The position numbers were made by a program, and so were the translations under genes. This document shows, piece by piece, positions 1-64,000 of a DNA stretch of 64,000 nucleotides. The notes under the pieces are model-generated. The model did no database searches, was not told the origin of the DNA, and saw only the letters and a program-made list of their open reading frames with translations. Position 1 is the stretch's first letter. Every line of letters begins with the position of its first letter. Location of the stretch: the NCBI RefSeq assembly GCF_000802205.1, contig NZ_CP012850.1:1240001-1304000 (forward strand), read 5' to 3'. The DNA comes from Candidatus Nitrosocosmicus oleophilus (GTDB lineage: Archaea > Thermoproteota > Nitrososphaeria > Nitrososphaerales > Nitrososphaeraceae).

Positions 1-824
1 ATTTCCAAATCCTTAATCGGTATGTCATACGCACCGTCTATCTGCATGACTTTCCACTCCATAGGGTCGGCCGATAGTGATTTCTCACCTCCAATGTTTC
101 TGCAAAAATGTTCAAGAATCTGGCCACATGTAATATAAAAATCCATCAGGCCATCATGGGTAAACAAATTGAACGGATGTCTGGACGATCTTATTGTCAT
201 TATCATCCTTCCGTTGGGGTACAGAGATAATAGAACCCCTCTATATCTTGTTAGGGTATAATTTGATACCTTGGCTTTATTTTTCTGAGATGGGATACTC
301 CATTCAAAATATTGATAATCATCCTTATAGTTTAGTTCTGTGGCGATCACTATATGGTGGAATTCAATAAATTTATGGTCTAGCATTTCGCCGACTGCAT
401 CCATGTAAAATGTGGCTACCTTTAAAATCTCATTGACGTTTATAGCTCCTACTGAAGGTTTCACATCATAGGACACCTCGTCTTCCGTTTCAAAGTCTTG
501 CATGTTAGAAAGAGCGTATCTTATTGCGTGACCTTTTCTTCTCGGGTGAGTGACAACAAGATCCCTTCCCTTTGCCCTCATAATCAATTTCTTTTTATTT
601 TCATACCTAAGCCCAAGAATTACGATATCCTTAATCGTAGGATATTTTCTCGCCAGATTGAATTCTCCAATCTTCTCTAACACCAATCTAATATTCCCAG
701 TTATTTTCTTGCCACTTATGGTTTCCAATTCGTCAACCAACGCTCTAGCTTCCTCGGTTGAGTGGGATTCATCATCTAGTGATGACTTGCCTTTCAGGTA
801 AGCCAATAATCTTTTATTTATCAA
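1..824 (-). CDS. Hypothetical protein, C-terminal part cut by the window edge
   Basis: An open frame of about 274 codons runs leftwards from 824 and leaves the window at base 1 without a stop. I do not recognise the protein. The first in-frame ATG lies far inside, near 578; the frame is closed by a stop just upstream, so TTG at 824-822 is the best start. This TTG directly follows the stop of the upstream gene (828-826), which suggests translational coupling. The sequence is mixed alpha/beta without membrane segments or Cys pairs, and the codon pattern stays coherent through the whole frame. It is the last visible member of the packed minus-strand run below the RHH gene at 2372, so it probably belongs to the integrated element. 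Confidence 0.65.
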   Translation of the reverse strand, partial: MINKRLLAYLKGKSSLDDESHSTEEARALVDELETISGKKITGNIRLVLEKIGEFNLARKYPTIKDIVILGLRYENKKKLIMRAKGRDLVVTHPRRKGHAIRYALSNMQDFETEDEVSYDVKPSVGAINVNEILKVATFYMDAVGEMLDHKFIEFHHIVIATELNYKDDYQYFEWSIPSQKNKAKVSNYTLTRYRGVLLSLYPNGRMIMTIRSSRHPFNLFTHDGLMDFYITCGQILEHFCRNIGGEKSLSADPMEWKVMQIDGAYDIPIKDLE

Positions 825-825
825 A

Positions 826-1287
826 TTATAGAAAATCCACCCCTATGACCTTTGAGATGGACGATTTCCCATTACTCGTGAATGATGTGTTGCCTAACGA
901 TTCTATAGATGGAAATGTTATGCTGGAAGTCGAGCACATTCCTTCATATTTTCTATCCATTCTAATGAATACGTGACTACCTGATGGAATGTTTGTTATA
1001 TTTTTGTTATTTATCCAAATCAACAATTGTTCACGGTCTATCTGTAACGGATAATTAATCGGGACACATTTAATTTTGGTTAAGATAAGAAAATGAATGG
1101 ATGAACTCTTATCCTCATTAGTTGTTTTAGTGAAGTCATGTTTTATATCGAAACATTTTTTACTTTTATTCGCCTCCCGTAGATCAACGAATGGATAGGT
1201 AATGAATAGAAACTTCTTGCGTCTTCCTGATTGATAATTTAGACTTTTCATCCCTGTGTCAAGTGTTTTATTAGTAAAAATTGCCAT
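826..1287 (-). CDS. Hypothetical protein, 153 residues
   Basis: Unrecognised soluble protein with a basic N-terminal third (KSLNYQSGRRKKFLF). ATG at residue 1 is used here; Met13 is an alternative start. No signal peptide, membrane segment or metal motif is visible. It lies 24 bp after the 1312-1650 gene and its stop touches the TTG start of the next gene, so the set is very likely one transcript. Function cannot be inferred beyond accessory gene of an integrated element. Confidence 0.55.
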   Translation of the reverse strand: MAIFTNKTLDTGMKSLNYQSGRRKKFLFITYPFVDLREANKSKKCFDIKHDFTKTTNEDKSSSIHFLILTKIKCVPINYPLQIDREQLLIWINNKNITNIPSGSHVFIRMDRKYEGMCSTSSITFPSIESLGNTSFTSNGKSSISKVIGVDFL

Positions 1288-1311
1288 CCCAAAAATGTAA
1301 CATAATAACGG

Positions 1312-1650
1312 TCATGTAACTATGCAAACTCCCTTGTCTGATAAATCGCTATAGACTTTTTCGGTTAAATCGAGACACATTATTGCATCCATTACAATTT
1401 GTATAATCTTCACTCTACCACAAATCGGAAATTTTAATAATCGCATAAGCAGATCCCAATTGTCTTTAAAAATTATGACGTCTATAACTATCTCTTTATC
1501 ATTAATCTCTATTAGGGAACGATTTAATACTAACTTGCCTTCGTCATTTAATTTCATACAATGAATAGAAAAGTAATCATATAAATCACATAGAGTGTCA
1601 TAACTTTCTTCAGCGGTTTGAGAATTTTTCCTTACAGTATGGGAATTCAT
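1312..1650 (-). CDS. Hypothetical protein, 112 residues
   Basis: Unrecognised protein of mostly helical prediction with an acidic middle (EGKLVLNRSLIEINDKEI). Its ATG overlaps the stop of the preceding gene by 4 bp (1647-1650), a classic coupling arrangement. No motif for a known fold is seen. Likely an accessory protein of the element. Confidence 0.55.
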   Translation of the reverse strand: MNSHTVRKNSQTAEESYDTLCDLYDYFSIHCMKLNDEGKLVLNRSLIEINDKEIVIDVIIFKDNWDLLMRLLKFPICGRVKIIQIVMDAIMCLDLTEKVYSDLSDKGVCIVT

Positions 1651-1976
1651 AAACTATTACTCCACTTCATCATATTCATCTTCGAATTCTCGTTTCGATT
1701 AATCCAATTTGTTGGTAAAAACTTTACTTCTTCTTGTATCTTGAAAAGAAATCTAAATATGAGAATATTTTGCCATTTCCACGATTTTTTATCTGTTACT
1801 TTTTCTTTCTTACGAGTAGGCATTTCATTTGTATTTTTTTTGCAATAGCAATAGGATAAAGATTCTGAATTTGACTTTAGATCAATCTTTTTGTTGTGTG
1901 GTCCGATACACTCGGTACTGTTTTGAACATGTTTATATGGTTTTATAAAATTCTTAATGATCATTTTATTCATCAA
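1647..1976 (-). CDS. Hypothetical basic protein, 109 residues
   Basis: Lys/Asn-rich protein with a Cys-x-Cys pair (YCYCKK) near residue 44 and a strongly basic stretch after it (TRKKEKVTDKKSWK). A nucleic-acid-binding role is possible but not shown. It overlaps its upstream neighbour by 11 bp and its downstream neighbour by 4 bp, which supports it being translated. Confidence 0.5.
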   Translation of the reverse strand: MMNKMIIKNFIKPYKHVQNSTECIGPHNKKIDLKSNSESLSYCYCKKNTNEMPTRKKEKVTDKKSWKWQNILIFRFLFKIQEEVKFLPTNWINRNENSKMNMMKWSNSL

Positions 1977-2157
1977 AACCCAAATCTAGATTAAGTAAAT
2001 CATTACTACAATCGTCACAAAACCATCCTGATTTGTTTATGTATAAGATTCTTAAGCGTCTTTTTGCGATTTTATTACAATGAAGGCCATAGCATTTTTT
2101 ATGTACCTGACTATCATTAATTGGCATACCGTCAGGTCTATTTTGGATGTCGTTCAT
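1966..2157 (-). CDS. Small zinc-finger-like protein, 63 residues
   Basis: A short protein with two Cys pairs: C-x4-C (CYGLHC, about residues 23-28) and C-x2-C (CDDC, about residues 48-51), separated by about 19 residues containing basic residues (KRRLR). This is the spacing of a small treble-clef or zinc-ribbon-like knuckle. Such mini-proteins are common in archaeal plasmids and viruses (general knowledge). The exact family is not recognised. It is the second gene of the run that starts with the RHH regulator at 2372. Confidence 0.6.
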   Translation of the reverse strand: MNDIQNRPDGMPINDSQVHKKCYGLHCNKIAKRRLRILYINKSGWFCDDCSNDLLNLDLGFDE

Positions 2158-2234
2158 CTTGAATATCTCACCTGATAGTCATTGTCTGTTGATCCTTAGA
2201 CTCGAAACTTTGATCAACAGACATCATATTTTCA

Positions 2235-2372
2235 TTATTCAATATGTGTTTCCGCCTTGAATGCTTTCTCCAACAATCTTATAATAAAACGAGATCTTGG
2301 AACATCTCCTCTATCACTATCAATTTTTCTCAACAATTCACTTGGAATTGTAAAGGAAATATTTTTAATCAT
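2235..2372 (-). CDS. Ribbon-helix-helix (CopG/Arc-type) transcription regulator, 45 residues
   Basis: ATG at 2372-2370 and TAA at 2237-2235 give a 45-residue protein. It opens with a beta-strand KNISFTIPSELLRKID, followed by SRFIIRLLEKAFK. This is the layout of a ribbon-helix-helix DNA-binding domain: strand, helix A, turn, helix B, here with no other domain. The family binds operators as dimers and often represses its own operon. The gene heads the packed minus-strand run of the element, and a perfect 7-3-7 inverted repeat lies directly upstream of its start, fitting autoregulation (inference). Confidence 0.75.
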   Translation of the reverse strand: MIKNISFTIPSELLRKIDSDRGDVPRSRFIIRLLEKAFKAETHIE

Positions 2373-2389
2373 TTATAAAATATTTATAA
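2373..2389. promoter_or_regulatory. Perfect 7-3-7 inverted repeat, candidate RHH operator/TATA region
   Basis: TTATAAA-ATA-TTTATAA is a perfect inverted repeat touching the start codon of the RHH gene and lying in the divergent gap to the gene at 2441. AT-rich palindromes also arise by chance and overlap archaeal TATA boxes, so the operator reading is tentative. Confidence 0.4.
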
Positions 2390-2440
2390 TGGGGTGGATA
2401 TAACTATTTATGTGATTAAATATAATAAAAATAACATATT

Positions 2441-3226
2441 ATGTTTAAAAAGCCGTTTAGAAGTAAATTATATAAACATAGTTGGTTAGAAGTTGCAGAA
2501 GAAGACACAAACACGTCCCAAACTTGGGGGCGTATAAAAGATAGCTTGAAAGAAGACCTAGCCGATATGGTCTTACTATATAAAAAACTTCCAAAAGAAA
2601 AAAGGGATCAACTTTATACACAAGAAAATTTTAGAGATGTTCTCAACCTTTTACTAGAACATGAAAAATGTGACGACTCCATAAAATTGGGTATTGCAGC
2701 TTTTCTTGTAGAAAAATCTCTTGACTTTTTCAAAATAGAATTCTTAAAACAGCATCACAACACAATAGAAATAGCGAATGCCATTAATGATCCGCTTGAT
2801 AAAGCCAAAGCAATTTGCAAGGATATTGTTTACATGCAAAAAATGAAAAATATTAAACCCGAGTTTCCTAAGGAAGATCTCAGATATTTGGCTAGTTGGA
2901 ATGAACTGGCGGTAAGAGAGAAAGGAGAACTAGAGAATTTCCTTGCGACGGTGATGGATCTTGTACCCGAGAAGATCGATCTCCATTATTCTTCTATTAG
3001 CAATAGTTTCCATGGAGATTTTCAAGAGTTTTATTATAAAAATAAGTTTTACATTCATTTGGAGCTGAACAGTGCAAAAGACAAGGCCATACTAACAGTG
3101 ACTCATGAAGGAGGGTTTAAAGAAAGTATACAATTTACTGTAAAATCACGTGAATATGATTACTTACTTTATTATGGAAAATCAGAAATTGAAAAGATGA
3201 AATCCAAGGGAATAAAATTCGACTAA
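2441..3226 (+). CDS. Hypothetical protein, 261 residues
   Basis: Unrecognised soluble protein, rich in Lys and Glu. The first two thirds look helical (DSLKEDLADMVLLYKKLPKE); the last third looks like a beta domain (FYIHLELNSAKDKAILTVTH). No Cys motif, signal peptide or membrane segment. It is transcribed away from the RHH gene across a 68-bp AT-rich gap that holds the inverted repeat at 2373, so it may share regulation with the minus-strand run. Probably a cargo gene of the integrated element. Confidence 0.7.
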   Translation: MFKKPFRSKLYKHSWLEVAEEDTNTSQTWGRIKDSLKEDLADMVLLYKKLPKEKRDQLYTQENFRDVLNLLLEHEKCDDSIKLGIAAFLVEKSLDFFKIEFLKQHHNTIEIANAINDPLDKAKAICKDIVYMQKMKNIKPEFPKEDLRYLASWNELAVREKGELENFLATVMDLVPEKIDLHYSSISNSFHGDFQEFYYKNKFYIHLELNSAKDKAILTVTHEGGFKESIQFTVKSREYDYLLYYGKSEIEKMKSKGIKFD

Positions 3227-3559
3227 AGATTTTGTGATACTATCGTAACAATTATCAAAAGATATTCAAATATTATTGAATTTATTTGATACCTATCTTG
3301 GAAGTTAATTGCTGAAAATTTATCTTACATATCATTTCTGGTTAGTTCGGGTGTCAGATGACGGGCCAATCAAGTATCCTATGATAAATATACAAAATAT
3401 AATCTTAATGGTTTGAAACATCGATGATATAATATCCCAACTGTAAAGAACTTTACTATGTGTAATGGCGCATCGAAAACTTGGGTAAAATAAACCATGA
3501 TAAACGGATAAAATAAAATAAATTTGAATTTTGATTCAATACTTATTCTATTATATACA
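3227..3559. other. Gene-free convergent gap
   Basis: 333 bp between two converging genes. Very AT-rich with short A-rich repeats near 3510-3530 (ATAAAATAAAATAAA). No ORF, RNA gene or clear terminator hairpin seen. As the flank of an integrase gene it could hold an attachment site, but I found no matching direct repeat elsewhere in the window. Confidence 0.4.
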
Positions 3560-4912
3560 TTAGCTCAATTTTTGTAGTTCTATTTTATCGAGTAACTGTT
3601 GAAATTTGTATTCCATTTCGCTTGTCAAAGTTGATATTTTTTCGGCATATTTTTTTTCTAGTTCACTAATCTTGCTCTCTTCATGCTGTTTGATTTCATC
3701 ATATGCGGACGGATTCAGAGGATAACTGCATTTAGAACAATATTTGTTTTCTATCTGATTAACGATTTCACAGCGAGGACAAACCATAATTGTTGGTTTT
3801 GGTTTCAACTCGTTGCCTATAATAATACCGTTTTGCTCTAGTATTTTGTTTCGAAGTTCATCACCCATTCTATTCTTAATATATCTTCTTCCTTGTTGTG
3901 AATTCATAGACCACCTGACCTTTTTCTTCAATGCATACTCAGGTAAATAGTCGGAGTCGGCCGTTATTGCTGAATGTCTTATACAGTAAGGGTTCCATTT
4001 TTTAGTATTTAGAAAATATTCAAGTCTTTCTTTTTCTCTTTCATCCGTTATAGAACCACTTTCCACTAATCTCTTTATTCTGTCTCTTAAATGGATCATG
4101 ATATCGTATATATATCCTGTAAGTATTGGTGAACCGTCCCTTAGATTGCATACGAGCCTAGCGTCACTATTATTTCTGTCTGGATGTTCATTAAGCCAGT
4201 CACGTAAATAGGGAAGTGAAAATGTAAGCAGTATTGGACCACTTCCCGTCTTTGCTGTAAAAGGTATCTCCCCCTCTCCGTATTTTTCCTTTAACCTCAC
4301 GTGTTTTATTTTTAAAAGAGTGATTTCATGAGGTCGGGCATCAAGATCCCATAATAAGGCTATAATTGCTTTATTTCTTCTAGAAATTTCATATTTAATT
4401 ACTGCTTGTAATTCATCTCTCTCCCAAATGTCATTACCTGTATAAGGACTAGTTCTTTTTGATTGTTTTTTCTTTATCTTTATAAAATCTGGTGTAATCC
4501 AGTATTCCTGTCCTTTACCTTCTTTCTCACAGTTATAGAACCACCTATAAAAAGTTCTAAGTTTCAATAAATAGTCGTTCCATGTTGTTAAATATTTTTT
4601 CTCTAGATCATAATTCTTAATCTTTGTATTTAGATAATTTATGATTTCCTGTGTTTGCTTTACATCCATGATATTCGTATTCTCTAAATGTTTTGCATAA
4701 TAATAAAGAGCCTTCAAGTAGGCTATCTGGCTATTTATTGAATTACCTTTTTCAATTAGATAATGATGATAATTTATAATAATCTCAGAATTTTGTTTGT
4801 TTGATAAAGTATTAACATTTTCAACAACTTTTTTTAGAGTTATTCCCATTGGATTATCTTCTATACGATTACTATGTACGGTATAATTAAAGATTATGCA
4901 ATATACCGCCAT
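3560..4912 (-). CDS. Tyrosine recombinase/integrase with C-terminal zinc ribbon
   Basis: Site-specific recombinase of the phage-integrase (XerC/D-like) superfamily. The N-terminal SAM-like DNA-binding domain is about residues 40-130. Catalytic features visible: Arg in LDARPHEITLLK, Lys in KTGSGP, a CIRH segment in which the usual HxxR is YxxR, Trp in VRWSMNS and the Tyr nucleophile in RRYIKN. A C-terminal zinc ribbon (CPRCEIV ... YCSKCSYPL) and a short coiled coil follow, an arrangement common in archaeal integrases. 450 residues from the first ATG; Met22 (4849) is a likelier start because the first 21 residues look unrelated. It probably mobilised the 1-4.9 kb element; no tRNA target lies nearby. 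Confidence 0.88.
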   Translation of the reverse strand: MAVYCIIFNYTVHSNRIEDNPMGITLKKVVENVNTLSNKQNSEIIINYHHYLIEKGNSINSQIAYLKALYYYAKHLENTNIMDVKQTQEIINYLNTKIKNYDLEKKYLTTWNDYLLKLRTFYRWFYNCEKEGKGQEYWITPDFIKIKKKQSKRTSPYTGNDIWERDELQAVIKYEISRRNKAIIALLWDLDARPHEITLLKIKHVRLKEKYGEGEIPFTAKTGSGPILLTFSLPYLRDWLNEHPDRNNSDARLVCNLRDGSPILTGYIYDIMIHLRDRIKRLVESGSITDEREKERLEYFLNTKKWNPYCIRHSAITADSDYLPEYALKKKVRWSMNSQQGRRYIKNRMGDELRNKILEQNGIIIGNELKPKPTIMVCPRCEIVNQIENKYCSKCSYPLNPSAYDEIKQHEESKISELEKKYAEKISTLTSEMEYKFQQLLDKIELQKLS

Positions 4913-4950
4913 AAAGCATAAAGGTATAGTTCAATATACCTCTTTTCCTA

Positions 4951-5946
4951 TTGATCCTAATGCTCGACCATCTATCTACCAAAAGGATTGATTGGCAGAA
5001 ACCGAGGAAGGAAGGAATTACATATATCGTAGATAAATTCCAAGGATTTGATAGTGCAAATTTCAAGATAATTTCTCCGCTAATAGACATTGTAAAAATT
5101 TATGGTCCACTGCCCCTCTTGATTTCAAACGATCAACTTATGGACCGGATAAATTTCTACCATGAACATGACATATTGGTTTCCGTTGGAAGTACATTAA
5201 CAGAATATGCGTTGTTAGAAAAATCATTTGATAAATACATTGAAGATGCCTCAAAGCTTGGGTTTGACATTATCGAAATAGGTGAAAATAATATTGAATT
5301 ATCCTTAGAAAAAAAGAAACAGATTGCAGCCAAATTAAAGTCTAAAGACTTGGTAGCACTATGGAAAGTAGGAAAGAAAGATCCAAGAAGGCAACTTTCG
5401 TTTGATCAATTAATTACTAAAATTAATGAGGCAATAGAAGTAGGTTCAGAAAAAATTCTCCTTGAAGGTAATCTGGGATATGCTGTAGGCATATACGACG
5501 AAAGAGGAAATATTAAATGGAATATAGTTGGTGCGGTGACCTCGAAAATATCTCCAAATAAGATCATATTTGAAACTCCTTTGGAAATTCAACAGTCAGC
5601 AATGATTGCTGAATTTGGTCAAAGAGTAAATCTTGGTGAGACAAATTTAGAGAACGTAATATCCATTGAATCGCAAAGAAAGGGATTCTTATCCAGAGCG
5701 AGTTATGGAATTTCCAGCATGAAAAAAATAGCCAAAGGTAGTCCAGCTACAAAGTTTATTTATTATATCATTCGCACTAGAAATTCTATGGAACAGAGCG
5801 AATTAATTAATATTACTAATTTACCTCGTAGAACCGTTCAAACAGGGTTGGAGGAACTAAAAGACCAAGGACTAATAGTTGAAAAGACTAATCTAGATGA
5901 CATAAGAAAGAAGATATATCATATAGTAAAAGATGAATGGCTATAA
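4951..5946 (+). CDS. Phosphosulfolactate synthase (ComA)-like protein fused to a winged helix
   Basis: Residues about 1-240 match the ComA TIM-barrel family, which in methanogens joins sulfite to phosphoenolpyruvate in coenzyme M synthesis. Visible family segments: VDKFQGFDSANFK, VSVGSTLTEYAL, GFDIIEIGENNIELS, LWKVGKKD and KILLEGN. Residues about 255-331 form a winged-helix domain (ITNLPRRTVQTGLEELKDQGLIVEK). Ammonia-oxidising archaea are not known to make coenzyme M, so the reaction here is open; the DNA-binding tail hints at a sensing role (inference). Met1 or Met4 could start the protein. It diverges from the integrase with a 38-bp gap. Catalytic competence was not established residue by residue. 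Confidence 0.8.
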   Translation: MILMLDHLSTKRIDWQKPRKEGITYIVDKFQGFDSANFKIISPLIDIVKIYGPLPLLISNDQLMDRINFYHEHDILVSVGSTLTEYALLEKSFDKYIEDASKLGFDIIEIGENNIELSLEKKKQIAAKLKSKDLVALWKVGKKDPRRQLSFDQLITKINEAIEVGSEKILLEGNLGYAVGIYDERGNIKWNIVGAVTSKISPNKIIFETPLEIQQSAMIAEFGQRVNLGETNLENVISIESQRKGFLSRASYGISSMKKIAKGSPATKFIYYIIRTRNSMEQSELINITNLPRRTVQTGLEELKDQGLIVEKTNLDDIRKKIYHIVKDEWL

Positions 5947-6050
5947 AATTAGAACAATCAATCTCATACACATCTCTGTAGCCAACTTCCTATTAAGTGC
6001 TCCATGAAACCTTAAAAGGAAAGCGGGATGAATGTGAATTAATTAGATAA

Positions 6051-6431
6051 ATGGCGATAACTGGAATTGCTTCAACATCCATATTTGTAAAAGATCAGCA
6101 GGAATCTTTGACTTTTTGGGTCGAAAAGATAGGCTTTGATGTTATATGTGATATCGAATTGGAATCAAACTTTAGATGGGTGGAAATTGCCCCAAGGTCA
6201 TCGAATTCCTCGATCAATCTGTATCCAAAATCTCTAATTTCTAAAAAAGATCTTAAACCAATGCCAGTGATATTTTTTAGGACTGATGATATCTATAGTA
6301 CATTTAACAATCTAAAAGCAAAAGGTGTTACTTTTTCTCGCAATCCTTTAAAGTCTATTCTAGGAATTCATGCGATGTTTAAAGATGTCGATGGAAATGA
6401 ATTTCTAATTCTAGAAAAGCATAAAAATTGA
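6051..6431 (+). CDS. VOC (glyoxalase/bleomycin-resistance) family protein
   Basis: 126 residues, one VOC module pair: strand-helix start ITGIASTSIFVKDQQESLTFW with the typical FW, then RWVEIAP, a second half with VIFFRTDDIYSTFNNLKAKG, and the closing FKDVDGNEFLILEK. The family covers glyoxalases, dioxygenases and antibiotic-binding proteins; substrate cannot be assigned. Possible metal ligands include the Glu in NEFLILE. It lies 23 bp before the SRPBCC gene on the same strand and may be co-transcribed. Confidence 0.8.
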   Translation: MAITGIASTSIFVKDQQESLTFWVEKIGFDVICDIELESNFRWVEIAPRSSNSSINLYPKSLISKKDLKPMPVIFFRTDDIYSTFNNLKAKGVTFSRNPLKSILGIHAMFKDVDGNEFLILEKHKN

Positions 6432-6454
6432 CTTATCCGGTAATACATTGAAAA

Positions 6455-6922
6455 ATGAAATTTTTTGAACAATCATTCAAGGTCAATTGCAGTATAGATA
6501 AAGTTTGGAAGTTTTATACTGATATTAAGCATTTAGAAATAATTACGCCACCTGATCTGAAATTACAAATTATTGAAACCTCCAATAAACAAATTGTAGA
6601 AGGGCTCAGAATGACCATATCTGGGAGGTTAGTTCTTTATAACAGCAAATGGAATTCAACAATATCTTTGGTTGATATAACCAAACACATGTATATAGAT
6701 GAAATGTTACACGGACCATTCAAAAAATGGAAACATATACACCTATTTTCAGATATTGGAAAAAATCAATCAGTTGTTACAGACAAGATTGAATTCGAAT
6801 TACCTTTTTTCTTTTTAGGAAAATTAATGGAAGGATATGTAGAAAGTAATTTAAAGAAAATTTTTGAATTTAGGAAAATTCAAACTGTGAACATATTATC
6901 GAAAAAATCTGCTGGCGAGTAG
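6455..6922 (+). CDS. SRPBCC (START-like) ligand-binding protein
   Basis: 155 residues with the SRPBCC signature: an opening strand (FFEQSFKVNCSIDKVWKFYTD), a long central sheet with WNSTISLVD, a GPFKKWKHIH turn, DKIEFELPFFFLGKLM, and a C-terminal helix (ESNLKKIFEFRKIQTVN). Related to polyketide cyclase/dehydrase proteins that hold a hydrophobic ligand. Function unknown; probably cytosolic. Close spacing to the VOC gene upstream suggests a two-gene unit. Confidence 0.75.
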   Translation: MKFFEQSFKVNCSIDKVWKFYTDIKHLEIITPPDLKLQIIETSNKQIVEGLRMTISGRLVLYNSKWNSTISLVDITKHMYIDEMLHGPFKKWKHIHLFSDIGKNQSVVTDKIEFELPFFFLGKLMEGYVESNLKKIFEFRKIQTVNILSKKSAGE

Positions 6923-6958
6923 CCTTATTTCCAATTAGAATATGTAAATAGACAACTA

Positions 6959-8140
6959 GTGAATATGTTCGAAATAGTGAAAAAATTAGGAAGATTTTAC
7001 TGTATGAATAATACAAAAAATAAAAATATTATTTTCTATGAAAATTCTTTGTATATGCCTCGTAAATACCAACCCTTGTTAGTTGGTTCCTTTTTGATTT
7101 TTTCTTTATTTATTGCTAATGTGTCTTTATCACATGCATCAAATCCCATTTCTATGATTAATCCTAAGGATTCCTCCAATACAATGCAAGAGTTAAAGAA
7201 TTTTGCTTTATCCAAGATAAATGAGGATCGTGTAAAGCATGGACTTTCGCCATTATTACAAAGTAATAATACAGCTGCTCAAATTCACGCAAATGAATTA
7301 TTACAAACAAAAACTATTTCTCACCTGACCATGGATGGATTTAAGCCATACATGCTATATTCTTTGTATAACGGTACTGGCTATGTTCAGCAAAACATAG
7401 GTCAAATAAGTTATGTAATTTCAAACGAAGGCCAAAATTACTCCAAAGCATCTGATTTATGTTATGATTTCAAGCGGTTTTACTGTCCAGTCATTGATCA
7501 ATACAAAGCAATTAATGATTTGGAATACTCAATGATGAATAATGATGAGGTTTGTTGCAATAACGGACACAAGAACAATATTTTAAACAAATTTCATACC
7601 CACGTGAGCATTGGGATCGCATTTAATAAATATTATTTTGTCATGGTACAGAATTTTGAAAATCACTATCTAAGCTCCGATCTTAAAATCCTAAAAAACA
7701 ATGAAGACATAATATTGGAAGCTAAAATCAATGATCAAAATAAGTTTAATTTTGTCATAAATCATGTCTCGTTTTTCTTAGATGAGTTCCCGACTAAACT
7801 GAATTATGAAAAAAATAGAGACAAGAATAGTTACGATTTTGGAGATCTTAAATTAATGATATCTAAGCCCTTACCATCAGATTTGCAATATATTCAGGAA
7901 AAAAAAGATGATTCCTACAAGATAATAGAAGCAAAAAAGTGGGACTTGAGTAAGAATAATATTGACTTGGAATTCCAACTTCCAGATACTTTAAACACAA
8001 AAAACAAAATCTTGACTATGGTAGTTTATGCCCAGACTCTTGATGATAACCAAAATGATAACCAAAATGATATCCAAAACAAAAACTTTATTAATCCAGA
8101 ATATGTTCCTATAACATCGTACACTTTTTTTAACTACTAG
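6959..8140 (+). CDS. Secreted CAP-domain (SCP/PR1-like) protein
   Basis: Residues about 70-240 form a CAP domain: ALSKINEDRVKHGLSPL, AAQIHANELLQTKTISHL (the conserved His-containing segment), then NGHKNNILNKFHTHVSIGIA and YFVMVQNFE. The C-terminal 150 residues are a low-complexity, probably beta extension. A hydrophobic segment follows Met33 (LLVGSFLIFSLFIANVSL) and ends in SHASNP, a good export signal; Met33 (7055) therefore gives the most natural signal peptide, whereas the longest frame starts at GTG 6959. CAP proteins are mostly extracellular; archaeal roles are unknown. Three Cys pairs around residues 173-200 might form disulfides. Confidence 0.8.
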   Translation: MNMFEIVKKLGRFYCMNNTKNKNIIFYENSLYMPRKYQPLLVGSFLIFSLFIANVSLSHASNPISMINPKDSSNTMQELKNFALSKINEDRVKHGLSPLLQSNNTAAQIHANELLQTKTISHLTMDGFKPYMLYSLYNGTGYVQQNIGQISYVISNEGQNYSKASDLCYDFKRFYCPVIDQYKAINDLEYSMMNNDEVCCNNGHKNNILNKFHTHVSIGIAFNKYYFVMVQNFENHYLSSDLKILKNNEDIILEAKINDQNKFNFVINHVSFFLDEFPTKLNYEKNRDKNSYDFGDLKLMISKPLPSDLQYIQEKKDDSYKIIEAKKWDLSKNNIDLEFQLPDTLNTKNKILTMVVYAQTLDDNQNDNQNDIQNKNFINPEYVPITSYTFFNY

Positions 8141-8233
8141 AACTTAAAAAAAAGTTTTGGAATCCGACAACCGATATACTGTACGTCTTATTCCAATTCT
8201 CACCTTCGTTCTCAAAGGATATTGAACCTTATA

Positions 8234-8278
8234 CTTTGAATCTAGGTGTGATTTTTGATAGATGGTCTAGATTCAAAG
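8234..8278. terminator. 12-bp perfect inverted repeat between converging genes
   Basis: CTTTGAATCTAG at 8234-8245 is exactly complementary to CTAGATTCAAAG at 8267-8278, with a 21-nt loop. It sits between the stops of the CAP gene (8140) and the minus-strand gene (8303), so a bidirectional terminator or RNA-stabilising hairpin is likely. The long loop and absence of a clean T run on both sides keep this tentative. Confidence 0.5.
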
Positions 8279-8302
8279 ATACTATTTTATTATCTTTGGT
8301 AA

Positions 8303-8581
8303 TTAAGATTTGCCAAACTTGTGTATAGACAAAATCCCAGATAATAATCCTGTAAGTCTAAGCAAAACAACTTGATCGAATATTTCTTTAGTAAGATCTT
8401 GTAACTTTTCATCCTCGTGTACATTAAAGTCTTTTTCATAGCTTCGTTCTATCCATTGAAGTACTTTCTTATCTAAATCATCTACTTCCTTATCTCCAAT
8501 CGTCGAAATTACATTGCCTTCAATCAACTGTCTTACAAATTCAGTAACTGTCCAGTATTGGAATTCAATTAGTGGGTGCAT
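8303..8581 (-). CDS. Hypothetical protein, 92 residues
   Basis: Unrecognised, predicted all-helical, acidic in the middle (GDKEVDDLDKKVLQWIERSYEKD) and more hydrophobic at the end (VVLLRLTGLLSGILSIHKFG). No metal or membrane motif convincing enough to call. Single gene, convergent with the CAP gene. Confidence 0.6.
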   Translation of the reverse strand: MHPLIEFQYWTVTEFVRQLIEGNVISTIGDKEVDDLDKKVLQWIERSYEKDFNVHEDEKLQDLTKEIFDQVVLLRLTGLLSGILSIHKFGKS

Positions 8582-8880
8582 ACTAGGTATAATAAATTTC
8601 GATATTTAACACTTCTGTTTTATGTTTTGATTCTTAATTTAATTTACAATTGGAAATAAAAAAAATCCAATTTGAAATTCGGATCCAAATTACAAAATCC
8701 TTTATGAAATTTTCATCCTATTACCAAATTTGTCAATAAATAATCTGTGTCAATGTCGGTTGATTTTATTGTTCCGGTTTTAATAAGATGCGTTGGCATC
8801 ATAATTGTAGATACTTTAGAAATAGAAACTATGCTCAGATCATAAATAAAGAACTATATTTAATATTAAATCTTACTAAA

Positions 8881-9582
8881 ATGAAAAAAGGAAAGGCGGC
8901 GGATGAATATTATTTGTCGTTAGATAAAGTTAATGAACAAATCACTTCATGCAGCCAGTGTCCTCGTCTCCTACAACACATTCGTAAGGTTAGGGACAAT
9001 AGGCCGCAAAGATATAGCGACCAAACATATTGGGCAAGACCTGTACCGTCCTTCGGTGATCCTAAAGCGAGATTATTGATAATTGGTTTAGCACCGGCAG
9101 CACATGGTGGTAATAGAACAGGAAGAATGTTTACAGGAGATAGCTCCGGGGAATGGTTGATGAAAGCAATGTATGAAACTGGTTTTGCTAATAGCCCAAA
9201 CAGTGTATCTATTGATGACGGGCTGCTCCTGTCTGACGCATACGTTACCTCTATAGTCAAGTGCGCGCCTCCAATGAATAAACCCATTAATTCTGAAATT
9301 TCTAATTGTTCATCATTTTTAAGAAGCGAGTTAGATCTGTTAAAAAGTAGTGTGGTCGTAGTCATAACTTTAGGCAAAATGGCTTTTGATACCTTTTGCA
9401 AATTGAGTGAAGTAAAGGGATTGTTCTTTAAACACAATAGTGTTTACCAACTAGATTCTACAAAGACTTTGATCGTTTCGTATCATCCAAGCAGGAGAAA
9501 TACCAATACTGGGACCTTAACGTGGCCCATGTGGATTCAAATATTTGAAAAGGCAAAATCGATTATCGAGACCAAGGCATAG
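8881..9582 (+). CDS. Family 5 uracil-DNA glycosylase (UDGb)
   Basis: Base-excision-repair enzyme removing uracil and other deaminated bases. Seen: motif GLAPAAHGGNRTGRMFTGD, the family-5 active-site motif in which Asp is replaced by Ala-Ala-His, and the C-terminal motif HPSRRNTNTG. Iron-sulfur Cys residues: CSQCPRL near the N-terminus, then Cys in IVKCAPP and, later, SNC. An upstream in-frame ATG at 8788 would add 31 residues with no family resemblance; ATG 8881 matches the usual start a short way before the CxxC pair, so I chose it. Single gene. Confidence 0.9.
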   Translation: MKKGKAADEYYLSLDKVNEQITSCSQCPRLLQHIRKVRDNRPQRYSDQTYWARPVPSFGDPKARLLIIGLAPAAHGGNRTGRMFTGDSSGEWLMKAMYETGFANSPNSVSIDDGLLLSDAYVTSIVKCAPPMNKPINSEISNCSSFLRSELDLLKSSVVVVITLGKMAFDTFCKLSEVKGLFFKHNSVYQLDSTKTLIVSYHPSRRNTNTGTLTWPMWIQIFEKAKSIIETKA

Positions 9583-9845
9583 GGACACTTCTAATAGTTA
9601 AGAACATATAAATCAATTATTGACCTGTTGATGATTTAACTCGAAAATAAATACATATCCACATAAATCTTTGAAAGCTACAAGAAGACAAAAAAATGAT
9701 GAGTTCGAGTCAATAATAGATTCTTAAATCACTTATTTATTAATCCGTCATGATATTTTTCAAGTCGTTATTTACTTGGTTACCTCTATGAGTTTCAAAA
9801 AGCCCAGTAATTATCAAGAACCTGTATCGAATCTAATGATAGTTT

Positions 9846-10631
9846 TTATCCTAAAGGATATTTACGCTTAGCCCAATCTATGATAGATCCATCATACAGC
9901 CTTACATTAACAAAACCTGCTTGTTTTAGTTGCAAATAGGTATGTGCGGCTCGAATTCCAGAGTGACAGTAGCAGACTATTTGTTTGTCCCGGGTAATAC
10001 CTAATTTTTCAAAATCTTGTTTTAACACTTCAACATCCTTGATCATTTTTCCCATGTCTCCTATGCCCTCTTCATAATTGTGTAGGATTGATCCAGGAAT
10101 TCTTGCATGTAGATGCTCTTGAGGGGTGCGAGCATCTATAATTGTAGTTTCAGGCTTGTCTTTCTCTTGATAAATGAATTGTGCATCAGCTCTCTCAGTT
10201 GTTCTAACATGCGCAACAAATCCTCTGTCTGGTTTTGTCGCTGCATTCTTAGTTTCAAAATCTTTTGTAACGGGGTATCCACTTTGTAACCAGTTTTCAA
10301 AACCAATGTCTAGGATCTTTACATTGCTGTGACCAAAATAAATGAGTGTCCAAACTATTCTTGCAAGTGAAGGGTCTGGGTATTCACCATATACTATAAC
10401 TACTTTGGTGTCATCAATACCCATGCTAGTAAATATTTGTTCAGCCACTTGGGGTGCAATTACCAAATAAGACCCATTTTCATCTGTTGATATCACCTTT
10501 TCCACACCCAATGGCATAGCATTCTTAATATGGCTGAATCTAAAGGGCATAATTCCCCTGGAATCAATTATTATCACATTTTCATCGTCTAGATGTGAAG
10601 CCAACCAATTGGCATCAATTATCATATTCAT
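9846..10631 (-). CDS. Two-domain rhodanese sulfurtransferase
   Basis: Thiosulfate or 3-mercaptopyruvate sulfurtransferase, 261 residues. Two rhodanese domains: about 5-120 (IIDSRGIMPFRFSHIKNA) and about 145-260 (IIDARTPQEHLHARIPGS). The active loop CYCHSGIRA with the persulfide Cys is in the second domain; the matching loop of the first domain (VYGEYPDPS) has no Cys, as is usual for this family. The C-terminus reads LYDGSIIDWAKRKYPL, the conserved closing helix. Substrate cannot be decided from the loop alone. Met1 or Met3 starts the protein. Confidence 0.9.
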   Translation of the reverse strand: MNMIIDANWLASHLDDENVIIIDSRGIMPFRFSHIKNAMPLGVEKVISTDENGSYLVIAPQVAEQIFTSMGIDDTKVVIVYGEYPDPSLARIVWTLIYFGHSNVKILDIGFENWLQSGYPVTKDFETKNAATKPDRGFVAHVRTTERADAQFIYQEKDKPETTIIDARTPQEHLHARIPGSILHNYEEGIGDMGKMIKDVEVLKQDFEKLGITRDKQIVCYCHSGIRAAHTYLQLKQAGFVNVRLYDGSIIDWAKRKYPLG

Positions 10632-10763
10632 TTATAAAAAATCATGTATATTTGGCTAATCGTGTTATATTTCTTTAGTGCTTAATTTCTAAAATACTGG
10701 TATGATTTTTATGAGCTGTACAAATAGGTTTTATATGCGTTCTTACTAATTTTTCGTATAACC

Positions 10764-13046
10764 ATGGCTTCAGGTAAATATGATGAAAAATCATTACCTC
10801 ATCATGGTCTTCATCTGCATAAGAATACGCAGTTATTATATGGAGCTGAAAAAGCGGTAGGAAAAGGCGTAGAATTTATGAAAAATGTTAGACATAAGAT
10901 GGATATTACATTTGATCAGAGAGCTCCTTCAATAGTAATTGAAATCCCCCAATACTATAATGGCTACGATGATATTCTAAAAAGGGGAGGAAAAATTAGA
11001 TGTATCACCGTAATTACAAAAGAAAATCTGCAATATTGCGAGAAACTCGTGAAAACTGTTACTGAATTAAGACATTTGGATGGTCTTAAAGGGGGAATAG
11101 CTATTAATGAAACTGAGTATATGGCTACTACAGTCCTTCAAGAAGCACAGCCATTGACCGAAGTAATCTACAGCAATGTAGACGAAGTTGTAGCTCAGGG
11201 GCAATTTATTTTTGATACTTTATGGAAAAATGCTACACCTGCACAAAAGAAGATCAAAGAATTAAAAGAAGGGATCAAATCCTATGAAACAAGATTAATC
11301 ACCGAATCTAGTGATTATTTGATAGAAACTGAGTTTGAGCGAGTGGTACGGAATTCTTCTGAAATTGATGTTTGTACATCTATTGACGGTTTAAGGATTA
11401 ACAAGAATCATCTTATAGAATCCATAACGAATGCATTAACAAATGAGCGGATAAATACTCATAAACGAATAAGAATCCTTGTTGAGATAACTAGGGATAA
11501 TCTAGAGATAGTTAAAGAATTACTAGATTTAGGAATACAAATTCGACATATCAAGGATATATCTTCTATTGACTACACTGTCACTAATTCGGATCTTATT
11601 ATAGCCGTTAAAAGAACAGAAAAAAACGCTCCTAGCGACAGTATACTGTACAGTAATGATCCATCATATTTAGATCATTTCGCAAATGTTTTTGAAGAGC
11701 TGTGGAAGAGTGGCAAGGATCCAGAAAGAGTCATAAAATCATTAGAAGAGGAGACTGAATTATCGTTTATAGAAACCATCGATGATCCTGAGGAGTCAGT
11801 GAAATTAGTTCGTACTTTGATATCATCCGCTAAATATGAAATTTTGGCTATACTTCCTAATTTTAATTCATTTTTAAGACAAGTCGAATCGGGAATGATG
11901 GAGTTTATGAAATATGTCTCTCTATCAAAAAAGAATGTAAATATCAGAATCCTTATCGTAGAGGAAACTGATAATGAAATACAACACCAGATTTTGACAA
12001 TATTTGACAAATTTAATGGGAAGATTCCTAGTAGTTCTAACTCTGATGAGATCCCACTGGAATTTAAATTCAAAGGTATAGAAAATTTCAAATTGAAAAT
12101 TCTAAACAGCAAGTTATTTAGTGAGATAGGATTCTTAATTGTTGATAAGAATAAATCTTTGATAATCGAATCAAAGAACATTCCTTCGATTGATATGATC
12201 GAGTCTATTGGACTTTCATCCTATTCGAATAGTCGCCGGATTTCTAAATCATATGCATCCATATTTGAAGCTCTCTGGAATCAAGCTGAACTATACGATA
12301 AATTAAAGTTACAGGACAGACTACAAAAAGAATTTATTAATATTGCTGCACATGAACTTAGAAATCCGGTGCAATCATTGTTAGGATATTCTGATATCTT
12401 GATCAATACCACAGGAAATATCGAAAACTATAGCAAGTTTATAGTAACTATAAATCAGAGTACAAAGAGGCTTGCAAGGTTAATTGATAAAGTATTGAAT
12501 GTTACCCAATTAGAAAATGAATTGTTGATACTAAATAAAGAATATTTTAGTTTAGAGAAACTTGTAGAAGAAATTGTAAGAGAATACAATAATAATATAC
12601 ATCTTTTAAATAAAAATCAATTAGAAATCCGGTACGAGCCCAGACCCATTGATTGCAATCATACTAATTCTGAAAACAGGAGAAATTTTGGACATGTATT
12701 TGCGGATAGAACACGAATAATTCAGGTTATTGCGAACATCTTAGAAAATGCGGTTGAATTTACAGATAGGGGGACAATTACTCTGCGATTAAATGAGAAC
12801 AGGTCGACCCATGAGATTCTATTAACCATTAGTGATTCAGGGCGCGGGATAGATCCTGAAATTTTACCTAATTTATTCACCAAGTTCGTATCAAAATCAC
12901 GCAAAGGAACCGGATTGGGTTTGTACATTTCTAAAAAAATAATCGAGACACATGAGGGAAAGATATGGGCTGAAAATTGTTACGATGGAAATAACAAGAT
13001 TGAAGGATCAAAGTTTACGCTTACTTTACCATCAACAGACAATTAA
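10764..13046 (+). CDS. Sensor histidine kinase with three N-terminal PLD-like sensor repeats
   Basis: 760 residues. The kinase core is clear: phospho-acceptor His near residue 530 in NIAAHELRNPVQSLLGY, and an HATPase domain from about 650 with ILENAVEF (N box), DSGRGIDP (G1), and GTGLGLYISKKI (G2). Before it lie three successive segments of about 150 residues, each ending with a phrase such as IFDTLWKNA, VFEELWKSG or IFEALWNQA. They look like the TrmB/PLD-like sensor modules of thaumarchaeal kinases. No membrane segment, so it is cytosolic. No response regulator is adjacent. The ligand is unknown. Confidence 0.88.
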   Translation: MASGKYDEKSLPHHGLHLHKNTQLLYGAEKAVGKGVEFMKNVRHKMDITFDQRAPSIVIEIPQYYNGYDDILKRGGKIRCITVITKENLQYCEKLVKTVTELRHLDGLKGGIAINETEYMATTVLQEAQPLTEVIYSNVDEVVAQGQFIFDTLWKNATPAQKKIKELKEGIKSYETRLITESSDYLIETEFERVVRNSSEIDVCTSIDGLRINKNHLIESITNALTNERINTHKRIRILVEITRDNLEIVKELLDLGIQIRHIKDISSIDYTVTNSDLIIAVKRTEKNAPSDSILYSNDPSYLDHFANVFEELWKSGKDPERVIKSLEEETELSFIETIDDPEESVKLVRTLISSAKYEILAILPNFNSFLRQVESGMMEFMKYVSLSKKNVNIRILIVEETDNEIQHQILTIFDKFNGKIPSSSNSDEIPLEFKFKGIENFKLKILNSKLFSEIGFLIVDKNKSLIIESKNIPSIDMIESIGLSSYSNSRRISKSYASIFEALWNQAELYDKLKLQDRLQKEFINIAAHELRNPVQSLLGYSDILINTTGNIENYSKFIVTINQSTKRLARLIDKVLNVTQLENELLILNKEYFSLEKLVEEIVREYNNNIHLLNKNQLEIRYEPRPIDCNHTNSENRRNFGHVFADRTRIIQVIANILENAVEFTDRGTITLRLNENRSTHEILLTISDSGRGIDPEILPNLFTKFVSKSRKGTGLGLYISKKIIETHEGKIWAENCYDGNNKIEGSKFTLTLPSTDN

Positions 13047-13304
13047 TAACTTCATAATTTACATTATTATCAAGAAATTATGGTTAACATACAAGCAAAT
13101 AATCTGTTCCTATTGAATTTTGCTTAAGCCAATTCATGGAAATTTCGCCTAAGACTCAGATGAATTATAACAAATTGTAGGACTTCCTGTTTCGCATACA
13201 TTATTATTTTAATAAATTGACTATAATGTATTAGAGTGGGTTAAACTTTGATTGGAATAGAATAACAATACCGAAGATAAAAATGAGATTTGTTCCCCCA
13301 TTGA

Positions 13305-14315
13305 CTAGGCAAGATCATTCCTTAGAACTATACGATATCTTGCTTTTCCCGCATCTAGATGCTCAAGGGCTTCATTAACTTTAGACAATGGATATTCCTC
13401 AACAAGTGGCCCTATCTGATGTCGTGTGCAAAATTCGAGCATACTCAAGATAACCGCAGGGCCCCCCGTAGGAGAAGCTCCTATCGATCTTTCATGAGAA
13501 ATCAATGGAGACATCGTAGCCTTTACCTGGGGGACGGCTCCAACTATATGCAATTTTCCTCCTGGGGCAAGAGTATTGATATAGGCGTCCCAATTTAATT
13601 CAACATTTGCAGTTACAAGAATCATCTTAAATTTATTTGCCAATGAATTTAAATTATCAACATTATTTGAATTTATGAAATGATGTGCCCCAAAATTCCT
13701 AGCTTCTTGCTCTTTTTTAGGATTAGTAGAGAAAGCCGTAACTTCACATCCCCATGCATTGAGAAAAAGGAGCGCCATATGACCAAGCCCTCCTATTCCT
13801 ACCACAGCAACGTGATCTGTAGCCTTGATCCCATTTTGAACTATGGGGTTAAATACTGTGATACCGCCACAAAAGAGTGGACCTGCTGTTTTGATATCTA
13901 GGTTATCTGGGAGTGGAAAAGCCCATAAGGCTTGACAGCGAACCTTGTTTCCAAATCCGCCATGTCTACCCACAATTACATCTTCTCCAATTAAACATCG
14001 GTTATGATAACCACTCAAACATTGTTCACATGTCTGACATGAACGAGATCTCCATCCGACTCCAACTCGTTGACCTTTTTTTAGATGAGTTACCATTTTT
14101 CCAACGGCTGAAATTTTTCCAACGATTTCATGTCCTGGGACAAATGGATATTTTGTGATCCCCCATTCATTCTTGAGCATGTGTAAATCGCTATGACAGA
14201 TCCCACAATATTCAATATCTATATCGACTTCATCAGGTTTGAGTGGTCCTAGCTCATATTCAAAAGGCTTTAATTTTGATCCCGATCTAGTTGCAGCAAA
14301 GGCTTGGACTTTCAT
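13305..14315 (-). CDS. Zinc-dependent NAD(P)-alcohol dehydrogenase (MDR, cinnamyl-type)
   Basis: 336 residues, medium-chain dehydrogenase/reductase. Catalytic zinc ligands: Cys in CGICHSDLH and His in PGHEIVGKI. Structural zinc Cys cluster: RSCQTCEQCLSGYHNRC. Nucleotide site: VGIGGLGHMA. The spacing fits the YahK/cinnamyl alcohol dehydrogenase branch, which reduces aldehydes; cofactor preference NADPH is likely but not shown. Single gene with its promoter in the 200-bp gap towards the divergent DJ-1 gene, so the two may answer to the same aldehyde stress (inference). Confidence 0.92.
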   Translation of the reverse strand: MKVQAFAATRSGSKLKPFEYELGPLKPDEVDIDIEYCGICHSDLHMLKNEWGITKYPFVPGHEIVGKISAVGKMVTHLKKGQRVGVGWRSRSCQTCEQCLSGYHNRCLIGEDVIVGRHGGFGNKVRCQALWAFPLPDNLDIKTAGPLFCGGITVFNPIVQNGIKATDHVAVVGIGGLGHMALLFLNAWGCEVTAFSTNPKKEQEARNFGAHHFINSNNVDNLNSLANKFKMILVTANVELNWDAYINTLAPGGKLHIVGAVPQVKATMSPLISHERSIGASPTGGPAVILSMLEFCTRHQIGPLVEEYPLSKVNEALEHLDAGKARYRIVLRNDLA

Positions 14316-14514
14316 GGTACTAGTCCGTATGTATTGTATAAATAAATAATCATTTGTCTGGTTGAAACCGATCCTATATCATTAAGAATACAAAATTCTA
14401 GCAATTGCTTGGCATAATAGTATATGCCAGGCTAAATAGAACTTCATGTCCTAGATTATTTTTAATAATCATGTGTCTAAAATCTGTTAATTCATTGAAA
14501 TCTTTAATTCTATA

Positions 14515-15180
14515 ATGAAAAATAAAGGTGACATTATAATATATTTAGATATGTTATCTACAACGGAAAAAAAAATTTCTGACATAAAGACTGTAGGGAT
14601 TTTGATATTTGACGACGTAGAGGTTTTAGATGTTGCTGGTCCATTTGAAGTTTTTTCGATGACGCGTCTTGATGAAAACAAAAGATATGAAACCTCATCA
14701 CCATTTCGAGTTGTGCTGTTATCGGAATCAAAAACACCTGTCATAGCAATAGGAGGATTAAAACTAACTCCAGATTTTACTTTTGATGATTGTCCAAAAT
14801 TAGATTTATTCGTCATACCGGGTGGATGGGGTACAAGAAGAGAAGTAAATAACCTTGTATTGCTCCAAAAGATATCAAAACTATCTACAATATCCACATT
14901 GACCGCATCAGTATGTACGGGATCGAGTCTAATTGGAAAAGCGGGACTTTTGGACGGAAAAAAAGCTACTACTCATTGGAGAACATTTAATTTTCTACGT
15001 GACTCTGCACCAAAGGCACAAATACAAACAGATGTGATTTTTACAATCGATGGAACTATATTTACTTCTGCAGGGGTTGCTTCAGGCATAAGGTTATCTT
15101 TATACCTTGTAAGTCATTTTTTTGGGACACAGGTTGGCAAAGAGACTGCACGTTTCCTTGAATTTCCATATCCAGAGTAA
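14515..15180 (+). CDS. DJ-1/PfpI family protein
   Basis: Class I glutamine-amidotransferase-like fold, 221 residues. The opening TVGILIFDDVEVLDVAGPFE and the nucleophile elbow ASVCTGSSLIGKAG with Cys are typical of the branch seen in AraC-type regulators and isonitrile hydratase-like proteins; TTHW follows at the usual spacing. The domain begins about residue 23, so Met12 (14548) is an alternative start. Reaction unknown: glyoxalase, chaperone and isonitrile hydratase are possibilities. It diverges from the alcohol dehydrogenase. Confidence 0.85.
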   Translation: MKNKGDIIIYLDMLSTTEKKISDIKTVGILIFDDVEVLDVAGPFEVFSMTRLDENKRYETSSPFRVVLLSESKTPVIAIGGLKLTPDFTFDDCPKLDLFVIPGGWGTRREVNNLVLLQKISKLSTISTLTASVCTGSSLIGKAGLLDGKKATTHWRTFNFLRDSAPKAQIQTDVIFTIDGTIFTSAGVASGIRLSLYLVSHFFGTQVGKETARFLEFPYPE

Positions 15181-15429
15181 TCTAGAGAGATAAGGGTTAT
15201 TAACAACTTCCTAACATCGCCAAGGAGAATCCTAGGTTTTCTAGAGAAGAACTACACATATCAAGATCAGTTTATCAACAATCACAAGCTAGTTTGTTAT
15301 TTTGAGTTATATGAAGGGTTTTCATTTAACTACAAAGTACTAGAATTTCAAACACTGTATTTTTTCATTTTCTAGTGGGGTGAACAACGGAATAAAAAAT
15401 ATCATGATTAAATAGCAAATCATCCAAAT

Positions 15430-16338
15430 ATGGATAAGAAAATGGAGAGTTCTTGGAGGAAAAGGGATACTGGTATAACGATAAGAATAATTATTTGCTT
15501 AAGTATATTGGCCTTTTTGTACATTATTTTTATCACAGTTTTGGCGTATTTTGGCCTGGGCTTTTTTCCAATAATGATAATTTCGGCAGTTTTTATTTTG
15601 GGCCAGTGGTTTTTTGCAGATAGAATAGTTTTATGGAGTACTGGAGCTAAAATAGTTACCAAGGAACAATATGGAAGCTTGCACTCTATTGTGGAAAATA
15701 TAACATCAAATAATAATATGTCCAAGCCCAAGATTGCTGTGGTGAACAACCGAATTCCAAATGCGTTTGCTACAGGCAAAGGTCGTCGCAGTTCTGTTGT
15801 TGCTGTTACTACTGGATTGTTAGAAATATTAGATCAAGATGAATTAGAAGGAGTTTTAGCGCACGAATTAACACACATAAAAAATCGGGATGTAATGGTA
15901 ATAACACTCGCTAGTTTGTTTTCAACCATAGCATGGCAAATGATGCAATTCGGATTTTTTGGAGGAATATATGGTGCCGGAAGGGATCGAAATAATGGAA
16001 GCTCTATCGTAATCATAATTGTTGTTTCATTAGTAACTTGGATAGTAAGTTTTCTGATAATCAGGGCCATCTCTCGATACAGAGAATATTCTGCTGATAG
16101 GGGAGCTGCCCAAATGACCCGAAAGCCTGCCAGCTTGGCTAATGCATTATTGAAAATTAGTGGAACTATGCATAAAGTGCCATCAAAGGAGTTAAAACAC
16201 ATAGAAGGCTACAATGCATTTTTCATAATCCCTGCAATTTCAGGTGACACTCTTACGCAACTCTTTTCAACTCATCCACCGATCGAAAAGAGAGTTCAGA
16301 AATTGCTAGATATGGAGTCATCCATGCGCCGATATTAA
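15430..16338 (+). CDS. htpX: HtpX-type M48 membrane zinc metalloprotease
   Basis: 302 residues. Two membrane segments (about 19-60), then the protease domain with the zinc motif HELTH in LAHELTHIKNRDVM, a further hydrophobic hairpin (ITLASLFSTIAWQMM and SIVIIIVVSLVTWIVSFLII) and the third ligand Glu in YREYSADRGAAQ. C-terminal LFSTHPPIEKRVQKL is the usual HtpX ending. It degrades damaged membrane proteins. Single gene. Confidence 0.93.
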   Translation: MDKKMESSWRKRDTGITIRIIICLSILAFLYIIFITVLAYFGLGFFPIMIISAVFILGQWFFADRIVLWSTGAKIVTKEQYGSLHSIVENITSNNNMSKPKIAVVNNRIPNAFATGKGRRSSVVAVTTGLLEILDQDELEGVLAHELTHIKNRDVMVITLASLFSTIAWQMMQFGFFGGIYGAGRDRNNGSSIVIIIVVSLVTWIVSFLIIRAISRYREYSADRGAAQMTRKPASLANALLKISGTMHKVPSKELKHIEGYNAFFIIPAISGDTLTQLFSTHPPIEKRVQKLLDMESSMRRY

Positions 16339-16568
16339 TACTCATAAAAGTACATATTACAACAATTAGGGTCTCGAATTTGAACTAGTTCTTAATAAAT
16401 TCATATGACTCTGTTGTTAGTCATGGGAATTGAACTCAGAATGACTGTAATCAAGGAACGATTAGTAATCATTGTTACCTTTGTTTTCCGACTAAGATTA
16501 GAGTTTATTCAGCCTGGCAATATCGGTACTACAAATAAGGATAGTGTTCCTTTATAAAATCCTGTGGA

Positions 16569-19433
<2,865 letters not shown>

Positions 19434-20018
19434 TTGTTCACAAAAATCGTTATACTTCCTTTATTCTTGTTTTTTATCTCTTTTCTTTTCATTTTTCCGG
19501 TAGTCTTAGGACAAACAAATGTGACAAAAACCACCTTTCAAGATCCGAGTACAGGGATTACTTTTCAGTATCCATCAGATTGGAAAGTAACAAGTAAAGA
19601 ATACGCTGATGCGATGCTTGGAAATGACGGTGGCATGGATAATGGGTTGAATCAAGATCCTAAACTTGTTGAACCTATAGTTTTACTACTTCCAGAATCT
19701 CTAGATGGATCTTCATTCCTGATATTGTCAGAATTACTTCCTTTCCCTGTACCTATTGAAAAGTATACCGATTTAACGAGAAATTCATTGCTCACGGATT
19801 CTACAATCAAATTGTCAGATAACCTTCCGATTTCACTTGGTAATATGAGCGGGTTAAAATATAATGTTACTTCTACAAGCGATCCGTACTTACAAACACA
19901 AATTTTGTTTGTTAATGATTCCAATGCGTTTGTTGTAGGCTATACAGTTGGGGAAACTGAAAAGTCGCAAAATATCATGGATATTAACTCTATGATTGAT
20001 TCTTTAAGAATTGACTGA
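19434..20018 (+). CDS. Secreted PsbP-like protein
   Basis: 194 residues starting at TTG. An export signal (IVILPLFLFFISFLFIFPVVLG) is followed by TTFQDPSTGITFQYPSDWKV, the opening strand pattern of PsbP/DUF1795-like extracytoplasmic domains found widely in thaumarchaea, and later LQTQILFVNDSNAFVVGYT. Probably lies outside the membrane; no lipobox Cys. Function unknown. Confidence 0.75.
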   Translation: MFTKIVILPLFLFFISFLFIFPVVLGQTNVTKTTFQDPSTGITFQYPSDWKVTSKEYADAMLGNDGGMDNGLNQDPKLVEPIVLLLPESLDGSSFLILSELLPFPVPIEKYTDLTRNSLLTDSTIKLSDNLPISLGNMSGLKYNVTSTSDPYLQTQILFVNDSNAFVVGYTVGETEKSQNIMDINSMIDSLRID

Positions 20019-20207
20019 CAATATACGCTCTACTTCTTTGTTCATCTTAGGAAATTATTTATAGAGAATTGATTCATATTGCATAATTGCCTTCCATACT
20101 TAGAATCAAACATCATTTCGTTTCATCATTTCAAAAATATTCGGACAAGGATTCTTTTATGTCGATATGTAATTTATTCTATCGTTGACGTTTTCTGAGA
20201 TATAAAC

Positions 20208-20453
20208 ATGCAAAAAATTTTGATAATGGCTGATGAACCGATAAGGACCAAATTAGAAGAAAAATTAAGACGTCGGTTTGATGTGGAATCTGTTTCACCT
20301 CCTTTAGATGGCATATGCGAAATCAAAGTGCGCCTTCGTGGAAGCTGGATCACACTCTGTAGATTTTCACCAAATGAAAACTTTCACGATATAATAACGA
20401 TGTTTAACGTAAATCATGATCTAAAATCTCGAACAACAAAACCGGTGTCGTAG
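20208..20453 (+). CDS. Hypothetical protein, 81 residues
   Basis: Small soluble protein, basic at the start (EEKLRRRFDVES) then predicted strands (EIKVRLRGSWITLCRFS). No family recognised. The ATG is preceded by a plausible AT-rich promoter (TTTATGTCGATATGTAATTT) some 40 bp upstream. Single gene. Confidence 0.55.
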   Translation: MQKILIMADEPIRTKLEEKLRRRFDVESVSPPLDGICEIKVRLRGSWITLCRFSPNENFHDIITMFNVNHDLKSRTTKPVS

Positions 20454-20652
20454 AAACAAAGACGACTCTTGTTCTTATATCTTATTTTTCGTTGTTATAT
20501 TATCCAATCCTTTTACTTACATATATGATAATGTCGTCTCATCTTTTCGAAAACTGATTAAAGCGATTTAAAAAGCTAGATCCACCTAACTCAGGATTCA
20601 ATATGATACTCTTGTAATAAATAATACACAAAAATATGTCCGCACCTACTAG

Positions 20653-20886
20653 TTATAAGTCCCCATCATCGATCCTAATGATCTTACAGTATTTACAATA
20701 GTATTCATTCTTTTTAATCATATCCATTTTTCTATTGCAGCGGTTACATCTTGACATTTGTTCCTTTATAACTCGACGCTGAATCCTCTTCAAAACAAAG
20801 GGGATGACAAAACCTATCATTACACGCCCTACTACGCGTGATAATACGCCCCTTCTGGGCCTGCCAGAGTTTCCGTATTTTGCCAT
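20653..20886 (-). CDS. Small basic zinc-ribbon protein, 77 residues
   Basis: The N-terminus is Arg/Gly-rich (SGRPRRGVLSRVVGRV), followed by a hydrophobic stretch (MIGFVIPFVL) and a C-terminal zinc ribbon CNRCNRK ... YCKYCK. A nucleic-acid or membrane-associated role is possible. Not a family I can name. Confidence 0.6.
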   Translation of the reverse strand: MAKYGNSGRPRRGVLSRVVGRVMIGFVIPFVLKRIQRRVIKEQMSRCNRCNRKMDMIKKNEYYCKYCKIIRIDDGDL

Positions 20887-21687
20887 ACTTCGATTTCACG
20901 TATATATGAGTAATTGGTATTGAATAATCTTTTGTTTCAGGGAGATTAAGAATTAGATTGAATATTATATGAACTTGTTTAATATTGCCTCTTAATCTAT
21001 TCGTAATCCAATCTTGATAATGACACCTGTATTTACAACCTAAATTGTAGAATATCCAATCTGAATTATTCGTTCATAACATGGAGAAATAAATAGTCCT
21101 TCGCAAAGAAATATGAAGATAGACTTTCACAAAGCGCGTTTAAGCATGTTCGTGGCAATTGTAGCCTGCTCCTTGGCGCAGATCTCATATTTTTCAAAAT
21201 CTGTTTCCAATACTGCGATATCTCATTGCTTACAATGACATACTCAGGACCAAGAAAATTGAATTTGTCTGCCTACGAAAGAAATTAGATACGATGGGTA
21301 TCAAATGGCAAATTCTAAAACAAAGGTCGCACATATAGGATTTAAGCCTAAAACAATTCCTTCACTTTTATTCTATGAAAAATTCTAACCCACTATCTTA
21401 ATTTCTGTGGTTGGCTGTTATAGCAGTTTAATGCTCCTGGTCAATAATGATGAATTGATTGTAATCAGAAAAATCAGATAAATTATTGTTACCATGTTAT
21501 AGGAAAGAACATATCACGATCGATAGTTGTTTGCTATCTTCATGAATAAGACTACATCGATTCTATCCCAATGTTCCTTTCTATGTCAAATTCTCATCTA
21601 ACCTGTTGATAATAGTGACTAGAATCTGCAAAAACAATCAAGTATGTATATATAAAATTGAAAAGATATATTACTTAGAAAAACTGG
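20887..21687. other. 800-bp gap, nearly empty
   Basis: Apart from the 41-codon candidate at 21113, no ORF with coding character, no RNA gene and no repeat is visible on either strand. Confidence 0.35.
21113..21238 (+). CDS. Possible 41-residue secreted or membrane peptide
   Basis: ATG at 21113, TGA ending 21238. The product begins with three basic residues and a hydrophobic run (RLSMFVAIVACSLAQISYF), resembling a signal peptide or single membrane span. An AAATAAATAG run lies about 20 bp upstream. No homology recognised and the frame may be chance. Confidence 0.25.
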   Translation: MKIDFHKARLSMFVAIVACSLAQISYFSKSVSNTAISHCLQ

Positions 21688-22335
21688 TTGGAGGGTGCTA
21701 ATTATTACGAGGTCCTGGAGATATCAAGATATGCCAATCAGCGGGAGATAAAAAGTGCGTTTAGACGACTTGCAAGGAGATACCATCCCGACAGGAATTC
21801 AACAGTATCTGATGATATAATGAAGAATATTAATATCGCATTTGAAATTCTATCCGATCCAGGAAAAAGGCAACAATATGATGAATCTCTTGTTGGAGAG
21901 ATTCAGAGAAAATTGGCCCGTTCTGACCAAAATCGTGAAGGTAACTCATCTTCTAATCAAGATAATTGGGAAGTCTATACTGTTTCAGATGACTTGAACA
22001 GTGAGACTGAAAGCTACCATAATAAAGTCGACACAAATTTTGAAAATAGATTAAATCCTGAAAATGAAGATGCATCGGTAGAAAAAGATAATACTTTCTT
22101 AGAAAGTAGATATCGCATAATTGTCGAGCCATCACTCTGCTTAGCATTCGGTAGTTGTGAAACGCTCGCTCCCAAGGTTTTTGTAGTTGAGAAGAACAGA
22201 CGAATAAATCCAAAAGCAATAGTAATTTCAGAAACAGCCGAAGATTTCGAAACTATACTTGATGCAGCCAAAACTTGTCCTACTAAAGCAATTTTTATCA
22301 TTGATAAGTATACAGGAGAACGTATTTTTCCATAG
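21688..22335 (+). CDS. DnaJ-ferredoxin fusion protein
   Basis: Residues about 4-68 are a J domain with the HPD motif (RRYHPDRN) that stimulates DnaK ATPase. A polar linker (about 75-145) leads to a C-terminal ferredoxin with C-x5-C (CLAFGSC) and a distant Cys-Pro (TCPTKAIF): three Cys, fitting a [3Fe-4S] or incomplete cluster. Such fusions are known in thaumarchaea and in plastids of plants. The start is TTG at 21688, only four residues before the J domain. No dnaK is adjacent. The cluster may make the co-chaperone redox-sensitive (inference). Confidence 0.9.
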   Translation: MEGANYYEVLEISRYANQREIKSAFRRLARRYHPDRNSTVSDDIMKNINIAFEILSDPGKRQQYDESLVGEIQRKLARSDQNREGNSSSNQDNWEVYTVSDDLNSETESYHNKVDTNFENRLNPENEDASVEKDNTFLESRYRIIVEPSLCLAFGSCETLAPKVFVVEKNRRINPKAIVISETAEDFETILDAAKTCPTKAIFIIDKYTGERIFP

Positions 22336-22711
22336 ATTCTAATAGATAAACATCTAGATAATTGAAATGACTATTCTTTTGTCAGCGGTTTTGTAAGGAG
22401 AAATGACAATCTGTTTCAGCAAGTCTAATTTATACAAGAAAATTGATTTCAAACCAAAGAGCAACTACTGGTGGTGATTTGATTTGGTATTTGTTATCCA
22501 TCGGATAATTTGTCTTCGTAGCTCCCATGGAATGTTGTTTTTCTTGCAAGTTTCCTTTAATTTGATTTTGGTAGACCTCCAAGTTAATTAACACCATTAT
22601 ATTCTACTAACAATAATCAATGAGACTTAATTTGTTCTAATTTCTGCTGCGAATAGACGTCATAAAATTATTTATCCTATAAAGTATTATGGTTGTTGAG
22701 GAAAAAGTTTT
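22336..22711. other. 376-bp gap; minus strand holds a coding-like fragment without start
   Basis: On the minus strand, around 22470-22590, one frame reads STKIKLKETCKKNNIPWELR and continues RQIIRWITN before a stop. It has coding-like composition but no ATG, GTG or TTG at its head and is closed by a stop just upstream. It may be a gene remnant. Otherwise the gap should hold the glnA promoter; nothing else is seen. Confidence 0.3.
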
Positions 22712-24184
22712 TTGAATGATGCTACTATGACTGGGAGAATTACCGCTGAATCTGCCGATCGAGACTTTATGCAGATAAGATATACTGATCTTATAGGCAA
22801 GTTTCTCGCAAAATACATTCAAATCGATAAAGAATTGATTCAGGATGTTTTTAGAAAGGGGATAGGGTTGGATGGTTCTTCAGTAAATGGTTTTTCAACT
22901 ATAGATGAGTCTGATATGATGCTGTTTCCTGATAGGAAAACATTAAGGAAAATACCTTTGTCAAGCTATGAAATAATGACTGTTATTGCTGATGTTTATA
23001 ATGGATTTGATCAGGGTAGATCTCGAAAAGATCCACGAAGCGTTTCACAAACTTTAGAGGATCACCTTGCAGTGAGTCAGATTGCATGTCAAATAGGTGC
23101 TGAAGTTGAATGCTTTGTATTTGATCAAATAATATTTGATATGGAAAAGAATAGTCATGCAAGTAATAATATAAACGGTCAGAATCGTGCAAAAGATGTT
23201 TCAATCCTATCTTCAGAACAATATGGAATTGGGAAATATCCTATACGTAAAAAATCTGGGTATGATGTTCCTACTTTTCAAGATTCTTTGATTGAGTTTA
23301 GGTTTGAGGTTGCTAATATATTGAAACAATATTATGATATCAACGTCACAAATATGAATCACGAAGTAGCTAGTAGTGGCCAAATTGAAATCAATTTTAT
23401 GCATGATTACTTGACTCAATCCGCCGACAACGTTCAGATTTATAAAGATGTAGTAAGAAATGTAGCAAAAAAATACAACAAGATCGCAAATTTTATGCCA
23501 AAACCAATTTTTGATCCACTGAACAATGAAAATAGTGATAATGGATCAGGTATGCACGTAAGCATAAGTTTATGGTCAAAATCAACAGGTAAGAATGAGA
23601 ACTTATTCTATGACGAGTCTGATAATTACGCCGAATTGAGCCAAACTGGGCGATACTTCATAGGCGGTATTTTAGATCATGCGAGATCATTATCTGCAAT
23701 AGTGACTCCGACTGTAAATTCTTATAAAAGAATTATACCTGGATTTGAGGCACCGGTTTATATTGCATGGGCTAGGGGGAATAGATCTGCCGTAGTTAGA
23801 CTCCCAGTCAACGAGAAAAAGAGTTCCAACTCAAAAAGAATTGAGTACCGGGCCCCTGATCCTTCCGCAAATCCATATCTTGCTTTCTCTGCCATAGTTG
23901 CAGCAGGATTGGACGGAATAAATAGAAAAATTGAACCAGGGAACCCAATTAGTGAAGACATTTACAAAATGTCCGACTCAAGGAGGAAGGATCTTGGAAT
24001 AGGTGTTCTGCCTGGAAGTTTGGAGGAAGCGTTATCTTCGTTGAAAAGTGATTCAAATTATCTAAACCTTTGTTTTCACCATGATTTAATCAGTACGTAT
24101 ACTGATCTTAAAACTAAGGAAATTGTGGAAATAGGTAACGATGAATCAGTTATAAATCAATTCATGTTTTACTATGATGTCTAA
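22712..24184 (+). CDS. glnA: Glutamine synthetase
   Basis: Type I glutamine synthetase, 490 residues; makes glutamine from glutamate, ammonia and ATP in the cytosol as a dodecamer. Seen: beta-grasp IRYTDLIGKF, GIGLDGSSVNGF, metal ligand Glu in AEVECFVF, EVASSGQIEINF, the NGSGMHVSISLW loop, PGFEAPVYIAWARGNRSA with catalytic Arg, and YRAPDPSANPYLAF. No adenylylation-site Tyr region was found, so control is more likely by feedback or a PII protein (one lies at 39422). The first in-frame start is TTG 22712; an out-of-frame ATG mini-ORF at 22689 ends across it. Confidence 0.95.
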   Translation: MNDATMTGRITAESADRDFMQIRYTDLIGKFLAKYIQIDKELIQDVFRKGIGLDGSSVNGFSTIDESDMMLFPDRKTLRKIPLSSYEIMTVIADVYNGFDQGRSRKDPRSVSQTLEDHLAVSQIACQIGAEVECFVFDQIIFDMEKNSHASNNINGQNRAKDVSILSSEQYGIGKYPIRKKSGYDVPTFQDSLIEFRFEVANILKQYYDINVTNMNHEVASSGQIEINFMHDYLTQSADNVQIYKDVVRNVAKKYNKIANFMPKPIFDPLNNENSDNGSGMHVSISLWSKSTGKNENLFYDESDNYAELSQTGRYFIGGILDHARSLSAIVTPTVNSYKRIIPGFEAPVYIAWARGNRSAVVRLPVNEKKSSNSKRIEYRAPDPSANPYLAFSAIVAAGLDGINRKIEPGNPISEDIYKMSDSRRKDLGIGVLPGSLEEALSSLKSDSNYLNLCFHHDLISTYTDLKTKEIVEIGNDESVINQFMFYYDV

Positions 24185-24320
24185 GAATATTATTTCTTAA
24201 TCAATTTCTTTCTCATCTTTACTATTTTTGCTATCCATGGAATTGAACACTATTTCATTTATATCTCTACTTAGGGTGAGTGGTAAACTCTAGTACTTCT
24301 TGTATTTAATGTCGATGCGT

Positions 24321-24539
24321 TCACCTTCTCTGTTCTTTTCTCAATAGGGATAAATCCTCAGTATTGTTGGGGTTCATATATACTTCTCCTCTAGTGGCTT
24401 CTTTGATACCGATAATAGGTTCATCACATTCCGGACATATTTGAAAATAGACAAAAATACTAGCATTTCTTTTATTTTTTCCAACCAGCGTATTACGCAT
24501 GTTAGAATGAAATTGGCTCTGGCATGTGGGACATTCCAT
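24321..24539 (-). CDS. Zinc-ribbon protein, 72 residues
   Basis: Two Cys pairs, CPTCQSQF at the N-terminus and CPECDEPI about 30 residues later, form a rubredoxin-like zinc ribbon. The rest is polar. Probably a nucleic-acid or protein adaptor; convergent with glnA but not obviously linked to it. Confidence 0.65.
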   Translation of the reverse strand: MECPTCQSQFHSNMRNTLVGKNKRNASIFVYFQICPECDEPIIGIKEATRGEVYMNPNNTEDLSLLRKEQRR

Positions 24540-25046
24540 ACTAATATTTTAATTTGGATCTTATATGTACTTTAACATACGTAGGAAATAACTTAACAGT
24601 TGATCAAATGGTGATTCTATTAAAAATATTTCGAACTGGATTCTTTGCTTTTTTCCCTAATACAACCTATCTTCTGAACTTCGTCTGTACACCCTATTAT
24701 AATATCAGAATTGAATGATATATTCCTGCATAAATAGGAATACAAGAAGTTATCCGCATAATTGGTTATTCGCTTTCATTCTGTAGAAAATTTATATATA
24801 TGACATGACTGGGTGGATGATGATCAAGGGTTTGAGACTAAAATTAGTGAACCTGACGAATACGCTATACTTGGAATTTCAGAATGTAAGAAATGATTAA
24901 TAAGATAAATTGACTGTGTTCTCTCTTAAAACAATTTTAGTTACCAAATTTTGTCTTACTTTTGAATCTCGGATTGAAAATTTTCCGGTTTTGATCAATT
25001 GTTGATCCGAACAGTAATAATATGTCAATCCATGGTCTACTAATGT
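24540..25046. other. 507-bp gap
   Basis: No convincing gene. A 28-codon GTG frame near 24812-24898 (containing SEPDEYAILGISECKK) has coding-like composition but is too short to support. An AT-rich stretch (TTTATATATATGACATG) near 24790 may be a promoter. Confidence 0.3.
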
Positions 25047-26330
25047 ATGTCTTCACTAAAGCAAGTATTTTCTCTTCCTGTCGCCTCAATAATACTTGCT
25101 AGGACCATATACGCCGTAAATTGGTTTAATATTTCTTCTATTTTTTATCTCATTTTAGATGATTTTAGACAGGATGTTTCAATGCTGGGATTGGTAACTT
25201 CTGGATTTCTAATAGGGATTGGCCTTTTTCAGATTCCAGCTGGAATACTGTCGGCAAAATACGATGCAAAATTTATGATATTTTTTGGAACAATGTTGTT
25301 GTCTATATCTTCACTTCTTTCAGGGTTGAGTTCAGAGCTATATCAAATAGTAATTCTAAGATTTCTGGTAGGAGTAGGGATGGCATTTTTCTTTGGTCCT
25401 AGTGTCATTCTGATTTCAAAATATTTGGGGAAAGGATCAAGTGGGCTAGGTGTAGGGATTTTAAATTCCGCTCATTCGTTGGGTGGAATTATTGGAATAT
25501 TCGGCTGGATCATCATTGCGGAGGCTCTTGGTTGGAGAACAAGTCTAGTAATAAGTGGAACTTTGGGAATACTCAGTGGATTGTTCTTGCTATATGCTCT
25601 ACAGATAAAATATTATGACCGTACCAGTAATTTATCTAGCCATTCTTTTAAGGAAAAAGTTTTCATTTTTTTTAGATTCTTTAACCTGAACAGAGAAAAC
25701 CGCGATCAAAAGGCTAAATTCACGATTAATTTTGATGACCTCAAATCTATCATGTTGAATAAACATATGATTTATGTGGGATTATCATTGCTTGGATTTC
25801 AAATTGCTTGGAATTTAGTCTCTACTTTCATCATTCTGTTTCTTAAAGTCGAACTTGATATTGCATCTTCAATTGCGGGTCTGATTGGGGGGTCAACGAT
25901 GATTGTGAATGTTATTTTTGCTCCTTTTATTGGTAGAATTTATGATAAATTAACTCGAAAAAATAATTTCAATAATGATATATTATTGTTGCTCATATGT
26001 GGTATAGTTATTTCAGCAAATATAATTTGTCTTTCATTGCTTAATATTTATCTTTTGATACCTTCGATATTAATAATTGGAATTTTTATATCAGGAGGAT
26101 TTGTAATTCCATATGCATTGGCAAGGAGAATAGCCTTGGAGAAACTTGGTTTACCTAAATATGAAATTCTAGCTGTTAGTTTTGTTAATGGGTTATCTTT
26201 ACTTGGGGCTTTTTGGGTTCCCTTTGTATTCTCTATAGTGGTAAAATCATTTGGTTATTCTTTGGCATGGTTATTTGGCGGAACATTGGTTTTAGTATTC
26301 ATAATTCCCATCATAAAACTCCGCAGCTAA
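25047..26330 (+). CDS. MFS transporter, 12 membrane segments
   Basis: 427 residues with about twelve hydrophobic segments in two halves joined by a basic loop (FNLNRENRDQKAKF, about 215-235). Loop 2-3 carries GILSAKYDAKFM, the degenerate MFS motif A (GxLxDrxGrr). Substrate cannot be told; the sequence resembles nitrate/sugar-phosphate-like carriers of thaumarchaea only in general form. A terminator hairpin follows the stop by about 20 bp. Confidence 0.88.
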   Translation: MSSLKQVFSLPVASIILARTIYAVNWFNISSIFYLILDDFRQDVSMLGLVTSGFLIGIGLFQIPAGILSAKYDAKFMIFFGTMLLSISSLLSGLSSELYQIVILRFLVGVGMAFFFGPSVILISKYLGKGSSGLGVGILNSAHSLGGIIGIFGWIIIAEALGWRTSLVISGTLGILSGLFLLYALQIKYYDRTSNLSSHSFKEKVFIFFRFFNLNRENRDQKAKFTINFDDLKSIMLNKHMIYVGLSLLGFQIAWNLVSTFIILFLKVELDIASSIAGLIGGSTMIVNVIFAPFIGRIYDKLTRKNNFNNDILLLLICGIVISANIICLSLLNIYLLIPSILIIGIFISGGFVIPYALARRIALEKLGLPKYEILAVSFVNGLSLLGAFWVPFVFSIVVKSFGYSLAWLFGGTLVLVFIIPIIKLRS

Positions 26331-26348
26331 ATTCATGATCATTGGAGT

Positions 26349-26381
26349 TTCGAGTTGTTTCTCTCAAACTCGAATTTTTTT
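26349..26381 (+). terminator. Hairpin plus T7 run after the MFS gene
   Basis: TTCGAGTTG pairs with CAAACTCGAA (one bulge) around a 7-nt loop and is followed by seven T residues, 19 bp after the MFS stop. This is a convincing intrinsic-type terminator. Confidence 0.7.
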
Positions 26382-26481
26382 ATGATAATAGGTGAGAGTT
26401 TTTATTGACTATTATCAATTATAAATCTAGAAACATTCTATCCTTAAATCACGCTTTAAACAATTTTGGATCTTCCAGTCC

Positions 26482-26874
26482 TCAAGTAATATCTGTGATA
26501 AGTTTTCCAGGTCTTGATGAGTTATCTAGAATTGTTGGAATATCTTTGTTTAGAAATATTCTATATCCTGACTTATCGATCATAGAATTCATGTTAGAAG
26601 TATTTTGGAGCGCTTTTTTTTCTATATAAGCAAAATCCTTCTCACAGTTAATATTTAGCTCGCTATTTTCTTCAAAATATTTATTCCTGACAAAATTCAA
26701 AACATCATTCCATGTATATGCCTTTATTCTTTCTATTGGTTCTCTAGACTCAGTAACGATTGTCTCGTCGTTGTATTCAAAAACTTCAAAGTAGTCAATC
26801 GACTTTTTACACTCTCCACAATAAGTCTTCTTACTAATTTGTCTACATTTTTCACATTGTAATATTATAGCCAT
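26482..26874 (-). CDS. Zinc-ribbon protein, 130 residues
   Basis: N-terminal zinc ribbon CEKCRQIS ... YCGECKKS (residues 7-24), then an acidic domain with a TWNDVLNFVRNKYFEEN segment. No family recognised. Probably cytosolic; single gene. Confidence 0.65.
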   Translation of the reverse strand: MAIILQCEKCRQISKKTYCGECKKSIDYFEVFEYNDETIVTESREPIERIKAYTWNDVLNFVRNKYFEENSELNINCEKDFAYIEKKALQNTSNMNSMIDKSGYRIFLNKDIPTILDNSSRPGKLITDIT

Positions 26875-27083
26875 ATTAGAATATTATCAGATCTTGAGTA
26901 TATTTATTAAATACCTACGGATGCGCTATCAGCGGTCACAATACAAGGCAAGTCTTATTTTTACATTGCAAACTATAATTTCTAATCTCTATTATCCGTA
27001 CTTCTGGTTGTAAAATAAAGCCGAAAGGACTGGCGAATATCTCATGGGTATAAAAGTGCCTTATTCCATGTTCTATATTCATG

Positions 27084-28295
27084 TTAGGATGTACCGAAAT
27101 AATCGGATATTCTGCTATGACTCTTTCTTGCTTTAATTATACTGCTATTTCCAATCCATTCATTTTTTGATATGGTTAAGTTATTACAAGCGAAAGATAG
27201 CGCCATGTCCAGTGTTTCAAATTTGTTGTAGTTCATTCTCAAAGCCTCTCTTATTCCCTCTCTTATCTGCCAGACTCCGACAGGGAGATTGTATTCTGGA
27301 TGTATTTCTCTAAGGACTATTACTGATGCATTTCTTTTTTGATAATGTAGGAATTCAATGACAGCTAACCTCGCAGCAAAATAAGATCCCCCTATTTTTG
27401 GATAGTTCTTCAGACCACTTGGATCCTCGGTATCTGTTTCTATCTTCGCATCTCCTTTATTATCTATCCATGCTTCATGCATTTCAAAACTCCATAATTC
27501 ATCTGGAATCAGGACTATGGAATAATAATTCCCAAAATGAACGTACTTGTAGATCCTAATCTGATCGAGTGACTGAAAGGTTTCAGTTTTTTTTATTAAG
27601 TTTAATGAAATTGTTTGATCAATTGCAGAGATGCTCCATTTGGTCGGTACGAGTTTTCTGTTTTTTTTAATTCCAATCATTCCTAAACTTAGGATTTTAC
27701 TAATTCTACTTATCTCAATTCCTTCTTCGTATAAATAGTTGATTGCTTCCTTTGCTCTAAAATCAAAATCATAAAATGCCTTTTCAATTTTCTTGTCACT
27801 AGAAATATCTGACGGTAGCTTTATACTCTCTAATTCTGATGCCAGCCCGAATTGGACCGTGTCAGAATCCGATGTCGCCCTTGATGAGATTTCTTCTAAA
27901 TTCAATTTGGGTTTTCTCTCAAATGCAACTTCTATTTCAGTAGATCTAGTTGCCATAGTTAATTCCTGAAGGGATTGCATATAACGATCAGCATTCAAAT
28001 TTGTTTTTACATGCATTGAATGTGTGCCCCTAATTAGAGATAGCTTGTATCTTACTATTTCTTCAATGGACTTTCCTGCCCATTTTTCGGGACGATCCAG
28101 TATTGATGAATCGGTTTGCAATGGTGAAAATAGGGGTCCTACTTTTACTTTTGGATATGAGTAGCTACTAACGAATACGGAGGGTGGAGATTCACCTGAG
28201 ATTTTTTCTGAAAGGTTATCAAAATTCGATCCTAAGATCTGTTTCCAACCTTCTGTTATGTGTTTTTTTATCTCCTCGGTGTTCCTTCCATACAT
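27084..28295 (-). CDS. nreA: Archaeal DNA-repair protein NreA with C-terminal PIP-like motif
   Basis: 403 residues matching the archaeal Nre family (N- and C-terminal Nre domains). Seen: PPSVFVSSYSYPKVKVGPL, RPEKWAGKSIEEIVRYK, SLIRGTHSMHV, and in the C-terminal domain SYFAARLAVIEFL and PVGVWQIREGIREAL. Nre proteins act in mitomycin-C damage repair and bind the PCNA clamp. The last residues, SRISDYFGTS, fit a clamp-binding box ending Ile-x-x-Tyr-Phe although the leading Gln is absent. The usual N-terminal zinc finger is not seen. It lies next to PolX on the same strand, 132 bp away, which suits a repair neighbourhood. Confidence 0.88.
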   Translation of the reverse strand: MYGRNTEEIKKHITEGWKQILGSNFDNLSEKISGESPPSVFVSSYSYPKVKVGPLFSPLQTDSSILDRPEKWAGKSIEEIVRYKLSLIRGTHSMHVKTNLNADRYMQSLQELTMATRSTEIEVAFERKPKLNLEEISSRATSDSDTVQFGLASELESIKLPSDISSDKKIEKAFYDFDFRAKEAINYLYEEGIEISRISKILSLGMIGIKKNRKLVPTKWSISAIDQTISLNLIKKTETFQSLDQIRIYKYVHFGNYYSIVLIPDELWSFEMHEAWIDNKGDAKIETDTEDPSGLKNYPKIGGSYFAARLAVIEFLHYQKRNASVIVLREIHPEYNLPVGVWQIREGIREALRMNYNKFETLDMALSFACNNLTISKNEWIGNSSIIKARKSHSRISDYFGTS

Positions 28296-28427
28296 TCCAG
28301 ATTGAATCTATTTGTTAATGATCTTATTTGAATTTACATCCTACAATGATGGAACTAGAATTGATAGATCGGGAAATTTGTTTAGAATTACGAAAAGTCT
28401 ATCTTGATGTAATTTGAGAGTAATTTA

Positions 28428-30317
28428 TTATTTCAATTTTTTGAGCAATTCTGACACAGGCAATGTATTCAGGATATCATTTCTTCCTGCCCATCCTCTT
28501 CTTGCTTGTCCTATTCCAAATTCCAAAAATGCATAATGCAGGGGGTGATGAGCATCTGAATCAACGACTAATTTAACATCATTCTGTATTGCCATTCTTA
28601 TGTATTCATCACGTAAATCTAACCTGTTATAGTGCGAATCAATTTCCAGAATTGTGTTAGTTTCTTTTGCAATTGTCATTAATTTCGGAATATCCACGGG
28701 ATAACCATCTCTTTTATTAATTATTCTACCTGTTGGATGAAAGACGATATCTACACTTGGATTTTGGGCCGCTTTAATTAACCTATTTGTTTGTACATCT
28801 ATTGGTTGAGAAAAATTAGTGTGAATTGCAGCACCTACTATGTCTAATTTATCCAAAATGTTGTTGGGAATATCTAATGAACCGTCGCTAAGGATATTTA
28901 CTTCTGCTGAAGAAAGTATTCTAAAGTCACCCAAATTCCTGTCACCTTTTATTCTCTTCTTTTCATTATTGCTTGTTTTTCTATTCACCTGTTTTTCTTC
29001 ATCATGTTTATTTAGATCCACAAAGAAAGTACCGCTCTTTATTGAATCATTAAATTCTTGAATCTTATGTGCTTGGTCGAGTAACTGTTGCTCATCTAAT
29101 CCTCTAGCAATTCTTAGGCTTTTTGTGTGATCAGTGATGGCGATATAATCAAGATCAAAATTAGTCCTTGCAAAATAAGCCATTTCTTCTATTGACATTT
29201 TCCCGTCCGTACTGTTTGAATGTACTTGCAAGTCTCCTTTTATATCGCCATACTTTAGCAATCCTTTCATTTTTTCCTGCCATTCTTTTGACCCTTTCTT
29301 TGCAATCTCTATTTCTCCTCTATTTTCCCTCAATTCTGGAGGGATCCATTCCAACCCTAATTTATTGTACAACTGTTCTTCTGATTCACCTGATATTTTT
29401 TGATTGGATTTATTATCAAATAATCCCCATTCATTTAAGCGAAGTGCATTGGACTGTGCTAATCTTCGCAATGCTATTCCGTGTTCCTTACTTCCAGTAA
29501 AATATTGTAATGCTGCTCCATAACTTTCTTTAGGAACGACCAGTAAATCGGAATCTAATCCATTATTAAGTTTAATGAATGCTTTGGTATCACCTTTGCT
29601 TAAAATTTCTTTAACTTCGGGCATATTTACGAAAGAGTTAATTACTTTATCTGGATTGTCTGAAACTACCAAAAAATCAATATCACCTATGGTTTCCCTC
29701 ATTCTTCTAAAGGATCCTACTGCTGTTACAATTGAAACGTTTTCCAAATTTGTTAAGTATTTTTCAATTTGCTTTACCAATGGATAAATATCTCCAAGTA
29801 GATGCCTTTTTTTGCCTATGTTGTGTAATTCAATTCTCTTTAGTATTCTTTCTTCTTTTTTTTTAGAAATTCCTGAGATCCCGTTTAACTTTCCTTCTCT
29901 AGCAGCTTTTTCTAAATCACTGAGACTTCTCACGGGTAACTTGTCGATTATTACTCTCAAAGTTTTGGGACCAATTCCTTCTAAGCCTACAAAATCGTCT
30001 ACCTTTATGGGGTATTTCGATTTTAATATTTCGTAATATTCGATCTTGCCTGTTTTAATATATTCTTCTATTTTTGAGGATATTGCTTTACCAATGGAGG
30101 GAATTTGTAATAATCCATTAATTCCTCTTTCCTCATAAAGGGATGTAATACTTAGCGGAAGGTTATCAATTTGATCAGCTGCTTTAATATATGCTCTATT
30201 TTTGAAATTTAGATTAGTCTTATTGTTATCAATATCATTATCCAACTCCAGGAGAAATGAAATCTTACGAAGTATATCAGAAATCTCAACGTTTGCAAGT
30301 TTCACATTATAACTCAT
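28428..30317 (-). CDS. polX: Family X DNA polymerase with PHP domain
   Basis: 629 residues from ATG 30317 (a TTG at 30401 would add 28 residues unrelated to the family). Order: 8-kDa helix-hairpin-helix region about 1-100 (SIGKAISSKIEEY, LEGIGPKTLRVI), polymerase nucleotidyltransferase with GSFRRMRETIGDIDFLVV (metal Asp pair) and SDLLVVPKES, then a C-terminal PHP phosphoesterase with QVHSNSTDGK, AITDHTKS, and VVDSDAHHP. Such enzymes fill short gaps in base-excision repair, and the PHP domain gives nuclease or 3'-cleaning activity. A charged insertion (DEEKQVNRKTSNNEKKRIK) sits inside the PHP domain. Confidence 0.93.
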   Translation of the reverse strand: MSYNVKLANVEISDILRKISFLLELDNDIDNNKTNLNFKNRAYIKAADQIDNLPLSITSLYEERGINGLLQIPSIGKAISSKIEEYIKTGKIEYYEILKSKYPIKVDDFVGLEGIGPKTLRVIIDKLPVRSLSDLEKAAREGKLNGISGISKKKEERILKRIELHNIGKKRHLLGDIYPLVKQIEKYLTNLENVSIVTAVGSFRRMRETIGDIDFLVVSDNPDKVINSFVNMPEVKEILSKGDTKAFIKLNNGLDSDLLVVPKESYGAALQYFTGSKEHGIALRRLAQSNALRLNEWGLFDNKSNQKISGESEEQLYNKLGLEWIPPELRENRGEIEIAKKGSKEWQEKMKGLLKYGDIKGDLQVHSNSTDGKMSIEEMAYFARTNFDLDYIAITDHTKSLRIARGLDEQQLLDQAHKIQEFNDSIKSGTFFVDLNKHDEEKQVNRKTSNNEKKRIKGDRNLGDFRILSSAEVNILSDGSLDIPNNILDKLDIVGAAIHTNFSQPIDVQTNRLIKAAQNPSVDIVFHPTGRIINKRDGYPVDIPKLMTIAKETNTILEIDSHYNRLDLRDEYIRMAIQNDVKLVVDSDAHHPLHYAFLEFGIGQARRGWAGRNDILNTLPVSELLKKLK

Positions 30318-30607
30318 TCTCTGGTATTCATTAATTTTCTCATCGTTTTGTTTTGGTAATTGGGTGTTCTTAGAAGTCGGTGAAACAATAAGAACCAGCA
30401 AACCTCATTCATTCATTCATTTGACGGTCCTAAATTTTTTACTCCAATACAATTTGATCAAAATATTGTATCACTAGGTGACAATAATTGTAAGTTTTAT
30501 AAATCTTGTTAGAATATATGTAGAATATGTACAAATAGACAAAGAAATATTGAAAGTTTATTACAAAATATATATATTTAGCTGGATTTCTTAAAAAAGA
30601 ATTAACT

Positions 30608-30772
30608 ATGTTAGTCGAATCTTTGACCATTGGGATAATCATAGGGATTTGTGGACTTGTGACTTGGTTAGTGAAGAATAAATTTCAACCAGAAATTGAA
30701 CGTGATATACAAGAACGTGAGCAAAAGACCTTAAAATATGCTCGAGAAATAAGAAAAAATCCGTTGAAGTAA
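30608..30772 (+). CDS. Small single-span membrane protein, 54 residues
   Basis: ATG 30608 to TAA 30772. A hydrophobic N-terminal span (LTIGIIIGICGLVTWLV) is followed by a charged cytosolic tail (RDIQERE, YAREIRKN). An AT-rich stretch (ATATATATTTAGCTGG) about 30 bp upstream fits a TATA region. The tail's regular charge pattern and clean frame make it likely real, although no family is recognised. Confidence 0.55.
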   Translation: MLVESLTIGIIIGICGLVTWLVKNKFQPEIERDIQEREQKTLKYAREIRKNPLK

Positions 30773-30812
30773 TATTATTTTATTTTAATAGCATATTCAG
30801 GATTACTGAATA

Positions 30813-31340
30813 TCAATCCATAGTTAAAATTTTTTTGGCCTGATTTAGTTTTTCAAATAATTCTTTAATGAACAAATCGGCAAACTTATCAAAATCAATT
30901 GTTCCAAATTGCTTCTTGTAATCTTCTTTGCGTTTTTCATATTCTTCTTCAAGCCACAGAAAATCTGCTTCTTTCAATCTTATAATGAATTTATTAGTTT
31001 TAGCTTTGGATTCAAATACATTTATCATAAAAATTCCTGCAAATTGTGTAAAATTTTTTAATTTATACCTTCTCATGTAGTCCTCTTTATGAATTTCATA
31101 GTTTTCTTTTAGCCATGTTTTTACATCCATCCTAATTGTCAACGAAGTGTAAACTCCTGAAAAATCTACTTTCAGATTATGCATTTCAACCGAGTAATGA
31201 CCACGTTTGATTTCATTCATCATGATTATTAGGGCACTTGGAAGAAACATTCCTGGGTAATATTCATCTGTGGAATTCTGTAGTTTGTTTAGTATAGATG
31301 GTTTCAGCCCGATAGTTGCATAACCCTTCGTAGGCATCAT
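30813..31340 (-). CDS. Protein of three degenerate ~50-residue repeats
   Basis: 175 residues. Segments beginning ATIGLKPSILNKLQ, LTIRMDVKTWLKENY and FIIRLKEADFLWLEEEY each combine a strand, a helix with Tyr/acid residues, and a closing helix; the last two are plainly related (KEDYMRRYKLKNF compared with KEDYKKQFGTIDF). The strand-helix-helix unit recalls ribbon-helix-helix proteins, so a DNA-binding role is possible (inference). First ATG or the second Met two residues on may start it. Confidence 0.65.
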   Translation of the reverse strand: MMPTKGYATIGLKPSILNKLQNSTDEYYPGMFLPSALIIMMNEIKRGHYSVEMHNLKVDFSGVYTSLTIRMDVKTWLKENYEIHKEDYMRRYKLKNFTQFAGIFMINVFESKAKTNKFIIRLKEADFLWLEEEYEKRKEDYKKQFGTIDFDKFADLFIKELFEKLNQAKKILTMD

Positions 31341-31404
31341 TTTTATTCACTTTGGTATGCTTATTAACTTATTTTGAAAAAAGGGTAATAAAATAAATGG
31401 TGAT

Positions 31405-32931
31405 TTATTTTTCGCTAGTCGGGGGTACATAATTCTTCAGGTCTTCACCATTGACAACGTCTTCCTCGGGGGGTACATAGTCTACAACTCCGGATCTCTT
31501 GTATCCTGGATCCTTCTTCTGTGTAAGCAATGCTACGATTATGAAGAGAACAAACGATACAATGGGTGGTATGAAAGTATCTATTCCTGCTAACTCTGGT
31601 GGCGTAATATAATACAATATCAATCTTAGGCTGGACCCTACCACAATTGATGTGATTGCAGCAGGCCAGTTTGCCTTCTTCCAAAACAGACCTAATGTAA
31701 GTGGAGCCCATAATCCCGCAAATACTATATCAAATGCAAGTACTAAGTAAATGCCTGGACGAGGGATTGCAGCTCCGAGGAGAAGCCCTGAAAGCATTAC
31801 TGGTATCGTTACACATCGAGTTAATATGAGCATCTTTTTATCCTCTATTCCGGGTTTTTTGAACAATGATCTAATGATATCTCTTTGTATCAGGTTTCGC
31901 GCTATAACACTTGAGATCGCAAGAAGACCGCCGTTAGCAGTTGACATCGACGCACCTACGACTCCCATTAGTAAAGCAGCTCCTATTGGAAACGGAAGGA
32001 GATTGATAGCAAGTAGAGGATACACCGTGTAGGGATCTTCTATGCCGGGCATCATGTATAACGCGATTATTCCCATCATGCTTGTAGGTACAATAATTGA
32101 AATTGTTAATAATCCAGCCATGAATGCACCTCTTCTAGCTGTCTTGCCATCTCTTGCTGAAAATACCCTTTCCATAAAATCAAGTGCTACTACATCCCCA
32201 AGACCCAATGCTATTATTGCTGACCAGTTTAGCAAAGCACCGTTTTTAGGATCCGTTAACCCAGATAAATCCAAATAACTCTCTGGCGTGGCAGACAAAA
32301 TAGTACCTAAATCCACTCCTCCAAATCCAAAGGCAAAATACAGAAATGCAGCCCAGAATGCTCCGATAGTTAAGTACACTTGGAAAATATCTGTGTACGC
32401 GGAAGAAAATAACCCACCCGCAAACGTATATACCAAAACCGCCATTGAAACAATTAGCATACCCCAGAAAAGTGGAATATGCAAGACTGTTGATAGGATA
32501 AATCCACCTGCTGCAAAATTTCCTGCAACTAATATTATGAAACTTAAAGACAAAAGTACGGATGACATCCCCTCTGCACCAACACCATATCTTCTATAAT
32601 AAAAATCTGGAAGGGTAAGCATAGACATTTTGTTTACCCTTTTCGCATAGAAAATACCTGTTATTATCAAACAAGAAGCCAACCCAATTGGTATCGCGGC
32701 TCCCGCCCAAAAACCAAATTGATAAACAAGCGCCACGTTACCCAAAGAAGAGTTGCCATCAATTGATTGCGCTGAAAGCATTGTTCCTACAAATATTAAC
32801 GGTAGGCTCTTTCCTGCAACCATATATCTTTTGCTACTTTTTTTTACCATCATGGAAGTTAATACTCCCACAGACAGGACCAGTCCCATGAACGAGAGAA
32901 CTGCTATACCGTAAGCATCAATGAAAACCAA
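31405..32931 (-). CDS. Sodium:solute symporter (SSS family)
   Basis: 508 residues, about thirteen membrane segments, with the SSS opening (YMVAGKSLPLIFVGTMLSAQ), the SIDGNSSLGNVA sodium-site region, a LTLPDFYYRRYG loop and YTFAGGLFSSAYTDIFQ. The family carries urea, polyamines, proline, pantothenate and others with sodium. The start is TTG 32931, with a TATTTATA-like element at about -26. It diverges from the ureohydrolase at 33275 across a 343-bp gap that holds an operator-like palindrome, so its substrate may be a guanidino compound, a polyamine or urea (inference). Confidence 0.9.
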   Translation of the reverse strand: MVFIDAYGIAVLSFMGLVLSVGVLTSMMVKKSSKRYMVAGKSLPLIFVGTMLSAQSIDGNSSLGNVALVYQFGFWAGAAIPIGLASCLIITGIFYAKRVNKMSMLTLPDFYYRRYGVGAEGMSSVLLSLSFIILVAGNFAAGGFILSTVLHIPLFWGMLIVSMAVLVYTFAGGLFSSAYTDIFQVYLTIGAFWAAFLYFAFGFGGVDLGTILSATPESYLDLSGLTDPKNGALLNWSAIIALGLGDVVALDFMERVFSARDGKTARRGAFMAGLLTISIIVPTSMMGIIALYMMPGIEDPYTVYPLLAINLLPFPIGAALLMGVVGASMSTANGGLLAISSVIARNLIQRDIIRSLFKKPGIEDKKMLILTRCVTIPVMLSGLLLGAAIPRPGIYLVLAFDIVFAGLWAPLTLGLFWKKANWPAAITSIVVGSSLRLILYYITPPELAGIDTFIPPIVSFVLFIIVALLTQKKDPGYKRSGVVDYVPPEEDVVNGEDLKNYVPPTSEK

Positions 32932-33274
32932 TGTTATTGGTATTTAATTAGTAAATATATAAATATTATTAATTTATCGACTACTATTTTATTTGATTCC
33001 TTTTTGATAAATAATTTCGGAAACATTGATTAAAAAAATGAAATTTACTGATCTATATACCCTAGGCCTATTAATTTGGCTTGTTATTCATTAAGTATGG
33101 TTGTTTCACTCTGATTAACACATGATATATTATGGGAAGAAAAGACGTAACCTACGTCGAACGTAATTATCATGAAAATTAAGCATAATATTTTCGGTTG
33201 TCGAACTTTTTCTTAGACGTAGTTTACTTAACAATATTTATTAATTATTCATAGATATAATAATTAGATATCAT
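32932..33274. promoter_or_regulatory. Divergent promoter region, symporter/ureohydrolase
   Basis: 343 bp. On the minus strand a TATA element (TTTATATATTTA, 32953-32964) lies 22-33 bp upstream of the symporter's TTG. On the plus strand an AT-rich run (ATTTATTAATTATTC, about 33236-33250) lies before the ureohydrolase ATG. The middle carries GACGTA-type repeats (separate entry). No ORF. Confidence 0.55.
33144..33158. promoter_or_regulatory. Perfect 6-3-6 inverted repeat, candidate operator
   Basis: GACGTA-ACC-TACGTC is perfectly symmetrical. A related ACGTAA half-site follows at about 33162, and another half-site GACGTAG is at 33216-33222, some 58 bp before the ureohydrolase start. Repeated related half-sites between two divergent genes suggest binding of a dimeric regulator controlling both. 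Confidence 0.55.
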
Positions 33275-34393
33275 ATGGGAATGGAATTTTATGGAGATTC
33301 TTACAAGGGAAATGACGAACCCATTTTTGTTGGCATACCTACATTTCTAAAACTACCTTATGTCAAAAAAAATGAAGAATTGAAAAAGATAAAGCCTGAT
33401 ATAGCAATAGTAGGAGAACCTTTCGATTTTGGAACCACAATTAGACCAGGTACTCGTTACGGCCCTAGAGCAATACGAGCTGCATCTACTGTTCCTTCTC
33501 CGCCTTATGAACACTTTAACATTGAAACTGGGGTCGACCCGTTTGGAGTCTTTAAAGCAGTTGACTACGGTGATGTTAATATCTCTCCAGGGGATGTCAT
33601 TGAGTCTCATAGACGGATGACTAATAAAGTTAAGGAAGTTCTCGATATAGATGCTATACCGATAATTTTGGGCGGAGATCATTCAGTGACCTTTGCAAAC
33701 GTTCGGGCGCTTTCTAAAAAATATAAGAACATTGGAATGATCCATATTGATTGTCATGCTGACTGTGCGCCGCAAGGACTTTGTGGATTCAAATATGATC
33801 ATGGAGCTCACATTAGACGAATCATGGAATTGGGATGCCTTAAGGGAAAAAATTATACTCTGATAGGCCCTAGAGGGTATTGGCCAGGACCCGATCTGTA
33901 CAAATGGATGGCCGATCAGGATTTTCAGTGGTTTACGATGCTTGACGTGGAGGAACTAGGTATTGCTCAGATTGCCAAAGAGGCTGCGGATAGGGCAAAC
34001 GACGATGTTGATGCTGTGTATGTTAGTTGGGATATTGACACTTTTGATCCTGCGTACGCACCAGGAACCGGTGAACCAGAGCCTAATGGTCTCACTTCAA
34101 GGGAGGGGATGAAGCTAATGAGACTATTATCAACTTCTTTTGATCCAGATAGATTTGCATTCGATCTTGTTGAGGTTTCACCAACCTATGATGTTAGTGA
34201 CGTTAATTCCTATAATGGAGGTATCACATCTGGGCTCGCAAATCGTTTGATAGTTGAATTAATGGCAGGGTTATCTTTGACCAAAAAGGGTGAATCCGAA
34301 GGAAAGCCTGTACGACCCAAATTTTATCGTGGTAAAGGAAATACATACGATTTTGGAGATGGTCCTAAAGCAAAGATACCCAAAAGAAAGTAA
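33275..34393 (+). CDS. Ureohydrolase (agmatinase/guanidinobutyrase/guanidinase family)
   Basis: 372 residues, a binuclear-metal enzyme that splits a guanidino group releasing urea. All ligand motifs are visible: GGDHS (about 133-137), HIDCHADC (DxHxD, about 157-164, with Cys in place of the usual Ala), and SWDIDTFDPAYAPGTGEPEP (about 251-270). The closing VEVSPTYDVSDVNS is typical. The protein is longer than ordinary agmatinases (about 300) and has the N-terminal PTFLKLPYV extension seen in longer ureohydrolases including guanidinobutyrases and guanidinases; the GPRGYWPGPDLYKW loop is unusual. Substrate and metal (Mn or Ni) are not decided. The stop overlaps the start of the UreA-like gene (TAATG). 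Confidence 0.92.
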   Translation: MGMEFYGDSYKGNDEPIFVGIPTFLKLPYVKKNEELKKIKPDIAIVGEPFDFGTTIRPGTRYGPRAIRAASTVPSPPYEHFNIETGVDPFGVFKAVDYGDVNISPGDVIESHRRMTNKVKEVLDIDAIPIILGGDHSVTFANVRALSKKYKNIGMIHIDCHADCAPQGLCGFKYDHGAHIRRIMELGCLKGKNYTLIGPRGYWPGPDLYKWMADQDFQWFTMLDVEELGIAQIAKEAADRANDDVDAVYVSWDIDTFDPAYAPGTGEPEPNGLTSREGMKLMRLLSTSFDPDRFAFDLVEVSPTYDVSDVNSYNGGITSGLANRLIVELMAGLSLTKKGESEGKPVRPKFYRGKGNTYDFGDGPKAKIPKRK

Positions 34394-34767
34394 TGCTCCT
34401 AATCAGAGTACGTTGCTTTTCTTCACATCAAATAATCCATCAAAATATTTTTTTGAGAGATGAATTAGATGAGACTATATTTTTTAATACATTCAGGATT
34501 ATTGAAGCAAAAATTAAAAGACAATTAAGAATTAATCTAAATGAATCGATGTGGTTTTATTGCGGATGTATATTACATCAGTTATTTTTGGGTACAGATA
34601 TAGATGAGATCAGGACAAATTTATCTAGGATACTAAGTGAAGAAATGGTCATGATAGGAGTAGTGGAGTTTATGAAAAAAATTGAAATTGAAATAAGAAT
34701 TGGTACGGATCATGTTATTTCCCATCATATAAGATTGATAAAGCCTATATTGACTAGTAAAAATTAA
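34393..34767 (+). CDS. Urease gamma subunit (UreA)-like protein in a ureohydrolase operon
   Basis: 124 residues. From about residue 35 it aligns with urease gamma: IIEAKIKRQLRINLNES corresponds to the LVAERRLARGLKLNYPES-type segment, and ILSEEMVMIGVVEFMKKIEI to the conserved LT-x-E-x-VMEGVPEM-x-x-x-x-I segment; the 42-residue middle aligns without a gap and it ends in KPI like the family's NPI. Identity is low. No UreB or UreC is visible in the window. Its ATG overlaps the ureohydrolase stop by one base, so it is translationally coupled. It may be a partner or assembly subunit of that enzyme (inference). Confidence 0.6.
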   Translation: MLLIRVRCFSSHQIIHQNIFLRDELDETIFFNTFRIIEAKIKRQLRINLNESMWFYCGCILHQLFLGTDIDEIRTNLSRILSEEMVMIGVVEFMKKIEIEIRIGTDHVISHHIRLIKPILTSKN

Positions 34768-34906
34768 ACAACAATGCATCATATCCTGTTTATTTTCTAA
34801 AAATTGTTGTTAATTACTGAAAAAAATTTCAGAGATCTGCCTTTGATACGTTCGTCTATGACCTCAACATGTTCCACATTTTTGTATCTCTCTAATTAAT
34901 AAAAAA

Positions 34907-36613
34907 TTAATAATAGTGGTGTTGAGGCCTTTGTTGTTTTCCTAACCTATCAAAGTAATGATCATGTTTTTTGTCTCCACCAGCATGTGAGTGCTCTGTC
35001 CCATCCTCATGAGTATGAGTGTTCATTAGTGGTTTTTTGATAATAATATCATCTATATTTATCAAAAGCCGGCTTACTTCTACGGCTGTATTGAGGACTT
35101 GCTCTTTTACAATCGTAGGTTCGATTATATCCCAATCTAGTTGAGATATTTTTCTTTCGTCTGAATCAAGTCCAAACCATTTGACTTTATTAGTATTAAA
35201 ATTCTGAGATAGATTTAGTCTAAGTTGAATAAAAGCATCCATCAAATTCAACCCTGAATTTTTTGCAAGAATTAGTGGAATTTCTTCTAATGCTTCGGAG
35301 AATTTAAGTAAAACTATTTGCTCCATTCCTTCAATCGTGTTAGCTCTTTTTCTTACTTGTTGTGCCATTAACGCTTCGCAAGATCCACCTCCTATGACAA
35401 TGGATGGATGTTGGACAAATCTACTCAGACTGGTAATAGTACTTTGAATTGCGCGATGATATTCATCTAACATCATTTTCGAATTTGCTCTAATTAAAAT
35501 TGAGACTGTTTTAGGATTATTACATCCCTCTACAAATATCATCTTATCAGTCCCTATTTTCTTCTCGTATACATTTTTGGCATATCCTACATTACTTTGT
35601 ATGTTTCCGACATCCAATTCCTTTATCAGGTTTCCACCAGTAGCTTTCTCTAGCCAATGAAGATCATTCTCTTTTACTCTTTTGACTGATATTATTCCAA
35701 ACTTGGCCAAAAGATCTTGTGCCACCAAGTCTATCCCTTTACGGTTTATTACTACATTTATACCACTATCAATTATTATTTGTATTTTGTCTCTCGTGAT
35801 GTTATTTTCTTCCTTCCTAAATAGATACATATGTTCTGGACTATTGATAGATAATTGGGACTCTGTTTTTGTCGTTCTTGTCTGCAGGTCTTCGTCTAAT
35901 AATAGGATTCGTGCATTCTTGACAAATCTAGGCATGAGATCACTATCTATTGATTTATCAATCAGTACCCCATCAATCAAAATACTCTCTCCTAAATTAC
36001 CAATTTTTTCCTCAATTTTTATGTCATCAGCCTCTAAAAGGTAGTTATTATTTGAATATACCGTATTGATCGCATTAACGGTAATTTCTAAAATATTGTT
36101 TAATTCGGATTGCGGATCAGATGAAAGCCTGACTTTTGTTCCTAGACATGTCCGTGCGAGTTTCTCGATGATTGCCATATCCTTGCTACTTACTTTTCTT
36201 GCAATATTGCGCAAAGTCTCTAGGGAACATTGAAGCCCTTTATCGTATCCGTTAACAATAGTAGATGGATAAATGTCCATCGCTAACATCTCTTGTGCCT
36301 TTTCCAAAAGTGTAGTGGCAATTATAGCAGTTGTTAGTGTCCCATCTCCCACTTCATTATCTACAGTATTAGTTGCATCAATTAACACCTTAGCCGCGGG
36401 GTGTTGAACATCAATCTTACGGAGAAATGTGGCACCATCTTTTGTACATGTCGATTCACCAATTATGTCAATATAGATTTTTTCATTTCCTAGAGGACCA
36501 TAGCAACTTTCAATTAGAGATTTTATCAGTTGAGCGGCATGAATGTTATAACTCCTAACTTCTTTGCCGCTTGTTCGCTGTGTATCATTAGGGATTAGTT
36601 TAGTATGGGACAT
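34907..36613 (-). CDS. Divergent group II chaperonin (thermosome-like) with His-rich tail
   Basis: 568 residues. The equatorial ATPase signature is present (TKDGATFLRKIDVQHPAAK, EVGDGTLTTA) and the second-half IGGGSCEALMA and FSEALEEIPLILAKNSGLN match. Many usually fixed positions differ (ESCYGPLGNEKIYID where thermosomes have GPKGMDKMLVD), so this is a diverged paralogue. In place of the common GGM tail the last ~38 residues are His-rich (THTHEDGTEHSHAGG, KKHDHYFD, PQHHYY), a probable metal-binding tail. It faces the ureohydrolase/UreA-like pair tail to tail. It may form mixed or separate rings from the main thermosome. Confidence 0.9.
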   Translation of the reverse strand: MSHTKLIPNDTQRTSGKEVRSYNIHAAQLIKSLIESCYGPLGNEKIYIDIIGESTCTKDGATFLRKIDVQHPAAKVLIDATNTVDNEVGDGTLTTAIIATTLLEKAQEMLAMDIYPSTIVNGYDKGLQCSLETLRNIARKVSSKDMAIIEKLARTCLGTKVRLSSDPQSELNNILEITVNAINTVYSNNNYLLEADDIKIEEKIGNLGESILIDGVLIDKSIDSDLMPRFVKNARILLLDEDLQTRTTKTESQLSINSPEHMYLFRKEENNITRDKIQIIIDSGINVVINRKGIDLVAQDLLAKFGIISVKRVKENDLHWLEKATGGNLIKELDVGNIQSNVGYAKNVYEKKIGTDKMIFVEGCNNPKTVSILIRANSKMMLDEYHRAIQSTITSLSRFVQHPSIVIGGGSCEALMAQQVRKRANTIEGMEQIVLLKFSEALEEIPLILAKNSGLNLMDAFIQLRLNLSQNFNTNKVKWFGLDSDERKISQLDWDIIEPTIVKEQVLNTAVEVSRLLINIDDIIIKKPLMNTHTHEDGTEHSHAGGDKKHDHYFDRLGKQQRPQHHYY

Positions 36614-36787
36614 ATCTTGTTATTATTCTTGGAGTTTATATATGGTAACATCAAAAATGTATTTTACAAAAATTTGTAATTCACTCTGAAAATATAAAAG
36701 TAGATTACGTATTCGTTTTTTGGAACAAATGTGTAAATTCCCCTTTTTAGCAATACTTTTTTATAGTTATTAATTATTAATTCCTTC

Positions 36788-37081
36788 ATGCCAACTGTAA
36801 CATCTAAAGTTGAAATTGAAAATGCTTCAAAGAATGCAATAAATGCCCTCTTTGGACCGAATGTTGAAAATTTTAGAATACGGGAAGTATTTCCTTATTC
36901 TGAGGATCAAATTGTAGCCCACAGCGAACAAATGGACGAGACGTCTCAACCAAAAGATGGATGGGATATTCAGGTTACATTCTTGTTAAACGGTCTTCAA
37001 TATACAGTGGATCTCATCATTCATGAAAAAGATGGACAGGTAAGTTATTCTAGGGTCATTGACAAAATGGTTCCTCTCTGA
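36788..37081 (+). CDS. Hypothetical protein, 97 residues
   Basis: Small protein with a helix (ENASKNAINALFG) followed by strands (WDIQVTFLLNGLQYTVDLII and GQVSYSRVID), a compact alpha-beta fold faintly like gas-vesicle GvpO or NTF2-type proteins; I cannot assign it. Its stop lies 7 bp before the UspA gene on the same strand, so the two are probably one transcript. Confidence 0.7.
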   Translation: MPTVTSKVEIENASKNAINALFGPNVENFRIREVFPYSEDQIVAHSEQMDETSQPKDGWDIQVTFLLNGLQYTVDLIIHEKDGQVSYSRVIDKMVPL

Positions 37082-37088
37082 TTTGTAG

Positions 37089-37547
37089 ATGCTATTTAAG
37101 AATATTTTATTGGCTTTCGATGGCTCAACAGCTTCCTCAAAGGCAGCAGAATATGCAATCTACCTGTGTAAATTAGAAGGATCGCCACTTACATTCTTAC
37201 ATGTCCTTGATCATATTAAACAAGGCGGGGTCATAGGGTTGAGAGCGCGATACGGTGACACTAATTTGATTGATGGATATAAAAGGGCAAGAACACAGGA
37301 CGCTGAAAAATGGATAAAACCAATTCAAGAGAGGGCTACAACAGAGGGTATTAAGAGTACCATTGCTATTTTAGATGATGAAAAAAATTCAAAAGTAGAA
37401 ACAATTGTTCAATTTATACAAAAAGATAACATTGATCTAGTTATTATGGGTTCGAGAGGATTATCAAAATTTAAACAAATGTTAGTTGGAAGCATCGCCT
37501 CAGGAATAATCAGTCATTCCAAATGCCCTGTGTTGGTAATCCGATAA
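37089..37547 (+). CDS. Universal stress protein (UspA family)
   Basis: 152 residues, Rossmann-like. Opening NILLAFDGSTASSKAAEYAI and the ATP-binding end motif MGSRGLSKFKQMLVGSIAS (G-x2-G-x9-G-S) then CPVLVIR are seen, so an ATP-binding member. General stress role. Co-transcribed with the 97-residue gene; its stop abuts that of the minus-strand ParB-like gene. Confidence 0.93.
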   Translation: MLFKNILLAFDGSTASSKAAEYAIYLCKLEGSPLTFLHVLDHIKQGGVIGLRARYGDTNLIDGYKRARTQDAEKWIKPIQERATTEGIKSTIAILDDEKNSKVETIVQFIQKDNIDLVIMGSRGLSKFKQMLVGSIASGIISHSKCPVLVIR

Positions 37548-38303
37548 TTATTTACCTTTTTTTAGATAGTTTAGGATTATTTCTTTTACAAAATCATTTA
37601 CCTCATAACCCTTCTCTTTTGCCTTTTCCTCTAAAGAGTTCCACAATATTCTATCCTTTTCTTTAGAAGGATTAAAAACTAATCTTACTGTTAGTAGTCC
37701 TTTGGGAGCGCCCCTTTTTATCCCTAACCGAATGAGTTCTTCTTTTAATGCAGCGGGCTCGATATCTGCCAAGTTTATCTGAACCTCAGTCGGCTGTCTT
37801 GCTATTTTTATACCTTCATAAAGTGTAATTTCACAATTTTCTATTTTTTCCTGAATCTGATTTGGAAGGGTAAGAATGCTTAGCCATTCACTAATTGTGC
37901 TTTTTGGTAACCCGTATAAGCGAGATACCCCTGTGATTCCAGACTTTGTCGATTCTACCAGTTTTTTTACCATTCTTGCCTTTTCTAAAGGGGAGAGATC
38001 TTTTCTTATTAGATTTTCAAACAGAGAGGCTGCCTCTGCCTCTGCACCCTTCAATTTTGTAATAACTGCTGGAATTTCCTTCTCTCCTTTATTGTGGAGG
38101 GCTAAAAATCTTCTCCTTCCGATAAGTAACTTATATCTTTTAGTAAAATTGTCAAATCGTACCACAACCGGTTGGAGTAATTCAAATTTAGCTAGATGTT
38201 CTTTCATTAACTGATCGCTTGAATCTTTTCCAAATGAAAAATTCTTGCGGACATTTTCATCTGCTACATCGATCAGGTCAACCGGTATATTCTTGATTTT
38301 CAA
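37548..38303 (-). CDS. ParB/Srx-fold DNA-binding protein, orphan
   Basis: 251 residues. An N-terminal ParB-like domain (PVDLIDVADENVRKNF, LLQPVVVRF, YKLLIGRRRFLAL, ENLIRKDLSPLEKARMVKKL), then an HTH (GVSRLYGLPKSTISEWLSIL) and a C-terminal region (about 170-251) of unknown fold. ParB proteins bind centromere-like sites or act as CTP-dependent clamps, but no ParA ATPase lies beside this one. It may be a regulator or plasmid-derived. The ends of UspA and this gene touch exactly (37547/37548). Confidence 0.85.
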   Translation of the reverse strand: MKIKNIPVDLIDVADENVRKNFSFGKDSSDQLMKEHLAKFELLQPVVVRFDNFTKRYKLLIGRRRFLALHNKGEKEIPAVITKLKGAEAEAASLFENLIRKDLSPLEKARMVKKLVESTKSGITGVSRLYGLPKSTISEWLSILTLPNQIQEKIENCEITLYEGIKIARQPTEVQINLADIEPAALKEELIRLGIKRGAPKGLLTVRLVFNPSKEKDRILWNSLEEKAKEKGYEVNDFVKEIILNYLKKGK

Positions 38304-38467
38304 TCCTTAATACTTGTGCGCCTTTTACGTTATTATTCATTATGGTTTGAAGCCTTCAATTTGACAATTTCTTTCCTAATCGTATTATACGCATCCATCT
38401 TACGCCTATATTCGTAATTTACGGGATTATGAACAAACCTTATATTAATTAAAATTGATAGTAAGTG

Positions 38468-38734
38468 ATGCAAAGTCATCTCAAATCAGATGAAAAACTT
38501 GATCATTATGATGAATTGAGTAAAGCGACTTTTTTATCTTACTTTATATCTTTATACATTTCTACTATTGAACAGAAGAATAGGAACGATAGTATTTCGG
38601 TTAATGAAATTTATGATTTTATTCAAGATTTACAAGACGAATTGGATTTCAAAGTTCCTCATGTTGAGAAAAGGGATATCAGTTTGTGTTTTTATATTTT
38701 AGACAAATTGGGAGTATGTAGTTGTTTAAAATAA
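38468..38734 (+). CDS. Hypothetical protein, 88 residues
   Basis: ATG 38468 (a GTG at 38465 is in frame). Helical, acidic protein (YDFIQDLQDELDFKVPHVEK) possibly with a small helical bundle; not recognised. Its end overlaps the TTG start of the TPR gene by 13 bp, so the two are likely coupled partners. Confidence 0.65.
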   Translation: MQSHLKSDEKLDHYDELSKATFLSYFISLYISTIEQKNRNDSISVNEIYDFIQDLQDELDFKVPHVEKRDISLCFYILDKLGVCSCLK

Positions 38735-39237
38735 ATGCAAACTATTTTAAGAATAGATACAAAGATGTTGGTAACGAAAGTTCGATTACAGATCAAACCA
38801 TCAGTCTTGGAGAACTGGTAAGGTATGGGGAAAAAGAGGCCAGTAGGAATAATTTTGAAAAGGCTCTAGATATTTTTGATAAGGTGATAAGGCTAGATCC
38901 CACGTTTGATTCTGCTTATGGTGATAAGGCCCTCGTATTTGACAAGATGGGAATATTGGACGAATCTTTAAAAATGTATTCTAAGGCATTGGAAATTAAT
39001 CCAAAAAATCGGATAACGTGGCATAATATGGGTTTAACCCTAATCAAAAAGAAAAGAGTGGATGAAGCCATTAATTGTTTTGATAAGGCTATTTCTATTG
39101 ATAAAAATTATTCCAAGGCCTGGTATAACAAAGGAAGATGCCTTGAGATGCAGGGAAATTTGGAAAATGCGCAGATTTGCCTAACTAAAGCCAAAAAATT
39201 AGATCCATTCTTGTTTTCTAAAGTTAAACTAAAATAA
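38722..39237 (+). CDS. TPR-repeat protein
   Basis: 171 residues with about three to four tetratricopeptide repeats from residue 30 to 160: FEKALDIFDKVIRLDPTFDS, ESLKMYSKALEINPKN, DEAINCFDKAISIDKNYSKA and ENAQICLTKAKKLDPF. Protein-protein adaptor of unknown partner; the 88-residue protein it overlaps is the obvious candidate. Start TTG 38722. Confidence 0.85.
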   Translation: MFKINANYFKNRYKDVGNESSITDQTISLGELVRYGEKEASRNNFEKALDIFDKVIRLDPTFDSAYGDKALVFDKMGILDESLKMYSKALEINPKNRITWHNMGLTLIKKKRVDEAINCFDKAISIDKNYSKAWYNKGRCLEMQGNLENAQICLTKAKKLDPFLFSKVKLK

Positions 39238-39421
39238 AAACTAAATAATACTTCTTTTTAGTTACTGATTTGTTTATTGAATTTTGATCATATGCTCTGT
39301 TCAATTTGTTACTAACTAAAGTGCATAGGGGATGATAAAAGTAGCATCTATTGAACCATGATTATTAATGTGTGTAAATAGAATTAGTAAAGTTTAATTT
39401 AGGGATTATGTATCTATTTTC

Positions 39422-39781
39422 ATGAAAGAAATCAATGTTTATATTCGACCGAACGATCTTTCGAAAGTGACTGATATTCTACAAAAGCATAAGTTGGGTA
39501 TTACCTTTTTTGATATCCAGGGAACTGGTAGAACTCCACGATCTACCTCCGAAATTATTCATTCATATCAAACCGGTAGGACCACAGTACCTAAATTTAT
39601 AGGACGTGTGCTTGTGATATCCATAGTTTCGGACTCGATTGTTAACCAAATCATTGAGGAAATAATGAATAGTTTTGATAAACAAGACGAACCATACGGC
39701 GTTCTCTTTGTAAAAGATGTGACTAATGCCTATGAATTAGGGACTGAGGTAAAAGGGAATGAAGTTCTAGTTTCCAAATGA
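39422..39781 (+). CDS. PII-family nitrogen-regulator-like protein
   Basis: 119 residues with the PII beta-alpha-beta repeat: KEINVYIRPNDLSKVTDILQ, ITFFDIQGTGRTPRS, then a long T-loop and VPKFIGRVLVISIVSD (a K-x-x-I-x-I-V-V-like strand). The T-loop lacks the uridylylated Tyr of enteric GlnB. Its role would be sensing 2-oxoglutarate/ATP and controlling ammonia assimilation (glnA at 22712); no amt transporter gene is adjacent, as it often is. Single gene. Confidence 0.82.
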   Translation: MKEINVYIRPNDLSKVTDILQKHKLGITFFDIQGTGRTPRSTSEIIHSYQTGRTTVPKFIGRVLVISIVSDSIVNQIIEEIMNSFDKQDEPYGVLFVKDVTNAYELGTEVKGNEVLVSK

Positions 39782-40058
39782 TCTAATTCTAGCACTAAAC
39801 GATTTTTTGAAAAAGGATTTGCGTTTCCAAAAAATCTTAATGTCTTTTTCGGGCATCTTGATATCAACTAACAATCTTCCTTCTTATGTTGATTACTCTA
39901 AAACATTAAATCCGATTTGAGCAGTACCTATTTACGGTATTATTTGAAGTTTAGTTGATTAGCATCGGGATCGTGGTGATAAACATTTAATATTTGTCAT
40001 GGGATCTAACACGGATCGATCTCAACCAATAATAATCGGCCTTGATTATTGACAAGGA

Positions 40059-40337
40059 TTGACCAAAGAAATAGCAGAAACTGAAGCTTGGAATATTATC
40101 AAGCCTATGTGTAGAGAACTTGATGAATTGATAATTAACGGGAACCTGAAGTTTTTGTCAGGACTTCAAAATGAAAATGACGGGACCTATAAAATAAACC
40201 TGCGGAGCAATCATTTGCATTTTGCATCGCGAGGATTAAAGGATAGTATAGGTGATATATCGTATGAGACTGGTAAAATCAGAATTGGTATGCGAGCTAA
40301 TGGAATTCCGATAAATATATTCGTTGAACTGTTTTGA
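40059..40337 (+). CDS. Hypothetical protein, 92 residues
   Basis: Small protein starting at TTG, with KEIAETEAWNIIKPMCRELDEL then strands GTYKINLRSNHLHFASRGL. No recognised family, membrane segment or metal motif. Single gene. Confidence 0.55.
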   Translation: MTKEIAETEAWNIIKPMCRELDELIINGNLKFLSGLQNENDGTYKINLRSNHLHFASRGLKDSIGDISYETGKIRIGMRANGIPINIFVELF

Positions 40338-40528
40338 TATGAGGATTTTTTGTTATATACATGGGTCGGAATAATGAAACATGATCCTTAATTCTTGATT
40401 CTTTGTAGAATATTTAGTGTGGGGACTCACCTTACTGAATATGGGGAATTTCATTTCAACTCATAATTTTTCTTACATGATACCCAGCTGTACTAATGGG
40501 AAACCGTGGCAATTGGGGAATCTATGGT

Positions 40529-42079
40529 TCATGCTCTATTCGGGATAATTTGACTGGTTCTTCTTTTCAATAGTATCATGCAGGGGAAGGATATCATAGA
40601 AATTATGGTTGCGGTAATAAAGATGAGATCATACGATAATGGAGAAGGAAATGATTCTCCCCCAATGCCGACTACTGACTCTTGAAAAGCTTGCATATAA
40701 GTTGAGGCAATTACTGGACCTATGGAACTTCCCATTAAGACTAGTACTACTGATATCCCGATCGAGACTCCACTATATTGATGGGGTGTATGTTGTAATG
40801 TGATATTAAAAGCTCCTACTTGTGTCAATGATAATCCTGCGGAGATTATTATCAAATTTAGTGAAATTAAAAATTCACTTGTATGAAATACAAATAAACT
40901 GGCAAAACCAATTGTAGTCAAAACACTACCTACAACAATTGGCTTGAAATTTCCTATTTTTGATACTATAAACCCAGAGGAAGGAGCAAATATTAGGAAA
41001 ATTATCATGAATGGCAATTGAACCATTGCACTATCCATTGCTTCCCCGCCAAATCCAAACGGTATTGGGCTAGTAACCAAAATTGGTATGGTTTGATAAA
41101 TCATAAACATTGTGATTCCAAAGACTAAGAGGATAATATTTGAGGGAAGCAAAATCCTGTCTGATATTAATTTGAGTGGTATTAACGGATCCTTTGCCTT
41201 TCTTTCAACGATTACAAACGCTATCATTGAGCAAATCGTCAGTGTAACAAGTGACCCCAGAACGATACCATCAAACGATGTAAAGTTATTGGATTCGCTA
41301 TTTATGTTAGCAAAATATGTTAAAGTTAATAAGAAAGCTGAAATTGATAATGCTAGCGACATTGCTCCCTTAATATCGATATGATGTTTGATTTTCTTAC
41401 CACTAAGATTACTTTGATCTAACTGTACATTTTCCTTTTTGGGTCGGTTGAACTCTAAATTTTGTTCACCATCATCGTTGATACTTACTGTGTCATCGTC
41501 CTTTATTCGCTTCTTGATTATGATCCAAAGTATGATTGCCACTGGTATTATCGTGAAAAACGTAGCCTGCCATCCAAAATTTTGGACTATTGTCCCACCT
41601 ATGGCCATTCCAACAACTGATCCTGCAGCAAACATCGAACTGAAAATTCCTATCCCAATTGCAATCTTGGACATCGGAAATTGGTCTCTTATGATGCCAA
41701 ATGCTATAGGAAACATTGAAATGCCTATCCCTTGAATGATTCTTGCCAAAACTAAAGTGTAAATATTTGTTGACAATCCTCCTATGGCGATCCCTATAAT
41801 ATAAATAATAAAAATCACAAGCACCATTTTCTTCCTGCCGTATATGTCTGATAATTTTCCTGCAATAGGCGTCATGACTGCTCCTGAAATTAAGTAGGCC
41901 GTCAGAATCCATGACGAGGTACTATATGAAATATCAAAATCGCTAATTATATCACTAATAGCTGGTAAAAGCATGGTTTCTCCATACATCGTGATCAAAA
42001 TTGTCGATCCCAATATTGCCAGTGTTATCCACGTGGATTCGTGAATCTTTTCGCTGGCATCTGGTTTTATGTTTTTCAT
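40529..42079 (-). CDS. MFS drug exporter (DHA2-like, 14 segments)
   Basis: 516 residues with about fourteen hydrophobic segments and motif A GKLSDIYGRKKMV, the MFS gating loop. A long cytosolic loop (about 196-240, acidic then basic) separates the halves, and AFLLTLTYFA follows. Typical of multidrug exporters. Located 46 bp downstream of the UDP-sugar dehydrogenase gene on the same strand, possibly one transcript under the TetR-type operator at 43201 (inference). Confidence 0.9.
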   Translation of the reverse strand: MKNIKPDASEKIHESTWITLAILGSTILITMYGETMLLPAISDIISDFDISYSTSSWILTAYLISGAVMTPIAGKLSDIYGRKKMVLVIFIIYIIGIAIGGLSTNIYTLVLARIIQGIGISMFPIAFGIIRDQFPMSKIAIGIGIFSSMFAAGSVVGMAIGGTIVQNFGWQATFFTIIPVAIILWIIIKKRIKDDDTVSINDDGEQNLEFNRPKKENVQLDQSNLSGKKIKHHIDIKGAMSLALSISAFLLTLTYFANINSESNNFTSFDGIVLGSLVTLTICSMIAFVIVERKAKDPLIPLKLISDRILLPSNIILLVFGITMFMIYQTIPILVTSPIPFGFGGEAMDSAMVQLPFMIIFLIFAPSSGFIVSKIGNFKPIVVGSVLTTIGFASLFVFHTSEFLISLNLIIISAGLSLTQVGAFNITLQHTPHQYSGVSIGISVVLVLMGSSIGPVIASTYMQAFQESVVGIGGESFPSPLSYDLIFITATIISMISFPCMILLKRRTSQIIPNRA

Positions 42080-42124
42080 GGAGAGATGTCCTAGTTTAGT
42101 AAGAAATGGTAAAAAGTTAGGCGA

Positions 42125-43165
42125 TCATACAGCTGGAATTTTAACTTCCTTCTCTAATTTATTTCTATATTCTCTATAGTCCTCATCAATCTCCATGGCT
42201 GCTTGAAGTATCTTGCTTCTTATTGTGTTAGATGAATTGATAAACATCTTTGTATCTTTTGGAAGACAGTGACCTCCTATTCCATCTCTTGGTTCTAGTA
42301 CTTCTACATTCCATTTTGTATTGAGTGATTCACGTAATTCTGAAAAACTAATGCTATTAGACTTACAATAAAGATAAAGCTCTTCTGCAAATGCTATTTG
42401 AAGATATCTATGAGCATTTTCTACTATTTTTGTTAGTTCTGCTACTTCAACTGATGATACTGGGTGCATTGGAATTGATAGACTTTTTATGCCAGCTGTA
42501 GATGTAGCTGTTTCTGTTGTTTGAGGCACTACCTCACGTCCATCATAAAAGTTAAGACCATGTTGCAAACAGCAGTTGCTTACACCACCTACAATACGTA
42601 ATTGATTAACACCGTGAACTTCTTCTTCTAATGCATACCATCTATGTGGTGCATGTACAACATGTAGTCTATGGTCTACTTTTTCAAATACTCTTTTTGA
42701 TGTACCCTTTGGTATAGTACTTTCAATTGATATTAATGCACCTGCTTTAGCTTCTCTAGATATCTTTTCAACAACAGACATCAAACCATCTACTTGTGGT
42801 GTAAACATATCGTCTGGTCTATGTGTAGATACGCAAATAATTAGTACGTCAAAATCACCAAAGTTGGTTGCTTGTTTTATTCCATAATTGGCTTCAGCTG
42901 ACTGCATGGTTTTTTGATTTATATCATATCCAAAAGTATCAAAACCATGTTCTTTAACATACTTTGCAACTGGAAGACCAAGCTGGCCAAGTCCTATGAT
43001 AACAACCTTCTCATTCTTACGGATGTTAACATTTTGGACATTTAACTTTTCATATGTAAGTGGATTAGTAGGGCTAAGGACACTATCTGAATAACTAAAT
43101 TGTTCTTGTGTCTCCAAACGCATATCGTCTAAAGACTGGTCATTTTCCCTTCTTAATGGAATCAT
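42125..43165 (-). CDS. UDP-sugar 6-dehydrogenase-like protein
   Basis: 346 residues of the UDP-glucose/GDP-mannose dehydrogenase family: Rossmann site VIIGLGQLGLPVAKYV, CVSTHRPDD, ISIESTIPKGTSK, and the catalytic Cys in GIGGHCLPKDTKMF. It would oxidise a UDP-hexose to the acid, e.g. for glycan synthesis. At 346 residues it is shorter than usual (about 420), and an N-terminal extension of some 50 residues precedes the Rossmann fold; the third domain is truncated. Its function may thus be altered. Confidence 0.8.
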   Translation of the reverse strand: MIPLRRENDQSLDDMRLETQEQFSYSDSVLSPTNPLTYEKLNVQNVNIRKNEKVVIIGLGQLGLPVAKYVKEHGFDTFGYDINQKTMQSAEANYGIKQATNFGDFDVLIICVSTHRPDDMFTPQVDGLMSVVEKISREAKAGALISIESTIPKGTSKRVFEKVDHRLHVVHAPHRWYALEEEVHGVNQLRIVGGVSNCCLQHGLNFYDGREVVPQTTETATSTAGIKSLSIPMHPVSSVEVAELTKIVENAHRYLQIAFAEELYLYCKSNSISFSELRESLNTKWNVEVLEPRDGIGGHCLPKDTKMFINSSNTIRSKILQAAMEIDEDYREYRNKLEKEVKIPAV

Positions 43166-43200
43166 GACTTTACCTTACAAATACTCCTTAATAAATTAAA

Positions 43201-43212
43201 CTGACTGGTCAG
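43201..43212. promoter_or_regulatory. Candidate TetR operator CTGAC-TG-GTCAG
   Basis: CTGACTGGTCAG has two 5-bp arms (CTGAC/GTCAG) around a 2-bp centre, the shape and size of many TetR-family operators. It sits between the start of the dehydrogenase gene (43165) and the 43245 gene whose stop overlaps the TetR gene. Confidence 0.5.
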
Positions 43213-43244
43213 ACATGTTTATTAGTAGCCAGACCTAAATTAAC

Positions 43245-43514
43245 TTGTTCGTGTACAGACTTATTTTTAATTCCAAAGAACTTGCTTCAAAGTCTTTTTT
43301 ACAGTTAAGAATGAAAATTACCCCTTTGCTTAATGGTATAAAAAATTATACTAGAAATCTAGAAGTAATTAATAATTACACAATACCCATGGTACTGTAC
43401 GCCATAAATTTTTTGTCAAAAAAAGGTGGAAAATCAGATATGTCTAATAATGAAATAGTAAACCTTAGCATATACAAGTCTTATTACAGAAATCTTGAAA
43501 TGGGTGAATATTGA
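43245..43514 (+). CDS. Hypothetical protein, 89 residues, coupled to TetR
   Basis: TTG start, basic N-terminal half (RLIFNSKELASKSFLQ), hydrophobic patch (IPMVLYAINFLSKK), then a tail ending in EMGEY. Unrecognised. Its stop TGA overlaps the TetR ATG (TGATG) by one base. Confidence 0.4.
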   Translation: MFVYRLIFNSKELASKSFLQLRMKITPLLNGIKNYTRNLEVINNYTIPMVLYAINFLSKKGGKSDMSNNEIVNLSIYKSYYRNLEMGEY

Positions 43515-44113
43515 TGTGTCCAAAGGTAACATCTCAACATAAGCAAGAAGTACGAGGTAGGATTATCCAATCAGCAATTGAATGCTTTTCTAAGAATGGA
43601 TTCGATCGAACTCGAATGGATGAGATATCTCTTTTGGCTGATTTAAGTAAGGGAACATTATATAATTATTTTGACAATAAAGAAGATTTATTTAACGCAA
43701 TTTGTGAGGATAGTCTTGACCTACTAAAGATTCAACTTGATCAATTATTTACCAAAAGTAGGGATGATCTAATATCTAATGCAGAATTATTTTATGAAAA
43801 CTTTCAAAAAATACAAAAGGAAGGTAGTGCAAAAGTCTTTTTTGAGGCATTATCAGAATCAACACGCAACCCAAAATTAAAAATAATCTTGTTCAAACAT
43901 AGACTCAAAATCTATAAAGTTGTTGAAAACTATTTGCAGATCCAAAGTGACAAAGGATTCATTAAAGGCGATATTAACTTGACTTATGTTGCCTCAGGAA
44001 TGGTGTCTTTGTTTGACGGTATTACTGCAGGAAGTCTCCTGGGGATCCCTGAAGAATATAATAAGAATATTTGGGCCGTAACGATAAAAACGATATTGTC
44101 AAATTTAAACTAG
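43514..44113 (+). CDS. TetR/AcrR family transcription regulator
   Basis: 199 residues from ATG 43514 (TTG 43511 would add one). The N-terminal TetR helix-turn-helix is clear: IIQSAIECFSKNGFDRTRMD, then ADLSKGTLYNYFDNKEDLF. The C-terminal helices form a ligand pocket; the ligand is unknown. Regulators of this family often repress a neighbouring efflux gene, here the MFS exporter at 40529, transcribed away across the operator-like palindrome at 43201 (inference). Confidence 0.9.
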   Translation: MCPKVTSQHKQEVRGRIIQSAIECFSKNGFDRTRMDEISLLADLSKGTLYNYFDNKEDLFNAICEDSLDLLKIQLDQLFTKSRDDLISNAELFYENFQKIQKEGSAKVFFEALSESTRNPKLKIILFKHRLKIYKVVENYLQIQSDKGFIKGDINLTYVASGMVSLFDGITAGSLLGIPEEYNKNIWAVTIKTILSNLN

Positions 44114-44210
44114 TATCAATCAAAGGCAGAAAGTCGGCATACTTATCCGATCCGAGCAGTTCTCACTCTTATCGGTTATTCTGTAATAATTTATAACCTA
44201 TTACATCATT

Positions 44211-44732
44211 ATGACGACTGTGTCATTATTACCTTTTAAAAATAAAGTTCCAAGAATAAATTCAGACTGTTTTATAGCACCTAATTCTGTAATTATCGGT
44301 GACGTAGAAATAGGCTCTCGTGCATCGATTTGGTTTGGTACTGTTCTCAGAGGCGATGTCTTTTACATTAAAGTTGGAGATAATACCAATATACAAGATA
44401 ATAGTGTTGTTCATGTTACCACTAATAAATATCCAACCATCATTGGTAACAATGTTACTATTGGTCATTCGGTTACGCTTCATGGTTGTTCAATAAAAGA
44501 CAACTCTTTGGTTGGAATTGGTTCTGTTGTAATGGATGAGTGCGAGCTTGGAGAATGGTCTATAATTGCTGCAGGATCCGTGGTTAAGCCAAACACCAAG
44601 ATTCCCTCAGGCAAACTTTGGGGAGGATTGCCCGCAAAGGAAATCCGTGACATAAATGACATGGAACGAGAATGGATAAAAGAGTTATCAAATAATTATG
44701 TGGAATTATCAAAACAATATTTGAGTATATAA
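44211..44732 (+). CDS. Gamma-type carbonic anhydrase/hexapeptide acyltransferase-like protein
   Basis: 173 residues of left-handed beta-helix repeats (IGDVEIGSRASIWFGTVLRG, VGDNTNIQDNSVVHV, IGNNVTIGHSVTLHGC, VGIGSVVMDECELGEWSIIA). The conserved R-G-D-x3-Y-I (RGDVFYIKVG), the zinc His residues in VVHVT and TIGHSVTLHG and the closing KLWGGLPAKEIR place it with gamma carbonic anhydrases. It would interconvert CO2 and bicarbonate, relevant to autotrophy. Single gene. Confidence 0.9.
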   Translation: MTTVSLLPFKNKVPRINSDCFIAPNSVIIGDVEIGSRASIWFGTVLRGDVFYIKVGDNTNIQDNSVVHVTTNKYPTIIGNNVTIGHSVTLHGCSIKDNSLVGIGSVVMDECELGEWSIIAAGSVVKPNTKIPSGKLWGGLPAKEIRDINDMEREWIKELSNNYVELSKQYLSI

Positions 44733-44984
44733 AGGGAAACTGACATATATTTTTCAAATTTATACACTGTGAACCAAATTTCTCTCTACTTACTAATATT
44801 CAAATCTATTCTCTATAACCAGTCTGAATATGTTCGAATACTAGCGATGCGTTATAGTAGAGTTCTATTATGTAACTAAATAGGTTAATTTTGTTTCTTT
44901 TATTTTTATCGAACATGATGTTGTACTATTGATGAAGTAATCAGTTATCAAACTGCTTTATGGGATTAACAAGGATCTTGAATA

Positions 44985-46208
44985 ATGCTAAAGATTATGC
45001 CATTTAATCTACTATTAATATTCTTAGTAGTGGTAGTAACAGGTACAGGTACACAAGCAATCTTTAATCAAAACGTATTAGCACAAAACTCAGGTGAAGA
45101 CGGTTCCCGTGGATTAAATTTTGATAGTCTATTCGGAAGTAGCAAAGAAGGTTTCAGCTTCGATGAATTGTTCCCATTTGGTGATTCTAGCACTTCTGGT
45201 TCTCAGGATGAATCATCATCTAGCGATGATGACTCCACTTCTGGCTCTCAGGATGAATCTGCAGCTACTGATCCATTGGGTGGAATCGATCTTGTATTTC
45301 CATTCAATGATATTCAATCTCCAAAAGCACAATCTGATACACCATCTGAAGATTCAAGCTCCGCTAGTCCAGACGACGATAGTAAATCTCTAACTCCTCA
45401 GAAAGAATCAGCTTCTGACGATGATAAGGCAACAAGCTCTGCTGACGATGATAAGGCAACAAGCTCTGCTGACGATGATAAGGCAACAAGCTCTGCTGAC
45501 GATGATAAGGCAACAAGCTCTGCTGACGATGATAAGGCAACAAGCTCTGCTGACGATGAAAAGACAACAAGCTCTGCTGACGATGAAAAGACAACAAGCT
45601 CTGCTGACGATGAAAAGACAACAAGCTCTGCTGACGATGAAAAGACAACAAGCTCTGCTGACGATGAAAAGACAACAAGCTCTGCTGACGATGAAAAGAC
45701 AACAAGCTCTGCTGACGATGAAAAGACAACAAGCTCTGCTGACGATGAAAAGACAACAAGCTCTGCTGACGATGAAAAGACAACAAGCTCTGCTGACGAT
45801 GAAAAGACAACAAGCTCTGATGAAGACAACGCAAAATCAGGCTCTGATGAAGACAACGCAAAATCAAGCTCTGCTGACGATGAAAAGACAACAAGCTCTG
45901 ATGAAGACAACGCAAAATCAGGCTCTGATGAAGACAACGCAAAATCAAGCTCTGCTGACGATGAAAAGACAACAAGCTCTGATGAAGACAACGCAAAATC
46001 AGGCTCTGATGAAGACAACGCAAAATCAAGCTCTGCTGACGATGAAAAGACAACAAGCTCTGATGACGATGAAAAGACAAGCTCTGACAGCTCTCGTATG
46101 ATTGCTCCTCAAAGTGAGACTACAACAACAGAAACAGGTAAACCAGTAGCTCCTCAAAGTGAGACTACAACAACAGAAACAGGTAAACCAGTAGCTCCAA
46201 TAGCATAA
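44985..46208 (+). CDS. Secreted acidic tandem-repeat protein
   Basis: 407 residues. A signal peptide (FNLLLIFLVVVVTGTGTQA) is followed by a short unique part (DSLFGSSKEGFSFDELFPFG, residues 42-90), then a very long repeat block of nine-residue units SSADDDKAT and SSADDEKTT, then SDEDNAKSGSDEDNAKSS units interleaved with SADDEKTT, and finally two copies of PQSETTTTETGKPVA. Highly acidic and Ser/Thr-rich, likely disordered and exposed at the cell surface, perhaps glycosylated or cation-binding. The copy number probably varies between strains. Confidence 0.85.
   Translation: MLKIMPFNLLLIFLVVVVTGTGTQAIFNQNVLAQNSGEDGSRGLNFDSLFGSSKEGFSFDELFPFGDSSTSGSQDESSSSDDDSTSGSQDESAATDPLGGIDLVFPFNDIQSPKAQSDTPSEDSSSASPDDDSKSLTPQKESASDDDKATSSADDDKATSSADDDKATSSADDDKATSSADDDKATSSADDEKTTSSADDEKTTSSADDEKTTSSADDEKTTSSADDEKTTSSADDEKTTSSADDEKTTSSADDEKTTSSADDEKTTSSADDEKTTSSDEDNAKSGSDEDNAKSSSADDEKTTSSDEDNAKSGSDEDNAKSSSADDEKTTSSDEDNAKSGSDEDNAKSSSADDEKTTSSDDDEKTSSDSSRMIAPQSETTTTETGKPVAPQSETTTTETGKPVAPIA
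45417..46080 (+). repeat. 27-bp tandem repeat array within the secreted protein
   Basis: Five copies of a 27-bp unit of the type GACGATGATAAGGCAACAAG+CTCTGCT, then about ten copies with GACGATGAAAAGACAACAAG, then a higher-order repeat in which GATGAAGACAACGCAAAATC units alternate with the previous type, three times. All keep the reading frame and are almost identical at DNA level, indicating recent expansion by slippage or recombination. Confidence 0.9.
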
Positions 46209-46420
46209 TAGGATAGACAATGATTAGGTAAAGCAGGTGCGAATGAAAAAATTCTATACCTGCAATCCTATACCCAAATTTTTTATATTTTCGATTTATT
46301 TAGAATATTTGTTTCATTTTTGATGAATTATTTCGGCTCATGCAACATATAGAATAATCAATTTTGCAGTTCTTTTATTTGGAATTACAACATATAATTT
46401 CATTCAGATAGTAATTAGTT

Positions 46421-46648
46421 TCACGAAACGGATTCAGATATTTTCTTGAGATCTTCCTTGAGAGCTTTGTATTTGTCCAATCTTGTTCGTCCTTCCTCTG
46501 TAGACGGTATGTTCTCTAATAATTTTCTTTGTTCCTTTTCTGTCATACATTCAACGGAGTTCAAAATATCTTCTAGTTCAGACTTTGATAATTCAAGTGT
46601 GATTATTTCATTGGGATGGTTCGTCTTAACAATTTTTGTCATGTTCAT
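46421..46648 (-). CDS. Hypothetical protein, 75 residues
   Basis: Highly charged helical protein (SKSELEDILNSVECMTEKEQ, LDKYKALKEDLKKISESV) with coiled-coil look. No family recognised. The region around it is otherwise intergenic. Confidence 0.5.
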   Translation of the reverse strand: MNMTKIVKTNHPNEIITLELSKSELEDILNSVECMTEKEQRKLLENIPSTEEGRTRLDKYKALKEDLKKISESVS

Positions 46649-46933
46649 ATTTAGATGTTCAAATTAATATCTTTGTTCATAGACAAACCCGGACTCGCTT
46701 GGGTTGTAACAATTTTCGACATTAAAACTAACCGAAATGGTTTAAGTTTAGTGTTGATTGATCCAAATAAATTCATATCTCAGATAGTCTCAATATATAC
46801 CTTCATAGCACAATTATTTTATTCTCTTTTAAATATTCAAATGTTACTGCTGTGATGTAGTATTCTTCAAATTCATTTGTGTTCTAATTTTCAAATAAGA
46901 GGGGGTTACATGACATGTCGTTAGTCTCAAAAG

Positions 46934-47608
46934 TTATCTTATTTTTAAACTCACCTCTTCCCCATGTCCGATTGGGACTGTTACTGATTGAACAAAATCT
47001 TTTTTCCTTATATGTTCGATATATTTAGACATACTTGGTCTATATTCTTCAGGGTACAGTACATTATCCGTAACGATTACTCCGCCCTTCTTGACTATTG
47101 ATATAGCCAAATCAAAATATTCTTGTAAATTTTCCTTATCAGCATCCAAAAAAATGAAATCAAAATATTGGGATTGATCATCTGGATTTTCCTTAACATG
47201 GTTTGACAATTGATTTAGTACTTTTAAGGCATTTCCTTCAATTATTTCTATTAAACCACTGACTCCAGCATTCTTGAAATTTGTAGTTGCTTTCTTAATT
47301 TTAAGTGGATTATTGTCTATGGTAGTGATGTTTATTTTTGACATGCTATGGTTTTCTTTATTCTGATAAAACGAATATGCAAACCACAGGGTCGAGTATC
47401 CAACAGATGTTCCTACTTCTAATATCTTTTTGGTATTCATAGCTGATAGTAAGATGCTGAAAAATTTTCCAGTGTCACTGGTAATCGCAAGCATAGAATC
47501 TTCATGAGATACTTCTGCTAAACCTGATCTTTCTAAAACTGATTGTTTTTCCAGCTCGGTTAAGACTTTAACGATTCTAGAACGCATATTAAGATCTACA
47601 TCTGACAT
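46934..47608 (-). CDS. Class I SAM-dependent O-methyltransferase
   Basis: 224 residues of the caffeoyl-CoA/catechol O-methyltransferase type: SAM motif KILEVGTSVGYSTLWFA, TTIDNNPLKIKKA, IIEGNALKVLNQL, FIFLDADKENLQEYF with metal-binding Asp, and GGVIVTDNVLYPEEY. Methylates hydroxyl groups in a Mg-dependent way; substrate unknown. Single gene. Confidence 0.9.
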   Translation of the reverse strand: MSDVDLNMRSRIVKVLTELEKQSVLERSGLAEVSHEDSMLAITSDTGKFFSILLSAMNTKKILEVGTSVGYSTLWFAYSFYQNKENHSMSKINITTIDNNPLKIKKATTNFKNAGVSGLIEIIEGNALKVLNQLSNHVKENPDDQSQYFDFIFLDADKENLQEYFDLAISIVKKGGVIVTDNVLYPEEYRPSMSKYIEHIRKKDFVQSVTVPIGHGEEVSLKIR

Positions 47609-47991
47609 TTTCTCGTACTATGATTATTTGATTATCCTAATATTAAAACGAGATTTTTTGTACTCTAAATTGAGAGAATTTTACGATGGTTGTTATTCAA
47701 ACACATAGTTAAACGGGTAAGTACAGGACCATCACTATGATAAACCAAGATTACGACAAACTTGATAACCCTTATGAATCGTTAAATTTGGATTATGTGA
47801 ATCTCCATATTATCTCTCGGTTTAGATCTTGTCTTTGATTTTCTGTTTTAGCAATTTTTGGTTTCAAATGAAGTGTATGAGCTAATCTAACGGGAACTAT
47901 TATCTTAATAAATCATCTACTTACTCAAATCAATTAGCGAAAAGAGTCTTGTCTATTTCTTGGAATATTTGAGAATAAGCATTTTTTATCT
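47609..47991. other. 383-bp gap
   Basis: Only a 33-codon ATG frame at about 47737-47838 (starting MINQDYDKLDNPYES) is visible; insufficient to call. No RNA gene or repeat. Confidence 0.3.
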
Positions 47992-48600
47992 ATGCCTTGG
48001 GGTAGCAGGGGAAGCAGAGATAGCAAATGTAATCTTAGGGGTAGCCTAATGATTAAATCTTATAAGCATTTTTTTCCCAGGGACCTTATGATGGGTAAAT
48101 TAAGAATACATAAAGAAAAATCCATAATAAAACTGTACGAACAAGGGAAATCCAGTCGCGAAATTTGCCAAGAAGAGCATATTTCTTTTCGAGAACTTGG
48201 GAGAATAATTCGTAAATATGATGGGGAAAAAGACTCCAAAGTTGTGAGTAACCAAACCAAAGCCTATAGTATGTTTCTAGCAGGTAAACCGATCATTTCA
48301 GTTGCGATTCATCTTGGCCTAGGTAGTGAAGAGGTAAAGCAATATTATTATGAGTATTTGTCTATTTACGAAATGGATAATTTCGTAAAAATTACTAAAG
48401 ATCATGGTTACTTCTTGCCTTTTCTATCCAAAGTAGCAGAGAAAATGAAAAGTAATGAATTTGAGTCTGATGTCGATAATTTGATTTATTGCATGAATGA
48501 TGTTAAGACCGTGATAAGAGTTAGGGATAAGGTTCAACACGAAGTCAATATGTTAACCATAAAACGAGATGATCTGTTAAAATCCGGCCAACCTGAATGA
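47992..48600 (+). CDS. Helix-turn-helix protein, 202 residues
   Basis: Two adjacent HTH-like segments: SIIKLYEQGKSSREICQEE (about 42-60) and YSMFLAGKPIISVAIHLGLG (about 85-104), a Psq/resolvase-type architecture common in thaumarchaea, followed by a helical tail (VDNLIYCMNDVKTVIRVRD). The first ~30 residues look unstructured, so a start at Met33/34 (48088/48091) is plausible. Target unknown. Confidence 0.65.
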   Translation: MPWGSRGSRDSKCNLRGSLMIKSYKHFFPRDLMMGKLRIHKEKSIIKLYEQGKSSREICQEEHISFRELGRIIRKYDGEKDSKVVSNQTKAYSMFLAGKPIISVAIHLGLGSEEVKQYYYEYLSIYEMDNFVKITKDHGYFLPFLSKVAEKMKSNEFESDVDNLIYCMNDVKTVIRVRDKVQHEVNMLTIKRDDLLKSGQPE

Positions 48601-49093
48601 TTTTCTTTACGGTAATAAGATAATTGTAATCAAATGCTGTCATATTGGGGCAAGATCTAGTCTTTAAAGAAAAACTAAGATAAATCTTCAGAAAACATGC
48701 AAGATACAAGTGTTTTACAAGGACAATACATGACATCTCAACATTGTCTCTCTCTTTTCTATATTTTGGTAAAAGATATTGCGAAATAACCTGATTATCT
48801 AGAGAAATAGAAATTTGGGATTTGGTTAGTCGTTTGTTAATTACTATTAGGGCCAATATTCCAATTAGGATTTGAAAATAACGCGCATTTATTAAACTTT
48901 GATTAGTTTTATACAAAAATTTTCTTTATGTTCAATCTCTGATTAAGAAATCTATAATAATTCTGCTTATAGCATTTTGTTTCTAATGTTATCATGATTT
49001 TCCAATATTCGATTCTTATTATTCGTTAAATTCAAAAAAGATGAAAAAATTGCAAATATTTTTAATAAAGTTCATCCTACAATATACTATAGA
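48601..49093. other. 492-bp gap
   Basis: A minus-strand frame at 48545-48916 overlaps the end of the HTH gene and looks like chance. A clear AT-rich promoter stretch (ATTTTTAATAAAG) precedes the CARF gene by 20-30 bp. Nothing else supported. Confidence 0.35.
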
Positions 49094-49768
49094 ATGAAAA
49101 CCCTTCAAATTGCTACCTTTGGTGACGATGATCAAGATGGAATTGCACTGGGGATTCGAAATTTTCCAATTCACCAACTCATATTAATATGCTACTCAAG
49201 CGATGAATCCAAAGCCATCGATTATTCAAAGAAGATTGAAACAATAATAGGTATCGGTTCAGAAATAATTCTTGTTGAGAAGGAAAACGTCGTAAAGGAT
49301 ACAATTGAAAGAGTTAATGAAGTATTATTAAAGAAAAGTATGGAATATCATCAGATCCTAATGAATGTAAGTTCTGGGGATAAATTGATCAGTTGTGCAG
49401 CACTCTCATCAGCATTTATTAATGGAATAAAGGCTTTTGCAATGGACCATGCTCATACAGTACCTCTGTTATTACCAGTACTAAAGTTTAGTTACAGTGA
49501 AATCATATCAGATACTAAAATAAAAATACTAAAAAGTATTGATAGTATAGGCGGAATGGTATCCAGCTTGGAAGAACTAGAACAAATTTCAGGTTATGGG
49601 AAACCTCTTTTAAGTTATCATGTTCAGGGTGGTAAGGAAAATAAAGGATTGGCAGACTTGGGATTGGTAGAAGTAGATAAGGGTGACAGAGGTAAAACAG
49701 TAATTAATATCACTACTTTAGGTAAGCTAATGGTTACATCTAACCTCGTAAATTCTTCTCAGCATTAA
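49094..49768 (+). CDS. CARF-winged-helix regulator (HFX_2341/Csa3-like)
   Basis: 224 residues. The N-terminal Rossmann-like CARF domain (about 1-130): ALGIRNFPIHQLILICYSSD, and the ligand-loop MNVSSGDKLISCAALSSAF (N-x-S-x-G-x-K). A C-terminal winged helix (about 150-220): MVSSLEELEQISGYGKPLLS and a Gly-rich basic wing KGDRGKTVINITTLGK. CARF domains sense cyclic oligoadenylates or related nucleotides. No CRISPR array or cas gene is in the window, so it is an orphan; a role in nucleotide second-messenger signalling outside CRISPR is possible (inference). Confidence 0.8.
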   Translation: MKTLQIATFGDDDQDGIALGIRNFPIHQLILICYSSDESKAIDYSKKIETIIGIGSEIILVEKENVVKDTIERVNEVLLKKSMEYHQILMNVSSGDKLISCAALSSAFINGIKAFAMDHAHTVPLLLPVLKFSYSEIISDTKIKILKSIDSIGGMVSSLEELEQISGYGKPLLSYHVQGGKENKGLADLGLVEVDKGDRGKTVINITTLGKLMVTSNLVNSSQH

Positions 49769-49811
49769 TATTATGTTAATCTCAAAAAATATGATAATCT
49801 GAGTTTCATGT

Positions 49812-49909
49812 GGGCTCGTAGCGCAGACTTTGTCTAATCAAAGGTGCATAATGGATAGCGCGGACGCCTCCTAAGCGTCAGGCCGAGGGTTCAAATCCCT
49901 CCGGGCCCG
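49812..49909 (+). tRNA. tRNA-Arg(CCU) with a 23-nt intron in the D-arm
   Basis: Acceptor GGGCTCG pairs with CGGGCCC (one G-U) and discriminator G; CCA is not encoded. Anticodon stem GACGC/GCGTC with loop CTCCTAA gives anticodon CCT (reads AGG). T-arm GAGGGTTCAAATCCCTC is perfect. Bases between the D-stem strands exceed the normal size: after TAGCGCA, 23 nt (49826-49848, GACTTTGTCTAATCAAAGGT+GCA) are extra; removal leaves a self-complementary GCGC/GCGC D-stem with loop A14 to A21 including GG. The extra segment folds as CTTTG/CAAAG with bulges, like an archaeal bulge-helix-bulge. Exact cut points are ambiguous by the repeated GCA. Confidence 0.93.
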
Positions 49910-50150
49910 TTTTGATTTACTTTAAAATATGGTTTTTACAAGAAAAGTAAATATAGCGTTACGATTTTGGTGGAACGAGATTTAGATCCTACACAACCAA
50001 AACTTTATTCTAGATATCTTACCTTTTCATATCTAAAATCTTTGCTCAAATGAATAAAAGATAAAAAAACTAATTGGTTAATTTGACCTGGAAGGCAAAA
50101 TATCGCTCTTTACCATTAACTATAAATAAGAAAAAATATTTGTTTCAGAT

Positions 50151-50750
50151 TCATACAGGATATGAATTTTCGCTTTTCCCATTTTTATTGATGATCAAAA
50201 TGTCTATCCCATCACCACTCGCAGAATCCCTTTGAATGGATGATCGAATGGATTTTAATGCTAGATTAGTCGCCTTCTCCTCATCAAGGTTTTCATTGAA
50301 CTCTGCATCCATTACTCCCAGTGCCATTTCAGCTCCAGTTCCTACTGCGGCATATCTATCTGGTAAAACTGAACCAAGTGGATCGAGAGTATAAATTTCT
50401 GGCTTGCCAGTTGTAACACCTCCAACTACAACCTGAGTCAATAAGGGGAAGTATCTCCTTTCAAACATTATAACGGACATCAATTTTGCAACCGAATTTG
50501 GTTCGACATTACGTCGGGTTTCCAATTTCCTGATTTTTGATAGAGCGCTTACCTGGCGTACTAGAACCTGCATGTCAGCAACCATGCCTGCACAAGCGGC
50601 ACCCACATGATCAGTAACATTAAATGTTTTTTTAGTATTTTTATTAACTACGAAATTGCCGTATGAAACTCTCTTTTCAGCAGCCAAAAGTACTCCATCA
50701 TTGTAAGTAATACCAACCGCTGTTGCTCCGGGCATAAATTGAAAAGCCAT
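50151..50750 (-). CDS. psmB: Proteasome beta subunit
   Basis: 199 residues. A very short propeptide (MAFQFMPGA) precedes the N-terminal nucleophile Thr in TAVGITYNDGVLLAAEKRVS; the catalytic Lys is in AAEKR. DRYAAVGTGAEMALGVMD and RDSASGDGIDILII carry the usual catalytic-support Asp/Ser positions. Here residue 2 of the mature chain is Ala rather than Thr (TA instead of the common TT). Forms the inner rings of the 20S proteasome, fed by PAN/CDC48 ATPases; the alpha subunit is not in the window. Confidence 0.95.
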   Translation of the reverse strand: MAFQFMPGATAVGITYNDGVLLAAEKRVSYGNFVVNKNTKKTFNVTDHVGAACAGMVADMQVLVRQVSALSKIRKLETRRNVEPNSVAKLMSVIMFERRYFPLLTQVVVGGVTTGKPEIYTLDPLGSVLPDRYAAVGTGAEMALGVMDAEFNENLDEEKATNLALKSIRSSIQRDSASGDGIDILIINKNGKSENSYPV

Positions 50751-50799
50751 TTAATAATTAAAAAAAAAGAGTTAGATTTAGTCGTTTCTATATGGGTGT

Positions 50800-52575
50800 C
50801 TACTTTTTCAACATTGAATAGTCATGAATCTTGATTGCCTCCGATATCAGCTTATTTTGAATTTCTAAGATGTCCTTTGCTTCTGGATATTTTGATCCGA
50901 CCACCACTTCTGCAACAATATTTGTTATGTGTCTGAATAGGAATTCATCGCCTCTTTGAGCTTCTACTTTGTATGTGGAATGAGCCTTGTTTACAAAGAC
51001 AATGTTTTCATTCGTAAAACTGTATCTCGGATCAGTTTCATCCTCGTAGGGGATTACCTTGTATCCTATTTTTTTTAGCGTGAACGTTTTTTTGAGAATA
51101 GGCTTTCTAATAGTTTTTCGAATCATCCCGTCATTGCTATTAGAGAGGTTGCCTCTGTAATCATTACTTGAAACTTGTGAATATGCCTTATCTTTATTGG
51201 CAGGATCGTTGAGGGCAAATTCATTTGCTGAATTCGAGATTTCAGTACTGCTTAAAATCTTACCCCTATTGTCTATATAATTGTCTGATGAATAGGTCTT
51301 TGTAGTTTTCTTTCCATTCAAATCATCAAGATCTGAATCGAATTTTCGTTTGCTGTTGTCATCCTCGTTCTCTACATCATTATTCCCATCTACTTGTGTC
51401 AAGGTAAAAGATACATTATCGGTTCTATCATTATCATGTCCATGAATTGAATACGGATTGGATGTGAGATTATCATTTGTGTGACTCGAGTCATCTGTTC
51501 CGTTCTCACCAGCTGGGGATGAAACCTCAACCGATTCAAATCCTTGAATCTCTTCCACAGGTTCAAGGGTTTCCAAAACAGCTTGACCCATAACTTTATC
51601 AATTTCCTTATAAATTTTTGATTCTTCCCTTGTGATAAGGACATCTTCATATTCTGTTAGGCTTGGAAGTACCTGATCAATTATGAAGGTTTTTACATTT
51701 TGATTAAAAGCGTTATAGGTATCATTTTCAATTAAAGCCGATTTATCTGCAAATCTGGATGTAAGTTCGTCGCATTTTACATATCCTGTAACTCGGCTAA
51801 GCTTGTTGTCAAATCCAAATGTGCTCCTCAGAACCACGTGATTACCTACCATTATTGCTATTCCTTTCTCGTCTTGTCCCAGAGGCCTTCTCGCAATAAT
51901 TATTTCACCGGTGGTTCTTGGATTATCTAAATTTACATCTAGCTTGTAACCTTGAATATCTGGCGAGCGTATTATTTGGGAATCGGACATATCCCATTCT
52001 TTAATATTGTTAGCAGATTTGATATACACTTCAAATAGTGGATATTTTAAAATGGAGAGTTTCTTAATCTCTTTTGAAAGTTTGTTTATGTCAATGCTAA
52101 TTTTAGATCCTATCAACAAGATCTCGGTACCATTTCTACCGAGTTTTGGCTCTCTTATCTCACGTAATTTTGCTTTTCCAGTAATCAGCTCTTCCAATGT
52201 ATTCCCATCAATAGTGATAGTTTTGTTAAAATCGTCTAACCTAGTTTTGATTTTCATTTGATCAAACGAAGTCAAAAAGGACAATCGCCCAGTACCATAT
52301 CTTCCCGTTCTTAATCTTTTCAATTTTGGTGAAAGGATCTCTTCAGCCTTATGAGGCGAGCCTAATATCAAAAACTTGTCCATTGAATTGGAGTTCATCC
52401 CTGCGTTATCTTCAATTACCACGTTACCGTTGTTTAGCACTGTTACAAGAACATTCGTTGCATCCTCGTCAAAGGCGTTTTCAATAAGTTCTCTCACTAT
52501 TTCATAGGGAGATATCCACGTTTTCGTGGCAAACTCTCTAAAAAATGATGGATGAACTTTTAATTCCATAGTCAA
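50800..52575 (-). CDS. GHKL ATPase (MutL/MORC/Hsp90-like) with long disordered middle
   Basis: 591 residues. Bergerat fold: ELIENAFDEDAT (N box), IEDNAGMNSNSM (G1) and GRYGTGRLSFLTSFDQ (G2). The transducer-like part runs to about residue 345. A long polar, low-complexity stretch (about 345-500, with NDVENEDDNSKRKFD) follows, then a C-terminal domain (about 505-591: RKPILKKTFTLKKIGYKVIP). DNA repair, chromatin or chaperone roles are all possible. It lies 49 bp upstream of psmB on the same strand and may be transcribed with it. Confidence 0.75.
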   Translation of the reverse strand: MTMELKVHPSFFREFATKTWISPYEIVRELIENAFDEDATNVLVTVLNNGNVVIEDNAGMNSNSMDKFLILGSPHKAEEILSPKLKRLRTGRYGTGRLSFLTSFDQMKIKTRLDDFNKTITIDGNTLEELITGKAKLREIREPKLGRNGTEILLIGSKISIDINKLSKEIKKLSILKYPLFEVYIKSANNIKEWDMSDSQIIRSPDIQGYKLDVNLDNPRTTGEIIIARRPLGQDEKGIAIMVGNHVVLRSTFGFDNKLSRVTGYVKCDELTSRFADKSALIENDTYNAFNQNVKTFIIDQVLPSLTEYEDVLITREESKIYKEIDKVMGQAVLETLEPVEEIQGFESVEVSSPAGENGTDDSSHTNDNLTSNPYSIHGHDNDRTDNVSFTLTQVDGNNDVENEDDNSKRKFDSDLDDLNGKKTTKTYSSDNYIDNRGKILSSTEISNSANEFALNDPANKDKAYSQVSSNDYRGNLSNSNDGMIRKTIRKPILKKTFTLKKIGYKVIPYEDETDPRYSFTNENIVFVNKAHSTYKVEAQRGDEFLFRHITNIVAEVVVGSKYPEAKDILEIQNKLISEAIKIHDYSMLKK

Positions 52576-52671
52576 TATATTTTAGTTTTTAGTAGAAGAT
52601 TATTTAAATAAATATTAAAAATTAGTTGACTAAATTCCTAAATTTTTTTGACAAGCTTATGAGCTGCGATT

Positions 52672-52869
52672 CTAAGTTGAAACAGTGTGAGTAAAGCCAA
52701 GAATTATGGCCTTTGGAATTAAGTCTACTAAACCTAGGGTTATTTTAGGCGGATGAGTTTCGATGAATGGATGTACCGTTGTATAATAAATTAACAAAAC
52801 TGGAACTGCAGCACATCCTGCTATAGTTAAAAGGATTAGCCAAGTAGCTGTCATCTTTCCCGTAAGCAT
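52672..52869 (-). CDS. Small two-span membrane protein, 65 residues
   Basis: Hydrophobic segments TATWLILLTIAGCAAVPVLL and KITLGLVDLIPKAIILGF; His/Pro-rich loop between (HPFIETHPPK). Unrecognised. The frame is compact and the membrane pattern convincing, but the size keeps confidence modest. Confidence 0.55.
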   Translation of the reverse strand: MLTGKMTATWLILLTIAGCAAVPVLLIYYTTVHPFIETHPPKITLGLVDLIPKAIILGFTHTVST

Positions 52870-52931
52870 GTCATTTTAAAAATGGTTAGGATATATAAAG
52901 ATAAAGTCTTTATTCGTAGTATTAAAGAATT

Positions 52932-53444
52932 TCATAGCCGAAAGGAAATTTCCTTAAAGGCATTCCAGAATTTGTCACCGACATAGTGGAGATTGTTTAT
53001 GATCTGTCCCTTTTGTAATTCTTTGGCGTTAATGCTGTCCTCCAGTGCTATACCAACAGATAAATATTTTCCATATTTTTCTTCCTTTACTACTACTATG
53101 TCATTTTTCTTGAATTCACCAAACTCTACTATACCTGGACGCAAAACCTTTGCTCCATTACATATGAACTTTATAGAACCCGAGTCTACAATTACTGAAG
53201 GGAATTTTTCCAGGACTTCGGTTCTCCCCAAAAAAGGCAGTATAATTTCCTCAGAAATGAAAACTGCAACAAGGGAATCGATAACCAAGATACTCTTATT
53301 TTCTTCAATTTCAAAAACTTTTATATTCTTAGTTTTGGGAATAGATATCTTATCCTCCCAGCCGATCCCTATTGTTTTGAGTATTTTCTCCGTATCTTTC
53401 TTGGATATCACATACGTCTTCAAACAGCTTATTGAAATCGTCAT
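52932..53444 (-). CDS. PUA-domain RNA-binding protein (MCT-1/Tma20-like)
   Basis: 170 residues. An N-terminal DUF1947-like domain (about 1-80: KTIGIGWEDKISIPKTKN, DSLVAVFISEEIILPFL) and a C-terminal PUA domain (about 85-165) with SVIVDSGSIKFICNGAKVLR PGIVEFG-type strands, and EEKYGKYLSVGIA. Homologues in eukaryotes (MCT-1) act in translation re-initiation and recycling. Single gene. Confidence 0.8.
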   Translation of the reverse strand: MTISISCLKTYVISKKDTEKILKTIGIGWEDKISIPKTKNIKVFEIEENKSILVIDSLVAVFISEEIILPFLGRTEVLEKFPSVIVDSGSIKFICNGAKVLRPGIVEFGEFKKNDIVVVKEEKYGKYLSVGIALEDSINAKELQKGQIINNLHYVGDKFWNAFKEISFRL

Positions 53445-53502
53445 AGATAATAAAGTTGTATAACTATTGATAATAGATCTCTTGCGTAATCAACAGGGAT
53501 TA

Positions 53503-54117
53503 ATCATATCTTCTAGCCATTATCATCCATCTAATAACTAACAGGTATTCATTATCCTTTAGTTTACCATTGCTGACACTATATCTGAAACTCCCTCATA
53601 CTTTCTTAACCTATTCCTAAGCACATCATACATTATCCTGTGCTTTTTTATCCCTGCAGATGACATGGCATGACATGACATGTTCTACCACTATTCTTTT
53701 TGCAGAATGGTTCTTGTTGTACTCTTTTTCTGTTCTGCAACTAGCTCGCAACCTTTTTCCTTCTTGATAGGTAATGATGATTTTTGTTGAGGAAAGTTTT
53801 TTCCACTCCTAGAAAGCCAAGGTCAAACATAAAACCTGTCAAGACATAGGTGAGGTACTTAGACGATAGTATACCAAGACCATGATGATAACCCCTATCT
53901 TTAACATCCAGTTTGAAACGTCGTCTACCAGCACCAGCACCAAATAGCTCTTTCTCTCTATTTCTCTTATTGTGAGATAAGCTCTTTATCTCGTGTTTTG
54001 GATAGGATATTCGATATCACTTTATGAATTTCATCAAGCTGCTTGACTGAAAGACCGGTGAATGACTTAAAAAGTGTTGATTTCCTGGATAACCTACGGT
54101 GGGATAACAAATGGAAA
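53503..54117 (-). pseudogene. Transposase remnant (DDE_Tnp_4/IS5-like)
   Basis: Read on the minus strand, successive frames give LSRKSTLFKSFTGLSVKQL and DEIHKVISNILSKTRDKELI, then a stop; next, in another frame, NREKELFGAGAGRRRFKLDV ... LTYVLTGFMFDLGFLGVEK; then, after another stop and shift, EKEYNKNHSAKRIVVEHV. These are the N-terminal helix-turn-helix, the LTGF-x-F region and the C-terminal R-x3-E-H region of IS5-like transposases. The join MFDL/GFLGVEK shows loss of the central domain with the first catalytic Asp. Stops, two frame changes and this deletion make it non-functional. Confidence 0.8.
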
Positions 54118-54159
54118 CGACATCTTTACATAAGATGTACAGAAATAAAGCTGTTTTCG

Positions 54160-54181
54160 ACTAATTACACAAAAGAGATCT
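54160..54181. repeat. 22-bp direct repeat, copy 1 (IS right end)
   Basis: Sequence ACTAATTACACAAAAGAGAT plus CT; identical copy at 54509-54530. This copy is the right terminal repeat of the decayed IS. Confidence 0.9.
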
Positions 54182-54508
54182 TTTTATCTTTTATAACTTG
54201 ATTAACATACTACAATAGTATATAGTCACAATCTGGTGGTGGTCGTTGGATTGAGTCTTTTTATCAATAGTAGAAATTAATTTTGCATTTATGAGACAGA
54301 TTAACCTGTGTCACTTGAGACACATTCGTTTAATTAATTTCCCTTAAAATATCTATATACGATTCGACTTATATGCAAATCACAAGGTCAGTCAACATAT
54401 TCAACCTCATTTGTAAGACAAATATCGTTTAATTTTTCTTCTTGTACTATCTTTAAAATAAATTAGAGACCTGCGATATATTCACACATCTTTTCAAAAG
54501 GTGTTTGT
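54182..54508. other. 327-bp gap between two identical IS-end repeats
   Basis: AT-rich, no ORF with coding character and no transposase fragments that I can see. It may be host DNA between two insertion remnants. Confidence 0.4.
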
Positions 54509-54530
54509 ACTAATTACACAAAAGAGATCT
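54509..54530. repeat. 22-bp direct repeat, copy 2 (solo IS end)
   Basis: Exact copy, same orientation, of the repeat at 54160-54181, with no transposase beside it. Probably the solitary terminal repeat of another, otherwise deleted copy of the same IS. Confidence 0.85.
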
Positions 54531-54719
54531 CATCTATTAGTGATTATTGGGTATTGTTTATCACTTATTGCATCATAATCATATTTTGACATATTTAACG
54601 AATCTAGGAGTAGATATCTTGTAGTCTACATGTCCCTTTTTTTAGATACTTAACCTTAGTCCTCAAATTGGAAAAAAAATTTTTATAAATAATTAGACCG
54701 TACATTAAGTCTAATTGAG

Positions 54720-55010
54720 ATGAGTGAATCACCCGTTACGAAATATGAGGTTCCAATAAAGCAGGTGGAAAAAACCTTGAAAATAAGTGATAGAGCAAAA
54801 GCTGAGCTAAAGAGCTCAGGCATGATGGATGATAAGGGTAAACTAAAACTAAAGGGTGTTAGTCCAAAAATGTTAAAAAGAATGAAGCTAGAATCGATAG
54901 ATTGTCCTGTATTCAAACAGGAACTTGGCTTTGTACAATGCTACGTTTGTAGCAATTTTCATAGTAGAATTAGTGGTGTAGTTTATTGCAAGGGTGACCC
55001 ATTGGAATAG
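54720..55010 (+). CDS. Conserved-looking Cys-containing hypothetical protein, 96 residues
   Basis: Lys-rich N-terminal helix (KQVEKTLKISDRAKAELKSS) and a Cys-rich end: CPVF ... CYVCSNFHSR ... YCKGDPLE, enough for one zinc site (C-x~16-C-x2-C-x~13-C). It precedes proS by 78 bp on the same strand. Family not recognised; a ribosome- or RNA-linked role would suit the neighbourhood. Confidence 0.7.
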   Translation: MSESPVTKYEVPIKQVEKTLKISDRAKAELKSSGMMDDKGKLKLKGVSPKMLKRMKLESIDCPVFKQELGFVQCYVCSNFHSRISGVVYCKGDPLE

Positions 55011-55088
55011 TCTAGTTATTTTTTCTATTGCCCTTGTAATAACAGCATAAGCTTCATAAATAGAAATCCATAGCTATCTTTTGATTAA

Positions 55089-56573
55089 TTGTCTCAGAAA
55101 ATCAGTAAGGAATTTGGTATTAGTGTGAAAAAAGATGAAAACTTTAGCGAATGGTATTCACAAATAGTTGAAAAGGCAGGGTTAGCGGATTACATCTCTG
55201 CAAAAGGTTTCATTGTCCTCAGACCATATGGTTTTGCTATCTGGGACCTCATTAGGATCTATTTAGATCAAAAATTCAAAGAGACAGGACACCTTAATGG
55301 ATTCTTACCTTGCTTAATACCTGAAAGTCTGTTGAACAAAGAGGAAAAGCATTTCAAAGGATTCAATCCCGAAGTCTTTTGGGTAACATCGTCTGGTGAT
55401 TCTCTGTTGAATGAAAAATTAGCGTTACGACCCACCTCTGAGGCTCTACTTTATTCAATATTTCCCAAATGGATATCTAGTTATCGAGATCTTCCACTTA
55501 AAATGAATTTTTGGAACACTGCATTGAGAGCTGAGATAAAGTCCACAAAACCCTTCATACGAAATTCAGAATTTTTGTGGCAAGAAGGTCATACGGCTCA
55601 CGCTGACAAAAAAGAGGCAGAGGTAGAAGTCATGACAATTTTGTATCTTTATAAACATTTTATTGAAAAAGTCCTTTCAATTCCTACAATATCTGGATAT
55701 AAAAGCAATAAAGAGAAATTTGTTGGTGCAGATTATACTACTGCATTGGAGGGAATGATGCCTGATGGAAAAGCACTACAACTTGGAACCTCTCATAACC
55801 TGGGTTTAAATTTTTCACAACCGTTTGAAATAAAATTTTTGAACAAGAATAATAATGAGGATTTTGTTTGGCAAACTTCTTGGGGTATATCGTGGAGATT
55901 GATTGGAGCCTTAATAATGGTCCATGGGGATGACAAAGGTTTGATATTACCCCCAATCGTTGCTCCGATCCAAATTATTATTATTCCAATTTACAAAGAT
56001 GTGAACGAACATTTAGTCAAAGACCATGCTAATAGACTTAGAGATAGTTTAGTATCTTTAGGCTACAGGGTTTTTGTAGATGAACGAGATGAGTTTACCG
56101 CTGGATGGAAATATAATGAATGGGAAATGAAGGGGGTCCCTGTCCGAATAAATATTGGACAAAGAGATATTGAAAGCAATAATGTGGAGGTAGTGAGAAG
56201 AGATAATAGACAAAAAAGCATTGTCCCTATGGACAATTTGAGTAAAGAAATCGAGAAAATTTTTCAAAGTTTGCAATCCGATTTATATTGCAAGGCAGAA
56301 ACCTTTCTTAAAGAGAAAACAAAGATCATAACAAATTTTGACGATTTCAAGGGGATTTTGGATGGTCATTCCGGTTTTATTGTGACTGGGTGGTGTGGTA
56401 ATGAAGACTGCGAAGTTAGGGTTAAGGAGGATACTGGAGCAGACATTAGGGTAATCCCTTTCGATTCAAAAGACCTCCCAACCGGACCCAATACGACAAA
56501 TGACGTAATTAGGGATTGTATTTATTGCAGAAAAAAGGCAAATAAGATAGTTATCTTTGCAAAAGCATATTGA
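55089..56573 (+). CDS. proS: Prolyl-tRNA synthetase, archaeal/eukaryotic type
   Basis: 494 residues, class II aminoacyl-tRNA synthetase; charges tRNA-Pro. Motif 2 region KMNFWNTALRAEIKSTKPFI, RPTSEALLYSIFPKW, LWQEGHTAHA, TSHNLGLNFSQPFEI and motif 3 SWRLIGALIMVHGDDKGLIL. The anticodon-binding domain starts at PIQIIIIPIYKD, and a C-terminal zinc domain has WCGNEDCEVRV ... CIYCRKKANKI. No bacterial editing insertion. It ends in Tyr as usual. Start TTG 55089. Confidence 0.96.
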   Translation: MSQKISKEFGISVKKDENFSEWYSQIVEKAGLADYISAKGFIVLRPYGFAIWDLIRIYLDQKFKETGHLNGFLPCLIPESLLNKEEKHFKGFNPEVFWVTSSGDSLLNEKLALRPTSEALLYSIFPKWISSYRDLPLKMNFWNTALRAEIKSTKPFIRNSEFLWQEGHTAHADKKEAEVEVMTILYLYKHFIEKVLSIPTISGYKSNKEKFVGADYTTALEGMMPDGKALQLGTSHNLGLNFSQPFEIKFLNKNNNEDFVWQTSWGISWRLIGALIMVHGDDKGLILPPIVAPIQIIIIPIYKDVNEHLVKDHANRLRDSLVSLGYRVFVDERDEFTAGWKYNEWEMKGVPVRINIGQRDIESNNVEVVRRDNRQKSIVPMDNLSKEIEKIFQSLQSDLYCKAETFLKEKTKIITNFDDFKGILDGHSGFIVTGWCGNEDCEVRVKEDTGADIRVIPFDSKDLPTGPNTTNDVIRDCIYCRKKANKIVIFAKAY

Positions 56574-56678
56574 TGCAATACTCTGCTTCGAATTATTCAA
56601 CGGGGATGAAATAAGGGATAATTAAAATTTAAACAGAATGTTTATGTAAGGTTTAAAATCCAAATTATTTATTACAAG

Positions 56679-57299
56679 TTGTCAAAGAAGAACAAGGATA
56701 ACAAGAGGAAAGATATCAAGATAATCATAATCATTGTTGTAGTATTTGCTATAGCCTTTATTTCTATTAGGACTCTATTGGCCGATTCTAATCCTTTTTA
56801 TGTAGTGGCAAGTGGTAGCATGATCCCTGTACTCAACATAAACGATCTGATAATAGTTTGGGAGAAAGACAATAGCACCTTTGCTAATGCGAATATAGGG
56901 GATATCATCGTTTTTAAAGCCCCGGATCCAGCGGAAGAAAATAAGACTATTGTGCATCGGGTATCAGCTATCATTGAGAAGGGAAATAATTTGACCGGAA
57001 ACGTGATCCTTTGTGCTCCTATTGCCATAAATGAAGTCATACAGGAAAAAACAATTCTGACAAAGGGAGATGCAAATGAATGTTCTATTCCTGGAATAGA
57101 TTTTCCGATAACAGAAGAGAACTATGTAGGGAAGGTCATCTATACAATCCCACAAGTGGGTATCATACCTCAGGTATTAAAACCCCCTGTAAACTATATT
57201 ATAATGGCTGTAATAGCTGGATTATTGATATACTCATTCATTCGTGGAGGTAAAAAGGATAAACAGGAAGAGGAGAAAGAAAAATTAAAAGATGAGTGA
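56679..57299 (+). CDS. Archaeal signal peptidase I (S26B)
   Basis: 206 residues. One N-terminal membrane span (KIIIIIVVVFAIAFISIRTL), the nucleophile Ser in VASGSMIPVLN, then IGDIIVFKAPDP and the general-base His in KTIVHRVSA (His replaces bacterial Lys in archaeal/ER enzymes), the Asp in LTKGDANECSIPG, and a C-terminal span (YIIMAVIAGLLIYSFIRGG). It removes export signals such as those on the genes at 6959, 19434, 44985 and 60282. Overlaps the tsr3 gene by 8 bp. Start TTG. Confidence 0.93.
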   Translation: MSKKNKDNKRKDIKIIIIIVVVFAIAFISIRTLLADSNPFYVVASGSMIPVLNINDLIIVWEKDNSTFANANIGDIIVFKAPDPAEENKTIVHRVSAIIEKGNNLTGNVILCAPIAINEVIQEKTILTKGDANECSIPGIDFPITEENYVGKVIYTIPQVGIIPQVLKPPVNYIIMAVIAGLLIYSFIRGGKKDKQEEEKEKLKDE

Positions 57300-57822
57300 A
57301 TCCAGTGCGATACCTTTAGAATTGGCTGTACTTATGTATAGGCAGGATGATCCAAACAAGTGTACAGCATCGCGACTTGTAAAATTTAAGATGGCTAAGG
57401 AAGTAAGGAGGGTTCCTATTACATTTTTGGTACTAAATCCTTTCGCTGAAAAAATGGTTACCCCTAATGATATGAAAAAATTTAGAGGCATTTGCGCTAT
57501 TGATTGCTCCTGGAAATTAGCAACACAGGTAATTAACACGTCAAAAAAATTCTTTAATAATAGAAAGCTTCCTGCCTTATTGGCCGGAAATCCTACCAAT
57601 TATGCCAAATTAGGAATGCTTTCAACGGTTGAAGCCATATCTGCAGCATTGTATATTTTGAATTACAAGGAAATGGCTAGAGAAATCTTGAATAAATTTA
57701 AGTGGGGGCATACATTTATGGATTTAAATTCCGAAATCTTGGAAGATTATTCTCATGCACTAGGACAAGATGAGATAATAACGATTGAAAAGGATTACTT
57801 TCCACACATTTTCAACTCCTGA
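57292..57822 (+). CDS. tsr3: Tsr3 rRNA aminocarboxypropyltransferase
   Basis: 176 residues matching Tsr3 (DUF367), which transfers the aminocarboxypropyl group of SAM to a small-subunit rRNA pseudouridine (or N1-methylpseudouridine). Visible: MYRQDDPNKCTASRLVKF, LVLNPFAEK, AIDCSWKLATQ, RKLPALLAGNPTNYAKLGML, STVEAISAALYILNY. Start ATG overlaps the end of the signal peptidase gene, so co-translation is likely. Pairs with other RNA genes nearby. Confidence 0.88.
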   Translation: MSESSAIPLELAVLMYRQDDPNKCTASRLVKFKMAKEVRRVPITFLVLNPFAEKMVTPNDMKKFRGICAIDCSWKLATQVINTSKKFFNNRKLPALLAGNPTNYAKLGMLSTVEAISAALYILNYKEMAREILNKFKWGHTFMDLNSEILEDYSHALGQDEIITIEKDYFPHIFNS

Positions 57823-57990
57823 TAACAAATTCTACAAAAAGACTGTATTAAAAAACCAAATTACACGGCGGATAATTTCATTAATACAAGTTAAGTGAGC
57901 GATTCAAAAATGTTTCAATACCACGATTATTGGACTTGGAAAAAAGTATTGTAATATCATGTTCAATCAGAAAAAATATCCAAAAGACGA

Positions 57991-58323
57991 CTAGTAGATA
58001 AGAAAGTTAATAACTTTAGAGCTTCATTTTTACTTGTGAGCTAGCGAGCAAGTTACTTCAGGTAATATAACGAAGAGGAAACTCCTCCCTCACTACGGGC
58101 ACCTGAATTAGCGATAATTAGAAGGAGACTTCTGGCAACGAAATAGAAAAGGATCCAGTTGAGATCAAAAGCAATGATGATTAGTAATCTGAGCGATTTC
58201 AATTTTGGAGTGAAACTGTCGACCTAGGTGGAGAAAGGCCAAACAGAGTTAGGAACCCGTACATACACTCAGGTAGGCTGCTTAGCTAAATCTTGCTTAA
58301 AACAAAAGGAGGGTTACTACTAG
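57991..58323 (+). ncRNA. rnpB: RNase P RNA (archaeal)
   Basis: The catalytic-core elements are in order: 5' P1 strand CTAGTAG (57991-57997) pairing with CTACTAG (58317-58323); CR-I GAGGAAACTCCTCCCTC (about 58070-58090) whose CTCCTCCC pairs as P4 with GGAGGGTT near the 3' end, after ACAAAA (CR-V); GGAGTGAAACTGTC ... GGTGGAGAAAGGCC matching CR-IV; and an AACGAAATAGAAA stretch (CR-II/III region). These are the hallmarks of RNase P RNA, which matures tRNA 5' ends. The exact 5' and 3' ends are inferred from the P1 pairing. Confidence 0.85.
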
Positions 58324-58333
58324 GACACACGAT

Positions 58334-58373
58334 ATGGGATTCAAAATAGAAGATTTTCCATTTTGAATCCCAT
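58334..58373 (+). terminator. 14-bp perfect hairpin directly after the RNase P RNA
   Basis: ATGGGATTCAAAAT (58334-58347) is fully complementary to ATTTTGAATCCCAT (58360-58373), loop 12 nt. Located 10 bp after the P1 strand and 72 bp before the next gene; probably a terminator or processing hairpin. Confidence 0.6.
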
Positions 58374-58445
58374 GCTATTTATCTTCAAATAGATTTCGAA
58401 AATCTATTAATTCTAATTGCCACTACTGATAAAATATAATATAGA

Positions 58446-59582
58446 ATGGATGATATTTTAGACTGTCCGGTGCTTCTAACGGGTAACGAACATTCGCGGT
58501 TCCTATCAAAAAGATATGGATATAAAGAGTGGATGATATCTAGATTTCTAAATTTTATCCCTTGTCCTGAAAAAATGCTAGAGTATATCCATAATAGCAA
58601 AAATTTGCATTATTATATAAGAGTAAATACCCTAAAAACTAATCCACAGGAACTAAAGAGGCGATTAGATGAGAAGGGATATCACTTAAACGAGACAATT
58701 CTAAAAGAAGTATTTGAAATAAAGAACCCTGGATTCATGGGTATTCAAAATAAGGTCGACGGGGTTAGAAATGATAATCAAAATAATGCTGATAACAATG
58801 ACAATAAGGTTGCTGTTACCGCGCAAAGAGATAACGATTTGCAATCTAGCAAAGATAATGACCCTGGATCCAAACAGCCTAGTATCGGTTCAACTATTGA
58901 ATATTTGAAAGGATACTATTACATCCAGGATTTGAGCTCTTGTATTGCAGTAGAGGAATTAGAAATTGATGATGGATCCGATTTGGTTGTATTAGATATG
59001 GCTGCTGCACCTGGGGGCAAGACAACGCATATCGCTCAAAAACTAAATAATATGGGAGCAATTTTTGCATGTGAATTAAACTCCAACAGACTTGCATCTC
59101 TACTTTTTAACTTGTCACGTTGTTTTGTACAGAATACAATTGTGTTGAATATTAAGGCAGAGGAGATAGACAAACTTGGATTACATTTTGATAGAGTACT
59201 GCTTGATGCACCATGTACCTGTGAAGGGATTATTATGAAAGATACTTCTAGAAAGAAAAGTCGTAATTTAGTGGATTTGGGAACCTGTAGTAACAGACAG
59301 AAAAAACTGATTATGTCTGGTTTTGATGTTTTGAAACCAAACGGACTCTTGATATATTGCACTTGTTCCTTTGCGCCAGAAGAAAATGAGATGATAATAC
59401 AATACCTCTTAAACAATCGCAAAGATGCAAAACTCGAGCCATTAAATTATGGAATGAATGGTTTGACAAGATTTTCAAAGTACCAATTCGACGAGAGTAT
59501 GGTATTTACCAAAAGATTCTATCCTCATATCCATTCCACCAACGGATTTTTTATAGCAAAAATAAGGAAGATATCAAACTAA
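58446..59582 (+). CDS. NSUN/RsmB-type RNA cytosine-5 methyltransferase
   Basis: 378 residues. SAM motif VLDMAAAPGGKTTHIA, then IFACELNSNRLASL, catalytic Cys loops DAPCTCEGI (motif IV) and YCTCSFAPEENE (motif VI), closing FFIAKIRK. Methylates cytosine-5 in tRNA or rRNA. An N-terminal PUA-like part is interrupted by an Asn/Asp-rich insertion (about 100-145: NDNQNNADNNDNKV), probably a surface loop. The gene follows rnpB and lies 1 bp before the Nip7-like gene. Confidence 0.92.
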   Translation: MDDILDCPVLLTGNEHSRFLSKRYGYKEWMISRFLNFIPCPEKMLEYIHNSKNLHYYIRVNTLKTNPQELKRRLDEKGYHLNETILKEVFEIKNPGFMGIQNKVDGVRNDNQNNADNNDNKVAVTAQRDNDLQSSKDNDPGSKQPSIGSTIEYLKGYYYIQDLSSCIAVEELEIDDGSDLVVLDMAAAPGGKTTHIAQKLNNMGAIFACELNSNRLASLLFNLSRCFVQNTIVLNIKAEEIDKLGLHFDRVLLDAPCTCEGIIMKDTSRKKSRNLVDLGTCSNRQKKLIMSGFDVLKPNGLLIYCTCSFAPEENEMIIQYLLNNRKDAKLEPLNYGMNGLTRFSKYQFDESMVFTKRFYPHIHSTNGFFIAKIRKISN

Positions 59583-59583
59583 A

Positions 59584-60249
59584 ATGACTTTTAGAAATTT
59601 GACTAATGCTGAAGAGACGATTTTGAAAAGGTCCTTTAATAATTGGGGAATTTTTGAAATTTTTAAAACACTAAGAATACTTATCCGAACCCTATTTTTA
59701 GACGCCGTTATTAGCGATCCAAAGCATACATTAACGTTAGGATACTCAAACGGTACTGAATTCACCGAGCCAGAAAAAACCATAAAGAGAACAAAAGAAG
59801 TTTTCGTTCATTCCAACATCAAATATGACGATACGCTTTTTAATAAAATACATCCCGTTATTGTCGGTTTGAAAATTGGAACTATTAAGAATAAGCGATT
59901 TTCTCCCGGCTTAAATTTTGCCGAATTCGTAGTCAAACACAATAAAAATATGGATTATCCTCACGTTATCATTAATACAAAGGCTGAAAGTCTAATAGTT
60001 TTTGGGAGGGACATTATGGGAAGTTCAATTCTGTCATATTTCAAAGATATAAAAGAAAATCAACAAGCCATAATATTAAACCATAACAAGGAGGTTATTG
60101 GATTAGGCAAATCTAGATACTCGGGGAGATTGATTATTCAACCTAATGTGATAACGATAGATACCACTCAAGATATTGGTACATACTATCTAAAAAGTGA
60201 AAATAGGCTATCTAAATCTATTGATAAAAATAAAGACCATTCACTATAA
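59584..60249 (+). CDS. Nip7-like PUA-domain ribosome-biogenesis protein
   Basis: 221 residues. N-terminal domain (about 1-95) and a C-terminal PUA domain (about 100-200) with KFSPGLNFAEFVVKHNK-like strands (RFSPGLNFAEFVVKHNK), DIMGSSILSY and VIGLGKSRYSG. The order is that of Nip7, which joins Nop2/NSUN in 60S/50S biogenesis, and here the NSUN gene is immediately upstream, supporting a functional pair. Exact family is an inference; a generic PUA protein is the alternative. Confidence 0.65.
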   Translation: MTFRNLTNAEETILKRSFNNWGIFEIFKTLRILIRTLFLDAVISDPKHTLTLGYSNGTEFTEPEKTIKRTKEVFVHSNIKYDDTLFNKIHPVIVGLKIGTIKNKRFSPGLNFAEFVVKHNKNMDYPHVIINTKAESLIVFGRDIMGSSILSYFKDIKENQQAIILNHNKEVIGLGKSRYSGRLIIQPNVITIDTTQDIGTYYLKSENRLSKSIDKNKDHSL

Positions 60250-60281
60250 ATACGAACAACAAAAAAATTAAATTCTATAGG

Positions 60282-61337
60282 CTATTTTCTTGCTTTTACT
60301 AATACTAAGACCGCCACACCTGCCATCATGGCTCCAAATATCAAAAATACTTGTATGGGAAAGCTGCCTGAAGAAGTAGCCACACCCTGAGGTGCTACGG
60401 ATGACACCGAGAGATATTCTTTACCTCCTGTTTGTTGAACTTGAGAGAATCCCCCTATCTGCATTTGTCCACTTGGAGGTGCTGTTAAAGTATTAGCAGT
60501 AACAGTTACCCCGTCTATATCACCGGAAGCAGAGGTTTCTTTTGCTGTATGAGTTCCTTCTCTGAAACTGCTCTCGCCCAAAGAGTATATCGAAACTATC
60601 TTTGATCCACCTTCTGTGACAGAAAACCCAAAGCTCGCTGCACCTGCTTGAGCACCAGTTGCGTCAAACAAAAAGTGCCAGTTGTTCATCGATGTTCCAA
60701 ATTCTGCAAAATCCATAATAGGGGCTTCAAATGCAGGTGCTAAAGTTGTATTTTGAATTTTATTAGCTACCTCTGGAGCTAATTTTTCCAAACCACTGAT
60801 AGGATGATTAATGTCAATCTGACCATATTCTTCAGTATTTACTATCAATGGCTCTTCCAATGCAATACTTCTCCAATCTACATCCAAAATAGATGTAGTA
60901 GAGCCGTTTGATCCAGTTACAAGGTTAGTAATAATTGGATGCAATTTCACCTGGTAGGAAACAGTTCCAGTTGTAGGTCCACCATTGAGAGTTGCTTTAT
61001 AATCTAGTGTGGCGTTTTCAAATTTTACTAAACTTTGTTTTTGAGAAAGTAATTCATTGTTTATTTTATCTAATATCTCAGATACACCATTACCACTATC
61101 TGAAGAATTCAATGAAAATGAGATTGTTGTTTTATTTCCATCTAAGATTTGTGACATAGTGCTATTAGCGGGATACTTTAAAGTAATAATTCTATCACCT
61201 GTAAAGGAAGCATCCGCCGTATTTATTACAGGTGAGACTCCTGCTTCCATTTGTATGGCATAGCTTTGATTAATAATCCCGCTAAAAAAAACAATAGCCA
61301 ATAATACTATTACATAATCTAGAGATCTTAATTTCAA
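60282..61337 (-). CDS. Cell-surface protein with signal peptide and C-terminal membrane anchor
   Basis: 351 residues. Signal peptide YVIVLLAIVFFSGIINQSYA, a large extracytoplasmic beta-rich domain rich in Asn-x-Ser/Thr sites (NSTMSQILDGNKTT, LVTGSNGSTTSI), and a C-terminal span VFLIFGAMMAGVAVLVLVKA with basic end KARK. Resembles conserved thaumarchaeal surface proteins; role unknown. It is convergent with the Nip7-like gene. Confidence 0.8.
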   Translation of the reverse strand: MKLRSLDYVIVLLAIVFFSGIINQSYAIQMEAGVSPVINTADASFTGDRIITLKYPANSTMSQILDGNKTTISFSLNSSDSGNGVSEILDKINNELLSQKQSLVKFENATLDYKATLNGGPTTGTVSYQVKLHPIITNLVTGSNGSTTSILDVDWRSIALEEPLIVNTEEYGQIDINHPISGLEKLAPEVANKIQNTTLAPAFEAPIMDFAEFGTSMNNWHFLFDATGAQAGAASFGFSVTEGGSKIVSIYSLGESSFREGTHTAKETSASGDIDGVTVTANTLTAPPSGQMQIGGFSQVQQTGGKEYLSVSSVAPQGVATSSGSFPIQVFLIFGAMMAGVAVLVLVKARK

Positions 61338-61525
61338 TATTTTTGAATTCCATTTAGCCTGTTTATAAGCTTATTGATATATCTTTACTTGGGGTGAATT
61401 CAAATTGAATACTGCATGTTTAGAATAAAAAATTATATTTTATCTAGCCTAAAAGTAAAAAAATCATAACATAACAAAGAGAAAAAAAACAAATAATAAA
61501 AAAAAGAAAATATAGAAATGTAATA

Positions 61526-62452
61526 TTGATTACCATTTTAGCTGGGGGAACAGGTTCTATTAAATTAGTTAGAGGAATGTATAAGGAATCAGAAAACATT
61601 ACAATTATTTCAAACGTAGCAGATAACTTTTGGCATTATGGGCTCTACATTTGTCCCGATATCGATACAATCATTTATGGACTCAGTAATAATTTGGACA
61701 GAAAGAAGGGGTGGGGAGTCAAAAGAGATTCTTTTAATTTCTTAAAATATATGAATACACTTGGACCCGAGACATGGTTTAACCTCGGGGATAAAGATTT
61801 GACAACCCATGTTTTAAGAACGCAGCTATTAAAAGAAGGGAAGAGTTTAACTGAAATCACAAAATTCTTTACTGACAAATATGGTCTGTCCCTACTCGTA
61901 GCTCCTGCTTCTGATACTCATTATGAATCAAACATGGTAATTGAAGGCAATAAGCGAATTCATTTACAAGAATATTGGATAAAATACAAAGGTTCAATGC
62001 CGGTGTATGATATTATTTACAATAACATCAAAAAAGCCAGGGTAACTTTACAAGCTCAAAGAACGCTTGAAGAATCAAGATTAATCTTATTTGCTCCAGG
62101 AAATCCGATCACAAGTATTGGACCAATAATAAACATACCTGGTATGAAAAACCTTTTGAAGAAGTTAAAAAATAAAATTGTTATGGTTTCCCCCCTTATC
62201 TCTAATAGAGCAGTCAGTGGTCCATGTGAAATTTATATGAAGGCGAAGAATATCTCTCCTAATTTGAGGGGGTTAATTGACTTTTATTCTGAAATTGCTA
62301 ATACCATGATCTTCGATAAACTTGATGAAGCTGAGATTGAAAAAAAATTAAGAAACGATTATCCTGAAATAAACTTTTGTTATTCTAACATACTTATGAC
62401 GAATTTAAGAAAAGAAACATCACTGGCGCGGTACATAATTTCTAATTTTTAG
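61526..62452 (+). CDS. cofD: CofD, F420 2-phospho-L-lactate transferase
   Basis: 308 residues. Opens ITILAGGTGSIKLVRGMY (nucleotide loop), then FWHYGLYICPDIDTIIYGLS, the conserved WFNLGDKDLTTHVLRTQLL and FAPGNPITSIGPIINIPGM. It joins the phospholactyl (or related) group to Fo, forming F420-0. Start TTG 61526; the protein begins at the fold. Directly upstream of cofC. Confidence 0.95.
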   Translation: MITILAGGTGSIKLVRGMYKESENITIISNVADNFWHYGLYICPDIDTIIYGLSNNLDRKKGWGVKRDSFNFLKYMNTLGPETWFNLGDKDLTTHVLRTQLLKEGKSLTEITKFFTDKYGLSLLVAPASDTHYESNMVIEGNKRIHLQEYWIKYKGSMPVYDIIYNNIKKARVTLQAQRTLEESRLILFAPGNPITSIGPIINIPGMKNLLKKLKNKIVMVSPLISNRAVSGPCEIYMKAKNISPNLRGLIDFYSEIANTMIFDKLDEAEIEKKLRNDYPEINFCYSNILMTNLRKETSLARYIISNF

Positions 62453-62471
62453 GATAGAATAGGGTTATTTT

Positions 62472-63197
62472 TTGAACAACACAAGAACTGCAATAATTAT
62501 TCCAATAAAAAGATTTGACAAGAGTAAGACACGGTTGAGTGGGTTTCTCAGCCAAGAACAAAGGGCCCGGCTTTGTCATCTTATGGTAAATGATTTAATT
62601 GAAAAAATGTCCGAGTTAGAAGAAAGTAATTTGTTTTTGGTTACAAATGAAATTATTCCAATACCGGAGAAATCAAAGGAAAAGGTTGTAGTGCTATTTG
62701 AAGGCCACAGCAGCGGAGTAAATGATGCTGTTAAAATTGCAGATTGTTATATAAAGAAAAACAAATTTGATAGTTCGATTGTGATCCCAATAGATATACC
62801 GCTGTTAACCCTAAAGGAAATAAAAGAGATCATTTCTTTCGCACGGGACTATAAAGAGATTATTAGTATGGTTCCTTCAAAAAGATTCGATGGGACCAAC
62901 ATATTATTGAGAAAGCCGCATTCGATAATAGATACGAGCTTCGATGATAACAGTTTTTTCAACCATTTCAGAAAAGCACTTGATAATGGCGTCTCGCTGA
63001 AAATATTTTACCACGAAAATTTGAAGGTGGATATTGATACTATCGATGATGTGATGCTGGCTTTGAAAAAATATCATCTAGATAATTCTCCTTTCAAAAT
63101 GAGGGACTCGGAACAAAAAGAAGTAAACAAGATTGAAAATAAATCGATAGAATATCTATTGAATATCTTTCAGAACAGGGATGAACTTGGTTATTAG
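62472..63197 (+). CDS. cofC: CofC, 2-phospho-L-lactate guanylyltransferase
   Basis: 241 residues with the nucleotidyltransferase opening AIIIPIKRFDKSKTRLSG, IEKMSELEESNLFLVTNE, EGHSSGVNDAVKIAD, IVIPIDIPLLTLKEI and a VDIDTIDDVMLALKK end. It activates phospholactate (or PEP) with GTP for CofD. Only 19 bp after cofD, so one operon. The last 30 residues (KMRDSEQKEVNKIENK) are an extra charged tail. Start TTG. Confidence 0.93.
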   Translation: MNNTRTAIIIPIKRFDKSKTRLSGFLSQEQRARLCHLMVNDLIEKMSELEESNLFLVTNEIIPIPEKSKEKVVVLFEGHSSGVNDAVKIADCYIKKNKFDSSIVIPIDIPLLTLKEIKEIISFARDYKEIISMVPSKRFDGTNILLRKPHSIIDTSFDDNSFFNHFRKALDNGVSLKIFYHENLKVDIDTIDDVMLALKKYHLDNSPFKMRDSEQKEVNKIENKSIEYLLNIFQNRDELGY

Positions 63198-63323
63198 TAC
63201 TATGGATTTTAATTTAGTGTTCTGTAGTGTAGTGATTGCACTTTAAGAAGTATGTAACTAGTTTGATGTGAAAAATTTTTTCATTCAAGATATTTATTGG
63301 TAGTATAATAATAATTAACATAC

Positions 63324-63704
63324 TTGTTGCATAATATCATTGCTATCATAGCCATTTCATTCATTGTAGTCGGCGGTTTATGGGGCATTGGTAGTCTATT
63401 GAATGCTCCTCAGGAAAAAAATATTCAAAAGTCAAATGATTCGATCTTACTAATAGCTCAAAATAATGCCTTTAACCAGACCAATCCAACATTATATGTG
63501 AATGCAAGTCAACCTACCCGATTAATAATTCTCAATAAAGACTTTGTGAAACATGATTTCATTTCCGATGAACTAGGCATTAATACTGCCTACTTGACAA
63601 CAGAGCAAGATTTCGTTACAGGAATTGCAAGTAATAAAACAGGTAACTACACATACTATTGTTCTTTTCATCCCGAAATGAAGGGAGAAATTGTTATAAA
63701 ATGA
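63324..63704 (+). CDS. Membrane-anchored cupredoxin (blue copper) protein
   Basis: 126 residues. A single N-terminal anchor (IIAIIAISFIVVGGLWGIGSL), then a cupredoxin domain (about 40-126) with type-1 copper ligands: His in FVKHDFI, and Cys, His and Met in YYCSFHPEMKG (C-x2-H-x2-M). Such proteins abound in ammonia-oxidising archaea and carry electrons outside the membrane. Start TTG 63324 or the next codon. Downstream of cofC by 126 bp. Confidence 0.88.
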   Translation: MLHNIIAIIAISFIVVGGLWGIGSLLNAPQEKNIQKSNDSILLIAQNNAFNQTNPTLYVNASQPTRLIILNKDFVKHDFISDELGINTAYLTTEQDFVTGIASNKTGNYTYYCSFHPEMKGEIVIK

Positions 63705-63848
63705 TCAAAAAATATGATGTAACATGAAATCACAAATATATATTTTAAAGCGAATTTTCGATATTTTGTTAAACTCAGGATAATGAGAATTTCTGATAAA
63801 ATATTATTAAATAACCTTTTATCTTTTTACTTGCTAAGCGATTACTAA

Positions 63849-64000
63849 ATGTACAGCCCTTCTGAGGATACTTATTTCATGGAGGATATTCTAGCAAATT
63901 ATAGAGGTAAAATTGCCCTTGAGGTGGGTATTGGATCCGGATACTTGACTAGATTATTATGTACAAATTTTGAGTTTGTTGTCGGAACTGATATTGATGT
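63849..64000 (+). CDS. HemK2/PrmC-like protein-glutamine methyltransferase, cut by window end
   Basis: ATG 63849; 50 residues visible. The opening MYSPSEDTYFMEDIL is the family's Y-x-P-S-E-D-T-x-L signature, and LEVGIGSGYLTRLLC is the SAM motif with GTDID after it. Related proteins (HemK2/Mtq2) methylate the Gln of the GGQ loop in release factors. The catalytic NPPY motif lies beyond the window. Confidence 0.85.
   Translation, partial: MYSPSEDTYFMEDILANYRGKIALEVGIGSGYLTRLLCTNFEFVVGTDID

Follow-up and report, generated by a model that had tools for sequence, protein, structure and literature searches.

The tRNA-Arg(CCU) gene of Candidatus Nitrosocosmicus oleophilus very probably carries a 23-nt intron in its D-loop (49827-49849), placed after nt 15 and excised by bulge-helix-bulge (BHB) splicing through an (alpha-beta)2 endonuclease, giving a 75-nt tRNA whose D-stem would have switched its pairing partner. 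The intron is real, well supported and of an already known archaeal type; what is added here is its exact border, its conservation and its recurrence at position 15/16. The analysis fixes the border of a noncanonical intron that escapes a simple tRNA finder and backs it with a comparison across many loci, and it describes an insertion site conserved in two ammonia-oxidising archaeal families and found in three different tRNAs.

The tRNA-Arg(CCU) gene and its detection

Inspection of the window, that is, the whole 64,000-nt stretch of DNA that was analysed, which belongs to one archaeal contig of 3.43 Mb, located the body of a tRNA-Arg(CCU) gene exactly where a preliminary description of the sequence had put it, with a 7-bp acceptor stem, an anticodon arm bearing CCU and a T-arm all present (Table 1). 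The Rfam tRNA model RF00005 matched the gene partially (model positions 10-63, E 8.3e-5), and ARAGORN detected no tRNA in the entire 64-kb window; the unspliced gene likewise returned nothing in ARAGORN, and all three trial splices returned tRNA-Arg(cct). The expectation that such a gene would be hidden from simple tRNA searches therefore holds for ARAGORN, but has to be qualified for tRNAscan-SE 2.0, which is described as having an intron model trained on Thaumarchaeota (PMC8450103). A search pattern composed of the D-loop and anticodon arm of tRNA-Arg(CCU) matched this genome once, making this the sole such gene found by the pattern used.

Table 1. Features of the intron-containing tRNA-Arg(CCU) gene, in window coordinates. 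A slash within a bulge marks the predicted cut.
Feature	Position	Strand	Basis
tRNA-Arg(CCU), intron-containing, 98 bases	49812..49909	+	Sequence; Rfam RF00005, partial, 10-63; ARAGORN after intron removal
5' exon, nt 1-15 (acceptor 5' strand, nt 8-9, D-stem 5' strand, A14 G15)	49812..49826	+	Second-bulge-base cut rule as described in PMC4307357; intronless archaeal relatives
Noncanonical intron, 23 nt, position 15/16	49827..49849	+	Common site in 119/167 parsed tRNA-Arg(CCU) loci
D-stem 5' strand GCGC, nt 10-13; predicted partner in the precursor is the intron (central helix H)	49821..49824	+	MFE fold, whole gene; register test
Intron strand GTGC of central helix H (predicted)	49844..49847	+	MFE fold, register test; paired change GCGT/ACGC in L150
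5' bulge AG/A, 5' splice site after G15	49825..49827	+	A14 G15 in 83/83 distinct introns; third bulge base A in 79/83
Inner helix CTTTG/CAAAG, loop TCTAAT	49828..49843	+	Covariation counts vs shuffles; genus-level table
3' bulge AT/A, 3' splice site before first 3'-exon base	49848..49850	+	Geometry; AAT opens 3' exon in 12/12 distinct genus introns
3' exon, nt 16 to nt 73	49850..49909	+	Sequence; ARAGORN after splicing
D-stem 3' strand GCGC, nt 22-25; rivals the intron for nt 10-13	49858..49861	+	Forced folds
Anticodon CCT	49870..49872	+	Sequence; ARAGORN

Borders of the intron

The insert follows nt 15 in the D-loop and is flanked by intact D-stem strands (nt 10-13 and 22-25); it was assigned to the D-loop because the length of that loop in intronless relatives fits the spliced form. 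The preliminary description had counted the 23 extra bases correctly and placed them within the D-stem, which is not where they sit, both strands being whole. Intronless relatives read, for instance, GCGCAG-CAT-GG or GCGCAG-TAT-GG, equal in length to the GCGCAG-AAT-GG predicted after splicing, and AG followed by three nucleotides and GG, the length that splicing predicts, was found in 40 of the 48 intronless loci, among them 40 of the 41 archaeal ones. The remaining eight have 1-2 nt there; seven of them carry a bacterial title, and L187 is labelled Hadesarchaea. Removal of the insert, which lies away from position 37/38, restores a canonical tRNA, and inserts at this position were found in 119 of the 167 parsed loci, in support of the original suggestion of a noncanonical D-arm intron.

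The border was set after G15 because the bulge geometry and the published cut rule both point there: archaeal tRNA introns are described as cleaved between residues 2 and 3 of the bulges beside the central helix (PMC4307357), and a cut at that point in each of the two 3-nt bulges yields the conserved tRNA here. Under this assignment AG stands at nt 14-15 in all 83 distinct introns, as it does in 47 of 48 intronless loci, L164 from a bacterial record being the one that differs. A cut one base earlier, after A14 and between two GCA repeats, would leave the intron length unchanged and give the D-loop AUAAUGG in an acceptable cloverleaf, which ARAGORN accepts equally; the GCA repeat is real and present at both edges of the insert, as had been noticed from the start, but the border drawn from it falls one base 5' of the predicted cut, G15 belonging to the 5' exon. 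Cutting after A14 would make nt 15 variable (A, G, T and C in 57, 17, 7 and 2 of the 83 distinct introns), yet G15 is present in 47/48 intronless loci, and G15 and C48 of this tRNA fit a Levitt pair, in which C48 expects G15. The earlier cut would also break the rule on the second and third bulge residues (PMC4307357), and we regard it as very unlikely.

Still less credence can be given to a 25-nt intron at position 13/14, which would keep a perfect 4-bp D-stem, leave the D-loop AAUGGAUA and be accepted by ARAGORN; it would lose G15 and two loop bases, against the AG plus three bases before GG of the archaeal intronless loci, and it mismatches the bulge geometry.

Predicted fold of the precursor and proposed splicing

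In the MFE fold of the whole precursor, the GCGC of nt 10-13 pairs with a GUGC near the 3' end of the intron (4/4 pairs, one of them G-U), followed by an AGA bulge and a 5-bp helix, CUUUG/CAAAG. When only the first 50 bases were folded, the helix was displaced, with nt 12-14 and not nt 10-13 paired with the intron, and forced folds gave -37.4 kcal/mol with central helix H and -36.5 kcal/mol with the D-stem; because the gap is 0.9 kcal/mol and the 50-base fold is shifted, we make no strong claim of exclusive folding. Nt 8-9 (UA) are open in the MFE fold and do not pair with bases past the 3' bulge, so the motif departs from the strict hBHBh' form; a central helix, a bulge and an intron-side helix are predicted, without an exon-side helix. 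On this modelled fold the intron motif is of the relaxed HBh' type, so that the bulge-helix-bulge fold first proposed is upheld in kind, without the exon-side helix that would close the 3' bulge. Relaxed HBh' motifs are described with the same parts, namely a central helix, one complete bulge and an intron-side helix (PMC4090602, PMC6379350, PMC7714728), and the difference, none of principle, is that here a D-stem strand replaces anticodon-loop bases in the central helix.

In the proposed pathway, the D-stem 5' strand would pair in the precursor with the GUGC near the intron 3' end, giving a layout of central helix, 5' bulge AG/A, intron hairpin, GUGC strand and 3' bulge AU/A. An (alpha-beta)2 endonuclease would cleave both bulges behind their second base, a ligase would join the two exons, and the freed D-strand would pair with nt 22-25 to form a normal 75-nt tRNA with the D-loop AGAAUGGAUA. 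Since nt 10-13 would pair with the intron before splicing and with nt 22-25 after it, the D-stem must switch partner, a step that is plausible on the modelled folds. We infer that the gene is transcribed, that cutting and ligation actually take place and that the D-stem changes its partner. If the partner switch is real, this gene would lend itself well to asking whether a tRNA can fold and be modified only once its intron has been removed.

Conservation of the intron structure

Structure counts use the 83 distinct introns, because some genomes entered the set of 167 parsed loci through records in two collections. For the central helix, the proposed register gave 294 of 332 possible pairs, the best of seven registers; the next best (239) is shifted by two bases, probably owing to the GC repeat. 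A full 4-bp central helix was present in 48/83 introns and a G.A at nt 10 in 34/83. The exon side of this helix is nearly invariant, and in L150 a change from GCGC to GCGU is accompanied by the intron partner ACGC. The inner helix had a mean of 4.1 contiguous pairs; over 200 shuffles the mean was 0.64, and no shuffle exceeded a mean of 0.92. Counted inward from the 5' bulge, its pairs 1-5 were formed in 82/83, 80/83, 75/79, 55/73 and 29/33 scorable introns, in each case above the maximum of 500 shuffles (60, 70, 58, 46 and 21), with the proviso that the shuffle controls ignore kinship and that a large share of the variation lies between two families. Within the genus (12 distinct introns), pair 2 is C-G in seven and U-A in five, and pair 5 is G-C in eight, U-A in three and A-U in one; loops vary between introns, and the inner helix is kept through changes on both sides.

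Because 119 of 167 loci share the insertion site and the inner helix lies far above the shuffles, the insert is not due to chance. That the extra bases are retained as an enlarged D-arm, or that the gene is a decayed copy, is scarcely tenable, given that the insert is missing in intronless relatives, that its length differs between species (14-35 nt) inside exons that hardly vary, that paired changes preserve its helix, and that the pattern finds no second tRNA-Arg(CCU) in the genome.

Distribution among relatives

Within the genus, the pattern matched 14 of 15 genomes, and all 14 carried the intron; among the 15 searched, one genome (G010) had no pattern match. Within the order, 193 of 300 sampled genomes were matched and 107 were not. 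For genus and order together, the intron was present in 65 of 90 parsed loci, which represent part of the matching order genomes. In family f1, 31 loci had the intron and nine lacked it, all nine in a single genus (g4) with the D-stem GCTC/GAGC; in family f9, Nitrosopumilaceae-like in its introns and in the titles of matching records, 34 loci had it and three lacked it; in six other families of the order, all 13 loci were intronless. Across all collections, the intron-bearing loci (119/167) comprised 83 distinct introns of 14-35 nt. The 167 were parsed from 174 pattern loci, seven being dropped as unparsable (L047, L056, L100, L111, L136, L153 and L162), of which L153 and L162, near contig ends, may be true genes that were cut off; from one collection, the 80 listed of 120 matching stretches were parsed for this set.

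Two further observations concern single loci. A locus titled Bathyarchaeota (L213) and one from an uncultured archaeon (L146) have a 31-nt tRNA-Arg(CCU) intron at 15/16, with a hairpin of its own sequence. One genome of genus g3 (G192) contains a Nitrosocosmicus-type tRNA-Arg(CCU) intron (L102) in addition to its own copy of the gene (L112); L102 is likely a binning error and was kept in the counts.

Genes for the splicing endonuclease

The genome encodes two members of the splicing-endonuclease family PF01974, one a catalytic and one a structural subunit. The alpha subunit (184 aa) aligned over nearly its full length with 2cv8 and 3p1z, the catalytic endonuclease chains from Sulfolobus tokodaii and Aeropyrum pernix, respectively, with Y, H and K aligned. 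Its segment GYFGKPLGISKPKNA aligned without gaps with GYYGKPIGISKPKSA of 2cv8 and GYYGQPLDVEKPRGA of 3p1z, a stretch that may correspond to the Crenarchaea-specific loop linked to a broad substrate range. In the beta subunit, a threonine is aligned where 1a79 has histidine. Tyr, His and Lys are described as catalytic in splicing endonuclease (PMC12397907), Thaumarchaeota have been assigned the (alpha-beta)2 type (PMC4090602), and enzymes of that type are said to accept a wide variety of substrates (PMC6379350, PMC7714728). Judged from their sequences, the two subunit genes fit the (alpha-beta)2 type.

Other tRNA introns in the genome and order

The claim that D-arm introns are rare does not apply in this lineage: among 37 tRNA matches of the genome, part of them resolved by hand, at least four have a D-arm intron. 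The tRNA-Asp(GUC) and tRNA-Glu(UUC) genes have introns at 15/16 too, and tRNA-Gln(UUG) (L031, G000:C1:883376-883650) has a 16-nt intron at 10/11; in all three, removal gives the right tRNA in ARAGORN. In the family (15 genomes), the 15/16 intron was present in 14/14 Asp and 14/14 Glu loci found, and in 15 other genomes of the order in 2/9 Asp and 0/11 Glu loci found, with an exact Asp/Glu pattern that may have missed genes.

In a cross-pairing test of D-stems against introns, in which G-U pairs blur the contrast, the Arg D-stem scored 0.88 with its own introns, 0.75 with Glu and 0.53 with Asp introns; the Asp D-stem scored 0.83 with its own, 0.75 with Glu and 0.65 with Arg introns; and the Glu D-stem scored 1.0 with its own and 0.89 with Arg introns. 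The test does not discriminate, because the GUGU of tRNA-Glu pairs through G-U with almost every partner strand.

A broader reading, which we consider unlikely, is that 15/16 is a lineage-wide intron site in tRNA-Arg(CCU), tRNA-Asp(GUC) and tRNA-Glu(UUC), at which the intron would stand in for the D-stem 3' strand; the D-arm would be misfolded by design until splicing, which would thereby serve as a checkpoint on folding before the D-arm is modified and the tRNA charged, and a GCGCAG repeat would have been a cheap route to intron birth in Arg(CCU). Because the GCGC of the Arg(CCU) D-stem is palindromic, the inverted pairing that is needed arises as soon as GCGCAG is directly repeated; an exact direct repeat of GCGCAG was found in 8 of the 83 distinct introns. 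A published model for the tRNA-Thr(GGU) intron of Caldiarchaeum also concerns intron gain in an archaeal tRNA gene, and there a mobile element is implicated (PMC3293823).

Relation to known archaeal introns

Noncanonical tRNA introns in the D-arm, the T-arm and elsewhere are established in archaea (PMC12397907, PMC6379350). The D-arm introns of S. tokodaii tRNA-Glu(UUC) and tRNA-Glu(CUC), which were cleaved in vitro by the endonuclease at the predicted borders, resemble the present one in being noncanonical, in the D-arm and of BHB-like structure, but belong to another tRNA in another archaeal lineage, with border bases C22, A23, A24, G25 and C26 in that paper's own numbering (PMC4307357). Closer in lineage and of the same kind are the 107 noncanonical introns in Thaumarchaeota genomes reported with the trained tRNAscan-SE 2.0 model, the supplement of which may list this very intron (PMC8450103). 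In the literature searched, the tRNAscan-SE supplements and GtRNAdb aside, we found no report of a D-arm intron in thaumarchaeal tRNA-Arg(CCU), and no claim to a first report is made.

Additional observations

At L034 (G000:C1:416600-416860), probably a tRNA-Trp(CCA) gene, both the anticodon loop and the T-loop appear to hold an insert, and ARAGORN reported no tRNA there. In the tRNA-Glu genes of f9 genomes (L285, L287, L290, L293, L295 and L301), the T-arm breaks off after GGGTTCAAA or GGGTCCAAA, which from the sequence looks as if T-loop introns were present. A 61-base tRNA-Gly-like piece (L036, G000:C1:3378087-3378147) has D- and T-arms without a proper anticodon arm; it lies about 10 kb from tRNA-Gly(CCC) at 3387913, has similar bases on its 5' side and may mark an integrated element. 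Elsewhere in the window, a long open reading frame (44985-46208) encodes acidic, Ser/Thr-rich tandem repeats behind a hydrophobic start, and the repeat keeps other frames open.
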